Source: Thermoanaerobacterium sp. RBIITD | GTDB lineage: Bacteria; Bacillota; Thermoanaerobacteria; Thermoanaerobacterales; Thermoanaerobacteraceae | Reading direction: 5' to 3' | Assembly (NCBI RefSeq): GCF_900205865.1 | Contig: NZ_LT906662.1 | Coordinates: forward strand, 3,299,411-3,363,410 | DNA: 64,000 nt | Shown: positions 1-64,000 of the stretch, one piece after another | Position numbering within the stretch: position 1 is the first letter of the stretch | How the letters are laid out: every line of letters starts with the position of its first letter | The notes under the pieces: model-generated | Databases searched by the model: none | What the model saw: the letters and a program-made list of their open reading frames with translations, nothing else | What the model was told of the DNA's origin: nothing | Position numbers and translations under genes: made by a program

Positions 1-56
1 ATCATGGTTATCATCAAAGCTTCTCTTCCAATATCAAGAACTACTCCTGGATTCAT
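1..56 (-). CDS. fliQ: FliQ, flagellar export gate protein (5' part only)
   Basis: Only the first 18 codons lie in the window; the rest continues past the left edge. The reading starts MNPGVVLDIGREALMI, which matches the N-terminus of FliQ, a small two-helix subunit of the flagellar type III export gate with FliP and FliR. The ATG is preceded by a strong AGGAGG ribosome site. It follows fliP by about 10 bases, the usual fliP-fliQ order. The identification rests on this short N-terminus plus position. Confidence 0.8.
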   Translation of the reverse strand, partial: MNPGVVLDIGREALMITM

Positions 57-66
57 ATATATCCTC

Positions 67-816
67 CTATCTAAATCCAATTATTAAAGATTTCACAAGT
101 ATGTTCCAACCGTCTACAAGAATAAAAAGTAGCAATTTAAATGGCAATGAAATAAGTACTGGCGGCAGCATAAACATGCCCATGGACATTAAAACACTAG
201 CAACAACCATATCGATTATCAAAAATGGTATGTATATAATGAAGCCAATTTCAAATGCTGTTTTTAATTCACTTATTATAAAAGAAGGTATAACAACCCT
301 CATTGGTATTTCATCTACATTCTTTACCCTTATCTTTGAAAGATTAACAAATAAGTTAAGGTCATTCTTTCTTGTCTGTTTTAACATAAAGTTTTTTAAT
401 GGATCTCTAGCTTTAACGTATGCTACTTGTGGAGTTATCTTACCCTCAATGTATGGCTGTATTGAATTATTATTAATTTGTGTTCCTACAGGTGCCATAA
501 TAAAAAATGTCAAAAACAGCGCAAGCCCGATAAGGACTTGATTTGGTGGCATTTGTTGCAAACCCATAGCATTTCTCAAAAATGATAAAACAATAATGAT
601 TCTCGTAAAAGATGTCATCATTATAAGTATCGATGGTAATAGTGTCAAAATACTTAATAATAATACTATCTGTATGCTTGTAGCAACATCTTTCGGATTG
701 GATGATGTACCTATAGATATCCACGGTGTAACAGGATTTGGTGCCGCATAAACAGCTTTTGTCATTAAAATCAATATAACTGATACAATTGAGCTAATTT
801 TCATTATCTTGATCAC
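67..816 (-). CDS. fliP: FliP, flagellar type III export gate protein
   Basis: FliP forms the core of the membrane export gate that passes rod, hook and filament subunits. The protein (about 249 aa) has an N-terminal signal-like hydrophobic segment, then the family hallmarks: [18 protein letters not shown] near residue 70, an [18 protein letters not shown] helix, and a C-terminal pair of helices around [23 protein letters not shown] start at 816 is chosen because GGGTGG sits 8 bases upstream. An in-frame GTG at 828 and an ATG at 804 are alternatives. The start overlaps the 3' end of fliO by about 23 bases, implying translational coupling. Length is normal for the family. Confidence 0.95.
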
Positions 817-1177
817 GTTTATTACCACCCAAAAACATTTTTGATAAATTCTTAATATTATCCAGTGATATATTAAAATTTAGCTTATAATCGATTTTTT
901 TATTGTTCATTACAATGTCATCACTATCAAGAGTTTTTATATAATTTATTGAATTATTTGTAACACTCAAAAGTATGAATTCCTTGCATACTCTAACAAT
1001 ATATAAATTTTTATCCCGACCTAAATATAAATGATCTATAACATCAAAATTGTTACTTTTTGTTATATTTATTGTCTTTTTATTAAGAAATATCGTAATG
1101 TAATAAGCTAAAAATACAACAAATATAAATATCAATATAGATGAAATAACTTGAAAAATTGTATATGTACTTGACAC
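794..1177 (-). CDS. fliO: FliO/FliZ-like flagellar export assembly protein
   Basis: A 127-aa protein with one N-terminal membrane helix (about residues 8-30, [19 protein letters not shown]) and a small cytoplasmic domain. Short, divergent single-pass proteins in this position are FliO, which helps assemble the FliP ring. The GTG start has GAGGAA 8 bases upstream. The sequence is poorly conserved, so the call leans on topology, size and its place between cheY and fliP. Confidence 0.8.
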
Positions 1178-1187
1178 AGCGTGTTCC

Positions 1188-1547
1188 TCACTTTAACATT
1201 TTTTTAATAGCTTCGATCACTCTATCCGGCTGAAATGGCTTTACAATAAAATCTTTAGCGCCAGCTTGAATTGCTTCAATTACCATAGCCTGCTGACCCA
1301 TTGCAGAACACATGATTATTTTAGCATCTGGATCCATTTCTTTTATATGTTTAACAGCTTGTATGCCGTCCATTTCCGGCATCGTAATATCCATCATTAC
1401 AAGGTCTGGTTTTTCTTGTTGGTATTTTTCAACAGCAACAGAACCATCTTCTGCTTCCACTACACTTCCAAGATTATTTTTTGTTATTATATCTTTTATC
1501 ATCATTCTCATAAATGCTGCATCATCAACTATCATAATTTTACTCAC
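1188..1547 (-). CDS. cheY: CheY response regulator
   Basis: A stand-alone 119-aa receiver domain. The acidic pocket is Asp8-Asp9 (IMIVDDAAFMR), the phospho-acceptor is Asp53 (LVMMDITMPEMDG), the switch Ser is in IIMCSAMGQ and the conserved Lys is in DFIVKPF. CheY-P binds the motor switch to set rotation. The gene follows fliY, which carries both CheC-type phosphatase motifs, so kinase output and its removal are encoded side by side. The GTG start has a strong GAGGAGG site upstream. Confidence 0.95.
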   Translation of the reverse strand: MSKIMIVDDAAFMRMMIKDIITKNNLGSVVEAEDGSVAVEKYQQEKPDLVMMDITMPEMDGIQAVKHIKEMDPDAKIIMCSAMGQQAMVIEAIQAGAKDFIVKPFQPDRVIEAIKKMLK

Positions 1548-1565
1548 GAATAATTCCTCCTCATA

Positions 1566-2660
1566 TTATATTGAATTTACTCTTTTGCTCTGTTTAACTA
1601 TGTCTATAATCCTTACCCCAAAATTTTCATCGATAACAACCACTTCGCCTTTTGCTATAAATTTCCCATTTACTAATATGTCTACAGGCTCACCGGCTAA
1701 TTTATCGAGCTCAATTATAGACCCCTCATTTAATTCAAGTATATCTTTTATTAATTTTTTTGTTCGTCCTAATTCGACAGTCACACTTAGCGGAATATCC
1801 ATAATTAAATTAATATTTTCTTTCCCGTTTGATTCTAGTACATCACTCTCATCAAAATCCTTAAATATAACAGGTTTTACAGATACTTTTCCTGCTTTTT
1901 TACTACTATCAATACTTTTATGGTCATCCATTGTACCGTCAATATTACTATTCTCTTTAATTATATCATCAACATTTGCCTCCTGAAAAGATTTATTTTT
2001 ATCTTTTTCAACATTTTTTGACATAACTTGTTTTACAAGTTGTTTTGCAAATGTAATAGGTAATAATTGCATTATCTCACTATCTATAATATTTCCTATA
2101 ACCATTTTGAAAGCTATTTTAACAACTTCACCATTAGGAAAGGATATATCCTCCGGTAAACATTTATTGAAATCTACAATAAATGCCTTTGGTGGAGATA
2201 TATTTATATTTTTACCAAGCAATGTTGATAAAGATGTCGAAGAAGAACCTATCATCTGATTCATAGCTTCACCAATAGCACTTAAATGTAGGTCATTTAT
2301 TTCTCCTTCACTAACATCACCATTCCCTCCCATCATTAAATCTGTAATGCGCAATACATCCTGTTCCTTTAAAATCAATAAATTATGTCCTTTTAGCCCC
2401 TCGGTATATTCCACCTCAACACCAACATATGGAATCTTAAATTCATTTTTCAAATCTGTCCAGTTAATAATGCTTACTTTTGGCGTTGTTATAGTTACTT
2501 TATTTCTTAGTAGAGTAAACAATGTCGTCGCAGATGTACCAAAACTAATATTACCTATTTCGCCAAGGACATCTTGTTCTTCTTCAGTAAGATTTGTGTC
2601 ATTGTCATTTATACCACTTAGCAATGCATTAATTTCCTCTTGTGAAAGAAAATCACTCAT
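1566..2660 (-). CDS. fliY: FliY, motor switch protein with CheY-P phosphatase domain
   Basis: This 364-aa protein has three parts. The N-terminal peptide SDFLSQEEINALLSG is the same type of CheY-binding element found in FliM. The middle CheC/FliY domain carries both phosphatase signatures of the form (D/S)xxxExxN-x22-P: DVLGEIGN and SAIGEAMN, each followed by Pro at exactly the expected spacing. The C-terminal FliN domain (SVTVELGRTKKLIKDIL) builds the C-ring. The ATG at 2660 is preferred because AGGAG lies 8 bases upstream; it overlaps fliM by 8 bases. A charged linker (about residues 215-270) joins the CheC and FliN parts. Confidence 0.95.
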   Translation of the reverse strand: MSDFLSQEEINALLSGINDNDTNLTEEEQDVLGEIGNISFGTSATTLFTLLRNKVTITTPKVSIINWTDLKNEFKIPYVGVEVEYTEGLKGHNLLILKEQDVLRITDLMMGGNGDVSEGEINDLHLSAIGEAMNQMIGSSSTSLSTLLGKNINISPPKAFIVDFNKCLPEDISFPNGEVVKIAFKMVIGNIIDSEIMQLLPITFAKQLVKQVMSKNVEKDKNKSFQEANVDDIIKENSNIDGTMDDHKSIDSSKKAGKVSVKPVIFKDFDESDVLESNGKENINLIMDIPLSVTVELGRTKKLIKDILELNEGSIIELDKLAGEPVDILVNGKFIAKGEVVVIDENFGVRIIDIVKQSKRVNSI

Positions 2661-3642
2661 CAAAATCATCTCCTTCACTGCATATACCAGTTATCTGAAC
2701 GCAGTATTTTTTATTTTTTACACCTGGTGTTCCAAAAAATTTTGTTTCTTCATCAATTTTTATTTCTATTGGATCTTTATAATTTTTATTAATCACTATA
2801 ATATCACCTTTATCAAAATTTAATAAATCCTTTACTGTTATTATTGATGTTCCAATTATGGCTTTTACCGGAATATATGTGTTACTTATTTTATTTTTTA
2901 TAAATCCGATATCACAAGTTTGTTTTTCAGTATTAGAATACCAAGTTTTTGTTGTCAATTTTGGCAAAATTGGTACTATTGTCATATGTGGAATACAAAA
3001 ATTAATCAGTCCCTCACTCTCATTAATCTTTATTGATAACGTACATAAAGCAATTGTCTCATTAGGAGATATTATCTGGGTAAATTGTGGGTTTGTTTCA
3101 ATCCTTGTTATACTGGGTGTGAACTCTATAACGTTATTCCATGCATCTTTTATCAAAGGTAAAAGCTGTTTTGCTATTCTACTTAATAGGCCCATCTCAA
3201 TCTCCGTATAATCCCTTTGTATCATATCAGCATTTCCTATGCCACCCAATATCTTATCTATAATAGCAAACGTTGTATTATTATTAAGCTCAAGAATAAC
3301 AGGCCCATCTAATGGATTAGCTTCAATAACAGCAATAAAAACTGGATTTGTTAATGAATTGCTAAATTCATAATAAGTTACTTGTTCCACAGATACAACA
3401 GAAACTTGTACTAATGTTCTTAAATAACCAGATAAAAATGTAGTAAATGTCCTTGACATATTTTCAAATATCATCTGGAGCGTTCTCAATTGATTCTTTG
3501 AAAATTTATTTGGTCTTCTAAAATCATAAGGCCTTATTTTTATCTCTTTTTTACTGTCTTTTATATCTTTAACATCAAGCTCGCCAGAATTCATGGCTTT
3601 TAAAAGTGCATCAATCTCGTTCTGAGATAATATTTCAGACAT
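2653..3642 (-). CDS. fliM: FliM, flagellar motor switch protein
   Basis: FliM is the C-ring subunit that receives CheY-P and sets rotation direction. The 329-aa sequence begins with the CheY-binding peptide ILSQNEIDALL, continues with the FliM middle domain (RTLQMIFENMSRTFTTFLSG; LGGIGNADMIQRDYTEIE with the conserved GG pair), and ends with a SpoA/FliN-like domain around GTSIITVKDLLNFDKGDII. The ATG has a good AGGAGG site. It lies between fliL and fliY as in Bacillus and clostridia. Confidence 0.97.
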   Translation of the reverse strand: MSEILSQNEIDALLKAMNSGELDVKDIKDSKKEIKIRPYDFRRPNKFSKNQLRTLQMIFENMSRTFTTFLSGYLRTLVQVSVVSVEQVTYYEFSNSLTNPVFIAVIEANPLDGPVILELNNNTTFAIIDKILGGIGNADMIQRDYTEIEMGLLSRIAKQLLPLIKDAWNNVIEFTPSITRIETNPQFTQIISPNETIALCTLSIKINESEGLINFCIPHMTIVPILPKLTTKTWYSNTEKQTCDIGFIKNKISNTYIPVKAIIGTSIITVKDLLNFDKGDIIVINKNYKDPIEIKIDEETKFFGTPGVKNKKYCVQITGICSEGDDFDE

Positions 3643-3656
3643 GAGAACCCTCCTTT

Positions 3657-4055
3657 CTATTGAACAATAAAATCGTCAAAATATACATTATTTACCTTAT
3701 CAGCACCTAAAATTTTATTTATCTCATTTTTTATTTCATTTTGAAGCTTAAGTTGACCTGACGACCCATCTAAATCTTGAGGCGTCTTATTTCTCAATAT
3801 TTGTAAAATAATATTTCTAATTTGAGGATTTTGTTTTTGCAGTTCATTTAAAACATTTTTATCAGATACCTGTAATTCAATTACTGCTCTAACAAATTTA
3901 TTATCACCCTTTAGATTTGTTACAAATTCTTTACCAGGTGAATAATTATAATATGTAATTGTAGTTGGTTTTGCTGTATTATTAAAATAGAAATACGCTC
4001 CACCAAAAGCAATAATTATTACCAATAAAATGATTATTATGTAATTATTTTTCAT
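3657..4055 (-). CDS. fliL: FliL, flagellar basal-body-associated protein
   Basis: A 132-aa single-pass membrane protein: short cytoplasmic N-terminus, a membrane helix IIIILLVIIIAFGGAYFYF, then an external domain. The external part has the FliL pattern of a central strand (FVRAVIELQVSD) and a C-terminal stretch ending in VYFDDFIVQ. FliL associates with stators and the basal body. The ATG at 4055 is chosen over an upstream ATG at 4088 because AGAGGTGA lies just before it, and because the upstream ATG would put a polar segment ahead of the helix. Confidence 0.9.
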   Translation of the reverse strand: MKNNYIIIILLVIIIAFGGAYFYFNNTAKPTTITYYNYSPGKEFVTNLKGDNKFVRAVIELQVSDKNVLNELQKQNPQIRNIILQILRNKTPQDLDGSSGQLKLQNEIKNEINKILGADKVNNVYFDDFIVQ

Positions 4056-4074
4056 GATATCACCTCTTATTGGG

Positions 4075-4812
4075 TTAAGAATTATCATTTGTATTTTTCA
4101 AAATAACAATATCAACCCTTCTATTTTTAGAACGATTTGCATCGCTATCGTTTGGAGCAACCGGATGATATTCACCGTATCCGGCAGCAGATAATAATTC
4201 AGGATTCATCTTTTGTATATCAATAAAATACTTAACTACATTAACGGCTCTTGTTGTTGACAATTCCCAGTTACTTTTATATGTGCTATTACTAATAGGT
4301 ACATTATCTGTATGCCCTTCAACTATTATAGGTCTTTTTGCATCTTTTAATATTTGTGCAAATTTTGTAAGGGTATTTAACGATTCAGGTTTTATGTCAG
4401 CACTTCCTGTGTCAAAAAGAACTGTATCTTTAAATCTAATAAGAAGTCCTCTTTCATTTAATTCAACATTAACATTATTTTCCATATTATTTTTTTTTAA
4501 ATAGTCTTTTATCTCTGTATATAATTTTAAAAGTTCCACATCTTCCTTTTTATTGGAAATGTTCTTGTTAAGACTTCCTTGGCTAACTAATTGTGATAAT
4601 TCTGTATTTGTTGTTTTTCCACTATCGAGAATACCTATATATCCTTGAAAGGATGAAATTATAGACTCGAATTTGTTAGTATCTAATGTTGCCATAGAAA
4701 ACATTAATACAAAAAATGTTAGTAACAATGACATCATATCAGCATATGTATTCATCCATTCTTTTTCGTCTCCTTGTTCTGATGATTCATTAAACTTCTT
4801 TCTTCTATGCAT
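4075..4812 (-). CDS. motB: MotB, stator protein with peptidoglycan-binding domain
   Basis: MotB anchors the stator to the wall and completes the proton (or sodium) channel. The 245-aa protein has a basic N-terminus, then MNTYADMMSLLLTFFVLM, whose Asp is the channel aspartate, and a C-terminal OmpA/MotB domain containing VEGHTDNVPI and ELSTTRAVNVVKYF. The ATG at 4812 has AGGTGAT upstream and overlaps motA by 8 bases, a coupled arrangement. Ion specificity cannot be told from the sequence alone. Confidence 0.95.
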   Translation of the reverse strand: MHRRKKFNESSEQGDEKEWMNTYADMMSLLLTFFVLMFSMATLDTNKFESIISSFQGYIGILDSGKTTNTELSQLVSQGSLNKNISNKKEDVELLKLYTEIKDYLKKNNMENNVNVELNERGLLIRFKDTVLFDTGSADIKPESLNTLTKFAQILKDAKRPIIVEGHTDNVPISNSTYKSNWELSTTRAVNVVKYFIDIQKMNPELLSAAGYGEYHPVAPNDSDANRSKNRRVDIVILKNTNDNS

Positions 4813-5590
4813 TAATATCACCTGTCCTATGCTGTATAGGCTTTCTATGTTTAGGCGCTAGAAATGCCTTTAGCTTTTCCTCTATAATTCTGGGATTCTC
4901 ACCAGCTTGTATTGATAAAATTCCCTCAATCATTACTTCTTTCAATAACACTTCTTGTTGGCTTCTTGCATTAAGTTTTCTTGCCATTGGTAAAAATACT
5001 AAATAGGCAAGTATTGAGCCATAAAATGTTGTAATAAGTGCCACAGCCATGCCAGGGCCAACTTTTTTAGGGTCATCAAGATTTTTAAGCATATTTATAA
5101 GACCGATTAATGTTCCTATCATACCAAATGCCGGTGCATATGCACCCATAGCTTGAAAAACTCCTTGACCTTGTTTATGCCTGTCTTCTAAAAATGATAT
5201 TTCTGTCTCCAAAATATCTCTTACAAGTTCTGGATCTGTTCCATCGACTACAAGTAAAATCCCTTTTTTTAAAAATTCATCATCAACATTTCTTACAGCA
5301 TCCTCTAGTGATAGCAAGCCCTCTCTTCTTGCAATATTTGCAAGATCTATAATTTTTTTAATTTCAGTATTTGGATCATATTTTCTTTCAAAAAATACTT
5401 TCCCAAATGCCTTAAATGAATCAATTATCTTATACATAGGATATGATATTAATGTACTGGCGAAAGTCCCTCCTATTGTTATCAAGGCTGATGGTAAATC
5501 CACAAAAGTCATTATATTACCATTCATGAAAATAGCCCATACAATTAATGACACACCAGCAATTACGCCAGCAACAGTTGCCAAATCCAT
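4805..5590 (-). CDS. motA: MotA, stator channel subunit
   Basis: A 261-aa MotA/PomA protein with four membrane helices: two near the N-terminus (residues about 1-50) and two after the cytoplasmic domain (about 145-205). Family motifs include DLPSALITIGGTFAS, the cytoplasmic AREGLLSLED segment and GMAVALITTFYGSILAYL. MotA surrounds MotB and pushes on FliG. Location inside the flagellar operon, between flbD and motB, is typical of clostridia and differs from Bacillus. Confidence 0.96.
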   Translation of the reverse strand: MDLATVAGVIAGVSLIVWAIFMNGNIMTFVDLPSALITIGGTFASTLISYPMYKIIDSFKAFGKVFFERKYDPNTEIKKIIDLANIARREGLLSLEDAVRNVDDEFLKKGILLVVDGTDPELVRDILETEISFLEDRHKQGQGVFQAMGAYAPAFGMIGTLIGLINMLKNLDDPKKVGPGMAVALITTFYGSILAYLVFLPMARKLNARSQQEVLLKEVMIEGILSIQAGENPRIIEEKLKAFLAPKHRKPIQHRTGDINA

Positions 5591-5601
5591 TTACGAACAC
5601 C

Positions 5602-5805
5602 TCACATTGAAGGATATTCAAATCCATTAAATATTTTTCTTTTGTATACTATAACCTTTTCTATTATTTCTTCTTTTTTTTCTTTAACAACTATCTTTTT
5701 CCCCGTTGTTAAGCTAATAACAGTATCAGGCGTTTCCTCTACAAATTCAATCATATCAGCATTTACAATAAATTCATCACCATTTAACCTTGTAACACTA
5801 ATCAC
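5602..5805 (-). CDS. flbD: FlbD-family flagellar protein
   Basis: A 67-aa protein starting MISVTRLNGDEFIVNADMI, the recognisable FlbD (SwrD-type) sequence. In Bacillus the homologue SwrD raises stator torque, which fits a gene placed directly before motA. The start is a GTG with GGAGG 7 bases upstream. The C-terminus is Lys-rich and basic. It follows the hairpin that ends the flgE cistron. Confidence 0.88.
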   Translation of the reverse strand: MISVTRLNGDEFIVNADMIEFVEETPDTVISLTTGKKIVVKEKKEEIIEKVIVYKRKIFNGFEYPSM

Positions 5806-5826
5806 AATTGCGCCTCCTTATTTAGT

Positions 5827-5847
5827 TACCGGGCCAAAGGCCCGGTA
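5827..5847 (-). terminator. Perfect hairpin directly after flgE
   Basis: A 9-bp perfect stem (taccgggcc / ggcccggta) with an AAA loop begins 2 bases after the flgE stop. It is much more GC-rich than its surroundings. In the direction of transcription it is not followed by a U run, so it is more likely a 3' stabiliser, processing site or partial terminator than a full terminator. flbD and motA continue downstream. Confidence 0.7.
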
Positions 5848-5849
5848 TT

Positions 5850-7124
5850 TTATCTCTTTAGATTGACAAGGTCCTGAAGTATTTCATCTGATGTAGTTAT
5901 AACTTTTGAATTTGCTTGAAATCCTCTTTCTGTTGTAATCATATCCGAAAACTCATTAGCAAGATCAACATTTGACATTTCAAGTGTTCCAGGGTTTATG
6001 GTACCTCTAGTTCCTGTATTTGCCGCACCAATCATTGGATCACCAGAATTTACAGTATTTATAAACATTGTATTTCCTGCTTTTTCAAGACCTTGCGAGT
6101 TTTGAAAGTCTGCTATTGCAATTTGGCCTATAACCTGCATTCTACCGTTAGAATAAATACCTGAAACAATACCATATTTATCAATGTTTATATTTTCTAT
6201 AGAACCCGCTGCATTTCCGTCTTTGCTTAATTCACGTAAATCTGTTGGATTCGCATACATCGTAAGCTTAGAGAGATCTACAGTAATATTGCCATTATTT
6301 CCTATGGTTGCATTTGTTCCTATTCCCATTCCAGATAATGATACAGTGAAAATACCTGCCGGTGTAGCCGGTGGTGTTGGTTGAGGTATTTTGCCATTTG
6401 CATCAAATGTTATAGTCCCTAAAGTAATAGGACTTGTTGTTAAATCATTATTATCAAATTTTATTATTGATGCATTCCAATTGCCATTATTATCTGTTTT
6501 TTGAAATTGTATTGTTGCAATATGGCTTCCACCTTGTGAATCATATATAGTAACATTATAACTAACAATACCATTGACTGCAGTACCGGCATCAAGATTG
6601 CCTCCTAACTGTATCTGCGTAGTTGTAGCCGGCGTATTGCTAGACCAGTTTTTTATGTTTATAGGAGAAAGATTACCGGTATCGGTATTCACAGTTTTAC
6701 CATCCGCCGATATCCATCCCATTACTTTATATCCATCTGGTGTTACAAGGTCCCCATTAGAATCAAAAGTGAAATTCCCTGCTCTTGTATATAGATTAGC
6801 ACCACCATTATTAACAACAAAGAAACCATTTCCATCTATAGATAAATCTGTTGGATTATCTGTTCTTTGTGACCCACCATTTGTAAATAATGTATCTATA
6901 GAAGCTATTGCAACCCCAAGTCCGATTTGCTGTGGATTTGTTCCGCCACCATTTCCCTGTGGCGCAGACGCGCCTTTTATTGTCTGGTTAAAAATCTCCT
7001 TAAAAGTCATTCTGCTGGCTTTAAATCCAACTGTATTAACATTTGCGATATTATTTCCTATTACGTCCATTTTAGCTTGATGTGCTTTTAGACCAGAGAC
7101 TGCAGAATACATAGATCTTAACAT
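5850..7124 (-). CDS. flgE: FlgE, flagellar hook protein
   Basis: The 424-aa product has the N-terminal rod/hook signature (MLRSMYSAVSGLKAHQAKMD; NNIANVNTVGFKASR), a variable Gly/Asn/Thr-rich middle and the matching C-terminal coiled-coil segment (SNVDLANEFSDMITTERGFQ). It polymerises into the hook. The gene is preceded by flgD (hook cap) and a TIGR02530-type gene. The ATG has AAAGGAGG upstream. It is set apart from its operon neighbours by a structured leader (7146-7195) and a perfect 3' hairpin (5827-5847), suggesting separate mRNA control. FlgG naming is possible in some annotations, but position and length favour hook protein. Confidence 0.94.
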   Translation of the reverse strand: MLRSMYSAVSGLKAHQAKMDVIGNNIANVNTVGFKASRMTFKEIFNQTIKGASAPQGNGGGTNPQQIGLGVAIASIDTLFTNGGSQRTDNPTDLSIDGNGFFVVNNGGANLYTRAGNFTFDSNGDLVTPDGYKVMGWISADGKTVNTDTGNLSPINIKNWSSNTPATTTQIQLGGNLDAGTAVNGIVSYNVTIYDSQGGSHIATIQFQKTDNNGNWNASIIKFDNNDLTTSPITLGTITFDANGKIPQPTPPATPAGIFTVSLSGMGIGTNATIGNNGNITVDLSKLTMYANPTDLRELSKDGNAAGSIENINIDKYGIVSGIYSNGRMQVIGQIAIADFQNSQGLEKAGNTMFINTVNSGDPMIGAANTGTRGTINPGTLEMSNVDLANEFSDMITTERGFQANSKVITTSDEILQDLVNLKR

Positions 7125-7145
7125 ATTTATCCTCCTTTACGCTGC

Positions 7146-7195
7146 CCGCTTCGTCTGTCATTCAAAAGCGGTAAGCCTCCTTTTAGGTCCGGCTT
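7146..7195 (-). promoter_or_regulatory. Two-hairpin structured leader of flgE
   Basis: Between the preceding stop codon and the flgE ribosome site the transcript can form two hairpins. The first pairs AAGCC with GGCTT (7191-7195 with 7173-7177) and nests CCT-AAA-AGG inside. The second pairs CCGCTT with AAGCGG (7166-7171 with 7146-7151). Several GGA triplets occur (GGACC, AAGGAGG, and the real AAGGAGG at the ribosome site), as in CsrA-bound leaders. I do not recognise it as a known riboswitch class. The pairing is visible in sequence; the function is inferred. Confidence 0.5.
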
Positions 7196-7556
7196 ATACT
7201 ATAACAGCGCCATCAATATTTGTTATTACATTATCTTTCAATGCCCTTCCATCCATTGCAGTTATAACTACTCTATTTTTTAAATTAACCACAAATACTT
7301 TATTTCCAAGCAAAATAAGTGTATCTTTTATGCCTTTAGAATCTGCTTTATTTATAGCATTGATTAGCATATTGTACTCAGATTCAGAAATCGATAAATC
7401 TCTTAATTTAATCCTTTCTAATGCATGTTTAGAAAACTTTATTTCACTTGTTTTCTTGTCAATTATGCTTTTAAAACTATTATTATCCCGAGGAGTTGAT
7501 TTACTGTTTGATACATTGTTTATGCTGATATAGCTATTTAAATTAACTTTGTTCAC
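7194..7556 (-). CDS. Flagellar operon protein, TIGR02530 type
   Basis: A 120-aa protein with a polar N-terminus and a conserved core, FSKHALERIKLRDLSIS, followed by LILLGNKVFVVNLKNRVVITAM. This is the small conserved protein found between flgD and flgE in many Firmicutes, family TIGR02530, whose role is not firmly known. Its place suggests help in hook assembly. The start is a GTG with GAGGTGA upstream. The stop codon overlaps the first base pairs of the flgE leader hairpin. Confidence 0.85.
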   Translation of the reverse strand: MNKVNLNSYISINNVSNSKSTPRDNNSFKSIIDKKTSEIKFSKHALERIKLRDLSISESEYNMLINAINKADSKGIKDTLILLGNKVFVVNLKNRVVITAMDGRALKDNVITNIDGAVIV

Positions 7557-7565
7557 TGTATCACC

Positions 7566-7970
7566 TCAGTCTGTCACAACAGATACAGAATCTATTGGCA
7601 CATCTGAGCCTTGAACCTTTAAGTAATATTTGCCTCCATCAACATAAACGCCATCAACTTTTCCGGTAATATTTTTGCTATTGCCATTTACATCAGTAGT
7701 CGCTGAAACATTTTTGCCAATGAGGCTATATGCCTTGACAGCACTAAAGCTAGAATTCAAATTTTGCATTTGTTCTAATGTAGAAAATTGTGCCATTTGT
7801 GCAATAAACTCTTTATCATCCATAGGATTTAATGGATCTTGATTTCTAAGTTGTGTAACGAGAAGTTGCAAAAATGCATCTTTTCCCAATTCGGAATTAG
7901 GGTTGTTGCTAACCTTTGTTCCATCATTATATGTATTTATGTAATTATTGTAATTTGTATTTATGGACAT
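7566..7970 (-). CDS. flgD: FlgD, hook-capping protein
   Basis: This 134-aa protein carries the FlgD N-terminal signature LGKDAFLQLLVTQLRNQDPL and AQFSTLEQMQNLN, followed by a short C-terminal part (SLIGKNVSATTD onward). FlgD caps the growing hook. It is short compared with enterobacterial FlgD because the Ig-like region is reduced, as is common in clostridia. The ATG at 7970 has AGGAGGTG 6 bases upstream; an in-frame GTG at 7979 is part of that ribosome site. Confidence 0.93.
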   Translation of the reverse strand: MSINTNYNNYINTYNDGTKVSNNPNSELGKDAFLQLLVTQLRNQDPLNPMDDKEFIAQMAQFSTLEQMQNLNSSFSAVKAYSLIGKNVSATTDVNGNSKNITGKVDGVYVDGGKYYLKVQGSDVPIDSVSVVTD

Positions 7971-7983
7971 ATCATTCACCTCC

Positions 7984-9315
7984 TTATATTATTACATCTA
8001 CATGATCATCTGTTAAATTATTCATTAGTGCATATGTTTTTGTACCAAATTCCGTTGATTCATAATCATCATCATAATTAAATCTAAATTTATTGTTATT
8101 CTGCTCTTGATATCTTTCGCCATGACTTCCTTGCTCATTATATTGTGAAGTAAATTGCATATTTTTGTCGACCGATACATTAAAACTTTCTATTTTTATA
8201 CCCTTTGATTCTAATTGATTGCTTAATAAACTTAAATTTGCCTCTATTTGATGCTTTACTTTTTCATTATCAGTTAATATATTAGCTGTCAAATTTCCAT
8301 CAGTTGACTTTATGTTTATTTCAATTCTTCCTAAGAAATCAGGTTTAAGCTGTATTTTTATTGTTGACGTTGTATCATTTTTAGTTAAATTAATATTTTT
8401 TACTATCTGATTTATAATGTCATTTTCTCGCAAAGGCTTTTTGACATCAAAAACATTCGGTGATGTATCAAATTCTACGTTTTCTTGATTGCCTTGAAAA
8501 ATAATAACATTATCTGTTTTTAAATCTAATGTCTTGTTATTCTCTTGTGTACCTTTATTTTCATTAAGGTTTTTAATTTCACTATTTTTTTTGTCTACCT
8601 TGATATCATAAAATAATTTCTTTTCATCATCTTTTTTGTTCATTTCTTGATTGGAATTGTTATTATTTTGATTAACATTCTTTATAACATCTTTAGCAAT
8701 TTTCAAATTGTCCATTTGATTGCTGTCTTGAACTTCATTAATTTTAGACTTATTATTGTTATATTCATGGACAACATTTAAATCCAATTCCTTATTCCTA
8801 TTATCCTGATATTCTTTTATTTTATTGTCTATCATATCTATACTCGGCAATTTTATAAAATCTTTAAAGTCCTTATCTTTAATCATGTTAAATATTGTTT
8901 TAGTATCAATGTTTAATCCAAATTTTTCTTTAAGTAGTTGTGATATAATTTTGGATATTTCGCCTATATCAACTTGTCTTGTATACTGAATATTGTTTAA
9001 ACAATTATTTATCTGTTTTACTATGTTTTCATCTATAAGCAATGATGTATCTATTTTATTTACATTTATTTCATTTTTTAAACTATCAGGCAGCAAATTC
9101 ACTATTAAATTGATAAAATCAGTTATTAACTTTTTTTTATCAATTGGTAACTGGTTATTATTAATCTTTGTTGAAGAAACATCGTTACCTTTGACATTTC
9201 CATTTTGCGTACTTTTTATTATTTTTTTAAAATCAACGTGTTTATTATCATCTACTTTTATGTTTTTTTTATCAGGCATTTTGATAATAACATTGTTTTC
9301 CATCGGCTGTATCAT
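7984..9315 (-). CDS. fliK: FliK, hook-length control protein
   Basis: A 443-aa protein: a long Asn/Lys-rich, low-complexity N-terminal two thirds (the ruler) and a C-terminal FliK domain (about residues 310-385) with IKLQPDFLGRIEINI-like spacing (IQLKPDFLGRIEINIKS) and the helix HQIEANLSLLSNQLESKG. FliK measures hook length and switches export specificity. The ATG at 9315 has GAGGAGGTG 6 bases upstream. The N-terminal composition drifts fast, so the family call rests on the C-terminal domain and on its place before flgD. Confidence 0.9.
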   Translation of the reverse strand: MIQPMENNVIIKMPDKKNIKVDDNKHVDFKKIIKSTQNGNVKGNDVSSTKINNNQLPIDKKKLITDFINLIVNLLPDSLKNEINVNKIDTSLLIDENIVKQINNCLNNIQYTRQVDIGEISKIISQLLKEKFGLNIDTKTIFNMIKDKDFKDFIKLPSIDMIDNKIKEYQDNRNKELDLNVVHEYNNNKSKINEVQDSNQMDNLKIAKDVIKNVNQNNNNSNQEMNKKDDEKKLFYDIKVDKKNSEIKNLNENKGTQENNKTLDLKTDNVIIFQGNQENVEFDTSPNVFDVKKPLRENDIINQIVKNINLTKNDTTSTIKIQLKPDFLGRIEINIKSTDGNLTANILTDNEKVKHQIEANLSLLSNQLESKGIKIESFNVSVDKNMQFTSQYNEQGSHGERYQEQNNNKFRFNYDDDYESTEFGTKTYALMNNLTDDHVDVII

Positions 9316-9330
9316 TTTTTCACCTCCTCT

Positions 9331-9909
9331 CTATGGTATAGTGGATGCATTTGTAAAAAGTATTTTTGTAATAGATGCAGCCCTTTGTGGATTAAGTTGT
9401 TCTAAAATTTTTGATGCACTATCTTTATTCATATTGCTCAAAATACTTACCAAAACATTATCGTCTTTTATTTGATTTAATATATTTGCCGCATTTTGTG
9501 GATCCATATTTTCATAGTATGTTGCGAGTGTCTTTAAATCAGTCTTTTTTGAATCCAGCTGGAGTTTTAAATTATTTAAGTCACTTTGTTGTTTATCAAG
9601 TTGTGCTTGTAGCATCTCAAGTTGTTTTTGCCTATCGTTAAGGCTCGTCTCTTTATCCTGAAGTTGCTTTTCCTTAACTGCAAGCTCATCTGCAAGTTTT
9701 TTTAATTTATCTTCGCTATTTGTAGGTTGCTTGACTTGAATCAAACCCTTTAAGAGAGGTATTTTACTAAGGTTCATTAAAGTATAATCACTAATGCCGC
9801 CAACATTGAAATAAAATAAAGCACCTGAGCCAAGAATTATTATTATTGCTGCAATTATTAAAATTATTTTAATTGGACTCTTTTTATTAACCACAGGCTG
9901 GCTTTGCAT
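9331..9909 (-). CDS. ylxF: YlxF/MotE-like flagellar protein with MgtE-N domain
   Basis: The 192-aa protein has a cytoplasmic N-terminus, one membrane helix (about residues 14-32, IILIIAAIIIILGSGALFYF), a long coiled coil (about 70-125, repeated KQLQDKET/QLDKQQSDL-type heptads) and a C-terminal MgtE-N-like domain with YYENMDPQNAANILNQIKD and ILEQLNPQRAASITKIL. This matches YlxF and the MotE family, which chaperone MotC-like or stator proteins in some bacteria. Its role here is inferred from position between fliJ and fliK. Confidence 0.85.
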   Translation of the reverse strand: MQSQPVVNKKSPIKIILIIAAIIIILGSGALFYFNVGGISDYTLMNLSKIPLLKGLIQVKQPTNSEDKLKKLADELAVKEKQLQDKETSLNDRQKQLEMLQAQLDKQQSDLNNLKLQLDSKKTDLKTLATYYENMDPQNAANILNQIKDDNVLVSILSNMNKDSASKILEQLNPQRAASITKILFTNASTIP

Positions 9910-9912
9910 TGG

Positions 9913-10365
9913 TTAACCTCCTATTGTGGATTTAGCTACTTTAAAAGATACCTGTTCATCTATAATTAAATTTTGCTCTAACATGGTTAAGTACTTGTAT
10001 TCATCGTATTTCTTTTCTTTTAAATTTTCTAGCGCTTCTTTCTCTTTACTGATATCTTTAAGTCTTTTTTTTGTTTCATTTATTTCCTTTTCAATCATTG
10101 AAATTATCATTTTTTGCTCATTTATTTTATTGTATAATGAATCAAGGTATATACTATACTGTTTTATATCTAATGCTGTTGTTCCAATTTTCGTTTTGTT
10201 CTCATTTTCTAATAATGTATTATTTATCTCCTGCATGATTTGATTAAGCTTTTTTTTCTGTATCTCATATTTTGAGATAATCATAGCTAATTTCTCTTTT
10301 TCAACTTTCTGCTTTTGTTCTTTTATATTTAATATTGGTTGCAATGAATAATCAAATTTTTTCAT
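9913..10365 (-). CDS. fliJ: FliJ, flagellar export chaperone
   Basis: A 150-aa, almost entirely coiled-coil protein. The start MKKFDYSLQPILNIKEQKQ is the FliJ N-terminal signature, followed by charged heptads and an LEQNLIIDEQ-type C-terminal stretch. FliJ connects the FliI ATPase ring to the export gate. It starts 4 bases after fliI and has AGGTGAT upstream of its ATG. Confidence 0.9.
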   Translation of the reverse strand: MKKFDYSLQPILNIKEQKQKVEKEKLAMIISKYEIQKKKLNQIMQEINNTLLENENKTKIGTTALDIKQYSIYLDSLYNKINEQKMIISMIEKEINETKKRLKDISKEKEALENLKEKKYDEYKYLTMLEQNLIIDEQVSFKVAKSTIGG

Positions 10366-10369
10366 TTAA

Positions 10370-11683
10370 TCACCTATTTAAAATATTTTTGAGCATGTCT
10401 ATCGTGTCTTCGAAACTATAGTTTTCGTCGGTTTTTTGCCTTAAAAAATTTTCCATATCAGTATGTAAAGAAATCGCTTCATCAATTTTGGGATTGCTCC
10501 CATGTGTGTAGGCTCCAATATTTATAAGATCTTCAGATTCTGCATAAATCGATAAGATGTTTTTAAACTTAGCAGCTAAGTTTTTATGCCCATCCGAAAT
10601 GATATCATTCATTACTCTACTTATACTTGATAAGATATCAATTGCTGGGTAATGACTTTTATTTGCAAGTTTTCTTGATAGTACTATGTGGCCGTCTAGT
10701 ATACCTCTTACAGCGTCTGTTATAGGCTCATTTAAATCATCCCCATCAACTAAAACAGTATATAAAGCGGTTATAGAACCATTTTTAGATGATCCGGCCC
10801 TTTCTAAAAGTTTAGGTAGTACAGAAAAAACTGACGGTGTATAACCTCTTGAAACTGGTGCCTCACCTATAGACAGTCCTATTTCCCTTTGTGCCATTGC
10901 AAATCTTGTTACAGAATCCATCATGAAAAGCACATCATGACCTTGATCTCTGAAATACTCTGCAATTGATGTTGCTGTCATGGCACCCTTTACCCTCATC
11001 AATGCTGGCGTATCTGAAGTTGATACAACTATTATGGACCTTTTTAGGCCATCTTCGCCTAAATCTTTTTCTATAAATTCGTTAACTTCTCTTCCTCTTT
11101 CGCCAATAAGAGCAATTACATTTAGATCTGATCTTGCATTCCTTGCCATCATACCAAGCAATGTACTTTTCCCAACTCCACTGCCAGCAAATATACCTAT
11201 TCTCTGCCCTTTGCCACATGTTAACAAACCATCTATAGCTTTTATACCAAGTGGCATAATTTCTTTAATCCTTTTTCTCTCTAAAGGATTAGGTGGAACA
11301 TTATTTGTATTTATCAGTTTCCTAAATTTTAGAGGCCCTTTTCCATCTATTGGATTTCCTATCGCATCCAATACTCTTCCAAGTAATTCATCGCCTACAC
11401 CTACTTTCAGTTTTTGACCTGTTGCAATAACACTATTACCAGGTCCAATACCTTCCATATTACCTAATGGCATAAGATAAACTTTATCATCTTTAAATCC
11501 CATTACTTCTGCAAAAATTGAATTACCGTTTATTGATTTTATTTCACATACATCACCTATATTTGATATAGGCCCAACACTTTCGATAGTTAAACCTACA
11601 ACCTGTGATATCTTTCCTGTATATTTAATAAAGTTCTTCTCATGAATAACATTCTTATACTTCTCAAATATGTCATTGCTCAT
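10370..11683 (-). CDS. fliI: FliI, flagellum-specific export ATPase
   Basis: A 437-aa F1-beta-like ATPase. The Walker A loop is GIFAGSGVGKSTLLG (about residues 163-177), followed by ALIGERGREVNEFIE and the Walker B region VLFMMDSVTRFAMAQRE. The family motif SRGYTPSVFSVLPKLLERAG is present. FliI powers unloading and entry of export substrates. It overlaps fliH by 11 bases, consistent with stoichiometric coupling of the FliH-FliI complex. Confidence 0.97.
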   Translation of the reverse strand: MSNDIFEKYKNVIHEKNFIKYTGKISQVVGLTIESVGPISNIGDVCEIKSINGNSIFAEVMGFKDDKVYLMPLGNMEGIGPGNSVIATGQKLKVGVGDELLGRVLDAIGNPIDGKGPLKFRKLINTNNVPPNPLERKRIKEIMPLGIKAIDGLLTCGKGQRIGIFAGSGVGKSTLLGMMARNARSDLNVIALIGERGREVNEFIEKDLGEDGLKRSIIVVSTSDTPALMRVKGAMTATSIAEYFRDQGHDVLFMMDSVTRFAMAQREIGLSIGEAPVSRGYTPSVFSVLPKLLERAGSSKNGSITALYTVLVDGDDLNEPITDAVRGILDGHIVLSRKLANKSHYPAIDILSSISRVMNDIISDGHKNLAAKFKNILSIYAESEDLINIGAYTHGSNPKIDEAISLHTDMENFLRQKTDENYSFEDTIDMLKNILNR

Positions 11684-12437
11684 TTAAGACACCTTTCAAT
11701 GCTTTTTCTAAATTTTCTAATTGTGTTTTTAATCCTGAATCAATCATTCCAGAAGGAGTGTGTATTATACAATCACCTTTATTTAAAGAAATATCTTTTG
11801 CAATATTTATGTCATCAATAAATCTTAAGCTTCTCAGTACCTTATCTTTGTTTTTTACTAAATATTCATAATCTGATTCACTTACTTTTACCGTTACAAT
11901 GTCAGATGCTTCATAATTTTCTAAACCCTTTTTTATCAAGTTTATAATAATATCACTGTTTTCTTCAATATTTATATCAATAATTTTTTTTACGCATTCT
12001 ATAATTGTTGATATCATATCGCACTCAAATTCTTTTTGTAGGTTTTTTCTTTCATTTAATATCTCATTTTTTATTTCCCTTGCTTCCGCTATTAGTGATG
12101 AAGTTTTTTCTTTTCCTTCCGCAATACCCTTTTTAAGCCCTTCTTCATATCCATTACTGTAGCCTTCATTGTAACCCGTCTTTTTAGCATTTTCTTTTAA
12201 CTCATTTATTAATTTTTTTGTTTCTTTTAGCAATTTGTCTGCTTCATTTTTCGCATTTTTAATTATCCTATCTTGAATAGTTTGAATATTCTTAAGATGA
12301 TTTTTAATAATGGAGACAGGTATAGAATTATCATTTGTATCAATATCTTTTTTTTCAATAGTCCTTTTTATTTGTGGTTTTTCTATAACAACTGGTGACG
12401 AATTGGTACAATCTTCGACTTTCAATATCTTATACAA
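11673..12437 (-). CDS. fliH: FliH, export ATPase regulator
   Basis: The 254-aa protein has a polar N-terminus, a Lys/Glu-rich coiled coil and the glycine-repeat segment typical of FliH (TGYNEGYSNGYEEGLKKGIA, about residues 88-107; GxxxG spacing). The C-terminal domain resembles the V/F-type ATPase E/delta subunit (DIVTVKVSESDYEYL; GDCIIHTPSGMIDSGL). The TTG start at 12437 has GGAG 9 bases upstream and overlaps fliG by 8 bases. Confidence 0.9.
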   Translation of the reverse strand: MYKILKVEDCTNSSPVVIEKPQIKRTIEKKDIDTNDNSIPVSIIKNHLKNIQTIQDRIIKNAKNEADKLLKETKKLINELKENAKKTGYNEGYSNGYEEGLKKGIAEGKEKTSSLIAEAREIKNEILNERKNLQKEFECDMISTIIECVKKIIDINIEENSDIIINLIKKGLENYEASDIVTVKVSESDYEYLVKNKDKVLRSLRFIDDINIAKDISLNKGDCIIHTPSGMIDSGLKTQLENLEKALKGVLNEQ

Positions 12438-13449
12438 TTATTTCATCTCCTCCGCCGCGAGATATGACAATTTCACCAGCATCTTCTAATCTTCTTATTA
12501 TATTAACAATCTTCTGTTGGGCTTCTTCAACATCTTTTAATCTGACAGGTCCCATATATTCAATATCCTCTCTTATCATATCAGCAAGACGTTTCGACAT
12601 ATTATTGTAAATGACTCTTTGTACTTCTTCATTAGAACCTTTTAGTGCTAATGCAATGTCATGATTTTCTACTTCCCTCAATACCCTTTGTATTGAACGA
12701 TTATCCAATGTTATTATATCTTCAAAAACAAACATTCGCTTTTTAATTTCTTCGACTAATTCAATATCCTTTGTTTCAAGTGTATCAATTATATTCTTCT
12801 CTGTCGCTCTATCTACAGAATTCAAAATATCCACAATAGTTTGAAGTCCTCCAGTTGTTGTATAATCTTGTGTAACAAGGGATGAAAGCTTTTTTTCTAG
12901 GATTCGCTCTACTTCTTTGACTATTTCTGGTGATGTCGCTTCCATCTTTGCAATTCTCATAGCTACATCAGATTGTATATTTTCTGGCAATGATGATAGT
13001 ATCGCACCTGCTTGTTGTGGTTTTAAGTATGATAATATCATAGCTATTGTTTGCGGATGTTCATTTTGAATAAAACTTAATACCTGTGATGGATCTGCAC
13101 GCCTCACAAAATCAAATGGCCTTACTTTTAGCGTAGATGTAAGCCTATTTATGATTTCAATGGCTTGCTGAGTGCCTAATGCTTTTTCGAGTATCTCTTT
13201 CGCGTAATCAATACCACCTTCAATTATGTATTCCTGTGCCATACACATATTATAAAAGTCGTCTAGTATTTTTTCTTTTTCTTCTGGTGAAATATTTTTT
13301 ATATTAGCAATTTCAAGTGTCAATTGTTCTATCTCATCTTCCCTGAGATGTTTGTATATCTGTGCCGAATTGGCAGGTCCTAATGCTATAAGAAGCATCG
13401 CACATTTTTGTTTTCCTGAAACTGAACTTTTTACCAATGTAGACACCAT
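12430..13449 (-). CDS. fliG: FliG, motor switch/torque protein
   Basis: A 339-aa FliG with its three armadillo-like domains: the N-terminal domain (KCAMLLIALGPANSAQIYKH), the middle EHPQT motif (QNEHPQTIAMILSYL, about residue 125), and the C-terminal charged torque helix (LRPFDF-like RPFDFVRRADPSQVL precedes it; DIALALKGSNEEVQRVI and NNMSKRLADMIREDIEYMGP follow). It couples MotA to rotation and sits on FliF. The start lies 2 bases after the fliF stop. Confidence 0.97.
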   Translation of the reverse strand: MVSTLVKSSVSGKQKCAMLLIALGPANSAQIYKHLREDEIEQLTLEIANIKNISPEEKEKILDDFYNMCMAQEYIIEGGIDYAKEILEKALGTQQAIEIINRLTSTLKVRPFDFVRRADPSQVLSFIQNEHPQTIAMILSYLKPQQAGAILSSLPENIQSDVAMRIAKMEATSPEIVKEVERILEKKLSSLVTQDYTTTGGLQTIVDILNSVDRATEKNIIDTLETKDIELVEEIKKRMFVFEDIITLDNRSIQRVLREVENHDIALALKGSNEEVQRVIYNNMSKRLADMIREDIEYMGPVRLKDVEEAQQKIVNIIRRLEDAGEIVISRGGGDEIIV

Positions 13450-13450
13450 C

Positions 13451-14956
13451 CTATTCTTCGTTCAGCCAAGTTCTTATCAATTGTGCAACAATATCTGGCT
13501 TTTGTTTTATTAATTTTTCAATTTGCTTTCTTTTTTCATCTTTTTCATCAGTTGGTATCTCTATATTTTCTATAGGCTCTGCTATTGAAACAGCTTCTTC
13601 TAAATTATTAACTGGTAAAGTTTCTTTCTTTTTCTTCTTAGCCATAATATATGAAAAACCTCCAACTATAAGTAAACCTGCAACAAGCAATAACCATAAA
13701 TAAGGAAAAGATGGTTTCTTTTCACTTTTCATTTGATTTAATAGGTCTGTATTAAATTTTATACCTTGCACAGAAACAGTTACATTTTTACCCCCGGCAG
13801 CATTTGATACAAGATCAGTTATTTGCTGTTTCATCGTAGAACTTAAATTATTGCTATTTACAACAACACCTAATGAGATATTTTGTATTTTCCCCTGTGC
13901 TGATGTAAGTGTTGTTTTTATTTGATTAATTTCATAGTTTATAGTTGTATCTGTTTTATTATAATTGGAGTTGCCATTATTAGCAGTTTGATATTGGGGT
14001 GGATTATTGTTTGTTTGACCGGTTACTGCCCCGTTATTTGATCCATTTGCAATCTCTTTTAGCTCTTGTGTACTTCTTACTATACCTTTATTATCTATTA
14101 CGGGTTGCCATTCAACTCTGTCCTGCACTTGTTTATCAAAGTTCAAATTCACATTTGCCCTGACAATTACATTTCCAGGTCCAAATACTTGCTCAAGTAG
14201 TGTTTGAATATTGTTCTGTAGATCATTTTGCACTTTTGTTTGTAGTGAATATTGTGAATTAGCATTTTCTGCACTATTTTCATTTTGAGCAACTAATATC
14301 TTTCCATTGCCATCTATCAAAGTAATATTGTCTGGTTTTAATCCTTCTACACTTTTAGAAACAAAATTTATAATTCCGTTTATTTGCTGCTGTGTTAATG
14401 CTGCACCAGGTTTTAATTGTAACATAACAGCGGCAGATGACGATGTTTCATTGTTAGACAGTACAAAATTATTTTGATCTGGAACAACTATGTTGACTTT
14501 AGCATCCTGAACACCATCAATAGCTTTTAGTGTATTTTGTATTTCATTCTGAACAAAGTATATGTATTTCTGCTTTCTCTCCTGGTCTGTTGTAGCAAGA
14601 GAATTATTCATAGCATCATTGAAGCTAAACCCCTCTTGAGGAATTCCTTCTGTCGCAAGTTTCATTCTGGCTTCGTTTTTATATTGGGCTGGTACCATAA
14701 TTGTATTTCCATTTCCCGTTATTTTATATGGTATCTTTAATTCATTTTTCAATTTATCTACAACGGCACCAGCATCTTTTACGCTTAAATCTGTATATAA
14801 AACTTCATAATTAGGTCTATTTATTATGTAAACTAAAAGTGATATACTCCCAATTAATAATAATGCTATTATTCCAATTTGTATCTTTTGCTTTCGCTCG
14901 AGATTATTCCAATAATCATTGATTTGCTTTCTTATGTTATTGATAAAAGCAGGCAT
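13451..14956 (-). CDS. fliF: FliF, MS-ring protein
   Basis: The 501-aa MS-ring subunit has two membrane helices (about residues 27-46, IGIIALLLIGSISLLVYII, and about 423-441, YLWLLLVAGLLIVGGFSYI) enclosing ring-building motifs such as YEVLYTDLSVKDAGAVVDKL and EGLKPDNITLIDGNG. The C-terminal tail after the second helix ends in LIRTWLNEE, the FliG-binding type of ending. The ATG at 14956 with GAGGTGA upstream is preferred over the TTG just before it. Confidence 0.97.
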   Translation of the reverse strand: MPAFINNIRKQINDYWNNLERKQKIQIGIIALLLIGSISLLVYIINRPNYEVLYTDLSVKDAGAVVDKLKNELKIPYKITGNGNTIMVPAQYKNEARMKLATEGIPQEGFSFNDAMNNSLATTDQERKQKYIYFVQNEIQNTLKAIDGVQDAKVNIVVPDQNNFVLSNNETSSSAAVMLQLKPGAALTQQQINGIINFVSKSVEGLKPDNITLIDGNGKILVAQNENSAENANSQYSLQTKVQNDLQNNIQTLLEQVFGPGNVIVRANVNLNFDKQVQDRVEWQPVIDNKGIVRSTQELKEIANGSNNGAVTGQTNNNPPQYQTANNGNSNYNKTDTTINYEINQIKTTLTSAQGKIQNISLGVVVNSNNLSSTMKQQITDLVSNAAGGKNVTVSVQGIKFNTDLLNQMKSEKKPSFPYLWLLLVAGLLIVGGFSYIMAKKKKKETLPVNNLEEAVSIAEPIENIEIPTDEKDEKRKQIEKLIKQKPDIVAQLIRTWLNEE

Positions 14957-14981
14957 CAATTCACCTCATTTCAAATAAGGA

Positions 14982-15269
14982 TTAAACAGGCATCCTCATT
15001 ATCTCTTGATATGCGTCTAGTATCTTATTTTTTATCTGAATAGTAAGTTGTAATGCAATATCGGCTTTTGTAGCATCTATCATTACATTATGTATATTAT
15101 TGATATCACCAGTTATCAACATTTGATCATCTTGTTGTGATTTAAGCTGTAAATTATTTACATCATTAAGAGCAGCTTTTAAAATATCTCCAAATGAATT
15201 TGTGCTATTATTTATACCAGAAACAGGGTTGCTTCCTATATTCGTTATATAAGGAATTGGATTTATCAT
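14982..15269 (-). CDS. fliE: FliE, MS-ring/rod junction protein
   Basis: This 95-aa protein has the FliE C-terminal signature: VMIDATKADIALQLTIQIKN followed by KILDAYQEIMRMPV. FliE joins the MS ring to the proximal rod. Length and its place between flgC and fliF are standard. GGTGAT precedes the ATG. Confidence 0.94.
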   Translation of the reverse strand: MINPIPYITNIGSNPVSGINNSTNSFGDILKAALNDVNNLQLKSQQDDQMLITGDINNIHNVMIDATKADIALQLTIQIKNKILDAYQEIMRMPV

Positions 15270-15279
15270 AATTTATCAC

Positions 15280-15726
15280 CTATGCCTTTCCGATTTCTAA
15301 TGCTTTTTGTATCATGGATTTGGAAGAATTAACTGCTGTGACGTTCGCTTCATATGCCCTCGTTGCAGAAATCATATCCACCATTTCAGAAACTACATTT
15401 ACATTAGGTAAGCTTACATATCCCATGTTATCTGCATCCGGATTACCAGGGTCATATATTCTATTTAATGGTGTTTTATTATCATCGATTATAGCTGTAA
15501 CTTCAACACCTCTTCCTATATAAGCACCTTTTGCTATATCAAGCATATTACCGAAATTATTTTGATCATCAATTTCTTTAAAGACGACAAGTTTTCTTCT
15601 GTATGGTCCACCGCTAGATGTCCTCGTTGTATTAACATTTGCAATGTTTTGAGATATAACATCCATTCTTAATCTTTCTGCGGTCAAGCCAGAAGCACTT
15701 ATATCAATAGAATTTAAAAATCCCAA
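15280..15726 (-). CDS. flgC: FlgC, proximal rod protein
   Basis: A 148-aa rod protein with N-terminal [20 protein letters not shown] and NVNTTR motifs and C-terminal [25 protein letters not shown] motif typical of FlgC. The start is a TTG with GGGAGG 8 bases upstream; no ATG fits better. It follows flgB closely. Confidence 0.95.
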
Positions 15727-15731
15727 TTTTT

Positions 15732-16139
15732 TTACCTCCCATCTTTTACTGCTGTTATAATTGAGTTTAGTTCACCGTTTATCCTTTGTGCTATTGCTTC
15801 ATAATAGAGCTGATTTTTGGCCAAATTTGACATTTCGACATCAATATCAACATTATTTCCATCAAGTCTCGACGAAGTACTGTTATCTTGAACTATTTGT
15901 GGCTTTATATTATCGATAGTTGAAGGGTTTATTGGTATATGATTTTTATCTGTGACATATCCCTCAAGTTTATTTGAACTTAACGCGTCTTTTAAAAAAT
16001 CTTCGAATTTTACATCTGATCTTTTAAAACCTACTGTATCAACATTTGCAATGTTATTAGATATTATTTCATTTCTCAACGCTGAAGCATCTAATGCTTT
16101 TCCCAAAAGATCTACTTGCCCGAAGTTCAATTCTATCAT
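15732..16139 (-). CDS. flgB: FlgB, proximal rod protein
   Basis: The first gene of the flagellar operon. The 135-aa product has [35 protein letters not shown] and a C-terminal [16 protein letters not shown] motif, all characteristic of FlgB. The ATG at 16139 is chosen because GGAGGGG lies 6 bases upstream; an in-frame ATG at 16157 lies before that site. A long leader separates it from the promoter at 16250-16279. Confidence 0.95.
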
Positions 16140-16249
16140 ATTTTCCCCTCCAGTCATTAATACTAATATTCGACAAAAATTTTAAATATCCTTCATAGTT
16201 CTTACAAATAGAAGCAAAAAAACATTTATTTTATATTTTTTATCAATGA

Positions 16250-16279
16250 ATTATCATTAAATAAAGAAATTAATGTCAA
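16250..16279 (-). promoter_or_regulatory. SigA-type promoter of the flagellar operon
   Basis: TTGACA (16274-16279, minus) and GATAAT (16250-16255) are separated by 18 bases. A start about 7 bases further gives a leader of roughly 100 bases before flgB. No SigD-type motif (TAAA with GCCGATAA) was seen here. The region 16140-16375 holds only this promoter and the codY terminator. Confidence 0.6.
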
Positions 16280-16340
16280 GTATTATCAATTTTTGTCAAA
16301 ATATATTATATCACGCTGCTTATTTTAAAACCATAAGAAA

Positions 16341-16366
16341 AAAGTCCTAATTTTCATTAGGACTTT
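16341..16366 (-). terminator. Intrinsic terminator of the dprA-codY operon
   Basis: An 11-bp perfect stem (aaagtcctaat / attaggacttt) with a GAAA loop in the transcript starts about 10 bases after the codY stop and runs into a U-rich tail. It separates codY from the flagellar operon promoter. Confidence 0.9.
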
Positions 16367-16375
16367 CCGTTATAC

Positions 16376-17140
16376 TTATCTCTTTAATTTTTTTAGCTCA
16401 TCTATTAGCTTATCATTTAATATCTTAATGTGTGTCCCCTTCATGCCAAGGGATCTTGATTCTATAACACCGGCGCTTTCAAATTTCCTTAAGGCATTTA
16501 CTATAACCGACCTTGTTATTCCAACCTTATCTGCTATTTTACTTGCTACAAGTAATCCTTCATTTCCTTCTAATTCATCAAATATATGTATGACAGCTTC
16601 AAGTTCAGAATATGAAAGTGTTGCAAGTGCCATCTGTACAACTGCCCGTTTTCTTTCATCTTCCTCGAGCTCATCATTTTTAGACCTTAATATTTCAAGT
16701 CCAATCACAGTTGCACCATATTCGGCAAGTATAATATCATCGTCGGTAAATTTATCGTTAAATCTTGTTAACAATAATGTACCAAGTCTATTCCCACCAC
16801 CATAAACAGGAACGATTGTTGCATATTTTTGCTCCTCTTTAATGAGCAATACCTTATCTTCTTTTGTAGCATTGATATATGTTTCCGATATTTTTAACAA
16901 TTCTTCGTTATATTCCTCTGGAAATTGCTTATTTTTAATTACATCATCACCTGCAATCTTATTACTGTAATCATCTATAAGATTGTAACCTAACAATTTG
17001 CCTCTTCTGCTTATTATATAGACATTACAATTTACAACGTCTTTTAATATTTGAGATAATTCATTAAAATTAACTGGTTGAATACCTGTCTTCTGTAGTA
17101 TCTTATTTACTTTCCTCGTTTTTTCGAGAAGTGTCTCCAT
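16376..17140 (-). CDS. codY: CodY, GTP/branched-chain amino acid sensing repressor
   Basis: CodY is the global nutrient regulator of Firmicutes. The 254-aa protein has the N-terminal GAF domain ([16 protein letters not shown] start; [16 protein letters not shown], about residue 115) and a C-terminal winged helix with [20 protein letters not shown], the DNA-recognition element. The ATG at 17140 matches the usual N-terminus; AGGAGG lies about 12 bases upstream, a little far. The gene closes the hslVU operon and lies directly upstream of the flagellar operon, as in Bacillus. Confidence 0.97.
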
Positions 17141-17161
17141 ATTTATATTTATCCTCCTCAT

Positions 17162-18547
17162 CTATAGTATATACTTATTAACATCAAATTTACTTAAACT
17201 ATCTTTTAATTGTTCATCAATATAATTTTTATCAATAATTATATTTTTCCCGCTAAATTCTGGGGCTTCAAATGATAATTTTTCAAACAGCTTTTCCATC
17301 ACTGTATGTAATCTCCTAGCACCTATATCTTCCGTTTGTTGATTAATTAGATAAGCAATTTCCGCTATCCTATCAATTGCATCATCAGAATATTCTATAT
17401 CAACACCTTCGGTTTTTAAAAGTGCCATATATTGTTTAGTCAATGCATTTTTAGGTTCCTTCAAAATTCTTATAAAATCTTCTTTTGTCAAGGGTTTTAA
17501 TTCAACTCTTACCGGAAATCTTCCTTGCAATTCTGGTATTAAATCACTTACTTTTGATACATTAAAAGCACCAGCCGCTATAAAAAGAATGTAATCTGTT
17601 TTAACAGGGCCATATTTTGTCATTACAGTACTACCTTCAACAATTGGAAGTATATCCCTTTGTACTCCTTCCCTTGATACATCGGGCCCATTGGAGTATC
17701 CGCTACCGGCAATTTTATCTATTTCATCGATAAAAATTATCCCATCTTGTTCTGTTCTTTTTATCGCTTCATCGATTACTTCATCCATGTCAATCAAATT
17801 CTGTGCTTCTTCAGACTCCAATATTTTTTTAGCTTCAGCTAAAGGAACTTTTTTATATTTCTTTTTCTTAGGTAATATATCAGAAAACATATCCTGTAGG
17901 TTTATGTTCATCTCTTCAGAACCCAAATTCGAGTACATTTCAAGAACAGGTGAAGATGAATCTGTTAATTCTATCTCAATTATTTTGTCATTTAATTCTC
18001 CGCTTCTTATTTTTTCCCTAATTTGTTCTTTTTTAAGTATTATTTCATTTTGTTCATCTTCATGAATTTCTTCTTCGTCATTCCTGTTATTAAAGATAAA
18101 TTCAAATGGGTTTTTAGTACGTTTATTCTTTCTACCATTTACTATATAATCGATTATTCTATCTTCTGCTAATTCTTTTGCACGTAACATAACTTTCTGC
18201 ATTTTTTCTTGTTTTACCATTCTAATTGATGATTCAAGCAAATCTCTTACCATAGACTCTACATCACGGCCAACATAACCTACCTCTGTAAATTTTGTTG
18301 CTTCAACTTTTACAAATGGTGCTTCTACAAGCCGCGCTATCCTCCTGGCTATTTCAGTCTTACCTACTCCTGTAGGACCAATCATCAATATATTCTTAGG
18401 TGTAACTTCATCTTTGATTTCATCTGGCAAAAGATTTCTTCGATACCTATTTCTTAGTGCAACAGCTACAGAACGTTTTGCTAAATCTTGTCCGACTATG
18501 TATTTATTAAGTTCATTTACAATCTCTTTTGGTGTATAATTTTTCAT
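17162..18547 (-). CDS. hslU: HslU (ClpY), ATPase of the HslUV protease
   Basis: A 461-aa AAA+ unfoldase. N-terminal substrate-binding sequence [20 protein letters not shown], Walker [14 protein letters not shown] (about residues 54-66), the pore loop motif GYVGRD, Walker [13 protein letters not shown] and the sensor region [17 protein letters not shown] are visible. The charged I-domain lies between Walker A and B. HslU feeds unfolded proteins to HslV, encoded 14 bases upstream. Confidence 0.97.
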
Positions 18548-18560
18548 ACAAGTCCCCTCC

Positions 18561-19091
18561 TTATAAACTCTCTACTGTAATATGGTCATTTGTGTAAACA
18601 CATATTTGCGACGCAATCTCCAGGGACTTTTTAGCGATATCCTCAACAGGAAGATCTGTATTATATCTAAGAGCAAGTGCTGCTGACATAGCATAGTTTC
18701 CGCCAGAACCAATTGCAATTACATCGTTATCAGGTTCAATCACTTCACCATTTCCTGATATAACCAATGTTACTTCTTTGTCTGCTGCGATTAATAAAGC
18801 TTCAAGCTTTTTTAGAACCTTGTCTTTTCTCCATTCTTGTGCAAGCTCTACAGCCGCTCTCTTTAAATTTCCACCATATTGTTCTAATTTTTCTTCAAAC
18901 ATCTCTGATAATGTAAGAGCATCAGCAACGGAACCAGCAAATCCTATAAGCACCTCGTTATTGTATAATCTTCTTATTTTTTTAGCGCCGTGTTTTAATA
19001 TTGTATTTTCACCGAATGTTACCTGTCCATCACCTGCAATAGAAACCTTGTTATCCTTTCGTACGGCTACTATAGTTGTACCTTTAAACAA
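18561..19091 (-). CDS. hslV: HslV (ClpQ), peptidase of the HslUV protease
   Basis: The mature N-terminus [19 protein letters not shown] begins with the catalytic Thr after a short propeptide. Family motifs [16 protein letters not shown] and [16 protein letters not shown] follow. A TTG start at 19091 is chosen because GGGGGGTG lies 5 bases upstream and it leaves the expected short propeptide (LFKG); the reading frame stays open upstream to 19112 without a better site. Product about 176 aa. Confidence 0.95.
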
Positions 19092-19116
19092 TTTTTCACC
19101 CCCCAGAAACAATATA

Positions 19117-19145
19117 ATCTTATCATAAAATTAATAATATATCAA
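19117..19145 (-). promoter_or_regulatory. Candidate SigA promoter of hslV-hslU-codY
   Basis: TTGATA (19140-19145, minus) and TAAGAT (19117-19122) are 17 bases apart, placing a start just upstream of the hslV ribosome site. It would let hslVU-codY be transcribed apart from topA. Confidence 0.55.
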
Positions 19146-19176
19146 CAATGTATTCGAAATTTTTATTAAATTTAAA

Positions 19177-21237
19177 TTACTTTACAAAATCGCAACTACT
19201 GCATTTTATAATTTTACCTTTCTTGCTATATTTCTCTACAAGGAGACTGCCACATTTGGGACACTTTTCATTAACAGGTTTATCCCATAATATAGTATCA
19301 CACTTAGGTGAATTCTCGCAAACAAAATAGTTTTTTCCTTTCTTACTCTTCCTTGCTAATATTTTCCCACCGCATTTAGGACATAATACACCTGTTTCTT
19401 CATACAATGGCTTAGTATTTTTACATTCAGGAAAACCTGGACATGCTAAAAATTTGCCATATCTACCATATTTTATAACCATATTCCTGCCACAATATTC
19501 ACATTTTATATCTGTTTCTTCATCCTTTATTTCAATATCTTTCATTTGTTCTTCAGCGATTTTTAATGACCCATAAAATTCGTTATAAAATCCATCAATA
19601 ACATCACACCACTTTTTTATTCCTTCTTCAACTTCATCAAGCTGTTCTTCCATTTCAGCAGTAAACTTAACATCGACAATTTTTGAGAAAAACTCTTTCA
19701 TTACATCTGTAACAATAAATCCAAGCTCTGTAGGTTTTAAGTTTTTCTTCTCCTTAATGACGTATCCTCTATCAAGTAATGTTGATATTATAGGTGCATA
19801 AGTACTTGGCCTGCCAATACCTTTTTCTTCGAGTTCTTTTATCAAAGTTGCCTCCGTATACCTTGAAGGCGGTTGTGTAAAATGTTGTTCAGGTTTTAAT
19901 TCCTTTAGCTTTAAATGTTCCCCTTCTTTTAATAAGGGAAGCGTTTTTTCTTCCAAATTTTCATTGTCTGTTCCTTCTGTATATACACTCATAAATCCAG
20001 AAAACTTCAATTTTGATCCTGATGCCTTAAATATATAATTACTATTTAGTATATCCATGTTAATTGTATCATAAATAGCCTGTGACATCTGACTTGAAAT
20101 AAACCTGCTCCATATAAGCTTGTAAAGTTTATACTGATCTGTTTTCAATGAATCTTTTATTTTTTCCGGTTCAATATTAATGTATGTGGGCCTGATGGCT
20201 TCGTGAGCATCCTGAACATTTCCCTTCTTCTTTGTATATACTGCATCAGGATTTGCATATTCTTTTCCATACTTTTCTAATATATATTCATAAGCTGCTT
20301 TTTTTGCTTCATCAGATACCCTTGTAGAGTCCGTTCTAATATAAGTAATTAATCCGAGGCTACCTTCTCCTTTTATATCAACACCTTCGTATAATTGTTG
20401 CGCTATCATCATTGTTTTTTTAGCAGTAAAACCGAGCTTTCTCGATGCTTCCTGCTGCATTGTGCTTGTTATAAAAGGTGGAGCAGGATTTCTTTTTTTT
20501 ACACCTGTTTTAACGCTGTCAACTATATAATTTTCGTCCAAATTATCTATAATGTTATTTACTTCATTTTCATTTTTTAGCTCTATTTTATTATTCTTTG
20601 TTCCATAAAATTTTGCCTCAAAAAACTGTGCCTTATTTTTTTCATACAAAAATGCAGAAATCGTCCAATATTCTTCCGGTTTAAAATTTTCAATTTCTTT
20701 TTCTCTATCGCATATAAGCCTCGTTGCAACAGACTGTACTCTTCCAGCACTTAAACCCCTTTTAATCTTTCTCCAGAGCAAAGGGCTTATATTATATCCT
20801 ACTAATCTATCTAATATTCTTCTAGCCTGTTGTGCATCTACAAGGTTCATATCTATTTTACGAGGATTTTTAATGGCATTTTGTATTGCATTTTTCGTTA
20901 TCTCATGAAATTCAATTCTGCAAGTATCATCAACATTTATATTAAGTAAATTTGCAAGATGCCATGATATTGCTTCACCCTCTCTATCAGGGTCTGTTGC
21001 TAAAAAAACTCTTGCAGCAGACTTTGCCTCTTTTTTCAATTTTTCTATAATTGGGCCTTTTCCGCGGATAGTTATGTATTTAGGCTCAAAATTTTTTTCG
21101 ATATCTATACCAAGTTGGCTCTTAGGCAGATCTCTTACATGCCCCATGGAGGCTTCAACCTTATAGTTTTTACCCAAAAACTTAAGTATAGTTTTTGCCT
21201 TTGAGGGTGATTCAACTATCACTAATGATTTTGCCAT
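19177..21237 (-). CDS. topA: DNA topoisomerase I
   Basis: A 686-aa type IA topoisomerase that relaxes negative supercoils. The Toprim domain starts KSLVIVESPSKAKTI and contains FLATDPDREGEAISWHL. The active-site Tyr is in ITYIRTDSTRVS (about residue 300). The C-terminus has three Cys4 zinc-finger modules (CEYCGRN...CPGFPEC, CPKCGGK...ENSPKC, CPKCGSL...CSSC). AGGTG precedes the ATG. It is followed by hslVU without the trmFO/xerC genes that often intervene. Confidence 0.98.
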   Translation of the reverse strand: MAKSLVIVESPSKAKTILKFLGKNYKVEASMGHVRDLPKSQLGIDIEKNFEPKYITIRGKGPIIEKLKKEAKSAARVFLATDPDREGEAISWHLANLLNINVDDTCRIEFHEITKNAIQNAIKNPRKIDMNLVDAQQARRILDRLVGYNISPLLWRKIKRGLSAGRVQSVATRLICDREKEIENFKPEEYWTISAFLYEKNKAQFFEAKFYGTKNNKIELKNENEVNNIIDNLDENYIVDSVKTGVKKRNPAPPFITSTMQQEASRKLGFTAKKTMMIAQQLYEGVDIKGEGSLGLITYIRTDSTRVSDEAKKAAYEYILEKYGKEYANPDAVYTKKKGNVQDAHEAIRPTYINIEPEKIKDSLKTDQYKLYKLIWSRFISSQMSQAIYDTINMDILNSNYIFKASGSKLKFSGFMSVYTEGTDNENLEEKTLPLLKEGEHLKLKELKPEQHFTQPPSRYTEATLIKELEEKGIGRPSTYAPIISTLLDRGYVIKEKKNLKPTELGFIVTDVMKEFFSKIVDVKFTAEMEEQLDEVEEGIKKWCDVIDGFYNEFYGSLKIAEEQMKDIEIKDEETDIKCEYCGRNMVIKYGRYGKFLACPGFPECKNTKPLYEETGVLCPKCGGKILARKSKKGKNYFVCENSPKCDTILWDKPVNEKCPKCGSLLVEKYSKKGKIIKCSSCDFVK

Positions 21238-21282
21238 TTTAACACCTCCAAAACATTTATTAATTATATCAAACTTTTAAAA

Positions 21283-22374
21283 TTAATCAAAACTTTTTTC
21301 ATATTTATTGCCAGGTAATCTTATTATAAGTCCTTTAAGCAATAGAGATGACAACAAATAATTAATTTTTGCAACAGGATATTTTATATAATCAATTATT
21401 TCTTCTATATCCCTAGGGCTATCTTTTATCATCTCATATAATTTTCTCTCATCATTGTTTAGTGTATTAATCAACTGCTCATTTATTCTAACTTTTATAT
21501 CTTCTCTAAAATTATATTCTTCAAGTATATCATTGATATCTGCTACTAATTTTGCACCTTGTTTTATTAGTTCGTTTGTTCCTTTGCTGTATGCACTCGT
21601 TATATTTCCGGGTACTGCAAAAACATCTCTTCCTTGTTCAAGGGCGAATTTAGCTGTAATTAAAGAACCACTTTTTATACCTGCCTCAACAACAATAACG
21701 CCTAAAGATAATCCACTTATTATTCTATTTCTAGCCGGAAAATTGCCAGACAATGGTAAGTAATCAAGTGGATATTCTGAAATAACTGCACCATTTTCGA
21801 TTATTTCATTCATTAATTTTTTATTCTCTTCAGGATACGCAATATTAACTCCACACCCTAAAACTGCAATGGTTCTACCACCAGCTTTAAGTGCACCTTT
21901 ATGTGCAAAACTGTCTATTCCTCTTGCCATCCCACTTATTACAGTAAAGCCATGTTTTGAAATTTTATATGAGATCTTTTCAGATACACTTAGTCCATAT
22001 GCCGTTGCATTTCTTGAACCCACAATTGCTAGTGATAAATCATCAATTTTTTTAATAGTTCCTTTAACATAAAGTATTGGTGGCGCATCATATATATCTT
22101 TTAATAACTTGGGATATCCATCATCATTATATAATAGTACATCTATTTTTTCTTTAATCAATCTATTTACATATCTGTAGGGGTCAATCTTTTTTGCTTC
22201 TAATATATTTTTATATATTCTACTATTATTAACAATGCTCTTTAAATCATCATTATTTGATCTATATACATTTTCTGCGTTTTCAAAGTAATCTATTAAT
22301 TTTTTATAGGTTTTTGCACCAACATTGTTAATAGATCCTAACCAGATAGAGTAAATTTTATTATTATCCATCAT
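21283..22374 (-). CDS. dprA: DprA/Smf, DNA-processing protein
   Basis: The 363-aa DprA loads RecA onto incoming single-stranded DNA in transformation. The Rossmann-like core shows AIVGSRNATAYGLSVSEKI, VISGMARGIDSFAHKGAL, TIAVLGCGVNIAYPEEN and the GSLITAKFALEQGRDVFAVP motif. An N-terminal SAM/HhH-like part and a C-terminal winged helix (DIEEIIDYIKYPVAKINYLL) flank it. It heads the operon and is divergent from rnhB. Confidence 0.95.
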   Translation of the reverse strand: MMDNNKIYSIWLGSINNVGAKTYKKLIDYFENAENVYRSNNDDLKSIVNNSRIYKNILEAKKIDPYRYVNRLIKEKIDVLLYNDDGYPKLLKDIYDAPPILYVKGTIKKIDDLSLAIVGSRNATAYGLSVSEKISYKISKHGFTVISGMARGIDSFAHKGALKAGGRTIAVLGCGVNIAYPEENKKLMNEIIENGAVISEYPLDYLPLSGNFPARNRIISGLSLGVIVVEAGIKSGSLITAKFALEQGRDVFAVPGNITSAYSKGTNELIKQGAKLVADINDILEEYNFREDIKVRINEQLINTLNNDERKLYEMIKDSPRDIEEIIDYIKYPVAKINYLLSSLLLKGLIIRLPGNKYEKSFD

Positions 22375-22487
22375 TACACCTTCTATCCAATAATATAAAC
22401 ATTATCATTATAATAATAAAATATAAAAATTAAAAGAAGGGATTTTAAGTATATATGTCGAATAATAGAAAGTTGGGTGATAAAAAT

Positions 22488-23225
22488 ATGGCATCAAGGT
22501 CATTAAATATAAAGAATTTAAAAGAATACATATATAAAAATGGTTTAAATATTAATGGATTAAACATTAGCGATAATGCAATAAATTGGCTTAATAAAGA
22601 AAAAGTGAGACTCGAATTTCTAAGTAAATACGAAAAAGAACTTTATGATCTAAATTGCGAAATAATTGGAGGCATTGATGAAGTCGGAAGAGGACCTTTG
22701 GGAGGACCTGTCGTCGCAGGATGTGTTATACTGCCAAGGAATTGTTTTATACCGGATATAAATGACTCAAAAAAATTAACCGAAAATAAAAGAGAGTACT
22801 TATCTGCTATCATTAAGAAAAATGCTATAGCATATGGAATTGGGATTGTAGATAATAGTTATATAGATAAAATGAATATTTTAAATGCTACATATAAGGC
22901 AATGGAGATTGCTATATCGAAAATAAACGTTAAAATCGACTTTTTGCTTGTCGATGCAGTTAAAATACCAAATGTTAATATAAAACAAAAACCAATAATA
23001 AAGGGCGATATGAAAAGTGTATCCATAGCTGCCGCTTCTATTATTGCAAAAGTTGAAAGAGATAATATTATGAAATCATATGATAAAATTTACCCAGAGT
23101 ACGGTTTTTGCCAAAACAAGGGATATGGTACAAAAGAACATATAGAAGCAATAAAAAAATATGGACCATGTCCCATACATAGAAAATCTTTTTTAAGGAA
23201 TATAATAGGAAAGGATATTATATGA
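22488..23225 (+). CDS. rnhB: Ribonuclease HII
   Basis: RNase HII removes ribonucleotides from DNA. The core starts IIGGIDEVGRGPLGGPVVAG, which holds the DEXGRG catalytic signature, and continues with INDSKKLTENKRE, the later acidic residue in LLVDAVKIP, and AAASIIAKVERD. An N-terminal extension of about 70 residues matches the Bacillus RnhB type. The ATG at 22488 is preferred (GGGTGA 7 bases upstream); an earlier in-frame ATG at 22455 has a poorly spaced site. The rnhB-yraN pair runs against the surrounding operons. Confidence 0.95.
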   Translation: MASRSLNIKNLKEYIYKNGLNINGLNISDNAINWLNKEKVRLEFLSKYEKELYDLNCEIIGGIDEVGRGPLGGPVVAGCVILPRNCFIPDINDSKKLTENKREYLSAIIKKNAIAYGIGIVDNSYIDKMNILNATYKAMEIAISKINVKIDFLLVDAVKIPNVNIKQKPIIKGDMKSVSIAAASIIAKVERDNIMKSYDKIYPEYGFCQNKGYGTKEHIEAIKKYGPCPIHRKSFLRNIIGKDII

Positions 23226-23590
23226 ATAACAAAGTATTAGGAAATTTAGGTGAAAATATAGCCGAAAAATATTTAAAAAAATACGGTTATTCTATTATAG
23301 AAAAAAATTTTAGATGCGCAATTGGTGAAATTGATATAATTGCAATAAATAAAAATAGCCTGGTTTTTGTAGAGGTTAAAACACGCACCTCTACAAAATT
23401 TGGCTACCCAAAAGAAGCAGTAAACTATTATAAGAAAAACAAAATTATAAAAGTAGCAGAAACTTTTATAACCTATCACAAAAACTACATAAATTATATG
23501 TTTAGGTTTGACGTTATTGAAGTTTTGATTGATCCGAATTCTTTTAAACTGAATAAATTAAATCACATAAAAAATGCTTTTACTTTATGA
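23222..23590 (+). CDS. yraN: YraN/UPF0102 endonuclease-like protein
   Basis: A 122-aa protein with the UPF0102 pattern: LGENIAEKYLKKYGY, NFRCAIGEIDIIAIN, LVFVEVKTRT, and FRFDVIEVLID near the end. The E-ID-E-K arrangement is that of restriction-endonuclease-like folds; a possible role in DNA processing or recombination is inferred. The ATGA overlap with rnhB indicates coupling, and the 3' end overlaps the convergent trpS by 11 bases. Confidence 0.92.
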   Translation: MNNKVLGNLGENIAEKYLKKYGYSIIEKNFRCAIGEIDIIAINKNSLVFVEVKTRTSTKFGYPKEAVNYYKKNKIIKVAETFITYHKNYINYMFRFDVIEVLIDPNSFKLNKLNHIKNAFTL

Positions 23591-24563
23591 TCAATAATCC
23601 CATTTTATTTTTTACTCTTTCTATTGTCAATTTTGCTATCTTGCTCGCCTTTTCAGCACCATCTCGTAATACACTATTTATAAAATTTAAATCAAGATTT
23701 TTGTAATTTCTTTGTATTTCCGTAAGCCTCTCAACTATTACATCAACAAGCTCTTTTTTTAGCGTACCATACCCTTGACCACTAAACCTCTTTTCGGCGT
23801 CTTCTATGTTTATATCGGTAAATGCACTGTATAGCGTCAATAAATTACTTACTCCAGGTTTATTTTCAGGATCATATCTTATTACATTTTCTGAATCTGT
23901 AACAGCCCTCATTATTTTCTTCTTAATTTGTGATGGATCATCTAATAAATTAATCTTACTAAACTGATTTTCATCACTCTTACTCATTTTTTTATCTGGC
24001 TCTGTCAGACTCATTATTCTTGAACCTGTTTTTAAAATCATAGGCTCCGGTACTACAAATGTATTACCAAAACGATTATTAAACCTTTCAGCTATGTCTC
24101 TCGTTAATTCTAAATGTTGTTTTTGGTCATTCCCTACAGGTACATAATTCGTATCGTAAAGTAAAATATCAGCGGCCATTAAATCAGGATATGTGAAAAG
24201 ACCCACAGATACAGATTCTTTGCCTTTGCTTTTGTCTTTAAATTGTGTCATTCTTCCCAACTCGCCAAAATATGTCATACACTGTAATAGCCATCCAAGC
24301 TCAGGATGTTCGGACACATGTGACTGCACAAAAATTATAACTTTTTTTGGGTCAAGGCCAATGGCAAGATATAGCCCTGCTAGTTCTATGGACTTTTTCC
24401 TTAATGTTTCTGGATCCTGTGGTATTGTCAACGCATGTAAATCAACTATGCAAAAAAGGCATTCATAATCATCTTGAAGTTTTACGAATTGCCTCATTGC
24501 GCCAAGATAGTTTCCTATATGAATATCACCAGTCGGTTGTACACCGGAAAAAACTCTTTGCAT
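23580..24563 (-). CDS. trpS: Tryptophanyl-tRNA synthetase
   Basis: A 327-aa class I synthetase that charges tRNA-Trp. The HIGH-type motif is GDIHIGNYLGAM (about residue 15) and the KMSKS motif is KKMSKSDENQ (about residue 195). MTYFGELGRMTQFKDK and YPDLMAADILLYD are family blocks. It lies at the end of the yifB operon with only 20 bases before it, so there is no room for a T-box leader. Confidence 0.98.
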   Translation of the reverse strand: MQRVFSGVQPTGDIHIGNYLGAMRQFVKLQDDYECLFCIVDLHALTIPQDPETLRKKSIELAGLYLAIGLDPKKVIIFVQSHVSEHPELGWLLQCMTYFGELGRMTQFKDKSKGKESVSVGLFTYPDLMAADILLYDTNYVPVGNDQKQHLELTRDIAERFNNRFGNTFVVPEPMILKTGSRIMSLTEPDKKMSKSDENQFSKINLLDDPSQIKKKIMRAVTDSENVIRYDPENKPGVSNLLTLYSAFTDINIEDAEKRFSGQGYGTLKKELVDVIVERLTEIQRNYKNLDLNFINSVLRDGAEKASKIAKLTIERVKNKMGLLIIK

Positions 24564-24583
24564 AATTACACCTCTTTTTGAAA

Positions 24584-26116
24584 TTAACTATTAAAATACT
24601 TATTATTTAGATTTCTATATTGTAATGCTTCTGCGACATGTTCATATTTTATCTGTTCGCTACCATCAAGGTCTGCAATGGTTCTTGATACTTTTATTAT
24701 TTTATTATATGCCCTGGCGCTTAAACCGAGCCTGTCGAAAAAGTCTTTAATCATTTCTGTTGTCTTATTATCAAGTTTAATAAATTTCTTTATCATATTA
24801 TTTTTTAGCTGAGAATTAAAAAATATATTACTGCCGTGATACCTTTTTAATTGTTTTTCCCGCGCTTTTTTAACTCTATTCCTTATTATTTCTGAAGTCT
24901 CAATGTTTTTATCGTCTTCAAAATACTTCTGCTTGTCAACACGGTTCACTTCCACATGCAAATCAATCCTATCAAGCAATGGACCTGAAATCTTATTTTG
25001 ATAGCGCCTTATTTCATTTGGTGTACATCGACACTCGTGGGCCTCGTCACCCAGAAATCCACACGGACATGGATTTAAAGCAATAATTAGAATTATCTTA
25101 GCAGGGTATGTAAAAGTTGCATTTACTCTGGATATCGTTACAAACTCATCTTCTAACGGCTGTCTAAGTGCTTCTATAGCATCCCTTCTAAACTCAGGAA
25201 ATTCATCTAGAAATAAAACACCATAATGTGCCAATGAAACTTCACCAGGTTTTGGAATCCTACCACCACCAATTAGCGAAACTGTCGAAATTGTATGGTG
25301 AGGAGCGCGAAAAACCCTATTTGTTATTAGCGATGTATTTTCAGGTAAAGTCCCTGCTATGCTGTGTATTTTAGTAACTTCTAAAGCTTCCTCTAAGGTC
25401 ATTTCTGGAAGAATTGTGGGGAACCTCCTGGCAAGCATTGTTTTCCCTGCCCCTGGTGGACCAACTAACATTATGTTATGTCCACCTGCTGCAGCAATTT
25501 CAAATGCTCTTTTAACATTTTCTTGTCCTTTTACATCTGAAAAATCTACATCATAATCATCCTTTTTAAAATATTCTTCTATGTTTATCTTAATAGGCTC
25601 AATCATGATACTGCCATTAATGAAATCTACTACCTCATTTAAAGATTTGGCCGGAAATATTGAAATATCCTTAGTAACTGCAGCTTCCTTAGCATTTCCA
25701 TAAGGCAAAATCATACTTTTTATTCCATTCTCTCTTGCGCTTATAGCCATAGGTAAAGCACCTCTTATAGATCTTAGTGATCCATCAAGTGATAATTCAC
25801 CAAGTAAAACTGTATTATCCTTAATTGGCTTTACCTGACCTGTACAGATAAGTATACCTATAGCAATGGGCAAATCGAATGATGTACCTTCTTTTTTTGT
25901 GTTTGCAGGCGCTAAATTTACTGTAATCTTTTCTACAGGAAATTTATATCCACTATTTTTTATAGCAGCTCTTACCCTATCTCTTGATTCTTTAATTTCT
26001 GTATCACCAAGACCCACAATATCAAATGACGGAAGTCCATTTGATATATCTATCTCTACGTCTACTACATAACCATCGATGCCCATTATCGCCATACTTT
26101 TAGTTATAGATAGCAT
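24584..26116 (-). CDS. comM: YifB/ComM-family Mg-chelatase-like ATPase
   Basis: About 510 aa. The N-terminal Lon-protease-like S5 domain (VDVEIDISNGLPSFDIVGLG; GTSFDLPIAIGIL) is followed by an AAA+ Mg-chelatase domain with Walker A VGPPGAGKTMLARR and Walker B GVLFLDEFPEF, and a Cys cluster NPCPCG...HECRC. ComM is a hexameric branch-migration helicase in transformation of some bacteria; that role here is by homology. The ATG at 26116 has GGGGG upstream and gives the normal MLSITKSMAIMG start. Confidence 0.93.
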   Translation of the reverse strand: MLSITKSMAIMGIDGYVVDVEIDISNGLPSFDIVGLGDTEIKESRDRVRAAIKNSGYKFPVEKITVNLAPANTKKEGTSFDLPIAIGILICTGQVKPIKDNTVLLGELSLDGSLRSIRGALPMAISARENGIKSMILPYGNAKEAAVTKDISIFPAKSLNEVVDFINGSIMIEPIKINIEEYFKKDDYDVDFSDVKGQENVKRAFEIAAAGGHNIMLVGPPGAGKTMLARRFPTILPEMTLEEALEVTKIHSIAGTLPENTSLITNRVFRAPHHTISTVSLIGGGRIPKPGEVSLAHYGVLFLDEFPEFRRDAIEALRQPLEDEFVTISRVNATFTYPAKIILIIALNPCPCGFLGDEAHECRCTPNEIRRYQNKISGPLLDRIDLHVEVNRVDKQKYFEDDKNIETSEIIRNRVKKAREKQLKRYHGSNIFFNSQLKNNMIKKFIKLDNKTTEMIKDFFDRLGLSARAYNKIIKVSRTIADLDGSEQIKYEHVAEALQYRNLNNKYFNS

Positions 26117-26126
26117 TAAAATCCCC

Positions 26127-26963
26127 CTAATCAGGCCTCTCAAGAGATATCTTCCCAAGTTTGCCTGTTCGAAAATCTTCTATAATAATTTTTGATGTAC
26201 GCTCCGTATCAATATACCCACCAGACGACAAACAACCTCTCATTCTGCCTATTTCTCTTAATAAGTCATACAAATCAATTCCAACATTTTGAATCTTATA
26301 TCTTTGCATCAAAAGCTCTGGATACTCTTGTTTTAAAATTTTTAGTAAACTAAATGCCAATTCTTCATGGTTCAACAGTTCATCTTTAATTGCAGCTGTC
26401 AATGCCAGCATGATTCCAATACGCTCATCTTCAAATTTGGGCCACAGTATTCCAGGCGTGTCCAACAAATCAAAATAAGGAGTCCGTATCCACTGTTTTG
26501 CTTTTGTTACCCCTGGTTTATTCCCTGTCTTTGCACTTTTTGTTTTTGATAGCGAATTTATAAGTGTTGATTTGCCCACATTAGGTATACCCACTATCAT
26601 TGCCCTTAATTTGGCTTTTATTCCCTTTTGTCTTTTTCTATCTATTATATTGCTACATTCTTTTAAAGTCAATTCATATATTTCTTTAATACTGCTGCTA
26701 TTCAATGAATTTATATTAAGGCTTGCAATGCCTAGCTTTTTAAAATATTCATTCCACATTTTATTAACAGCAGAATCAGATAAGTCAGCTTTATTAAGCA
26801 GAATAATTCGTTTTTTATTTTTAACCAATTCATCTATAAGCGGGTTTCTGCTACTTTTAGGAATTCTTGCATCAATTAATTCATACACAATATCGACTAT
26901 TTTTAAATTTTCTTCAATTAAACGCTTCGTTTTTGCCATATGGCCTGGATACCATTGATACAT
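26127..26963 (-). CDS. rbgA: RbgA (YlqF), ribosome biogenesis GTPase
   Basis: A 278-aa circularly permuted GTPase needed for late 50S assembly. It opens MYQWYPGHMAKTKRLIEEN, the conserved N-terminus; motif order is G4 (LLNKADL), then G1 (GIPNVGKSTLINSL), G2/G3 (KPGVTKAKQW; LLDTPGILWP). The ANTAR-like C-terminus ends in EDFRTGKLGKISLERP. It follows rplS, as in Bacillus, after a partial terminator. Confidence 0.97.
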   Translation of the reverse strand: MYQWYPGHMAKTKRLIEENLKIVDIVYELIDARIPKSSRNPLIDELVKNKKRIILLNKADLSDSAVNKMWNEYFKKLGIASLNINSLNSSSIKEIYELTLKECSNIIDRKRQKGIKAKLRAMIVGIPNVGKSTLINSLSKTKSAKTGNKPGVTKAKQWIRTPYFDLLDTPGILWPKFEDERIGIMLALTAAIKDELLNHEELAFSLLKILKQEYPELLMQRYKIQNVGIDLYDLLREIGRMRGCLSSGGYIDTERTSKIIIEDFRTGKLGKISLERPD

Positions 26964-26982
26964 AATTTCCTCCAGATGTCGA

Positions 26983-27007
26983 AAAAGGGACTGTTAAGTC
27001 CCCTTTT
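26983..27007 (-). terminator. Hairpin between rplS and rbgA
   Basis: A 10-bp stem (aaaagggact / agtccccttt, one G-U pair) overlaps the rplS stop and ends in a short U run in the transcript. It probably reduces read-through from the ribosomal-protein genes into rbgA, or stabilises the upstream mRNA. Confidence 0.7.
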
Positions 27008-27344
27008 ACATTTTTTCTTTAATTTTAGCAGCTTTACCTATTCTTTCTCTCACATAATAAAGCTTTGCTCTTCTTACTTTACCACTTCTAACAACTTCTA
27101 TTTTATCAATTCTCGGTGAATGAAGTGGGAAAGTTCTTTCAACACCAACACCGTAAGAAATACGTCTTACAGTGAAATTTTCTCTAAGAGAACCACCAGT
27201 TCTTTTAAGCACAATACCTTCAAAGACCTGTATTCTTTCCTTGTCACCTTCAATAACTTTATAATGTACTCTTACAGTATCTCCTACATTAAACTGAGGT
27301 ACTTCTCTCAATTGTTCTTTTTCAACAATATCAATTAAATTCAT
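27006..27344 (-). CDS. rplS: 50S ribosomal protein L19
   Basis: A 112-aa L19 with [34 protein letters not shown]-type core ([16 protein letters not shown]), [16 protein letters not shown] and a basic C-terminus [18 protein letters not shown]. The ATG at 27344 has AGGAGGGG upstream, giving the usual [12 protein letters not shown] start. Confidence 0.98.
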
Positions 27345-27358
27345 TTTTTCCCCTCCTT

Positions 27359-28087
27359 TCAAATATCTGAATACCCTATTTGCATAAGATAATCTATATC
27401 TTGTTTGGTTAAATATTTCTTGTCCAAGAGATCAGGGCGTAAATTTAATGTAAGTTCTAAAGACTTCTGTCTTCTCCATTTAGCTATCTCCGCATGATTA
27501 CCAGACAGTAACACTTTAGGTACTTCCATACCGTTAAAATTTTCTGGTCGCGTATATTGAGGATATTCTAGTAAACCGTTATAGAAAGACTCATCCATAA
27601 AGCTTTCATCTTGTGGCAAAACACCGTGTATCAACCTTGATACAGAATCAATAACTGCCATTGCAGCTATTTCGCCACCAGTCATGATGAAATCTCCCAT
27701 TGATATCTCTTCATCTATCACTGAGTACGCCCTCTCGTCAATTCCTTCATAATGTCCACACAATAGTATTATTTCATCATATCTTGAAATTTCTACAGCT
27801 TTTTTTTGATCAAACTTTTTCCCCTTAGGGCCCATATAAAAAACCGGTATATCTTTAGATGATTTGACAGCATTTATTGCGTCGTATATTGGTTGAACCA
27901 TCATAACCATGCCATACCCGCCACCATATGGGTAATCATCCGTTTTTTTATGTCTATCCTTTGAATAGTCCCTGATATTAACCAAATTTACTTTAATCAA
28001 ATCTCTTTCAATAGCCCTTTTTAAAATGCTATTCCTAAGTATTCCTTCAAACATATCAGGAAAAATCGTCAAAACATTGAATATCAT
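27359..28087 (-). CDS. trmD: tRNA (guanine-37-N1)-methyltransferase
   Basis: A 242-aa SPOUT methyltransferase that makes m1G37, preventing frameshifts. It starts [17 protein letters not shown]; the knot carries [20 protein letters not shown] and [15 protein letters not shown]; the C-terminus has [14 protein letters not shown] and the [14 protein letters not shown] motif. The start overlaps the rimM stop by one base (TAATG). Confidence 0.98.
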
Positions 28088-28587
28088 TATAGCCCCTCCA
28101 AAAGGTGGACTGTCATTTTACGCTCTTTAATATCAACCTTTTTTATTACATCTTTTATGGCAGGTATCAAAATATCTCTATCATCAGTTTTTACAACATA
28201 GACATCATTTGCACCGGTTTTTAAAACATCCTTTAATATGCCTAGCTCTTTTTGATCATCTGTATATACTCTCATGTTTAGCAAGTCCTTAATAAAATAT
28301 TCATCATCATCCAGCTTTACAGCATTATCTCTTGTTATCTTTATCAACTTGCCTTTTAATCTTTCTGCTTCATTTCTATCATTTATTTCTTTAAATTTTA
28401 CAATCACAAGATTTTTTATAAACCTGACTGTTTCAATATTTAAAGAAGTTTTACCTGTTTTATCAAATATATACACATAGTCTAAATCATAAAATCTATC
28501 TAAATGATCTGTAAGAGGAAAAACTTTTACTTCTCCATTTACACCGTATGCAGATGTTATCTTACCTACGGATAAATAATCATCCAT
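28087..28587 (-). CDS. rimM: 16S rRNA processing protein RimM
   Basis: A 166-aa 30S maturation factor that binds S19. The N-terminal beta-barrel starts YLSVGKITSAYGVNGEVKV with PLTDHLDRF, and the C-terminal PRC-barrel begins near DDEYFIKDLLNMRVY and contains DVYVVKTDDRDILIPAI. The ATG at 28587 has AGGTGAT upstream. Confidence 0.96.
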   Translation of the reverse strand: MDDYLSVGKITSAYGVNGEVKVFPLTDHLDRFYDLDYVYIFDKTGKTSLNIETVRFIKNLVIVKFKEINDRNEAERLKGKLIKITRDNAVKLDDDEYFIKDLLNMRVYTDDQKELGILKDVLKTGANDVYVVKTDDRDILIPAIKDVIKKVDIKERKMTVHLLEGL

Positions 28588-28596
28588 GAAAATCAC

Positions 28597-28824
28597 CTAA
28601 ATTATTTCTACAACAACGCGCTTCTTTTCCTTTGTTGCGGCCGCTTTAACAAGTGTTCTTATTGCTTTTGCAATTCTACCTTGCTTTCCTATTACCTTTC
28701 CCATGTCCTCTGGTGCAACCTTTAATTCTATGATTATTGATTGTTCACCTTCAATTTCATTTATTTGTACAGCATCAGGATTATCTACTAGAGATTTGGC
28801 TATAAATTTTACTAACTCACCCAT
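28597..28824 (-). CDS. khpA: KhpA (YlqC), KH-domain RNA-binding protein
   Basis: A 75-aa single KH domain. The GxxG loop lies in GKVIGKQGRIAKAIRTLV (about residues 42-59). It starts MGELVKFIAKSLVDNPDAV. KhpA forms a dimer with KhpB (Jag) to bind small and messenger RNAs in Gram-positives. It sits between rpsP and rimM as in Bacillus. Confidence 0.95.
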   Translation of the reverse strand: MGELVKFIAKSLVDNPDAVQINEIEGEQSIIIELKVAPEDMGKVIGKQGRIAKAIRTLVKAAATKEKKRVVVEII

Positions 28825-28851
28825 AACTATCCCTTCCTACAAAAGAGAATT

Positions 28852-29109
28852 TTAACCATTAATTCTATCAAATATACCTTCCTTTTTAAATAATGCTCTG
28901 ACTGTATCAGATGGCTGTGCTCCAACTTTTAACCATTTTATAGCTTTTTCTGAATCAATTTTTATTTCTTTTGGATTTGAAACAGGGTTATAATAACCAA
29001 TTTCGTCTATAAATCTACCATCACGTGGAGACCTTGAATCAGCCACAACAAATCTATAAAATGGAGATTTTTTAGCCCCCATTCTTTTTAACCTAATCTT
29101 AACTGCCAC
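28852..29109 (-). CDS. rpsP: 30S ribosomal protein S16
   Basis: An 85-aa S16: [40 protein letters not shown] and a C-terminus ending in a KKEG-IFDR-type tail. The GTG start at 29109 is chosen because AAGGAGGTGAT lies directly upstream; the frame is open further but without a site. Confidence 0.97.
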
Positions 29110-29139
29110 TTTATCACCTCCTTCAAATGAATATAACAA

Positions 29140-30480
29140 TTATCTAAAAAATGGCATTTTTCGTTTGGCCATTTTTATATTATTGCCTACATCAGCAAAT
29201 TTCTTCATCATTTTCTTCGTTTGTTCAAATTGCTTTAATAAACTATTTACTTGTTGAATGGTAGTACCGCTTCCAGCAGCTATTCTTTTTTTTCTACTGC
29301 CATTAATGATAGAGGGATTTTGTCTTTCTTCTTTGGTCATTGATTGTATTATTGCTTCAATTCTTCTTATATCCTTATCACTTACATTTACACCTTTAAA
29401 TTTTGACATATTTACTCCAGGTATCATAGAAAATAGCTGGTCTATCGGTCCCATATTTTTTAACCCTTGCAACTGTTCAAGGAAATCATCGAAAGAAAAC
29501 TGCTGCTCTAAAATCTTTTTTTGAAGCTCTAATGCCTTTTTTTCATCAATCTGGGACTGAGCTTTTTCAATTAAACTCAAGACATCGCCCATGCCCAAAA
29601 TCCTTGATGCCATTCTGTCGGGATGAAATACTTCTATGTCAGTCAACTTCTCTCCCGATGCTATAAATTTAATAGGCTTATGTGTAACAGCTTTTACTGA
29701 TAATGCTGCACCACCTCTCGTATCGCCATCCAGCTTTGTCAATATAACACCATCTATATCGAGCTTATCATTAAATGACTCTGCCACATTGACGACATCT
29801 TGACCAGTCATTGCATCCACAACCAAAAGTATCTCATTTGGATTTACAGCATCTTTTATATTTTTAAGCTCATCCATAAGCTCTTCATCGATATGAAGCC
29901 TTCCAGCCGTATCAATTATTACAACATTATAATTGTTGTTTTTGGCAAAATCAACAGCACCTTTTGCAATATCAACAGGTGTCGTTTTGTCACCCATAGA
30001 AAACACCGGTACATTGATAGATGATCCGACAACTTGAAGCTGTTTAATGGCTGCCGGTCTATATATATCACATGCAACAAGAATGGGATTTTTACCTTTC
30101 GATTTTAAATAATTAGCAAGTTTGCCACTTGTCGTCGTCTTACCGGAACCTTGCAATCCAACCATCATAATAATTGTCGGAGGCTTATCGCTGAAATTAA
30201 TCTTGCTTTCTTTAGAACCCATCAAAGCTGTCAATTCATCATTGACAATCTTTATGACATGCTGCGCAGGTGTAAGGCTTTCCATTACCTCTTGTCCTAA
30301 AGACTTTTCAGTAACAGTATTTATAAATTCTTTAACAACTTTAAAATTGACATCAGCTTCCAGAAGTGCTATTTTGACTTCTTTCATCGCTTCTTTTACA
30401 TCTTTTTCACTTAACTTCCCCTTACCTCTAAGCTTTTTAAATATATCCTGAAGCTTTCCAGTAAGACTCTCAAAAGCCAT
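29140..30480 (-). CDS. ffh: Ffh, signal recognition particle GTPase
   Basis: The 446-aa SRP54 homologue targets nascent membrane and secreted proteins. The N domain (residues 1-90) leads to the G domain with GLQGSGKTTTSGKLA, DTAGRLHIDEELMDEL and TKLDGDTRGGAALS. The Met-rich M domain starts near residue 300 (MGPIDQLFSMIPGVNM; RIAAGSGTTIQQVN). Its receptor FtsY is encoded at 50579. ylxM precedes it. Confidence 0.98.
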   Translation of the reverse strand: MAFESLTGKLQDIFKKLRGKGKLSEKDVKEAMKEVKIALLEADVNFKVVKEFINTVTEKSLGQEVMESLTPAQHVIKIVNDELTALMGSKESKINFSDKPPTIIMMVGLQGSGKTTTSGKLANYLKSKGKNPILVACDIYRPAAIKQLQVVGSSINVPVFSMGDKTTPVDIAKGAVDFAKNNNYNVVIIDTAGRLHIDEELMDELKNIKDAVNPNEILLVVDAMTGQDVVNVAESFNDKLDIDGVILTKLDGDTRGGAALSVKAVTHKPIKFIASGEKLTDIEVFHPDRMASRILGMGDVLSLIEKAQSQIDEKKALELQKKILEQQFSFDDFLEQLQGLKNMGPIDQLFSMIPGVNMSKFKGVNVSDKDIRRIEAIIQSMTKEERQNPSIINGSRKKRIAAGSGTTIQQVNSLLKQFEQTKKMMKKFADVGNNIKMAKRKMPFFR

Positions 30481-30507
30481 TAAAAAACCTCCTAAAATAT
30501 CTTATAT

Positions 30508-30861
30508 TTATAATTCAATCTCATCAAGTTCTTTTTGTATCTCATCCAGTACCCTTAAAGCACTCTTATCAGAAATATTTATTTTTGCATCATCTATAAT
30601 GCGTTTTATGTTATTAATTTTCGCAATACTAGAATTATATTTCTTGACAAGACCCAGCTTTTCTTCGTAGTATTTTAATACACTTTCAGCCCTTTTAAGC
30701 GAATCGTAAACACCCTGTCTTGAAATATTAAGTTCCTGCGATATCTCGCCTAATGAATAGTCATCCATATAATACATTTTAAATATATCCATCTGTTTAC
30801 CTGTAAGTAGCGAGCCGTAAAAATCAAATAAAACATTCATTTCCACAAAATCTGTATTCAT
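30508..30861 (-). CDS. ylxM: YlxM, HTH regulator/partner of the SRP operon
   Basis: A 117-aa sigma-region-4-like helix-turn-helix protein: LTGKQMDIFKMYYMDDYSLG, EISQELNISRQGVYDSLKRA is the HTH. YlxM binds SRP components in some cocci. It is the first gene behind the promoter at 30899-30927. The ATG at 30861 has AGGTGG upstream. Confidence 0.92.
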   Translation of the reverse strand: MNTDFVEMNVLFDFYGSLLTGKQMDIFKMYYMDDYSLGEISQELNISRQGVYDSLKRAESVLKYYEEKLGLVKKYNSSIAKINNIKRIIDDAKINISDKSALRVLDEIQKELDEIEL

Positions 30862-30898
30862 AAATACCACCTGTTAAGGTACTGAGCTTTACAGATAA

Positions 30899-30927
30899 AT
30901 TTTATATGAGAAAAATTATTTTGTCAA
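30899..30927 (-). promoter_or_regulatory. Strong SigA promoter of the ylxM-ffh operon
   Basis: TTGACA (30922-30927, minus) and TAAAAT (30899-30904) are separated by exactly 17 bases. The implied start lies about 30 bases before the ylxM ATG. This is the best vegetative promoter match in the window. Confidence 0.85.
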
Positions 30928-30963
30928 GTTTTTTATTCTATATTGTGGTTAACCTGATACAAA

Positions 30964-30996
30964 AAATAATATACTCAAAATTGGAGTATATTATTT
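30964..30996 (-). terminator. AT-rich intrinsic terminator
   Basis: A perfect 13-bp stem (aaataatatactc / gagtatattattt) with a 7-base loop, followed in the minus direction by a U run. It insulates the ylxM-ffh promoter from transcription coming from the accessory region. It abuts the IS end that starts at about 30996. Confidence 0.7.
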
Positions 30997-31038
30997 GGAG
31001 TACTATAATAAAAATGCAGTCACAAAACTCACGAAATA
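30996..31038 (+). repeat. IS3-like left-end sequence, copy 1
   Basis: Begins TGGAGT and carries AATAAAA, CAGTC and AAAACTCACGAA blocks. The same blocks in the same order recur at 33624-33663. Copy 1 lies about 40 bases before the orfA remnant, where an IS left end is expected. Confidence 0.6.
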
Positions 31039-31076
31039 CGATAAAATTATTAATGTATGAAAGTGAGGAATGTACA

Positions 31077-31441
31077 ATGACTGCCTATGAAAAACATTTA
31101 AGGAAGAAGCTGTTAAATTATCAGACGAAATTGGGCTTGCCAAAGCATCAGAACAGCTGGGTATCCCATATGATACCCTTTCAGGATGGAGACAGAAACG
31201 TAAGAAGTACAATGAGAAAGCACATGTTGGAAACGAAAATAAACGTACACAAAGTCAAAGCAGCCGGGAAAATGAGCTTGAAAAAGAGAATGCAGAGCTA
31301 CGCCGTGCAAATGAGATATTAAAGGATACCCTTGCTTTTTTCGTCAAAGACAGCGGGATTCATATATTGCAAATTATCTGGATTGGCTTAAAATTTAGTG
31401 TTTTGACCATCAAACGGGAAATACTTATTGAATATCCATAG
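31077..31441 (+). pseudogene. IS3-family orfA transposase remnant (frameshifted)
   Basis: The start MTAYEK is followed, after a one-base loss in the A run at 31090-31094, by a second frame reading TFKEEAVKLSDEIGLAKASE, QLGIPYDTLSGWRQKRKK and a leucine-zipper-like ENAELRRANEILKDTLAFF. This is the OrfA HTH protein of IS3-type elements. Reading then leaves the family sequence near 31345, and no orfB follows. GAGGA precedes the ATG. The element is dead: frameshifted and missing its catalytic DDE part and right end. Bases 31442-31545 hold nothing recognisable. Confidence 0.8.
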
Positions 31442-31545
31442 CATAATTGGTTATATTAATAGCCAAGCGCAAAACGTTGAAGTGCCAAATTATCAACAAG
31501 TAACTTTCTCCGCCATACCAAATCCCGGTATAAAGCTATTATATA

Positions 31546-32073
31546 TTATTTTAATTTTAAACTTTTTGCAATGTTCAAAGCGGTTTGTTCATCAACATCA
31601 GCAGTATTAAAATATAGGTCATAAGCAATCTTTTTTTCCTTGATAATAAAAAACAGGTGTACCTGCTCGGTTACAGTTGTTTCACCAGATGCAGCCGGGG
31701 GTGTAATTTTAAGTTTTTCCTTCACTACTTCCGTAAAAAATCCTTCAAGTGTTTTTGATTCGATAACTTCTGAATGGTTTGGCTCAAGCTGTGAAATTGG
31801 TTGTTCTGGATAATATCCTATAATATCCAGTCCACCTATCTTTTTGTTTTCTTTCTTAAATGCAAGTATATTCCCATCTAATTTCTCTGCTGTCCATTCT
31901 TTTGGAATTGAGATTTGATAAAGATCGGTTTGAATGTTTTGTTTCAATTGTGTATTTTGGGATTGATTCAATTGCTGTTCAGGATTAGTGTTAAGTTTTT
32001 TGGTTTCATTTGAACAAGATGTAAAACTCAACAAGAATATGACTGAAAATAGCAAAATAAAGAATCGATTCAT
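31546..32073 (-). CDS. Putative lipoprotein
   Basis: A 175-aa secreted protein. The N-terminus has a hydrophobic signal and a lipobox-like FTSC with Cys20, followed by an Asn/Gln-rich spacer and a compact domain (QISIPKEWTAEKLDGNILAF onward) that resembles small PsbP/YjgB-like lipoprotein domains only in a general way. I do not recognise a family. It has its own GGAGG and a TATAAT box upstream inside an inverted-repeat arrangement. It sits next to a secreted SpoIID-domain gene, so a cell-envelope role is possible but unproven. Confidence 0.75.
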   Translation of the reverse strand: MNRFFILLFSVIFLLSFTSCSNETKKLNTNPEQQLNQSQNTQLKQNIQTDLYQISIPKEWTAEKLDGNILAFKKENKKIGGLDIIGYYPEQPISQLEPNHSEVIESKTLEGFFTEVVKEKLKITPPAASGETTVTEQVHLFFIIKEKKIAYDLYFNTADVDEQTALNIAKSLKLK

Positions 32074-32112
32074 TTATATGCCTCCGTTTTGTAATAATTT
32101 TACTTAATTAAT

Positions 32113-32157
32113 ATTATACGCGTTGAAAGAACCACTTAAAAGGGAATCTTTCAACGC
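32113..32157 (-). promoter_or_regulatory. Promoter-proximal inverted repeat upstream of the lipoprotein gene
   Basis: Perfect 11-base arms (GCGTTGAAAGA and TCTTTCAACGC, 32147-32157 and 32120-32130) flank a 16-base centre, and TATAAT (32113-32118) follows directly. The arms would cover the -35 and spacer region. There is no U run, so an operator or a leader hairpin is more likely than a terminator. Confidence 0.5.
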
Positions 32158-32171
32158 ATATCAGCTTACTT

Positions 32172-33389
32172 TTAATACGAGAATGTCGCTATTGCACCCG
32201 ATGACTTATCAGAGTTATCGTAGTAATAGTGGCACATTTGAATATAAGTTTTTGTTCCCTGGTCAGCCCAATATTTTGTCCCCCATTGAGACATTTTACC
32301 TGAGCTTTGTGTTCCAGGCTGTCCTTGTGTACCTGCCAAGTATTGTGTTTCAAAAACAGCTCCACTTGAATTTTCTAACCCTACGCCTCCAACATTATTT
32401 ATTGCAGTTGTAGTGGAACTTACCTCTGTATTATCAATAAACACTTGGTCTGCTGTTGTATCTTTTACGTCAGCATTAAGCGAAGGCCACTTTGGATGGT
32501 AAACATGATACCAGCCGTACATTTTAACAGCCATTGCACCTGCTTTTAACGATTCCGAAGGCCAAGTTGAATACCATTCATTGGGAAGTACGTTTTTTAC
32601 ATAATAGTAGAAATCTGTACTTATTGTTTTGTGGTAATTGGGATCCGATGAAGAACGATCATGATAAACCCTTATGTAATCAGGACGTACGTGATCGCCT
32701 GTTGATAACACTCCCATTGGAGCTTCTTGTATATCTGCAGAGTTTATTCCTTTTTCAATTTGAATGCCGCGGTAACTGGCTTTATTACTTTCAATAAGCT
32801 TTCCTTCTTTATTAACAATATCACCATTGATTCGAGCTTTAATTATTTTCAGTGCTTCCTTCTCATCTTCGCTGCCAAATCCATAACCAGCGGGTATAAG
32901 TATTTCCAATGGAGCATCTGACATTTCAATTACTTTCCAATTGTCGGCTTCCTTGCCCAACACTACTAAGTTATAATTTACTCCATTGAAGAAATATTTG
33001 TTCTCTTTTTTTACTCTGTAATCTATCCCAACCAAATATGCCTGAACTTCATTATACTGCTGTTTATACTGGGATAGATTAGTTAATTGGGCAACCACAT
33101 CATCTGAAAGGGCTTTCATTTCCTTAATTTTTGCTGATTTTACATTAAATATACCCAACCCATTCTTTGCATTATCAGCGTCATTGATAAACCCTTGAAT
33201 ACCTTCTCGATTTATATTTGCCTGTAGATCAACATAAGTTTTCCAATCGCCTTTGTTGATTGAATCGACAAGCAAATTGACAACTGTCTGAGAGTTATCA
33301 ACTTTATCATTTACACTTACTGCAAATGCGGATGAGAGACTTAATACGAGCATACATACTACTATCAAAAATGTAACTGTACGTTTCAT
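32172..33389 (-). CDS. Secreted SpoIID/LytB-domain protein
   Basis: A 405-aa exported protein with a signal peptide (about 23 residues, ending SSAFA). The middle (about 25-190) is an uncharacterised domain with YNLVVLGKEADNWKVIEMSD. The C-terminal part has SpoIID/LytB features: a YYYVKNVLPNEWYSTWPSE block, then LKAGAMAVKMYGWYHVYHP, and a final SGKMSQWGTKYWADQG block. SpoIID-type enzymes are lytic transglycosylases acting on peptidoglycan; the equivalent Glu is in PNEWYSTWPSE. Position outside a sporulation operon suggests a wall-modifying or adhesive role. Whether it is catalytic cannot be read from the sequence. Confidence 0.82.
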   Translation of the reverse strand: MKRTVTFLIVVCMLVLSLSSAFAVSVNDKVDNSQTVVNLLVDSINKGDWKTYVDLQANINREGIQGFINDADNAKNGLGIFNVKSAKIKEMKALSDDVVAQLTNLSQYKQQYNEVQAYLVGIDYRVKKENKYFFNGVNYNLVVLGKEADNWKVIEMSDAPLEILIPAGYGFGSEDEKEALKIIKARINGDIVNKEGKLIESNKASYRGIQIEKGINSADIQEAPMGVLSTGDHVRPDYIRVYHDRSSSDPNYHKTISTDFYYYVKNVLPNEWYSTWPSESLKAGAMAVKMYGWYHVYHPKWPSLNADVKDTTADQVFIDNTEVSSTTTAINNVGGVGLENSSGAVFETQYLAGTQGQPGTQSSGKMSQWGTKYWADQGTKTYIQMCHYYYDNSDKSSGAIATFSY

Positions 33390-33500
33390 TGCAATATTCC
33401 TCCTTGTTTTTTTATGATTGACTTTACACCCCTTTGGGTGTATCTTTGTAGTGCAAGGCTCTCTAATATCCTCTTAATCAAAGACTTTAAGTGGTCAGAA

Positions 33501-33566
33501 TTAGGTGGATAAATTGGAGCCTTTTTTGTTGCCTGATAATATATCCGGTGACCTTATATTTAACAT
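33501..33566 (-). CDS. Possible 21-codon small ORF
   Basis: An ATG with an excellent GAAAGGAGG site about 8 bases upstream opens a 21-codon frame (starts MLNIRSPDILSG). It may be a real small peptide, a leader, or the surviving 5' end of a gene truncated when the SpoIID gene and the IS end were joined. No family is recognised. A 7-bp hairpin (tacaccc/gggtgta, around 33430-33450) lies between it and the SpoIID gene. Confidence 0.25.
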   Translation of the reverse strand: MLNIRSPDILSGNKKGSNLST

Positions 33567-33623
33567 GATGTGTACCTCCTTTCGCTTTTCTTTAGTTTTT
33601 TGAGGAAGTCCCAATTAACCATC

Positions 33624-33663
33624 TGGAGTTGTCAATAAAAGTACAGTCTGAAAACTCACGAAG
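33624..33663 (+). repeat. IS3-like left-end sequence, copy 2
   Basis: TGGAGT, AATAAAA, CAGTC and AAAACTCACGAA blocks repeat those at 30996-31038 in the same orientation, but no orfA follows. Instead the sequence joins directly to the truncated 3' end of the radical-SAM gene, as if a deletion ended at the IS end. Confidence 0.55.
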
Positions 33664-34055
33664 TAAATTTTTGTATATGAGCGAAGCGTGTTGAAAGTTC
33701 ATATCTATGAGTAATGTCTGCATCTATACAACAATGAATACATTTTAAATTACATCTATTAGTTAGTTCAAAACCAATTGACTTGATATTATTAGATTCA
33801 AAAGTATTATTAATAAGCTTTTTATTAAGAAGTCTATTATAAACTTCTGTTATAAATTTTTTATCTTCATTATCTATTATGCAGTTATTTAATTCCTCAA
33901 TATCTAATCTATTATTTACAACATATTTAAATATATCATATACTTCCTTTTGATATTCTAATCCATTGTCCACTTTTTCTATTATATATTACAACGTTGT
34001 TATCATATTCAATGGTATGCGTATAATTACTAAAAACAATTTTTGAAGGGTTCAC
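33656..34055 (-). pseudogene. Radical-SAM peptide maturase, frameshifted and truncated
   Basis: From a GTG at 34055 (GGAGG upstream) the frame reads VNPSKIVFSNYTHTIEYDN and VVIYNRKSGQWIRISK. One extra base near 33944-33950 then moves it to a second frame, EVYDIFKYVVNNRLDIEELN, and on to SIGFELTNRCNLKCIHCCID, which holds the CxxxCxxC iron-sulfur motif of radical-SAM enzymes. The coding sequence stops making sense at the IS end (33663). The N-terminal leader-binding-like part plus an early radical-SAM motif is the layout of SPASM-type enzymes that modify ribosomal peptides. Only about a third of the gene survives. Confidence 0.78.
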
Positions 34056-34415
34056 ATGTACACCGCCCTCCATTTATAATTTTTAATTTTCTTTTAATAT
34101 CTCACTCATTCTCAGATTCTCACGATCTTCAAAGAAGCCCTCATTTATATTAATGCTATTTATTTATGAATTTTACATGTGATAAGTAACCTAAATAAGC
34201 TTCTATTGTTTTTTCCATATTTTGGCTTATGGATTCCACTTAAGCTCATGTGTCATACCCTCCCATGTCTCACAGGATCTTTGTCCTTAATTCCTTCGTT
34301 CTGCCTTACATGAAGTAGATGTCAGCTATGCTCCCTTTGATATTAAATATTTAATCAATTCTTTAACGAATTGATTTCTCTATTTTCATTTTACAATGAT
34401 AAATTTCCAATGTCT
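34056..34415 (-). other. Decayed coding fragments between regulator and maturase remnant
   Basis: No intact gene. Three short open stretches on the minus strand look like C-terminal tails: NQFVKELIKYLISKGA (near 34330-34375), a stretch ending MEKTIEAYLGYLSHVKFINK (near 34160-34220), and INEGFFEDRENLRMSEILKE (near 34085-34150). The second loosely recalls the C-terminus of retron/DGR-type reverse transcriptases, but it is too short for a call. They suggest several genes were lost here. Confidence 0.35.
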
Positions 34416-34471
34416 ACTATATCTTTGTATAGTTTTTACATAAAAACCAAAAAACTATACAAAGATATAGT
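34416..34471. repeat. Perfect 22-bp inverted repeat
   Basis: Arms 34416-34437 and 34450-34471 are exact reverse complements (ACTATATCTTTGTATAG plus five T) around a 12-base loop. It begins 6 bases after the GAF-LuxR stop codon. The arms are AT-rich and end in T runs that lie inside the hairpin, so it could terminate in either direction, or be a small palindromic element. Confidence 0.75.
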
Positions 34472-34476
34472 CTAGT

Positions 34477-35259
34477 TTATTCAATATCTATTAAATTTAA
34501 CTTTGTTGCCTCTACTATTGCTTCTTGAATGCTTTTTACACATAGTTTCTCAATTATTTTCTTCTTATGATATTTTACAGTAACTGGTTTAATCCCAAGT
34601 TCTCTTGATATTGTCAATTCTTTATAGCCTTTTGCAAGCATTATCAATATTTTTATTTGTTTGTCTGTAAAATCTATATTTTTGTTTACTAGTTCAGAAT
34701 TCTTTAAACAGTTTTTATATTCATTGGCAATTTTATCTGAAAGCAATTCGACAACCACATTCATTTCTTCTGTCATATCTTTTTCTATCGTTGAAACATC
34801 TAAATATCCTATTATTTTTTCATCTACAATTATTGGAGCAGCAATGCAATGCCATTTTTTTAGAATGTCACAATAATGATACTGGGGTTCCAAATATACT
34901 AATCTTTTTAGTTTCATCGCCATTGATATGGCATTTGTACCTATGGCTTCTTCTTTAAAAGATATGCCAATTGAACAGTCAAAATTGATGTGACATAGGA
35001 TTTTCTCATGACACATCGTATCCAAAAGATATCCTTCATCGTCAGTTAATAAAAATATGTATTTATCCTTTAAGCTCCTTAAAATATTGCCAACAACATT
35101 TTTAAATGTCTCAATTAATGTCATATTTTTCTTTAATCTGATTTGCAAATCATTTCCTCTTGAAATTATTGCAGGATGTGCAATCGAACTTGTAAGCCCT
35201 GCTTCTACGCATCTTTTGTATGAATGAAGTATTTCATCATATATTTGCATATTTCCCAT
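34477..35259 (-). CDS. GAF-domain LuxR-type transcriptional regulator
   Basis: A 260-aa protein. The N-terminus (HSYKRCVEAGLTSSIAHP) and the GAF domain (about residues 50-170; GISFKEEAIGTNAISMAM, KKWHCIAAPIIVDEKIIGYLD) are of the AcoR/sigma-54-activator type, but the AAA+ domain is absent. Instead the C-terminus is a LuxR-type HTH (FTDKQIKILIMLAKGYKELT; ISRELGIKPVTVKYHKKKII). It probably senses a small ligand and controls neighbouring genes with SigA. The ATG at 35259 has GGGAG 6 bases upstream. Neighbours are a broken maturase gene and an IS remnant, so its targets may be partly gone. Confidence 0.82.
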   Translation of the reverse strand: MGNMQIYDEILHSYKRCVEAGLTSSIAHPAIISRGNDLQIRLKKNMTLIETFKNVVGNILRSLKDKYIFLLTDDEGYLLDTMCHEKILCHINFDCSIGISFKEEAIGTNAISMAMKLKRLVYLEPQYHYCDILKKWHCIAAPIIVDEKIIGYLDVSTIEKDMTEEMNVVVELLSDKIANEYKNCLKNSELVNKNIDFTDKQIKILIMLAKGYKELTISRELGIKPVTVKYHKKKIIEKLCVKSIQEAIVEATKLNLIDIE

Positions 35260-35283
35260 ATAAATCTCCCGTAAAACTTTCAA

Positions 35284-35697
35284 ATTTACTCTCTCACAAT
35301 ATAAGACAAATTTTTAAAAGATTTGTTACAGTTTTTTATAAAAAAATTTTTATATTTTTTTCATAATTAACAATCAATTGTATCTTTGTGAACAAGTACA
35401 CAAATTCCCACACCTTTTCGCAAATATCTAATACTGTGAAAATTCTTTACCTCCTCAAACAGAAAATTCCCCAAACAATAAGTCTGCGGGAACATAAAAC
35501 ACACTTCAATATTTAATTAAAAATCTTTAAAGCCTTTGATTTCAACATATTTATTCTTACTTTTATTAAACTTGGATTCAGCAGATGAATTTACAAAATG
35601 TCCAAATAGAGCTATTTAAAGACTAAAAAATGTGAAAAAATTTTTTACAAAAAATATAAAAATATATGGAAATTCTCCTTTTTCTGATAAAATTTAA
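35284..35697. other. Non-coding stretch upstream of the GAF-LuxR gene
   Basis: About 400 bases of AT-rich DNA without a supported gene. It holds the TGTG palindrome at 35387-35402, and probably the left part of the IS1380-like remnant towards 35697. No clear vegetative promoter was found. Confidence 0.6.
35387..35402. promoter_or_regulatory. Candidate operator TGTGnAC-nn-GTnCACA
   Basis: tgtgaacaagtacaca is a near-perfect 16-base palindrome (6 of 7 positions pair) about 130 bases upstream of the GAF-LuxR start. The form resembles dimeric-regulator operators such as CRP or FNR sites. The cognate regulator is unknown. Confidence 0.35.
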
Positions 35698-35734
35698 GTG
35701 TCAAACAAAAAAATTAACAGAAAGGAGAATCTCC
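35668..35734 (+). repeat. Inverted repeat occluding the transposase ribosome site
   Basis: ggaaattctcctttttctg (35668-35686) pairs with cagaaaggagaatctcc (35718-35734) with small mismatches. The second arm contains the AAGGAG ribosome site of the transposase at 35740. A read-through transcript would fold and hide the site, a known way for IS elements to limit expression. Confidence 0.55.
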
Positions 35735-35739
35735 ATAAT

Positions 35740-36153
35740 ATGGGTTTAACACTTAATCTTACAAGAGAAAAGGGGTTTTTAAAATATATTTTACCAACAA
35801 TTTTTGACAATTTTACAGTATCAAATAATGTAACCTTCACATATATACAAGCATTCAAAGAAAAAATCGGCTTTGATAAAATTCTTTCAAGTATATTATC
35901 CTTTAAAAAAGCGCCAAATGCTGTCTTTCAGCCAGCCGAAGTTATTGACTTTATGACTGATTCTGTAATTCAAGGAAATACTCGCTTTCTTCACATGGAC
36001 CAATTGAGATATGATAATGCGTACACAAAAATTAAATGACATAAAGTCCCCAGCAAAAAAGTATGCAGAGACTTAATTAAAGCCATGCCTAAAAGTTCTC
36101 TTGAAGAATTAAGACTTATAAACAAACCTTTGCTTTCATTGCAATCAAGCTGT
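35740..36153 (+). pseudogene. IS1380-like transposase N-terminal fragment
   Basis: Reads GLTLNLTREKGFLKYILPTI, then FQPAEVIDFMTDSVIQGNTR and FLHMDQLRYDNAYTKIK, stops at a TGA (36037-36039) and continues in the same frame with HKVPSKKVCRDLIKAMPKSS and EELRLINKPLLSLQ. This is the N-terminal part of an IS1380/IS4-superfamily transposase with one in-frame stop, truncated at about 36150 before any catalytic Asp. It is inactive and marks the boundary of the ABC island. The first ATG with a good site is 35740. Confidence 0.75.
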
Positions 36154-36165
36154 AAAAATACCCTC

Positions 36166-36843
36166 CTAATTGTTCAAGTAGCTTAGAATCTTGCCATCTT
36201 GTATTGTTATGCATACATCTGCTGATGCTGCTATATCTTTATTATGAGTTACCATAATCAAAGTCTGTCCAAATTTTTCTACACAGAGTTTAAAGAATTT
36301 CATCACTTCATCCGCTGTTTTACTGTCTAAATTACCTGTTGGTTCATCTGCAAATATTATATCTGGTTTGTTTGATAGTGCCCTTGCTATTGCTACTCTT
36401 TGCTGCTGTCCTCCTGAGAGTTCATTTGGAAAGCTTTTTATCTTGCTCTCTAGTCCTAAAATTTCTATTATTTCCGATATGTAGTCCTTATCTATTTTTT
36501 TATTATCTAATGATACTGGCAATGTTATATTTTCATACACGTCTATAACTGGTATAAGGTTAAAGCTTTGAAATACAAATCCGAAGTTTCGCCTTCTCAG
36601 TATCGAAAGTTTTTCTTCTGATAGATTAAATATATTCTCACCATTTAATAATACTTCACCTGATGTAGGCACATCTAGTCCTGCCATGCAGTGAAGCAGC
36701 GTACTCTTACCTGAACCGCTGGGGCCTATTATAGTAGTGAATTTTCCATTTTCTATAGAAACTGATACTTCCTTTAAAGCCTCTACTTTATTGTCACCTT
36801 TACCGTATATCTTAGTCAATTTTACTGTCTCTAATATGCTCAT
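36166..36843 (-). CDS. ABC transporter ATP-binding protein (MacB/Bce type)
   Basis: A 225-aa ATPase: Walker [15 protein letters not shown]-loop [12 protein letters not shown], signature [15 protein letters not shown], Walker [14 protein letters not shown], and the switch His in MVTHNKD. All catalytic residues are present. The LolD/MacB-type GNLDS ending indicates partnership with FtsX-type permeases, the nearest being the gene 17 bases upstream. The ATG at 36843 has GAGGTGGAG before it. Confidence 0.95.
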
Positions 36844-36860
36844 AATCTCCACCTCATCTT

Positions 36861-39419
36861 TTATTCGATTATGTTTAGGCCTTCTACTATATTAAGCTTT
36901 TCTACTTTCTTTGCAGATACATAAGATGACAATATGCATATAACAATAACTATAGCACTGTACAATAGTATTGGTATAACTGGAAATTTAAATTGCAGCC
37001 TTTCGCTTATGTTAAATCCAGCCTTGTACTGCCTGTTTACCAAACTGTAAAATGAATAAACGTTATAACTGCCTATTAAAGCCGCTATTATGCTGCTTAA
37101 AAGGCCATAAATAATCGATTCTTTTATTATCATGCTTTTAAGCTGCTTGACTGTCATGCCTATTGCTCTAAGTGTGGAAAACTCATTTGTACGTATCAAT
37201 AAGTTGGTTTTTAGCGTATTATATACATTCATGCCTGCTATTAGTAATATCAATGCTACGATCACCATGTCTGATTTCAATACTCCCGTAAATCCTTTTT
37301 GGCTCTTTTCTATATAACTTAGCTTGCTTTCCACACCTGCAAAAGGCTTGTCCTTTAGAATCTTGTTTATACTATCATACACATAAGTGTCCTTTCCCGC
37401 CTCAGACTGCACACTGATCTGGTCATATGTACTTTTCCCTGAAATGGTCATTAAGTACTTTTGAGGAAGGATTATCTCCATCCTGGCTCCCCGTGTACTG
37501 TCACCTTTAGCTGTCCATTCCTGCTTTAATAGTGCACCTACTCTGATATTTCCCTCTTCATATGCTATTTTGCCATTTCTGATAACAGGAATCCTTATTG
37601 TCATGGTATCACCAACTTTTAAATCTTTTCTAATTCCCTCGAGCTTATGTTTAAAAATATCATAATAGTAATTAAATACTATTGCATTTGGATATTTATC
37701 TGATGAATCATTCAGCGATGACATGTCCCCTTTATCTATATACTTCTTAAATCCCTGCAACTGATCATCATCATAGCCTTTTACTTCTATCATTGTTTCC
37801 ACATTTCTATTTGTATCTGAAATTCCATTGTACTTTTTAAAGTCATTTTCTAAACCATTTACATCAGATTCCAAAAAACCTTCCATAGATACTTTTGTAC
37901 CTACTTTTTTCACTCCTTCTATCTGAGATATGGCTTTTACATCATCATTTGTATAACCTGTAAAATATAGATCTATATTTGGACCAAACAACAATTTAAA
38001 ATCATAGTCCTGCATGTTTAAAACATACGGTGTTGTATTATACACCGCATCTCGGTTGTTAAGAAATGCAATATCATCTATAAATAAATATCCTGCCATT
38101 GCTACAGATACAACTATTATTATAGTCCTCCACTTATTTCTCCACACATTTTTATATGCCATCTCACCTGTTATGCCAGATATCTTTTTTATAAACTTAT
38201 GGTATCCTCTATTTTTCTGCCTTTTTCCTGATTTATCACTCTTTCTCATAGCTTCTATCGGTGATATCCTGCCTGACATCCATATGGGTATTATACTTGA
38301 TAATATGACTGTTGCTGTACCGACTATTACTGCATTCCATATGTTTTTCCCACTTATGTACACTGTTGATTGTGATACATCTAAAAATGCAAAGTTAAAC
38401 AACTTCATCCCAATATATGAAAATGCAATACCCATCAATAGACCAAGAGATAATCCAATGATGAGAATAAATAAGCTTTGAAATCCTATTATCAGTCTCA
38501 CTTGTTTCTTTGATGACCCTATAGCTCTCATCATGCCTATTTGTTTTATCATGTCTATTAAAGATATGTTAAACATGTTATATATAAGAAGAATCGCTGT
38601 AATTACTATCAAAATATTAAAATGACGTACAGAATCATTCGTATTTTGAGAACTGTAATCATCAAGTGCTGTTACCAGTTGTATATTTAGATCATAATCC
38701 CATCTTCCTATATTATATCTCTCTCTTATCTGATTCAACTGACCCGATAGATTAGCCTTTGATTTCAATTTGACGATTTCTTCATATGTTATAAGATTGT
38801 CAGGCAGTACATTTTTTTCACCTTCTTTAAAGTATGTGAACCCTCTCAGTGAATAGTACCCCTCATAATATTGTTTGGGCTTATCTAATATCCCTACTAA
38901 TTTGAAGGACTTGTTTTCCATGTATATTTGATTCATGCCGTTTTCATCTTTATATTCCTTTTTGATTTTAAAATTTATTGTCTCACCCAGCTTTTCTTTA
39001 AGTCCCATCTTTTTTAAAGCCTGTGATTCTAATACTATTTCTCCTTGCTTATTTGGTAAATGACCTTTTATAAGAGTGTATCCATTCATTTCTATGTAGT
39101 CTTTGTCTGTTGAATTTAATATCATTGAAATACCATTATCAGTAACGAGATTTCCTAGATTAGCTGCTTCTGCAGATTTACTTACGTCTTTATCATTTTT
39201 TATTTTCTCAGTCAAGTCTTTATTTAGATTAGTAAATATACCCTGATATGTTCCATACATTTTGTAAATATTAGCAAGCTGGTTTCTGCTCTGGCTTTCA
39301 AATATAACGTTAGTACCAAATACAAGCATTACTGCCAAGGCGACACCTAATACTAAAGCAATCGTCCTTCCTCTTTGTTTTTTCAGATATGCTAATGCTA
39401 AATGTATATATACATTCAT
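36861..39419 (-). CDS. FtsX-type ABC permease (large, MacB-like), copy P1'
   Basis: An 852-aa permease. Membrane helices: one near residues 18-36 (TIALVLGVALAVMLVFG), three around 265-385 (ILIVITAILLIYNMFN; LFILIIGLSLGLLMGIAFSY; then AVIVGTATVILSSIIPIW), one near 435, and three at the C-terminus (MVIVALILLIAGMNVYNTL; IIYGLLSSIIAALIGS; LLYSAIVIVICILSSYV). Two extracellular domains separate them. The FtsX fold occurs twice. It is a close paralogue of the protein encoded at 45843-48410; most of the N-terminal half and the central linker are nearly identical. Such proteins export or sense peptides, or extract lipoproteins. Confidence 0.93.
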   Translation of the reverse strand: MNVYIHLALAYLKKQRGRTIALVLGVALAVMLVFGTNVIFESQSRNQLANIYKMYGTYQGIFTNLNKDLTEKIKNDKDVSKSAEAANLGNLVTDNGISMILNSTDKDYIEMNGYTLIKGHLPNKQGEIVLESQALKKMGLKEKLGETINFKIKKEYKDENGMNQIYMENKSFKLVGILDKPKQYYEGYYSLRGFTYFKEGEKNVLPDNLITYEEIVKLKSKANLSGQLNQIRERYNIGRWDYDLNIQLVTALDDYSSQNTNDSVRHFNILIVITAILLIYNMFNISLIDMIKQIGMMRAIGSSKKQVRLIIGFQSLFILIIGLSLGLLMGIAFSYIGMKLFNFAFLDVSQSTVYISGKNIWNAVIVGTATVILSSIIPIWMSGRISPIEAMRKSDKSGKRQKNRGYHKFIKKISGITGEMAYKNVWRNKWRTIIIVVSVAMAGYLFIDDIAFLNNRDAVYNTTPYVLNMQDYDFKLLFGPNIDLYFTGYTNDDVKAISQIEGVKKVGTKVSMEGFLESDVNGLENDFKKYNGISDTNRNVETMIEVKGYDDDQLQGFKKYIDKGDMSSLNDSSDKYPNAIVFNYYYDIFKHKLEGIRKDLKVGDTMTIRIPVIRNGKIAYEEGNIRVGALLKQEWTAKGDSTRGARMEIILPQKYLMTISGKSTYDQISVQSEAGKDTYVYDSINKILKDKPFAGVESKLSYIEKSQKGFTGVLKSDMVIVALILLIAGMNVYNTLKTNLLIRTNEFSTLRAIGMTVKQLKSMIIKESIIYGLLSSIIAALIGSYNVYSFYSLVNRQYKAGFNISERLQFKFPVIPILLYSAIVIVICILSSYVSAKKVEKLNIVEGLNIIE

Positions 39420-39455
39420 TTCTATCCTCCATTGATAATTTGAATAATTTTATCT

Positions 39456-40118
39456 CTATCGTATTTCTCCATCAACGATAGATAATATTCTGTCTGCACT
39501 TTGTGCTATATTTTCATTATGTGTTATCAATACAAGTGTCTGATTATATTTTTTAATAGAATTTTTTATCAGGTTCATTACTTCACCTGTCGTTTTTGTG
39601 TCTAAATTCCCCGTGGGTTCATCTGCTAATATTATACTGGGCTTTGCTGCCAATGCTCTGCCTATTGCCACTCTCTGCTGCTGCCCTCCTGAAAGCTGAT
39701 TTGGTAAATGTCTTTGTCTTTCTGTTAACCCTAAAAATTCTATCAAATCATCTATATATTCTTTATCTGGTATTTTTTTATCTAGTCTTACTGGCATTTC
39801 TATATTTTCTCTTACATTTAATACTGGTATCAAATTGTACTGCTGAAATACGAATCCTATATTTCTCCTCCTGTATATAGCTAATTTGTCCTCAGATAGC
39901 TTATATATATCCACACCATCTATCTCAACTGTTCCTTCTGTTGGTTTATCAAGTCCTCCTAATAAGTGGAGCAATGTTGATTTTCCACTTCCGCTTGGTC
40001 CTACGATTGCCAAAAATTCACCTTTTTCTACATTTATGTTTATATCCTTTAGTGCGTGTACTTTATTTTCACCCTTTCCGTAAACTTTGTTTAAATTTAT
40101 CGTTTTTAATATAACCAT
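39456..40118 (-). CDS. ABC transporter ATP-binding protein (MacB/Bce type), second intact copy
   Basis: A 220-aa ATPase with Walker [14 protein letters not shown], signature [15 protein letters not shown], Walker [14 protein letters not shown] and LITHNENIAQSAD. It starts MVILKTINLNKVYGKGENK. Its DNA is almost the same as the deleted copy at 42914-43177 in both ends, showing a recent duplication. AGGAG lies 10 bases upstream of the ATG. It should pair with one of the two flanking permeases. Confidence 0.95.
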   Translation of the reverse strand: MVILKTINLNKVYGKGENKVHALKDININVEKGEFLAIVGPSGSGKSTLLHLLGGLDKPTEGTVEIDGVDIYKLSEDKLAIYRRRNIGFVFQQYNLIPVLNVRENIEMPVRLDKKIPDKEYIDDLIEFLGLTERQRHLPNQLSGGQQQRVAIGRALAAKPSIILADEPTGNLDTKTTGEVMNLIKNSIKKYNQTLVLITHNENIAQSADRILSIVDGEIR

Positions 40119-40136
40119 ATATAAAGTGCTCCTCTC

Positions 40137-40179
40137 CTAATTTATTATGCTGATAGATTCTACTATACTCATACGCTTA
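40137..40179 (-). pseudogene. Orphan 3' tail of a permease gene
   Basis: Between the permease stop at 40188 and the ATPase start at 40118 lies an in-frame relic reading RMSIVESISIIN then stop. It is the C-terminal end of the 43195-45750 permease (RMSIVESISTIN), followed by the same ATPase leader. This is the footprint of the duplication that carried [permease 3' end + ATPase] to the new site. Confidence 0.75.
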
Positions 40180-40187
40180 ACTTGGAG

Positions 40188-42755
40188 TCATTGATCATTT
40201 TTGATCATATCAACTACTGCTGTTTTTCTTATATTCATAGATGATAGGTATGTTGTTGCAATTGTTACTATAAAATTTATAATGATAACAATCAAATATT
40301 CTCTGTATTGTATCTTAAAGATGGGATTTATATATATAGCTAAATATTTATTATATAAAATATATTGAACCAACACTCCAAAGATAATTACTACTACACT
40401 TGATATAGCTCCATATAAGAACCCTTCAGCTAAAAACATCTCTTTCAGGCTTTTGTTTGTAGTGCCGACAGCTCTTAACATGCCAAACTCTCTCATTCGC
40501 GATGCAATATTATATTTAATATTGTTTGCTATATTAAATACTCCCATAATGAACAGTATCATTACAATTGCATTTATAAATCTGTGCTTATTTTCATTCA
40601 GTATATTAAAATTTTCTATTTCTTTATCTAAATCTCTTAAAATTACTCCAGGTCTCTTATCAATTATTGATTTAATCTTTTTATATAAGACATTATGATT
40701 TACTCCTCTTTCTTTGTTGATGCTTATAATCTTATACTGAGTTATCCCCGTATCCTTTTTAAATATATCCGAGGATAGGACAACATCAACGCTGTTATTT
40801 ACAGTATAATAATTATCGTAATCCAACAGATTGTTTACTATTGCCGCCACAGTATATTCTTTATATTCATAGCTATCGTCATTATAATTAATTTTCCAGC
40901 TTTCCTCAGAATTTGTTCCCTTGTTTGAAAAAGCAACTCTTATTTTATCTCCCACTTTGAAATTTGCAACGTAAGGCCTTTTATTTTCTGTATTTATGGG
41001 ATTGGGTATCCTCACAATGGCAAGATTTTCTTTTTTCATCCTGTCAATATCAATTTTGCCTTTTACCAAATATTTTCTTAACTTGGCAAGAGATTTATCA
41101 TCATAACCGTACATATTATCTTTTAAAATATATTCTTCCGATTTATCAGCCGCCTTTAAATTTTTAACTAACATCCCGTTCATCAAATCTTTTATATATG
41201 GAGTGCTGTTTAAATTTTCAAAGTACATAGGTTCGGATATATGTTCACCGCTTAACATAAGTCTTGAATATATTACCTGTATAGCTGATAAATCCCTTAC
41301 TCCGTTTAATGACCTTATTCTCTCTAGTTCTTTGCTACTTAACCCGTCGGTTTTTTTCGCACCGGGTACAAGATTTATTTTATAGTCGGAATTATACCCT
41401 ATGCTATCTGCTATATTGTCTACTTGCCTTTCTTCTAAAAAACTTAAGTAGCTTGCATTTATAAAAAGTATGCCTGCAATACTTATTGATAGTATAATCA
41501 TTATAAAGCTTCTGCTGTTAGAAAGAATATTCCTTTTAGTTACAATTGAATATATGGACAGGTTTTTCCCTGAGGCTACTTTTTTATATATTTTTTTATT
41601 GCATTTTTCTCTTAGTCCTAAATTTTTTCTTATAGCTTCTATAGGTGATATCTTTGATATGGTTATATAGACTGCAATAACAATCAAAAGTATGACGGCT
41701 GCTGTAACAATTACAGGTATAATAAAGGCTTCCTTAGTTATAACAAGCCGGCTTATGTTGACAGCTCCTTCAGTAAATACATTTCCAACTAAACCGCTTA
41801 ATAGCTTTGAACCGATCAGGCCTAATATAATACCTATAGGGACACCCATTGTGCTCAATATAAGCAATTCATATAATGTTATTTCAATCAATTGCTTTCT
41901 ACTGCTACCTATAGCTAATAAAATTCCGTATTCTGATATTCTTTGAAGAATTGATATGCTGTATATTCCATATATAACTATAAAAGAAGCTACCAATATT
42001 ACAAGTAATGAAAAAATATTGTTTTTATATATATTATTTAATTTCCCATATGCCTCTATTAGCGTCGTGTTTTTAACTATGTCATCGCTCTTCACATTCA
42101 ATTTCTTTGCCAGTAAAGATGTCAATTTATTTATATTGTTTTCATCTTTAAATGTCACCATAGAAATATTTCTGTTTCCTTTAAAATCGTCACTAATAGG
42201 CAAAAATGCCTGTAAGGTCATACTTCTTTTAAATTCTGGTCTGTCTTTCAATATTCCCACCAATTTATACGTTTTTGTTTCCCTTCTGTCTTCCAGTTTA
42301 AGTTGCAGGTCACTGCCAACTTTAGGTTCTTTCCCAAGAACATTTAAGACCCACTCTTCAACAGCAATTTCATTATCTTTCTCTGGATACCTTCCTTCTT
42401 TGATAAATGAATTACCACTGAAAGAGCTTCCTAATTTTATGTATTCTTTATCTGCCCTTAGAATATTCAAATAAAAATCATCAGTTAAGGCAACCGAATC
42501 ATAATACTCTGCAAATCCTCTGTCTTTTATTGATTTATCCTTTTTTATTTTCTCTATCTGATCATTGTCTAATTTTGTAAAAACCACATGGTAACTTCCT
42601 TCGTCATATTTTATGCTATCAATATTTGCCTGGTTGGCACTTTGGCCCAATATTATTATACTTGCAATAACAGCAACACTTAGGATTATAGCCACCAACA
42701 CAGAAAAAGTCCTTTTTTTGTAATATTTGATATATTGTAATGATAATTTAAACAT
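40188..42755 (-). CDS. FtsX-type ABC permease, copy P2'
   Basis: An 855-aa permease with the same two-FtsX-domain layout: TM near residues 17-36 (FSVLVAIILSVAVIASIIIL), a central three-helix block (SLLVILVASFIVIYGIYSI; then ELLILSTMGVPIGIILGLIG; IPVIVTAAVILLIVIAVY), a linker with KISPIEAIRKNLGLREK, a TM near 415-433 (FIMIILSISIAGILFINAS) and three C-terminal helices. Related to the 43195 product (type II), less so to the 36861/45843 pair (type I). AGGAGG lies 10 bases upstream of the ATG, inside the end of the subtilase remnant. Confidence 0.92.
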   Translation of the reverse strand: MFKLSLQYIKYYKKRTFSVLVAIILSVAVIASIIILGQSANQANIDSIKYDEGSYHVVFTKLDNDQIEKIKKDKSIKDRGFAEYYDSVALTDDFYLNILRADKEYIKLGSSFSGNSFIKEGRYPEKDNEIAVEEWVLNVLGKEPKVGSDLQLKLEDRRETKTYKLVGILKDRPEFKRSMTLQAFLPISDDFKGNRNISMVTFKDENNINKLTSLLAKKLNVKSDDIVKNTTLIEAYGKLNNIYKNNIFSLLVILVASFIVIYGIYSISILQRISEYGILLAIGSSRKQLIEITLYELLILSTMGVPIGIILGLIGSKLLSGLVGNVFTEGAVNISRLVITKEAFIIPVIVTAAVILLIVIAVYITISKISPIEAIRKNLGLREKCNKKIYKKVASGKNLSIYSIVTKRNILSNSRSFIMIILSISIAGILFINASYLSFLEERQVDNIADSIGYNSDYKINLVPGAKKTDGLSSKELERIRSLNGVRDLSAIQVIYSRLMLSGEHISEPMYFENLNSTPYIKDLMNGMLVKNLKAADKSEEYILKDNMYGYDDKSLAKLRKYLVKGKIDIDRMKKENLAIVRIPNPINTENKRPYVANFKVGDKIRVAFSNKGTNSEESWKINYNDDSYEYKEYTVAAIVNNLLDYDNYYTVNNSVDVVLSSDIFKKDTGITQYKIISINKERGVNHNVLYKKIKSIIDKRPGVILRDLDKEIENFNILNENKHRFINAIVMILFIMGVFNIANNIKYNIASRMREFGMLRAVGTTNKSLKEMFLAEGFLYGAISSVVVIIFGVLVQYILYNKYLAIYINPIFKIQYREYLIVIIINFIVTIATTYLSSMNIRKTAVVDMIKNDQ

Positions 42756-42769
42756 CTATTATATGCCTC

Positions 42770-42912
42770 CTAACTAAATGCATCCTCAAATATTTGCCTA
42801 TTTGCTCTTCCATCTTTGCCCAATACTTTTACCACAAATATTTCAACATCATTAATTTTCTCTTTATAGTTGATACGCAAGAAGTTCCATGTCCATTCTC
42901 GCCATCATTATC
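42770..42912 (-). pseudogene. Subtilase (S8) remnant
   Basis: After the stop of the deleted ATPase the minus strand reads DNDGENGHGTSCVSTIK, the NGHGTxC catalytic-His motif of subtilisin-like proteases. A one-base shift in the following A-rich stretch moves it to KINDVEIFVVKVLGKDGRAN and FEDAFS then stop, the next conserved subtilase strand (VKVLgxxG). The Asp and Ser motifs are missing. It is a fragment of an S8 protease gene, truncated at both ends and frameshifted. Subtilases often process peptides beside such exporters. Confidence 0.72.
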
Positions 42913-42913
42913 T

Positions 42914-43177
42914 CTATCGTATTTCTCCGTCAACGATAGATAATATTCTGTCTGCACTTTGTGCTATATTTTCATTATGTGTTATCAATACAAGTGTCTG
43001 ATTATATTTTTTAATAGAACTTTTTATTAGGTTCATTACTTCACCTGTCGTTTTTGTGTTTAAATTACCGGTGGGTTCATCTGCTAAATACTTTATGTTT
43101 ATATCCTTTAGTGCGTGTACTTTATTTTCACCCTTTCCGTAAACTTTGTTTAAATTTATCGTTTTTAATATAACCAT
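42914..43177 (-). pseudogene. ABC ATPase with in-frame internal deletion
   Basis: An 87-codon frame joins MVILKTINLNKVYGKGENK and HALKDINIK directly to [20 protein letters not shown] and LITHNENIAQSAD. Compared with the 220-aa copy at 39456-40118, roughly residues 29-146 are missing: Walker A, Q-loop and the LSGGQ signature are lost, while Walker B and the switch His remain. It cannot hydrolyse ATP by the usual mechanism. The frame is kept and the ribosome site is intact, so a short protein may still be made. An in-frame extension upstream to 43315 overlaps the permease gene and is not the start. Confidence 0.85.
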
Positions 43178-43194
43178 ATATAAATGCTCCTCTC

Positions 43195-45750
43195 CTAATT
43201 TATTGTGCTGATAGATTCTACTATACTCATACGCTTTACCCTTTTTGATACAATAAATGTAGCTGAAAATCCTAAAAGGATATTTATTATTACTATGAAA
43301 AGATATATTTTCCAATCAATTGTAAATTTTGGAGTGATTAAAATTGGACCTAAGTATTTAAATAATATCACCTGTCCAGTCAGTCCAAATATCACAGACA
43401 AAGTGCTTGAAAATATTCCATATGTCATACCTTCAAAAGTTATCATCTTTCTGAATTCTTTGTTTGTAATGCCAACGGCTCTTATCATGCCAAACTCATT
43501 TACTCTCGATATTAAACTGTAACTTACATTATTGATTATATTTAAGAAGCTTATGGCAAATAGTACTATTACAATGGTATTTATAAATATAAGCTGATTT
43601 GTCGCAAATGCCTTTATTTTCTGCTTTTCATTGCTTAGATTTAAAACTGTTGCTCCTTGTGTTCTTTTAGCAATTTTCAAAATCTGATTGTACAATTTTT
43701 CACTGTTATAACCTGGTTTTACATTTATATCAATGAGTCTGTAATTTTTAAATCCGCTTATTTTCTGTAAAATATCGTTAGATATGACAACTTGAACACT
43801 ATTATTGCCTGCATAATAATCGGAAGAATCTATTAATTTTTCTACTATTGCTCCCACAGTAAATTCTTCCTCTTTAAATTGTGCATTTGCATCTTCCATT
43901 CTAAAAAATTCTTCTCCTGTATCCCCATCTTTTCTAAAACTTTCCGTTATCTTGTCTCCAACTTTTAAATTCACCACATCAGGACTTAAATGTTTAGTGT
44001 TCATTGGATGTGGTATGGCAATAATAGCAATTTTTTCCTTTTTCATTTTTTCTATGTCTATCTGTCCTTTTTTTACATATTTTTTCATCTCTTTAAGAAG
44101 CTTATCATCATATCCATAAATATCATTTTTCAATATGTACTCGTCACTATTTGGTTCTTTAACAAGCAGGCCATTAAGTACTTCTTTAAAATAAGGAGAG
44201 TCATTTATCTGTTCAAAATATAAAGGCTCAGCTATATTTTCTTTTTTCAGTTTCATTCTCCCGTATATCGGCTGTATTGTTTTAACTTCTTCTATACCTT
44301 CTAAGTTTTTTATTTCTTGAATGTCTTCAAAAGGAATACCCACTGATAAATTTGTACCGGGTATTATTTCTATTTTATAATCGGTATTTATCTTTGATGT
44401 TTCGGCCTCTTTATTTATTTGAGCTGCTGTAAGCTCTGCGTAAAAATTTGATATTATGAATATAGTGCTCCCCAAGCACATAGATAGAATTATCATATAG
44501 AAACTTTTTTTATTTCTAAAGATGTTTCTAAATGAAATGTATTTTGAAAATGGTAGAATTCTATATAAGAAATCTGTCTTAATTAATACTTTTTTGTATT
44601 TTATATCCGTGTTTAAATTTTTTCTTATTGAGTCAATAAGCGTTAGCCTTTTTATGCTTCTATATGTAACCAACGTAACTATAATTATAGAAATAAGGTT
44701 AATTATTATGGACATCAAGAAAACTCTCGGAGATAGAACTATATTTTTTATGTCGACTTTGCCTTCTGTGAATAGATTCCCTGCTATTGAGCTTAAAAAT
44801 TTCGCTCCCGCAAGACCACCCACAATTCCGATTGGTGTGCTAATAAGTAGTAAAGTTAATAATTCATAAAAAAGCAGCATCAAAATCTGTAAGGAACCTG
44901 CTCCAACTGCCCTCATTATTCCATATTCAGATAGCCTTTGTAATATGGATATATTGAAAATGCCTAAAATTACTATTAATGATACTACCCCTGCAATAAG
45001 TGATATCAATAAAAAAGTAGGATCTATTTTTTTGCTGCTTCCTAATGATTCCAGAAGCATATTATTTTTTCTAACATATTTATTATCTATTTTCAAGTCC
45101 TCGGCTATGTTTTGTATATCTTTATTTATGTCAGTATTTTCATCAAACTCTACATAAACTTGTGCATCTTTATAAGAATCATTTTCATTTAGATTAAGGA
45201 TGGCTTCCATCTGCCCTGATGATTTTAACCGTGGCCTATCTTGTAAAATCCCGGTTAAAATGTATGTTTCGTTAGTCTTTTTCCCATATAAATTGAAATT
45301 AATCTTAGTACCTGGCTCCGGATTTACCCCCATGTTTTTTAAAACCCATTCTTCTATAGCTATTTCATCATCTTTTACCGGAAACCTTCCCTTAATTACC
45401 TTAGAATTAGTTAACTGTACATAATCTTTATTTGCCTTTATTATATTTAGAATTATTCGCCCATCAGGTACAGTAGAATCGTAGTATGAAGAGATGCCAA
45501 TTTTTTCAACATTCGGTTCATTTTTTATCATTTTGAGTTTTGATTCATCTATATCGATATTATACCTAACATGGTAGATTCCGCTTTCATATTTTGTTTT
45601 AGTTACATTAGCATGCTTGGCACTATCAGCTAGAGTTCCAACTCCTACTATTAATGCTGTACATAAGATAATGCCAAGACAAATAGCTAATGATCTTGAT
45701 CTATACTTTTTTATATATGCTGAAATTACTTTAAAAAGATATTTATTCAT
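43195..45750 (-). CDS. FtsX-type ABC permease, copy P2
   Basis: An 851-aa type II permease. TM near residues 20-40 (LAICLGIILCTALIVGVGTL), central helices (FLLISLIAGVVSLIVILGIF; LLTLLLISTPIGIVGGLAGA; MSIINLISIIIVTLVTY-type), a TM near 415-433 and three C-terminal helices (FINTIVIVLFAISFLNIINN onward) ending RMSIVESISTIN. It is followed by the deleted ATPase, so it must borrow an ATPase encoded elsewhere, the nearest intact one being 39456. GGGAGG precedes the ATG. Confidence 0.93.
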   Translation of the reverse strand: MNKYLFKVISAYIKKYRSRSLAICLGIILCTALIVGVGTLADSAKHANVTKTKYESGIYHVRYNIDIDESKLKMIKNEPNVEKIGISSYYDSTVPDGRIILNIIKANKDYVQLTNSKVIKGRFPVKDDEIAIEEWVLKNMGVNPEPGTKINFNLYGKKTNETYILTGILQDRPRLKSSGQMEAILNLNENDSYKDAQVYVEFDENTDINKDIQNIAEDLKIDNKYVRKNNMLLESLGSSKKIDPTFLLISLIAGVVSLIVILGIFNISILQRLSEYGIMRAVGAGSLQILMLLFYELLTLLLISTPIGIVGGLAGAKFLSSIAGNLFTEGKVDIKNIVLSPRVFLMSIIINLISIIIVTLVTYRSIKRLTLIDSIRKNLNTDIKYKKVLIKTDFLYRILPFSKYISFRNIFRNKKSFYMIILSMCLGSTIFIISNFYAELTAAQINKEAETSKINTDYKIEIIPGTNLSVGIPFEDIQEIKNLEGIEEVKTIQPIYGRMKLKKENIAEPLYFEQINDSPYFKEVLNGLLVKEPNSDEYILKNDIYGYDDKLLKEMKKYVKKGQIDIEKMKKEKIAIIAIPHPMNTKHLSPDVVNLKVGDKITESFRKDGDTGEEFFRMEDANAQFKEEEFTVGAIVEKLIDSSDYYAGNNSVQVVISNDILQKISGFKNYRLIDINVKPGYNSEKLYNQILKIAKRTQGATVLNLSNEKQKIKAFATNQLIFINTIVIVLFAISFLNIINNVSYSLISRVNEFGMIRAVGITNKEFRKMITFEGMTYGIFSSTLSVIFGLTGQVILFKYLGPILITPKFTIDWKIYLFIVIINILLGFSATFIVSKRVKRMSIVESISTIN

Positions 45751-45842
45751 TTTTGCCTCCCTTATTTTATTAATTTCTTATTATATAGGGATAAACGTTC
45801 ATAACGGTATAAGAGATTAACTCTTTGAATCGCATATCTTTT

Positions 45843-48410
45843 TTATTCAATTACATTAAGCCCTTCTACTATATTAAGCTTTTCTACTTTCTTTGCAGAT
45901 ACATAAGATGACAATATGCATATAACTATAACTATAGCACTGTACAATAGTATTGGTATAACTGGAAATTTAAATTGAGGCAAATGAGTAGCACCAAATC
46001 CATGGCTATAGTCTACATTTAGCATTTTATAAAATCTATAAACTCTATATCCACCTATTAAAGCCGCTATTATGCTGCTTAAAAGGCCATAAATAATCGA
46101 TTCTTTTATTATCATGCTTTTAAGCTGCTTGGCTGTCATGCCTATTGCTCTAAGTGTGGCAAACTCATTTGTACGTATCAATAAGTTGGTTTTTAGCGTA
46201 TTATATACATTCATGCCTGCTATTAGCAGTATTAGTGATACAATCAAAAAATCGGATTTTAATTTTCGAGTACCAAAGTTTTTATATGTCTCAATATAGC
46301 TTAGCTTACTTTCCATTTCTGCAAATGGCTTATTCTCTAAAATCTTGTTTATTCTATTATACACATAAGTATCCCTTCCTGGTTTAGACTGCACACTGAT
46401 CTGGTTATATGTACTTTTCCCTGAAATGGTCATTAAGTATTTCTGAGGAAGTATTACCTCCATATACCTTCCTCGCGTACTATCCCCTCTAAATATCCAT
46501 TCCTGTTTTAGTAGTGCACCTACTCTGACATTTTGCTCTTCATATGTTATCTTATCACCTTTGGCAACAGGAATCCTTATGGTTATGATATCACCTACAT
46601 TTAAATCTTTTCTAATTCCTTCGAGCTTATGATTATTTAAAATATCATAATAATAATTATACACAACTGCATTTGGATATTTATCTGATGAATTATTCAG
46701 TGATGACATGTACCCTTTATCTATATACTTCTTAAATCCCTGCAACTGATCATCATCATAGCCTTTTACTTCTATCGTTGTTTCCACATTTTTATTTGTA
46801 TTTGAAATTCCATTGTACTTTTTAAAGTCATTTTCTAAATCATTTACATCAGATTCCAAAAAACCTTCCATAGATACCTTTGTACCTACTTTTTTCACTC
46901 CTTCTATCTGAGATATGGTTTTTACATCATCATTTGTATAACCTGTAAAATAAGGGTCTGTATTTGTACCAAATGATAGTTTAAAATCATTATCCTGCAT
47001 GTTGGTAATTGTAATAGACATTGCACTAATTAAACTTTCCTTATTAACAACTGCGATATCATTTATAAATAAATATCCTGCCATTGCTACTGATACAACT
47101 ATTATTATAGTCCTCCACTTATTTCTCCACACATTTTTATATGCCATCTCACCTGTTATCCCAGATATCTTTTTTATAAACTTATGGTATCCTCTATTTC
47201 TTTGCTTTCCACCTGATCTATCGCTCTTTCTCATAGCTTCTATTGGTGATATCATGCCTGATATCCATATCGGTATTATGCTTGAAACTATGACAGTTAA
47301 GGCTCCAACTTTTACAGCATTCCATACGTTTTTCATGCTTATGTATACTGATGATTCTGATACATCTATATTGGTAGATACAAAGCTATACAGTTTAATT
47401 CCAAAGTAGGAAAATGCAATTCCCATCAAAAGGCCAAGAACTAATCCAATGATGAGAATAAATAAGCTTTGAAATCCTATTATCAGTCTCACTTGTTTCT
47501 TTGACGACCCTATAGCCCTCATCATACCTATTTGTTTTATCATGTCTATTAAAGATATGTTAAACATGTTATATATAAGAAGAATCGCTGTAATTACTAT
47601 CAATATATTAAACTGATATGTAAAAGCATTTGTGTTTTGAGCACTAAAATCATTAAGGGCTGCTATTAGCTGGCTATTTACTTCATAGTCCTGTCTCCCT
47701 ATATTGTACCTTTCTCTTATCTGATTTAATTTTCCCGACAGGTTTGCATTTGATTTTAGCTTGACGATTTCTTCATATGTTGTCAGATTATCAGGCAATA
47801 CATTTTTTTCGCCTTCTTTAAAGTATGTGAACCCTCTCAGTGAATAGTATCCATCATAATATTGTTTGGGCTTATCTAATATCCCCACCAATTTGAACGA
47901 TTTGTTTTCCATGTATATTTGGTTCATGCCGTTTTCATCTTTATATTCTTTCTTGACTTTAAAATTTATTGTCTCACCCAGCTTTTCTTTAAGTCCCATC
48001 TTCTTCAGTGTTTGAGACTCTACCACTATTTCACCTGGAGAATCTGGTAGATGTCCTTTTATAAGAGTGTATCCATTCATTTCCATGTAGTCTTTGTCTG
48101 TTGAATTTAATATCATTGAAATACCATTGTCAGTAATGAGATTTCCTAAATTAGCAGCTACTGCAGATTTACTTGCGTCTTTATCATTTTTTATTTTGTT
48201 TACCATGTCTTTATTTAGATTAGTAAATATGCCCTGATATGTTCCATACATTTTGTAAATATTAGCAAGCTGATTTCTGCTCTGGCTTTCAGATATGACG
48301 TTTGTACCAAATACAAGCATTACTGCCAAAGCGACACCTAATACTAAAGCAATCGTCCTTCCTCTTTGTTTTTTCAGATATGCTAATGCTAAATGTATAT
48401 ATACCTTCAT
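45843..48410 (-). CDS. FtsX-type ABC permease, copy P1
   Basis: An 855-aa type I permease, close paralogue of the 36861-39419 product: the same KVYIHLALAYLKKQRGRTIA start, identical linker HKFIKKISGITGEMAYKNVW and near-identical ending VSAKKVEKLNIVEGLN. Differences cluster in the extracellular loop after the fourth helix and before the last helix (MLNVDYSHGFGATHLPQF here). It is the first transport gene after the sigma/regulator pair and has an ECF-type promoter motif 53 bases upstream of its ATG. The ribosome site (GGGTTGAT) is weak. Confidence 0.93.
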   Translation of the reverse strand: MKVYIHLALAYLKKQRGRTIALVLGVALAVMLVFGTNVISESQSRNQLANIYKMYGTYQGIFTNLNKDMVNKIKNDKDASKSAVAANLGNLITDNGISMILNSTDKDYMEMNGYTLIKGHLPDSPGEIVVESQTLKKMGLKEKLGETINFKVKKEYKDENGMNQIYMENKSFKLVGILDKPKQYYDGYYSLRGFTYFKEGEKNVLPDNLTTYEEIVKLKSNANLSGKLNQIRERYNIGRQDYEVNSQLIAALNDFSAQNTNAFTYQFNILIVITAILLIYNMFNISLIDMIKQIGMMRAIGSSKKQVRLIIGFQSLFILIIGLVLGLLMGIAFSYFGIKLYSFVSTNIDVSESSVYISMKNVWNAVKVGALTVIVSSIIPIWISGMISPIEAMRKSDRSGGKQRNRGYHKFIKKISGITGEMAYKNVWRNKWRTIIIVVSVAMAGYLFINDIAVVNKESLISAMSITITNMQDNDFKLSFGTNTDPYFTGYTNDDVKTISQIEGVKKVGTKVSMEGFLESDVNDLENDFKKYNGISNTNKNVETTIEVKGYDDDQLQGFKKYIDKGYMSSLNNSSDKYPNAVVYNYYYDILNNHKLEGIRKDLNVGDIITIRIPVAKGDKITYEEQNVRVGALLKQEWIFRGDSTRGRYMEVILPQKYLMTISGKSTYNQISVQSKPGRDTYVYNRINKILENKPFAEMESKLSYIETYKNFGTRKLKSDFLIVSLILLIAGMNVYNTLKTNLLIRTNEFATLRAIGMTAKQLKSMIIKESIIYGLLSSIIAALIGGYRVYRFYKMLNVDYSHGFGATHLPQFKFPVIPILLYSAIVIVICILSSYVSAKKVEKLNIVEGLNVIE

Positions 48411-48462
48411 TTCTATCAACCCTTGTTTTTATATAGTTCCTGCATAACATACTATATATAGA

Positions 48463-48488
48463 GACGTTTAAGTCATAAGAATGACTCA
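48463..48488 (-). promoter_or_regulatory. ECF-type promoter motif upstream of permease P1
   Basis: TGAGTC (48483-48488, minus) and CGTC (48463-48466) are separated by 16 bases, the same architecture as the motif before the sigma gene (50306-50331) and that of Bacillus ECF sigma factors (TGAAAC-N16-CGTA/C). Transcription would start roughly 45 bases before the permease. Confidence 0.65.
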
Positions 48489-48576
48489 CATACATGCCAT
48501 ATTGATTCGCCACAAAATCACGTGCTGCAAAATATAGAATTGCACAAATTTTTATAAAGAATCCTTTCAATATTAA

Positions 48577-49755
48577 TCAATAAACACTTGACTCTGACAG
48601 AGTAATATCAATATTTCTGTACTTTGATTTTAAGTCATCTATTGTAGGTTTTAGTTCACCATGTACGAAATTTGTAGAAATTTTTATAAGTATTTTATCG
48701 CCTTTATTAAACTCTTCTATATAAACTACTTTAGTGTAATCTTCATTGTAATAGCACAATTGAATAGAGTGATTATAAGGATTAGATGGATTAGGATCTT
48801 TTTTGTATTTCCATGCATTGAAGAATTTTAAGCCTGTGGGAAGTTTATCAGGTATAATTAAATCAAAATCTGATGCTTTTTTAGCATCTTCTATTGAGTT
48901 AAATATATACATGTTGTCAAAAGTATTATATACATATACATCTTCTGGCAAATTTGGCTTTAAATCATCCTTATTTACTAATGTATTGAAATCTATATTA
49001 TATGTTACTATTCTTTTGACATCTCCGTTTAGTTCTTCATGTTTAACTATAAAATTTGTCTTTTTGTCAATCCAGTATGTGTCTGTTTTTATTCTAACTT
49101 TTACTTTACTTTTTTTTATTTCTGTCTCAACTTTAATTACATTAGTGTCGATACCGTCTAAATTTTCACTTCCAACCAGTTTATAATTACCATATTTATA
49201 TATATCATCCACTTGCGATTTTAGTTCCAACACAGGTGATGCCAATGGATTAGTCCATTTCAAAACACCTTTTTTCGATTTTTTATCATAGTTCAGTGTC
49301 TTAGTGCCATCAGCAATCAATATTTGATCACACCCCTCCATTCGATAGCTTAATGGCCCTGCATATATTTCTTTCCAGGACTCCTTTTTTATCACTTTAT
49401 TATTTTTTATATTTGTCTCTACAATGCTTGTATCAAGTACTATGGTTTTCACACTATCATAAGTTTTCTGCATTGCATAAACGATGTTATAAGATGGTGT
49501 TAAGGTACCATCCCCGATTTTTGTACCTATAAAAGGTAAATTAAATAATTGTATTGATGTGAAGAATATCAAGGTGGCAGCAATAAGCGATGACTTCCTC
49601 TTTTTTTTAGCTTTGATGCTTTTAATCACATCTTTGTCTTTATAATACACGTCTTTCAAATCTTTTAAATTTTTTAGCAGTGATATCGTTTCTTCATCAT
49701 CAAAAGTCGATTTACTGTTAATATTTAATTCATCAATAAGCTTAATTAAGGTCAT
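48577..49755 (-). CDS. Membrane-anchored sigma-factor regulator with LolA/MucB-like domain
   Basis: A 392-aa protein: a charged cytoplasmic N-terminus of about 55 residues, one TM (about 56-74, SSLIAATLIFFTSIQLFNL), and a large external part. The first external domain (about 90-250; GSENLDGIDTNVIKVETEI, DTYWIDKKTNFIVKHEELNG) resembles LolA/MucB-RseB sensor domains. The C-terminus (DLIIPDKLPTGLKFFNAWKY onward) resembles DUF4367. The start overlaps the sigma gene's stop, so the two are co-translated. It is probably the anti-sigma factor or its sensor, but the HxxxCxxC zinc motif of typical anti-sigma domains is absent. Confidence 0.8.
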   Translation of the reverse strand: MTLIKLIDELNINSKSTFDDEETISLLKNLKDLKDVYYKDKDVIKSIKAKKKRKSSLIAATLIFFTSIQLFNLPFIGTKIGDGTLTPSYNIVYAMQKTYDSVKTIVLDTSIVETNIKNNKVIKKESWKEIYAGPLSYRMEGCDQILIADGTKTLNYDKKSKKGVLKWTNPLASPVLELKSQVDDIYKYGNYKLVGSENLDGIDTNVIKVETEIKKSKVKVRIKTDTYWIDKKTNFIVKHEELNGDVKRIVTYNIDFNTLVNKDDLKPNLPEDVYVYNTFDNMYIFNSIEDAKKASDFDLIIPDKLPTGLKFFNAWKYKKDPNPSNPYNHSIQLCYYNEDYTKVVYIEEFNKGDKILIKISTNFVHGELKPTIDDLKSKYRNIDITLSESSVY

Positions 49756-49757
49756 CA

Positions 49758-50270
49758 CTATTCATTTCGCAATGCCTCCTTTTTCATCAATTCACGCAAT
49801 TTAATTATTGCTCTATACTGAATATTTTTTATGCTTGATGTACTCTTGCCCAATATCTTTGCGCAATCTTTTAGGCTGAGACCTTCTATAATGCGAAGTT
49901 CTATAACTGTTCTGTATTTTTCAGGTAAAGACAATAGGCAAGAATAAAGGCGATCTTTCTCTTCAAGATTTACAACATATTCTTCTAACATTACGTTATC
50001 AGAAAACATCTCCACATTCATTTCATTAAAATGTATATCACTTATTTTCTTTTCTCTGTATTTATCTATCATAATATTCCTAGCAATGCTTTTTAAATAA
50101 GGCAAAAAAAATTTTTTATCCCGCACGTTTCCAAAATTTTTAATTGCCCTCAAATATGTTTCTTGAACAATATCATTTGTATCATCCACATCATTCACTC
50201 TATAATAGACGTATTTAAATAATAACGGCCATGTTCTATCGCATAAATATTCAAGATCTGGATAATCCAT
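49758..50270 (-). CDS. ECF-type RNA polymerase sigma factor
   Basis: A 170-aa sigma-70-family protein. Region 2 is seen in LFKYVYYRVNDVDDTNDIVQ and ETYLRAIKNF, with YLKSIARNIMIDKYREKK; region 4 in LPEKYRTVIELRIIEGLSLK and DCAKILGKSTSSIKNIQYRA. Region 3 is absent, as in ECF factors. It is encoded directly upstream of a membrane regulator and an ABC array, and an ECF-type motif lies before it, suggesting autoregulation. The ATG at 50270 has TGGGAGG upstream; an earlier in-frame start at 50294 lies before that site. Confidence 0.93.
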   Translation of the reverse strand: MDYPDLEYLCDRTWPLLFKYVYYRVNDVDDTNDIVQETYLRAIKNFGNVRDKKFFLPYLKSIARNIMIDKYREKKISDIHFNEMNVEMFSDNVMLEEYVVNLEEKDRLYSCLLSLPEKYRTVIELRIIEGLSLKDCAKILGKSTSSIKNIQYRAIIKLRELMKKEALRNE

Positions 50271-50305
50271 TTTAACCTCCCACATAAACTGCATCTATAA
50301 TAAAA

Positions 50306-50331
50306 GACGTAAAAATTATAAAAAGGTCTCA
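50306..50331 (-). promoter_or_regulatory. ECF-type autoregulatory promoter motif
   Basis: TGAGAC (50326-50331, minus), 16 bases, then CGTC (50306-50309). A start about 7 bases further gives a leader of about 30 bases to the sigma ATG. A separate TTGACA (near 50351) lies upstream and could supply basal SigA transcription. Confidence 0.7.
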
Positions 50332-50340
50332 CATAAATAT

Positions 50341-50466
50341 TTATGTAATACAAAATGTCAACTTAAAAAAAGAGATACTGTCGAGAATTTTATTAATTGA
50401 TTGCGTCATCCACTTTAGCATCTTTCTAATTTTCCTAACCCTTTCACCTTGTGTTAGAAATTCCAT
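50341..50466 (-). pseudogene. 41-codon remnant of an HTH regulator
   Basis: From an ATG with GGTGGAG upstream the frame reads MEFLTQGERVRKIRKMLKWM and then an unrelated tail to a TAA. The first 18 residues have the look of the N-terminus of XRE-type HTH/TPR regulators common in these clostridia (GERIRxIRKxL). The rest of the HTH is missing, so it is a truncated relic, or a small protein of unknown role. The frame overlaps the region just upstream of the ECF promoter motif. Confidence 0.45.
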
Positions 50467-50535
50467 ACATTATCTCCACCTTTAAACAAAATATTTTGTT
50501 TTATATATTAAATAAACGCTCTAACAATATTAACT

Positions 50536-50557
50536 AAGCCAGGTTTTCACCCGGCTT
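50536..50557 (-). terminator. Terminator hairpin after ftsY
   Basis: A 9-bp stem (aagccaggt / acccggctt, one G-U pair) with a GAAA tetraloop in the transcript, 22 bases after the ftsY stop. The following bases are only moderately U-rich. It separates smc-ftsY from the sigma/ABC island. Confidence 0.7.
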
Positions 50558-50578
50558 ATAATCTTTCATTTGATAAGA

Positions 50579-51541
50579 TCATTCAAACAATGCTCTAACA
50601 AATTTTTCTGAATCAAATTCTTGAAGGTCGTCAATTCCCTCTCCTACGCCAATAAACCTTACTGGTATATCGAGTTCGGATTTTATCGATACTACAATGC
50701 CGCCTTTCGCTGTGCCATCAAGCTTCGTCAAAATAATTCCAGTTACATTTACTGCTTCTTTAAAGATTTTTGCTTGCTGTACCGCATTTTGACCCGTTGT
50801 AGCATCTAAAACTAATAAAGTTTCAATATTTGAATTATCAAATTCCCTTTGAGCTACTCTATATATTTTTTTTAGTTCCTCCATGAGATTTTTTTTGTTG
50901 TGGAGCCTTCCTGCTGTATCGCACAAAATTATGTCAGCACCTCTTGCCTTTGCCGCTTTTATACCATCAAATACTACTGATGCTGGATCAGAACCTTCTT
51001 CATGTTTTATAATTTCACAATTATTTCTGCCAGCCCAAACTTCTAATTGATCTATTGCCGCGGCTCTAAATGTATCTGCAGCTACAAGCAAGACCTTTTT
51101 ACCTTCATTTTTATATTTTTTGGCAAGTTTACCTATTGTAGTTGTTTTGCCAACACCATTTACGCCGACAATTAAGATCAGAGTTGGAGATGTTATATTA
51201 AATGGTATTTCATTAGCTTCCATGATATTGTATATTTCTTCTGCAAGTAAATCTTTTATCTTATCGGCTTCTTTTATCTTTTGCTCTTTTGCCTTAATTT
51301 TCATATTTTCTATAATTTTTTCAGTAGTCACTACACCAACATCGGCTAAAATCAAAATTTCTTCTAATTCTTCAAATAATTCGTCATCTATTTTTCTTCC
51401 TAAAGATAAAATGCTATCAATTTTTGCCGTAAAATTATTTCTTGTCCTAGTTAAACCATCTTTTAATTTTTGATATAGCCCCTTTTTATCCTTTTCTAAA
51501 TTAGCATCTTCTTTTTTGTTTTTCTTGAAAAAATTAAACAT
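50579..51541 (-). CDS. ftsY: FtsY, SRP receptor
   Basis: A 320-aa SRP receptor GTPase: basic N-terminal membrane-contact helix, NG domain with GVNGVGKTTTIGKLA (about residue 127), DTFRAAAIDQLEVWA, DTAGRLHNKKNLMEEL and TKLDGTAKGGIVVS. It receives ribosome-SRP complexes with Ffh. The ATG at 51541 has AAAGGA 9 bases upstream. It follows smc by 15 bases, the normal rnc-smc-ftsY neighbourhood, although rnc lies further away here. Confidence 0.97.
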   Translation of the reverse strand: MFNFFKKNKKEDANLEKDKKGLYQKLKDGLTRTRNNFTAKIDSILSLGRKIDDELFEELEEILILADVGVVTTEKIIENMKIKAKEQKIKEADKIKDLLAEEIYNIMEANEIPFNITSPTLILIVGVNGVGKTTTIGKLAKKYKNEGKKVLLVAADTFRAAAIDQLEVWAGRNNCEIIKHEEGSDPASVVFDGIKAAKARGADIILCDTAGRLHNKKNLMEELKKIYRVAQREFDNSNIETLLVLDATTGQNAVQQAKIFKEAVNVTGIILTKLDGTAKGGIVVSIKSELDIPVRFIGVGEGIDDLQEFDSEKFVRALFE

Positions 51542-51556
51542 GCTTTTCATTCCTTT

Positions 51557-54500
51557 CTATGCACTTTCTAACTTCAACGATAACAATTTTGAAATACCCT
51601 TTTCTTGCATTGTAACACCATACATAATATCAGCTACAGACATCGTACCTTTTCTATGTGTGACAACAATAAACTGTGAATCTTTAGATAGTTCCTTCAA
51701 GTAAGATGCAAACCTGTCAACATTTGCATCGTCAAGTGCTGCATCAATCTCATCAAGAATGCAAAAGGGCGTAGGCCGTATTAATATCATTGCAAATAAT
51801 AAAGATATTGCAACAAGGGCTTTTTCACCACCTGATAGCAAAGTTATATTTTGCAGTTTTTTACCTGGTGGCTGTACATTTATTTCAACACCTGTGTTTA
51901 ATAAATCATCTGGATCAGTTAAAATCAATTCTGCATGACCACCACCAAATAGCTTTTTAAATGTTTCTTTAAATTGTATCTCTATCAATTTAAAATTATC
52001 TTTGAATTTCGTTTTTATAATTTTATTAGTTTCATCTATCATTAAATTTAATGAGGCCCTCGCATTAATTAAATCGTCATATTGCTTTTTCAAAAAATCG
52101 TACCTTTCTTTAATATTTTTATATTCTTCTATTGAATTTATATTTACTGCACCAAGGTCTCTAATCTCTTTTGTAAGTCTTAAAGAACGTTGCCTTAGTA
52201 TTGCTATATTTTCATTTATTATGTAAGCTTTAGCAGTGCTCAAGGTTATTTCATATTCTTCCCATAAACGATTCTTCATATTTTCAATATCCATCTGTAT
52301 TTTTTGAATGTTTATATCTAATTTGTGCTCTTTTTCTAATTGTTTAGAATGATTTTCTTCGATTATTGCCAAATCCTGTTTTTTATCTTTAAATATAATT
52401 AATTTTTGTTTTAATAAATCATCATATTCTTGTATTAATTTTTTAGTTTCATTAAGTTTATTATTTAATACTTCATTATCATTTATATATTTTTTCTTAT
52501 CATCTTCATACATAACCTTAGAATTTAAATATAATTGAAGGCTATTTTCCATATCATCTATATTTTTTATTAAATTTTCATATTCATCCTGCTTTTCATT
52601 TAATATACGAATTTCGTTTTGTATATTTTGTTCATATTTTGCTAATTCCACTTTATAGTCTGTTAACATTTTTTCCAATTCTATTAATTTTTCACTATTG
52701 TTGTCTTGATTTTCCTTATAATTTTTAATTAAATCATCAATTGACGTCTTTTTTGCTTTAAGGTCCGAAATTTTATTCTCATAATTTTTAATATCATCAA
52801 TATAATTTTTTATAGACTCTTCAACTTGTTTTTTTTCAGCCTCATTATCATTAATTATTGTTGATAATTTTTTTATTTCAAATTCTATGATAGATTTCCG
52901 CTTTTTATATTCTTCTATCTGAGATTCTTCTTTTTTAATATTGGAGAAAATATCCTCAATTTTTCTATCAATCACTTCTCTTTTTCTATTTAAATCTAAT
53001 TTACACTCATCTATATCTTTTAATATTTTTTTTAGATTTAAACATCTGTCATTTAGATTTTTAATATCATCTTTACGTTTTAAAATATTTTGAGATTTAC
53101 GGCTTATGCTTCCCCCTGTAATAGAACCACCTGGGTTTATAACATCACCATTTAGTGTAACAATTTTAAACTGATTTTTGAGCTTTTTTGTTAGCATTAT
53201 TGCAGTATCAATGTCTTTTACAATTACGACTTTCCCTAATATAAACTTTATTGCTTTTTCAATTGATTTATCATACTCAATTATGTCAGACGCAATACCT
53301 ACAACACCGTCAAGTTTATCTATTGATAAATTTAAAGGCTTATAATTAATATTATCTAGAGGTAAGAATGTAGCCCTTCCAAAATTATATTTCTTTAAAA
53401 TTGATATCAATTCCTTAGCTATATCTGTAGATTTAGTTATTATATCCTGAATAGCCGAACCAAGGGCTATTTCAATAGCCAACGAATATACACTATCTAC
53501 CTTAATTAATTCACCAACAACACCAATGACATTAATTTTAAGGTTATTATTATTTTCAATATATTTCATTAAATTTTTTATGCTAAAACTATATCCTTCG
53601 TAAGCCTTTTCCATATCTTTTAATATATTTAACCTTGATATTGTATTGTTAAAATCATTTAATGTTTTTGTATGTTCTCTCACTTGCTCTTCTATTTTAT
53701 CATCTAAGATATTTAATTCCCTTTCTGATAATTTTTTATCATTATATAATCGTGTTATGTCTTCATTTAATAAATTTATTTCATTGTCTATTTTTATTCT
53801 TTCTTCATCTTTTTCGGCAACCTCTTTTTTTAAGCTTTCTTGTGCCTTATTTATATTCAGCAATTTTTCTGTCATATTATTTTTCATAGATAAACTTGTA
53901 GATAGTTTACTTTTGTTTTCAGCGATATCATTTAAAATATCTACTATATCTTCTTTTGCATTTTCAATTTTAATTATTTTTAAATCCTCTTCCTTTTTTA
54001 ATATTTCATATTTTTCTGACCCGTTTTTTAAATTATTTTCTAATTCCTTTTTCTCGGCTTTCAAATTTTCTAAATTGTTTTTAATATTTTCTATATCTTT
54101 TGTTATTAAGTTTACCTTAACCTTACTTTCATTTATAGATTTTTTTAACCTATCAATATTATCCTGACTATTTCTAATTTTTTCATCTAAAACTTCTATC
54201 TTCCCATTTATAGTCTCTATTTCATTGATATATTTAAAATAATTTTCTTTATTTACATCAATACTATTTTTTAATTCATTTATGTTTGATTCTTCTTCTT
54301 CAATTATTCTTTTTTGTTTTTCAATCTCTACCTTTACTTTATTAATTTCTTTTTTTACAAACATATAATCTGTTTCATATTTATTAAGCTTTTTTAATGA
54401 ATCATCTATATTATTAGCATAAATAGTTACATCAACTTTTTTCTTTTCTTCAATAAGCTCTAAATACCTTTCTGCATCTACTTTTTGTTCATATAAAGGA

Positions 54501-55108
54501 TTTAATTGATTTTCAAGTTCATTTATAATATCACTTAATCTATTAATGTTGTCATTTGTAGCAGCAAGCTTTTTTAGTGCCTCTTCCTTTTTGTACTTGT
54601 ATTTTGAAATTCCAGCAGCTTCTTCAAATATTTGTCTTCTGTCTTCTGGGCGTGCCACCAATATCTCATCAATTTTTCCTTGGCTTATAATCGAATATCC
54701 ATCTTTCCCTACTCCTGTATCCATAAAAAGTTCATATATATCTTTTAACCTACACGGAGTTTTATTTATGTAGAACTCACTTTCGCCTGATCTGTATATC
54801 TTTCTTGTAACAACAACTTCTGTAAAATCGAGTGGCAAAGTATGATCACTATTATCAAGTGTTAAATTTACTTCAGCAAACCCAAGGGGTTTTCTCTTTT
54901 CTGTGCCGACAAATATTACATCTTCGAGTTTGTTGCCGCGCAAACTTTTTATACTTTGTTCACCTAGGACGAGCCTTACAGCATCTGATATATTGCTTTT
55001 CCCACTTCCATTAGGTCCTACGATTGCTGTGATACCTCTTTCAAAATTTAATACTACTTTATCTGCAAATGATTTAAATCCAAGTATTTCTAATCTTTTT
55101 AGATACAT
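51557..55108 (-). CDS. smc: SMC chromosome-condensation ATPase
   Basis: A 1183-aa SMC. The N-terminal head has IVGPNGSGKSNISDAVRLVL (Walker A), a long coiled coil, a hinge (about residues 510-660; VVGELIKVDSVYSLAIEIAL, NPGGSITGGS), the second coiled coil, and the C-terminal head with LLSGGEKALVAISLLF and CILDEIDAALDDANVDRFA. It organises and segregates the chromosome with ScpAB. The ATG at 55108 has a G-rich site upstream, and an extended -10 like sequence (TGATAAAAT) lies in the short gap after the spoVS terminator. Confidence 0.98.
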   Translation of the reverse strand: MYLKRLEILGFKSFADKVVLNFERGITAIVGPNGSGKSNISDAVRLVLGEQSIKSLRGNKLEDVIFVGTEKRKPLGFAEVNLTLDNSDHTLPLDFTEVVVTRKIYRSGESEFYINKTPCRLKDIYELFMDTGVGKDGYSIISQGKIDEILVARPEDRRQIFEEAAGISKYKYKKEEALKKLAATNDNINRLSDIINELENQLNPLYEQKVDAERYLELIEEKKKVDVTIYANNIDDSLKKLNKYETDYMFVKKEINKVKVEIEKQKRIIEEEESNINELKNSIDVNKENYFKYINEIETINGKIEVLDEKIRNSQDNIDRLKKSINESKVKVNLITKDIENIKNNLENLKAEKKELENNLKNGSEKYEILKKEEDLKIIKIENAKEDIVDILNDIAENKSKLSTSLSMKNNMTEKLLNINKAQESLKKEVAEKDEERIKIDNEINLLNEDITRLYNDKKLSERELNILDDKIEEQVREHTKTLNDFNNTISRLNILKDMEKAYEGYSFSIKNLMKYIENNNNLKINVIGVVGELIKVDSVYSLAIEIALGSAIQDIITKSTDIAKELISILKKYNFGRATFLPLDNINYKPLNLSIDKLDGVVGIASDIIEYDKSIEKAIKFILGKVVIVKDIDTAIMLTKKLKNQFKIVTLNGDVINPGGSITGGSISRKSQNILKRKDDIKNLNDRCLNLKKILKDIDECKLDLNRKREVIDRKIEDIFSNIKKEESQIEEYKKRKSIIEFEIKKLSTIINDNEAEKKQVEESIKNYIDDIKNYENKISDLKAKKTSIDDLIKNYKENQDNNSEKLIELEKMLTDYKVELAKYEQNIQNEIRILNEKQDEYENLIKNIDDMENSLQLYLNSKVMYEDDKKKYINDNEVLNNKLNETKKLIQEYDDLLKQKLIIFKDKKQDLAIIEENHSKQLEKEHKLDINIQKIQMDIENMKNRLWEEYEITLSTAKAYIINENIAILRQRSLRLTKEIRDLGAVNINSIEEYKNIKERYDFLKKQYDDLINARASLNLMIDETNKIIKTKFKDNFKLIEIQFKETFKKLFGGGHAELILTDPDDLLNTGVEINVQPPGKKLQNITLLSGGEKALVAISLLFAMILIRPTPFCILDEIDAALDDANVDRFASYLKELSKDSQFIVVTHRKGTMSVADIMYGVTMQEKGISKLLSLKLESA

Positions 55109-55173
55109 AAAACCCCCCCTGCTCAATTAATTTTATCATAATTTTATTCAATTTTCACCATAAAATAATTAAA

Positions 55174-55189
55174 ACCTGCTTTAGCAGGT
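55174..55189 (-). terminator. Intrinsic terminator of spoVS
   Basis: A 6-bp stem (acctgc / gcaggt) with a UAAA loop, followed by a run of U in the minus-strand transcript, a few bases after the spoVS stop. It insulates smc. Confidence 0.8.
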
Positions 55190-55194
55190 CTTAA

Positions 55195-55455
55195 TTATCT
55201 TGGTTCTACTATGAACTTTATTGCAGTTCGCACCTCTCCATTAATATCTATTTCTGAAAAAGCTGGTATAGTAATCAAGTCAATTCCGTTTGGTGCTACA
55301 AATCCTCTCGCAATTGCAATTGCTTTTACAGCTTGATTTACAGCGCCAGCACCTACTGCCTGTATCTCTGCTACAGATTTATCTCTTAAAACAGCTGCTA
55401 ACGCCCCTGCTACAGATTTAGGTTGAGATTTAGCTGATACTTTTAGAACTTCCAC
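55195..55455 (-). CDS. spoVS: Stage V sporulation protein S
   Basis: The 86-aa SpoVS is strongly conserved: VLKVSAKSQPKSVAGALAAV, AEIQAVGAGAVNQAVKAIAI and GIDLITIPAFSEIDINGEVR. It is an Alba-like nucleic-acid binding fold protein needed for coat assembly and cortex in Bacillus, so the host is a spore-former. The GTG start has AAGGAGG 8 bases upstream. A SigH-type promoter lies at 55500-55526. Confidence 0.97.
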   Translation of the reverse strand: MEVLKVSAKSQPKSVAGALAAVLRDKSVAEIQAVGAGAVNQAVKAIAIARGFVAPNGIDLITIPAFSEIDINGEVRTAIKFIVEPR

Positions 55456-55499
55456 TATAATAACCTCCTTAGAAATATTGAAAATGAATACAAATATAT

Positions 55500-55526
55500 A
55501 TTCTATATATATTTGTTAAATCCTTC
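55500..55526 (-). promoter_or_regulatory. SigH-type promoter of spoVS
   Basis: GAAGGATTT (55518-55526, minus) matches the SigH -35 form RWAGGAWWT at every position, and AGAAT (55500-55504) matches HGAAT after a 13-base spacer. spoVS is SigH-dependent in Bacillus subtilis, so the site fits the known regulation. Confidence 0.8.
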
Positions 55527-55549
55527 TTTTTTAAAAAATTTTTTAGAGA

Positions 55550-56614
55550 TTATGTAGTGGTTTTGCCAATAAAACTTTTTAGAGAATCGCTATATATATT
55601 ATCATTAAATTTTATGCATACATCGTCTAAAGGTACTTCGTCTTTTTGTCCTATAGTTATATAAACATTATATTTTGCCTCCAAATATTTCTTATTTATC
55701 TTTTTTTGCCCAGTAACAATCGATACAAACTTAGGATTAGTATAAATAGTTACTAAACCATCCCTTATGTTGTTATTATAGAAAATATTATCCACCATAT
55801 CCTTTACTATTGATGATTTTACTAATTGACCGAATGCAGGATGAAATGGTCCTGCAATTATATCTCCATTCGTATTTATATTTTTCGTAGTTTGGAGTCC
55901 TATCCTAATAACATCAATGTTATTTCTTATAAATTTTATATATAATTCTTTGGAAAGTTCTACTGCATCATTTAGATTTATTGGTTTATATAATCCATCT
56001 TTATACATTTTTTCAAGATATGTTCCTTTAACAACGAGGGTTGGATAAATTCTAACAAAATCTGGCTTTAATGATATTATTTTTTCTGCTGTTTTTATCG
56101 CTTTTTTTTCGTCATCTCCTGGCAATCCAATCATCATTTGAAGTCCTAAGGTAAAACCGTTTTTTTTAATCAAATAGGATGCATTTATAACATCTTTTTC
56201 AGTATGTCCCCTTTGGCTTTTTATAAGCACATCTTTGTCCATACTTTGAACACCCAATTCGATAATTGATACACCATAATATTTTAAATTAGTCAAAATT
56301 GTATCATTGATATAATCTGGCCTTGTAGAAAGGCGTATTGCATCTATCTCCCCCATATCAAGGTATTTTTTGGCAATATTTAAATATCTTTTTTGATCAT
56401 CTATTGGAATACCTGTAAAACTCCCACCGTAAAATGAGACCTCGATTCTTGAATCAGTAGGTATTGTTTTTAAATAATTTATTATTGTATTATTGACGAA
56501 TTCCTCATCAATGATACATTTTGAACCCGTAATCTCGTTTTGGTTGCAAAAAACACATTTATGAGGGCATCCTAAATGTGGTATAAATATCGGTATAATG
56601 TACATGTTCTTCAT
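55550..56614 (-). CDS. Elp3-like radical-SAM protein
   Basis: A 354-aa protein with HLGCPHKCVFCNQNEI, the CxxxCxxC radical-SAM motif near the N-terminus, then EVSFYGGSFTGIP, RLSTRPDYIND, IELGVQSMDKDVL and GLQMMIGLPGDD, all typical of the Elp3/YhcC radical-SAM group. The acetyltransferase half of full Elp3 is absent. tRNA-modifying or methylthio-type roles have been suggested for relatives; the substrate here is unknown. The ATG at 56614 overlaps the rnc stop (ATGA). Confidence 0.88.
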   Translation of the reverse strand: MKNMYIIPIFIPHLGCPHKCVFCNQNEITGSKCIIDEEFVNNTIINYLKTIPTDSRIEVSFYGGSFTGIPIDDQKRYLNIAKKYLDMGEIDAIRLSTRPDYINDTILTNLKYYGVSIIELGVQSMDKDVLIKSQRGHTEKDVINASYLIKKNGFTLGLQMMIGLPGDDEKKAIKTAEKIISLKPDFVRIYPTLVVKGTYLEKMYKDGLYKPINLNDAVELSKELYIKFIRNNIDVIRIGLQTTKNINTNGDIIAGPFHPAFGQLVKSSIVKDMVDNIFYNNNIRDGLVTIYTNPKFVSIVTGQKKINKKYLEAKYNVYITIGQKDEVPLDDVCIKFNDNIYSDSLKSFIGKTTT

Positions 56615-57312
56615 TTTATTATTCCCATCTTGCTTAGCGCTTCCATTGCAGCAAATTGTTCCGCTTCTTTTTTGCTTTTGCCGCATCCCTTGCCAAGTAA
56701 ATTTTTCCCTACATATACTTCTATCACAAATACCTTATTGTGGTCCGGTCCATATTCATCTATAATCATATAATTAATCTTTCCAATACCCATCTTTTGT
56801 GAAACTTCTTGTAACTTCGTTTTATAATCACGATATATAAGACCACTTAAAACTTCTTTTATTATTTCATCAAAAAGATCTAATACAATTTTACTAACAG
56901 TATTAAGATCTGAATCTAAGTAAATGGCAGCAATTAATGCTTCCATAGCATCAGCAAGTATAGATTCTCTGTCACGACCACCGGTCATTTCTTCGCCTTT
57001 CCCCATAAGCAGATATTTACCAAGACCTATTTCTCGAGCACACCTAGCAAGAGATGGTTCACATACTATCTCTGACCTGTATTTTGAAAGATAACCTTCT
57101 TCTAAGTCTCTTCTTTTTTTATACAGATATTCACTTATAACAATGCTTAAAACAGAGTCACCAAGAAACTCTAATCTTTCGTTGTTGATACCGATATTCT
57201 TACTTTCATTTGCCCAAGAACTATGTGTCAATGCCTGTTTAAGCAAAATCTTATTTTTAAAAACATATTTAATTTTTTCTTCTAACACATCATATTTATT
57301 ACTATTTTCCAC
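56611..57312 (-). CDS. rnc: Ribonuclease III
   Basis: About 233 aa. The catalytic domain has LTHSSWANE, NERLEFLGDSVLSIVISEYL (the RNase III signature) and ADAMEALIAAIYLD; the C-terminal dsRNA-binding domain has DYKTKLQEVSQKMG and GCGKSKKEAEQFAAMEAL. It processes rRNA and structured mRNAs. A GTG at 57312 is chosen (AGAGG 7 bases upstream, no overlap); an ATG at 57354 inside fabF is the alternative. Confidence 0.95.
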   Translation of the reverse strand: MENSNKYDVLEEKIKYVFKNKILLKQALTHSSWANESKNIGINNERLEFLGDSVLSIVISEYLYKKRRDLEEGYLSKYRSEIVCEPSLARCAREIGLGKYLLMGKGEEMTGGRDRESILADAMEALIAAIYLDSDLNTVSKIVLDLFDEIIKEVLSGLIYRDYKTKLQEVSQKMGIGKINYMIIDEYGPDHNKVFVIEVYVGKNLLGKGCGKSKKEAEQFAAMEALSKMGIIK

Positions 57313-57325
57313 ATTTATGCCTCTT

Positions 57326-58555
57326 TCAATATTTTTTGAATAGAAGTGTTGCATTATGGCCTCCAAACCCAAAGGAATTTGATAAAGCATATTGAATGTC
57401 AATATTTACTGCTTTATTAGGAACATAATCCAAATCGCATTCTGGATCAGGTGTTTCATAGTTTATTGTTGGAGGGATTATACCGTTTTTTATAGCTAAT
57501 ATTGTCGCAATAGCTTCGACAGCACCTGATGCGCCAAGCATATGACCTGTCATTGATTTTGTTGAACTTACTTTAAGCTTGTATGCATGCTTTCCAAATA
57601 TATTTTTAATAGCCATTGTTTCATATTTATCGTTATATTCAGTTGAAGTTCCATGAGCATTTATATAATCTATATCTTCAGGATTTATATTAGCATCTTT
57701 TAACGCAAGCTTCATTGCTCTAGCCGCACCCGCACCTTCAGGAGCTGGTGCTGTAATATGGTATGCGTCAGCGGTTGCACCATAACCGACTATTTCTGCA
57801 TAAATATTTGCTCCTCTATTTAAAGCATGTTCTAAGGATTCAAGTATAAGTGTTCCAGAACCTTCACCCATAATAAATCCATTTCTATTTGCATCAAAAG
57901 GTCTACAAGCTGTTTTTGGATCTTCATTTGTAGACATTGCTTTCATTGAGCAAAAGCCAGCAATAGATAAAGGTGTTATAGCAGCTTCACTACCACCCGT
58001 CACCATAACATCTGCATCACCTCTTTCTATGACTTTAAAGGCATCACCAATTGCATTTGAACTTGATGCACAAGCATTAATTATCGTCTCGTTATGGCCT
58101 TTCAGACCAAAAGTAATTGATATGAGTCCAGCAGCCATATCTGCTATCATCATAGGTATAAAAAATGGACTAACTCTGCCGGGACCTTTTTCCATCAGTA
58201 TATTATGCTGGTTTTCTAATGTTTCTATACCACCTATTCCTGATCCATATATTACACCAATTTTATCAAGATTTTCTTTTTCTAAGTCAAGTTTTGAATC
58301 AATTAATGCCATTCTAGTTGATGCCAACGCAAATTGAGTAAATCTATCCATCCTTTTAGCTTCTTTTTTATCTATATATTTTGTCGGCTCAAAATCTTTT
58401 ACTTCTGCCGCTAATTTTGTAGGATACGAAGATGTATCGAATTTAGTTATTCTATCTATCCCTGATTTACCATTAATAAGCGAATCCCAAAATTCGTTTA
58501 TGTCTTTTCCTATTGGGGTTATTGCCCCTATCCCGGTTATAACAACCCTATTCAT
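57326..58555 (-). CDS. fabF: FabF, beta-ketoacyl-ACP synthase II
   Basis: A 409-aa condensing enzyme for chain elongation. The active Cys is in [14 protein letters not shown] (about residue 163), and the two His in [14 protein letters not shown] and [15 protein letters not shown]. It starts [20 protein letters not shown] and ends [14 protein letters not shown]. It follows acpP after a perfect hairpin. Confidence 0.98.
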
Positions 58556-58588
58556 AGTTAAACCTCCATTGCTTATTTAAATTATCGA

Positions 58589-58616
58589 ATTAAGTCCCGC
58601 TTTTGCGGGACTTAAT
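58589..58616 (-). terminator. Perfect 12-bp hairpin between acpP and fabF
   Basis: attaagtcccgc (58589-58600) pairs with gcgggacttaat (58605-58616) around a TTTT loop (AAAA in the transcript). It begins 1 base after the acpP stop and has no downstream U run. It probably stabilises the very abundant acpP message, or only partly terminates. Confidence 0.7.
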
Positions 58617-58617
58617 A

Positions 58618-58848
58618 TTATTTTTCAAGATTTTTTAAATACTCAACTACATCTCCAACGGTTTTGATTTTTTCTGCATCTTCATCGGGAATTTCAACAT
58701 CAAACTCTTCCTCAAGTGCCATAATAAGCTCAACTATATCTAAGGAATCTGCTCCAAGGTCATCTATAAATGATGATTCCATAGTAACTTCTTCAGGATC
58801 AACACCTAACTGCTCAACTATAATATCTCTGATTTTTTCAAATTCCAT
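58618..58848 (-). CDS. acpP: Acyl carrier protein
   Basis: A 76-aa carrier with the phosphopantetheine Ser in [20 protein letters not shown]. It is acidic, four-helix in size, and sits between fabG and fabF as usual. The ATG at 58848 has AGGAGGTG upstream. Confidence 0.98.
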
Positions 58849-58888
58849 ATAATTCACCTCCTCTCAAAATATTTATATTAGAATAATA

Positions 58889-59632
58889 TTACATTACCAT
58901 TCCTCCGTCAACATTTATTACCTGCCCTGTAATGTAATCTGAAGCATTACTTGCCAAAAAAGATACTACATTTGCTATATCACTAGGATTTCCTGCTCTT
59001 TTTAATGGAATTGAGTTTATCATACTTTCTTTTGTAGTTTCATTTAATACTTCGGTCATGTCGGTTTCTATATAACCTGGTGCAATTGCATTTACAGTAA
59101 TTCCTCTTGAAGCAAGCTCTTTAGCTACAGACTTTGTTAATCCAATTATACCAGCCTTTGACGCCGCATAGTTAACCTGACCGGCGTTTCCAATAATACC
59201 TACTATAGAAGAAATATTTATTATTTTACCTTTTCTTCTTTTTATCATATACTTTGAAATAAATTTTATTACATTAAATGTTCCCTTTAAATTAGTATTT
59301 ATGACATTATCCCAATCATCTTCAGACATTCTAAGAATAAGGTTATCTTTTGTAATACCAGCATTATTAACGACAACGTCTATAAAGCCATATCTCTCTA
59401 TAATATTATTTATCATTTCTTCAACCTGCTTATAGTCAGAAATATCGCATTTTATTGCATATGCATCAACACCAAATTTTTTGGCTTCTAATACCGTTTC
59501 ATCTGCACTTTTAGAACTTTTTGAGTAATTGATAACAACATTATAACCATCTTCCGCTAATTTTAAAGCAATCGCTCTTCCGATACCTCTTCCGCCACCC
59601 GTAACTAATGCTGTTTTTATTTCCCTTTCCAT
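58889..59632 (-). CDS. fabG: FabG, 3-oxoacyl-ACP reductase
   Basis: A 247-aa short-chain dehydrogenase using NADPH: cofactor loop VTGGGRGIGRAIALKL, NNAGITKDNLILRM, catalytic Ser (INISSIVGIIGNAG) and YxxxK (VNYAASKAGIIGLTKS), ending SDYITGQVINVDGGMVM. Overlaps the fabD stop by one base. Confidence 0.97.
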   Translation of the reverse strand: MEREIKTALVTGGGRGIGRAIALKLAEDGYNVVINYSKSSKSADETVLEAKKFGVDAYAIKCDISDYKQVEEMINNIIERYGFIDVVVNNAGITKDNLILRMSEDDWDNVINTNLKGTFNVIKFISKYMIKRRKGKIINISSIVGIIGNAGQVNYAASKAGIIGLTKSVAKELASRGITVNAIAPGYIETDMTEVLNETTKESMINSIPLKRAGNPSDIANVVSFLASNASDYITGQVINVDGGMVM

Positions 59633-60564
59633 TAATTTACCTCCAAACTCGATAGAAGTTTATCAAGTGTGCCCATATCTTCAAAATTAACCGCTTTTTT
59701 GGTCTTATCTATCCTCTTCACAAATCCAGTGAGAGTTTTCCCTGGACCTATTTCAATAAACGTATCCACATTATCTCCAATCATTCTCCTTATAGATTGC
59801 TCCCATAAAACAGGGCTGCTTACCTGTTTAACCAACATTTTTTTAACTTCATCTATTCTTTCATAGTCTGCAGTAACATTAGTTATGACAGGAACAGACA
59901 TATCATATGTATAAATCTCTTTCAAATCTCCTTCCAGCTTAAAACCAGCTTCTTTAAGCATGCTGCAGTGGAATGGAGCACTTACTGAAAGCATAACAGC
60001 TTTTTTCGCACCTTTAGTCTTAGCCAGTTCAACAGCCTTTTCTAATGCTTTAATTTCACCTGCTATTGACAACTGACCTGGACAATTATAATTCGCCGGC
60101 TCCACAATTCCAACGTCCTTTACATCACAGCATATCTTTTCTACAGTTTCGTTATCAAGACCTATAATCGCTGCCATTCCTCCTATTCCGATGGGAACAG
60201 CATTTTGCATATACTCTCCTCTTTTTTTTACAAGTTTTACTGCATCTTTAAACGACAGTACACCTGAATATACAAGTGCACTATATTCTCCTAAACTCAA
60301 ACCGGCAGTTACATCTGCCTTTATACCTTTATTTGATAAAACTTTTGTCAGTGCAACGCTTACAGTCAAAATAGCAGGTTGAGTATTTTCCGTCTTCATA
60401 AGTTCTTCATCTGGACCTTCAAAGCAAAGTCTTGCGATATCATATCCTAATGAATCATTAGCTTCTTCAAAAATTTCTCTTGCTTCGCTAAAATTCTCAT
60501 AGATTTCTTTTCCCATTCCAGTATATTGTGCACCTTGACCTGGATAAATAAATGCAATTTTCAT
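59632..60564 (-). CDS. fabD: FabD, malonyl-CoA:ACP transacylase
   Basis: The 310-aa enzyme loads malonyl groups on ACP. It starts KIAFIYPGQGAQYTGMGKEI, the active Ser is in TAGLSLGEYSALVYSG (GxSxG, about residue 90), and the His in VSAPFHCSMLKEAG. It is coupled by TAATG overlaps to fabK and fabG. Confidence 0.97.
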   Translation of the reverse strand: MKIAFIYPGQGAQYTGMGKEIYENFSEAREIFEEANDSLGYDIARLCFEGPDEELMKTENTQPAILTVSVALTKVLSNKGIKADVTAGLSLGEYSALVYSGVLSFKDAVKLVKKRGEYMQNAVPIGIGGMAAIIGLDNETVEKICCDVKDVGIVEPANYNCPGQLSIAGEIKALEKAVELAKTKGAKKAVMLSVSAPFHCSMLKEAGFKLEGDLKEIYTYDMSVPVITNVTADYERIDEVKKMLVKQVSSPVLWEQSIRRMIGDNVDTFIEIGPGKTLTGFVKRIDKTKKAVNFEDMGTLDKLLSSLEVN

Positions 60565-61508
60565 TATTCCAAGCCTCCATATAATTGTTTAATAATTTTT
60601 TGAGCATCATCAAATAATTCTTCTATTATCTCTTTTACAGGCTTTATGTCATTAATAAGCCCTGATATTTGACCAGCCATCACAGAACCATTTAAAACAT
60701 CGCCATATACTACAGCATCTCTTAATTTACCTGCTCCTAATTTCTCCAGTTCCTCTTTCGATGCTCCGTTCTGCTCAGCTTTCTCAAACTCCCTTGTAAG
60801 GTGGTTCTTTAAAGACCTGACTGGATGTCCAGTTGTCCTTCCCGTTACAACTGCATCTCTGTCTTTTGCATTTACAATGTACTCTTTGTACTTTTCATTT
60901 GCTGTACATTCTGTAGAACACACAAATCTTGTGCCTAATTGTACACCAGATGCTCCAAGGCAAAAAGCAGCAGCAACACCTCTTCCATCACCTATACCAC
61001 CTGCTGCAATAACTGGTATTTTTACGGCATCGACAACTTGTGGTACAAGTGCCATGGTTGTTAATTCTCCTATATGACCTCCAGATTCTGTTCCTTCAGC
61101 AATAACTGCATCAACGCCTATCGATTCCATTCTTTTCGCCAGCGCCACAGAAGGTACCACAGGTACAACTTTTATATCTTTTTCCTTTAATCTACTTATA
61201 TATTTACCTGGATTTCCCGCACCGGTAGTTATTAAGCTTACCTTCTCTTCTAGGACAGTTTCCATTACTTCATCTACAAAAGGTGACATTAACATTACAT
61301 TAACTCCAAAAGGTTTATCGGTTAATTTTCTTGCCTTATGTATCTGTTCTTTAACAAAGCTCGCAGGTGCATTTCCCGCACCAATTATTCCAAGGCCTCC
61401 AGCATTAGATACAGCAGCTGCTAATTCGGCTGTTGCAACCCATGCCATACCACCTTGAAATATAGGATATTTTAAGCCAAATAAATCCATTAATCTGGTT
61501 TTAAACAT
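60564..61508 (-). CDS. fabK: FabK, enoyl-ACP reductase II (FMN)
   Basis: A 314-aa flavin TIM-barrel enzyme: LKYPIFQGGMAWVATAELAA, LGIIGAGNAPASFV, EGTESGGHIGE, IPVIAAGGIGDGRGVAAAFC, LGASGVQLGTRFVCSTECTA. No FabI-type SDR lies in this operon, so FabK likely does the last reduction step of the cycle; FabK-type enzymes are triclosan-insensitive in known cases. Confidence 0.96.
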   Translation of the reverse strand: MFKTRLMDLFGLKYPIFQGGMAWVATAELAAAVSNAGGLGIIGAGNAPASFVKEQIHKARKLTDKPFGVNVMLMSPFVDEVMETVLEEKVSLITTGAGNPGKYISRLKEKDIKVVPVVPSVALAKRMESIGVDAVIAEGTESGGHIGELTTMALVPQVVDAVKIPVIAAGGIGDGRGVAAAFCLGASGVQLGTRFVCSTECTANEKYKEYIVNAKDRDAVVTGRTTGHPVRSLKNHLTREFEKAEQNGASKEELEKLGAGKLRDAVVYGDVLNGSVMAGQISGLINDIKPVKEIIEELFDDAQKIIKQLYGGLE

Positions 61509-61518
61509 AACCTCACTC

Positions 61519-62517
61519 CTATTTATTCCATTTTATCACAGTAGAGCCCCATGTTAAACCGGCTCCAAACGCAACCATTAGAATTATATTGTCTTTTTTA
61601 ACCATACCTTCTTTTGATGCTTCATCAAGTGCAACTGCTACAGATGCAGCAGACATATTGCCATATTTATCAAGATTTATAAAAACTTTTTCATTAGTCA
61701 ATTTTAATCTTTTCATTCCTGCTTCTATTATTCTTATATTTGCTTGGTGCGGAATAAAAATATCTATATCATCTGGCTTTAAGCCACATTTATCTAAAAT
61801 TTCAATTGTTGCCGTATTCATCACTTTTACAGCAAATTTAAATACTTCTTGTCCTTCCATATGAATTGTATGAAGTTTATTTTTAACAGAATCTTCACTA
61901 GCTGGCATCCTCGACCCGCCTGCAGGCATATAGAGATGTTTGCCACCTTTTCCATCAGCACCTATATATGTATCTAATATGCCATAGCCATTTTCAACAG
62001 GACCAACAATGGCAGCACCAGCTCCATCTCCAAATAACACGCAGGTATTTCTGTCTTCCCAGTTTGTTATCTTTGATAGAGTATCAGCAGCAACAACAAG
62101 TATATTTTTATATGTACCATTTTCGATGAACTGTTTTGCAATAGAAAGCCCATAAATAAATCCAGAACACCCAACTTCTATATCAAATGCAGCTGCATTA
62201 TCTGCGCCTATATTTGCTTGAACTATACAAGCTGTCGACGGGAAGTTCATATCCGGTACAACTGTTGCGATTATTATTAAATCAATGTCTTTCGCAGAAA
62301 TATTTGCATCTATAAGTGCCTTTTTTGCCGCTTCTGTAGCCATATAAGATGTTGTCATTGAAGCATCAGCTATACGCCTTTCTCTGATACCTGTACGAGA
62401 TACTATCCACTCATCAGAAGTGTCTACCATTTTTTCAAGGTCAGCATTTGTAAGCCTATTCTCTGGAAGAAAGCTACCCGTGCCAAGAATTCCTGCTTTA
62501 AAACTATTTTGAGGCAC
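61519..62517 (-). CDS. fabH: FabH, beta-ketoacyl-ACP synthase III
   Basis: About 332 aa. Starts chains from acetyl- or branched acyl-Co[19 protein letters not shown] start, active Cys in [17 protein letters not shown], His in [14 protein letters not shown], Asn in [18 protein letters not shown]. The GTG at 62517 has GGAG 9 bases upstream and overlaps plsX slightly; an ATG at 62526 is the alternative. Confidence 0.96.
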
Positions 62518-63505
62518 TAATATCATCTCCAATCAATTCAATCTCTCTTTCTATATGTGACAAAACATCCATTTCAACAAATGTCTTTGCCTGTCTAATT
62601 GCATTAAATATTGCTTTTGATTTTGAACTACCATGTGCTTTAATTACAGGTTTTCTAATACCTAGTAATGGAGCTCCACCATATTCTGTATAATCCATTT
62701 TTTTAACGATATTTTTTAAAGCACTCATTATAAACAGTGTACCAAATTTAGTTAAGAGATTTCTTTTAAGTTCTTGCTTTAACAAAAGTGATATTACCGA
62801 TGCAGTTCCTTCCATTGATTTCAATATTGCATTACCAACGAAACCATCACATGTTACCACTTCTGCAGCACCATATGCTATATCTCTTCCCTCAACATTT
62901 CCTACAAAATTCAAATCAGAATTTTTTATTAAATCATAAGCCTGTTTTGTTAATTCATTGCCTTTTTCTTCCTCGGCACCAATATTAAATAAACCAACTC
63001 TTGGTTTTTCTATATTAAACATTTTTTGCGCATAAACACATCCCATGGCTGCAAATTGTAGCAAATTAATCGGTTTGCAATCGGTATTTGAACCTGCATC
63101 GAGTAAAATCGTTGCACCATTTATAGTAGGCAATATTGGAGCAAGTGCAGGTCTATCTATTCCTTTTATTCTACCAATCTTTAGAAGCGAGCCAGCCATT
63201 AAAGCACCAGTATTTCCCGCCGATAGAAATGCATCGACTTTTCCTTCCTTTAACAATTCAATACCAACAGCCATAGAAGAATCTTTCTTTTTTCTTATCG
63301 CCGCAACAGGTGCTTCATTATTAGTTATTACTTCTGTTGTATATATATATGTTAAACCTTTTTTATTAATTAAATATTTACTCAATTGCTCTTTATTTCC
63401 AAGCAAAATAATATCTATATCAAAGCTTTCTAAAGCCTTATATACACCTTTAACTATTTCGAGTGGTGCGTAATCACCCCCCATAGCATCAATAGCTAAT
63501 TTCAA
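62504..63505 (-). CDS. plsX: PlsX, phosphate acyltransferase
   Basis: A 333-aa enzyme that makes acyl-phosphate from acyl-ACP for phospholipid synthesis. [20 protein letters not shown] start, [39 protein letters not shown] and [20 protein letters not shown] are hallmark blocks. ATGA overlap with fapR. Confidence 0.97.
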
Positions 63506-64000
63506 GTTGATTGCACCCCCTTTTCTACATTCTCATCGTTTAACGATACAAGTATAAATTTCCCTCTAAATACTTCTCTGTTTTTCACTTTTATCTTAAC
63601 CCAAACAAAATATTTATTACCTCTTTTTCTTATTACTTCAGCCTTTGCAACTAGCCTGTCGCCTATTCTTACAGGATACTTATACTTAATATTTGCAACA
63701 CCTATCAGGGCAACATCTGCATCAATTACCGAAATTGCAAGGGATTCCGCTTGTGAGTAAATGTAATGGCCCCTTATTATCTTTGTCTTTAAAAAAGCCA
63801 TATCAGATGTTGGTTCAAAAACAGAAATTCCACCTTTGCCAAGCTCTAAATCAATAAGCTCACCAACAATTTCACTACCAACTATTGCTTTTACTTTATG
63901 ATAGTTCTCTTCCGCTACATTTTTTATTCTTTCACGTAATTCCGGTATACCGAGTTCCATTCTATCAAGTCTAATTGTTTGAACACTAACTGAAAATAAT
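63502..64000 (-). CDS. fapR: FapR, malonyl-CoA-responsive repressor (5' end outside window)
   Basis: The C-terminal hot-dog domain is complete ([20 protein letters not shown]-type [37 protein letters not shown]). Upstream of the internal Met at 63960 the same frame continues with [13 protein letters not shown] to the window edge, which is the recognition helix and linker of FapR ([20 protein letters not shown]). So the gene starts outside the window and the Met at 63960 is internal. FapR represses this operon and is released by malonyl-CoA in Bacillus. Confidence 0.95.

Follow-up and report, generated by a model that had tools for sequence, protein, structure and literature searches.

In Thermoanaerobacterium sp. 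RBIITD, a gene for an ECF sigma factor stands ahead of a long array of ABC transporter genes, and two closely matching promoter-like sites, one before the sigma gene and one before the first permease gene, raise the question of whether this sigma factor controls both itself and the transporters. The window, that is, the whole 64,000-nucleotide stretch analysed here (contig NZ_LT906662.1, positions 3,299,411 to 3,363,410), was studied together with its genome by pattern searches and protein searches, and the window genome was compared with eight other genomes of the genus. The locus very probably represents a self-amplifying ECF sigma/anti-sigma module dedicated, through the two sites P1 and P2, to a single transporter operon.

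Two putative promoter sites without a third

The two sites, found by motif search, are these:

50306 to 50331, minus strand: P1, putative ECF-type promoter TGAGAC-N16-CGTC 5' of the sigma gene (TGAGACCTTTTTATAATTTTTACGTC); -35 box 50326-50331, -10 box 50306-50309, transcript start predicted at about 50298-50301
48463 to 48488, minus strand: P2, putative ECF-type promoter TGAGTC-N16-CGTC 5' of the first permease gene (TGAGTCATTCTTATGACTTAAACGTC); -35 box 48483-48488, -10 box 48463-48466

The sequence-only reading that this analysis follows up had reported both motifs, equally spaced by N16 and with nearly the same hexamer, as correctly oriented and placed before the sigma gene and the first permease gene. 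This is exact: both lie on the minus strand, and CGTC is 35 bases from the sigma start codon (ATG 50270) and 52 bases from the permease start codon (ATG 48410), the latter being about 46 bases from its expected transcript start. TGAGNC-N16-CGTC occurs twice in the window, against 0.04 matches expected from dinucleotide shuffles, and the genome-wide search (3,402,993 bases, ~3.40 Mb) returned P1 and P2 and nothing further; the reversed-pattern control matched six times in the same genome. Given that the motif was defined from P1 and P2 themselves, a post-hoc test was applied in which both 120-bp upstream regions were shuffled 100,000 times. A common hexamer (one mismatch allowed) followed by CGTx at an equal spacing of 15-18 bases arose in 340 of these shuffles (~0.3%), and a TGA-type hexamer pair in four (0.004%). 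The likeness of the sites extends past the boxes (TATGTGAGNC...TTAT...ACGTCT), with 27 of 37 bases identical in an ungapped comparison; at least 27 identical bases are reached by only about 15 of 1,830 pairs formed from other upstream regions, and the best-scoring of those pairs belong to duplicated genes or lipoprotein paralogs. A genome search with the extended pattern, allowing up to three mismatches, likewise found P1 and P2 only. Loosening the motif to TGANNC-N15-17-CGTC gave 85 genomic matches against 112 in the reversed control, an unenriched set that adds no regulon members, and the recurrent TGAGAC matches spaced by N15 or N17 belong to sequences present in multiple copies, presumably ribosomal RNA. 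An Rfam search returned no RNA element. The earlier proposal that the sigma factor controls itself and the transport array thus keeps its core, which the uniqueness of the sites and their recurrence with the sigma gene favor, but its "regulon" is too broad a term: because the genome holds no third close match, what is predicted is a local circuit of two transcription units.

The surroundings of the sites bear on how they may be used. A terminator-like hairpin 3' of ftsY (50535-50558, minus strand) sets that gene apart from P1. No terminator-like site was found between the anti-sigma gene and P2, so transcripts from P1 may continue into the permease gene. The -35 boxes of both sites are without the AAC common in many ECF promoters. 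Further, the spacer of P1 contains TATAAT and a TTGACA lies about 30 bases upstream of its -35 box, and the sigma gene could therefore possibly be transcribed from a housekeeping promoter. These elements, and the likeness that runs beyond the two boxes (TATGTGAG..., within the 27 of 37 identical bases), would also suit a distinctly improbable alternative, namely that P1 and P2 are a shared transcription-factor operator while transcription proceeds from housekeeping promoters. However, the common bases fall on ECF-type boxes, 16 bases apart and at promoter distance from both start codons; the changes seen in Thermoanaerobacterium butyriciformans (G007) are confined to the spacer; no well-spaced sigma-A pair was found at P1 or P2; and no obvious DNA-binding regulator adjoins the sigma gene.

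Between P2 and the permease gene lies a mini-ORF of nine codons (MQELYKNKG, stop TGA; window 48416-48445) that is preceded by GGAGG in three other genomes of the genus (G001, G005 and G007) and is possibly a leader peptide or the relic of a gene first served by P2. In the interval between ftsY and P1 (window 50360-50470), a short reading frame resembles by eye the start of an XRE-type regulator (MEFLTQGERVRKIRKMLK...); it is absent from the other three sigma-bearing species.

The sigma factor

The gene behind P1 is the following:

49758 to 50270, minus strand: ECF sigma factor, 170 aa (Pfam Sigma70_r2, 7e-12, and Sigma70_r4_2, 2.5e-12; TIGR02937, 4.7e-28)

The protein scores 97.9 bits against TIGR02937, for which the cut-off is 42.9, and is above the cut-offs for Sigma70_r2 and Sigma70_r4_2 as well. 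It belongs to the ECF (group IV sigma-70) factors as these are delimited by regions 2 and 4 only and a length of about 170-200 aa. A bipartite promoter of its own, shared with the target operon, is a common, if not universal, property of an ECF sigma factor, and the P1/P2 motif supplies one whose use is predicted. Translation probably starts at ATG 50270, with a ribosome site (GGGAGG) at 50276-50281 and a leader of about 30 bases; the open reading frame's start at 50294 is probably not the true one, because it falls 11 bases past the -10 box, almost at the expected transcript start.

The resemblance of the two sites to the promoters of Bacillus SigW, SigM and SigX extends to overall shape, but not to the letters, since the SigW consensus is TGAAAC-N16,17-CGTA (PMC2375139), with TGAAAC in place of TGAGNC and CGTA in place of CGTC. 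Nor does the protein join these factors: it falls below all curated family cut-offs, with 65.9 bits against 243.1 for SigW, 74.6 against 147.95 for SigM_subfam, and 77.3 against 260 for SigX. Remoter ECF proteins, about 30% identical, are too distant for promoter comparison (footprinting). Apart from a somewhat unusual sensor and the very small size of its predicted regulon, the sigma factor is ordinary for the ECF group.

A probable anti-sigma factor with an apparently fused sensor

Between the sigma gene and P2 is a gene that the sequence-only reading passed over:

48577 to 49758, minus strand: probable membrane-anchored anti-sigma factor, 393 aa, so assigned from position and topology; in relatives its gene overlaps the end of the sigma gene

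The 393-aa protein has a short charged cytoplasmic N-terminus of about 55 aa, a single membrane helix at aa 58-77 and, beyond it, a long extracellular part. Class I anti-sigma factors carry a four-helix anti-sigma domain at the N-terminus, in many cases with a membrane helix and a sensor behind it; the 393-aa protein would suit this class in its gene order, its N-terminus of about 55 residues, its single helix and its extracellular domain, but searches of Pfam and NCBIfam gave no match at E 0.001. The zinc motif, also absent, is optional in class I anti-sigma factors (PMC7406223). A structure predicted from the sequence alone was of too low confidence to be informative (pLDDT 38), and a profile search of solved structures returned only matches at E 0.3 or worse.

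A paralog (G000:C1:2522035-2523006) is 50% identical to the 393-aa protein over aa 56-387, differs in its N-terminus, and likewise comes after an ECF sigma gene, although a different one. A like sensor joined to an unlike N-terminus would make sense if each N-terminus were fitted to its own sigma factor. The paralog matches LolA_like (3.2e-9; 37.1 bits, cut-off 30) and, weakly, DUF4367 and MucB_RseB; the 393-aa protein itself gives no match to the RseB/LolA-type profiles (LolA_like, MucB_RseB, LolA). By way of the paralog's Pfam match, the extracellular part is probably RseB/LolA-like and DUF4367-like, and the simplest reading of the whole protein is probably that of an anti-sigma factor with an RseB-like sensor. 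As a probable membrane-anchored anti-sigma factor, it is also the likely sensor of the circuit.

The second ECF sigma/anti-sigma pair, with its LolA-like sensor, occupies L060:6368-8013 (G000:C1:2521367-2523012) and is followed by several similar lipoprotein genes. Upstream of it is a conserved GCCAAC...TGTCTATAG element, possibly a different ECF promoter, and TGAGNC-N16-CGTC is absent from the loci of the paralogous sigma gene. In G225, a distant member of the phylum, a LolA/RseB-like gene (L119:4962-5873) adjoins an ECF sigma gene and a Sigma_reg_N/C anti-sigma gene, and its product is a distant relative of the sensor of the 393-aa protein.

Relative to its three orthologs, the anti-sigma gene of the window carries one extra T after codon 7 (ATGAATAGTGATGACCTTAATTAAGC; window 49740-49765), so that translation must begin at GTG 49758 or ATG 49755, at a greater distance from the ribosome site. 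A frameshift past residue ~278 divides the G007 gene in two. These frameshifts, which reflect either damage or an error of sequencing, weigh against the proposed module.

The transporter array and its origin

Behind P2, the array reads as follows:

45843 to 48410, minus strand: permease B1, 855 aa, first gene after P2 (two FtsX blocks, 1.4e-25; MacB_PCD, 1.7e-12)
43195 to 45750, minus strand: permease A1, 851 aa, FtsX/MacB type, 99.8% identical to the copy in the G005 peptide cluster
42776 to 43177, minus strand: remnants, an ABC ATPase without residues 29-163 and then an S8 peptidase fragment (tblastn with the intact G005 proteins)
40188 to 42755, minus strand: permease A2, 855 aa, FtsX type
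39456 to 40118, minus strand: ABC ATPase 1, intact, LolD/MacB type (ABC_tran, 1.5e-36; best NCBIfam match LolD_lipo_ex, below cut-off)
36861 to 39419, minus strand: permease B2, 852 aa, ECF motif absent upstream
36166 to 36852, minus strand: ABC ATPase 2, intact, last gene of the array

FtsX and MacB_PCD are above cut-off in all four permeases, which together with the two ATPases places the array among MacB/LolCDE/FtsX-type (type VII) ABC transporters. From P2 to ATPase 2 there is no terminator-like site, against four expected, in keeping with a single long transcript.

G005 holds the same series at a second locus (permease A1, broken ATPase, permease A2, ATPase, permease B, ATPase), set among genes for radical-SAM/SPASM proteins, an S8 peptidase and an exporter. 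Clusters for modified peptides typically have this composition, although no precursor peptide was found. A similarly shortened ABC ATPase is also present in G001 and G005. Fragments of a radical-SAM maturase (33716-34034), of an S8 peptidase (42776-42942) and of an internally deleted ABC ATPase (42917-43177) lie in the window and are apparently the remains of the modified-peptide cluster seen in G005 (L105, L106). The sigma locus of G005 is simpler, with sigma gene, anti-sigma gene, P2, permease B and ATPase. Given that G005 has the transporter block elsewhere and this simpler sigma locus, and that the window retains only fragments of the cluster, the window layout looks as if the transporter block of the cluster had been attached to the sigma locus. 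The earlier suggestion of a "peptide stress" role was a fair guess, and it appears strengthened by a radical-SAM peptide cluster that shares the transporter array. Peptide export or immunity is the favored function of the transporter, because its genes recur in the sister genome's radical-SAM peptide cluster and remnants of such a cluster persist here.

A GAF-LuxR type regulator is encoded at 34477-35283 of the window; its gene adjoins radical-SAM genes in G005 (94% identical) and G004, and it could possibly control the peptide cluster.

Comparison across Thermoanaerobacterium genomes

Orthologs of the sigma gene occur in three of the eight other genomes (G001, G005 and G007), 96-98% identical and always beside ftsY, and P1 and P2 are at the same places in all four sigma-bearing genomes. 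A locus from T. butyriciformans matches at 98% identity. Only one further TGAGNC-N16-CGTC match, a TGAGGC site in G001, occurs among these four; in the five sigma-less genomes the pattern appears zero to four times, as scattered singles and never as the pair. This distribution bears on an improbable alternative in which P1 and P2 are real ECF promoters that are read mainly by another of about eleven other sigma-like proteins, the adjacent sigma factor being a target. The sigma protein has 12 matches in its own genome, several of them ECF-sized, and ECF promoter specificities can overlap. However, the pair is found only in genomes with this sigma gene, whereas ECF genes of other kinds occur widely across the genus, and since the genome contains no further copy of the motif, it does not appear to serve a different sigma factor at other genes.

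In P1, all 26 bases are the same in the three other sigma-bearing species, although farther upstream the window/G005 type and the G001/G007 type have unrelated DNA. In P2, the 10 core bases are unchanged in four species, against about one to two changes expected at such divergence, and two spacer changes occur in G007. The conservation predicted before orthologous sigma genes is therefore present in four of four genomes, but it makes a weak test, because the orthologs are 96-98% and the whole region 93-97% identical, and taken alone it is suggestive only. Likewise, a closeness at which any sequence would appear conserved leaves some room for a chance resemblance, functionless and passed to close relatives. 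This account is highly improbable, given that the motif occurs in two non-homologous upstream regions of one genome and is unique genome-wide, with a post-hoc corrected chance of about 0.3% in general and 0.004% for the TGA type.

Those copies of permease B that do not adjoin the sigma gene, at window 39419, in G001 and G004 and at the second locus of G005, have no such motif upstream; they lie directly behind an ATPase gene, operon-internal, and G004 is without the sigma gene. P2 is kept even in G007, where the permease behind it belongs to the other subtype (83%). The motif is thus tied to the sigma locus and not to the permease gene. That this ECF-type promoter pair serves predicted autoregulation and control of the adjacent transporter is well supported by its genome-wide uniqueness, by its recurrence in every sigma-bearing species, and by the absence of the pair where the sigma gene or the sigma-linked position is missing.

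Discussion

For the self-amplifying module proposed here, we infer promoter use, anti-sigma binding, signal and transport substrate as follows. Without a signal, the sigma factor would be held by the membrane-anchored 393-aa protein. Contact of the extracellular RseB/LolA-like part with an inducer would release the sigma factor; the inducer is probably a peptide, either membrane-active or made by the cell itself, or else an envelope signal of a related kind. RNA polymerase carrying the sigma factor would then read P1, providing more sigma and anti-sigma factor as feedback, and P2, providing permease B1 and the MacB/LolCDE-type permeases and ATPases that follow, and the transporter would remove or export the peptide. 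A peptide signal is favored because of the transporter family, the apparent peptide-cluster origin, and the known cases of SigW-yknWXYZ and MibX/MibW.

In B. subtilis, the ECF factor SigW and its membrane anti-sigma factor drive yknWXYZ, a MacB/FtsX-type transporter that gives protection from a toxic peptide (PMC3210768, PMC4887032). The present locus is similar in uniting an ECF sigma factor, a probable anti-sigma factor and a MacB/FtsX-type transporter, as well as in its -35 box, a 16-17 base spacer and a CGT in the -10 box. It differs in the motif itself (TGAGNC-N16-CGTC), in an apparent two-site regulon where that of SigW is wide, in a sigma protein under the SigW cut-off, and in a sensor distinct from RsiW. 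MibX/MibW, with PspX, are ECF sigma systems of actinomycete lantibiotic clusters (PMC6001450). Cluster-specific ECF control of ribosomal peptides of the MibX/PspX kind was set aside as a class for this locus, the sigma gene not lying inside an intact peptide cluster. In contrast to those systems, P2 is predicted to read only the transporter array, and the radical-SAM genes are remnants here, the intact set in G005 being elsewhere and without the motif. The phylum and the promoter sequence differ as well. By analogy, the circuit may nevertheless work like SigW/RsiW or MibX/MibW.

In E. coli, RpoE is autoregulated, and the extracytoplasmic control of its anti-sigma factor in the RpoE-RseA-RseB system involves an RseB/LolA-like domain (PMC8103513). 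Both traits would be shared by the circuit described here, in which, unlike RseA-RseB, the RseB-like domain is apparently fused to the anti-sigma factor in one chain and in a Gram-positive-type bacterium. A more elaborate reading, offered tentatively and rather doubtful in its full form, is that of a one-protein RseA-RseB relay: a fused RseB-like sensor would detect a modified peptide in a bacterium without an outer membrane, and a sigma factor with a two-promoter regulon would activate transporter genes acquired as an operon from a radical-SAM peptide cluster, immunity being separate from production.

A sigma factor that had not been characterised, from a genus of thermophiles used in industry, thus receives a promoter motif and a predicted target, in the form of a two-promoter circuit open to testing. 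Bacterial stress circuits of this type are already familiar; what is new is this Thermoanaerobacterium example. More broadly, the apparently fused sensor and the decayed radical-SAM cluster suggest that a dedicated envelope sensor can take over immunity transporters after the peptide has been lost.
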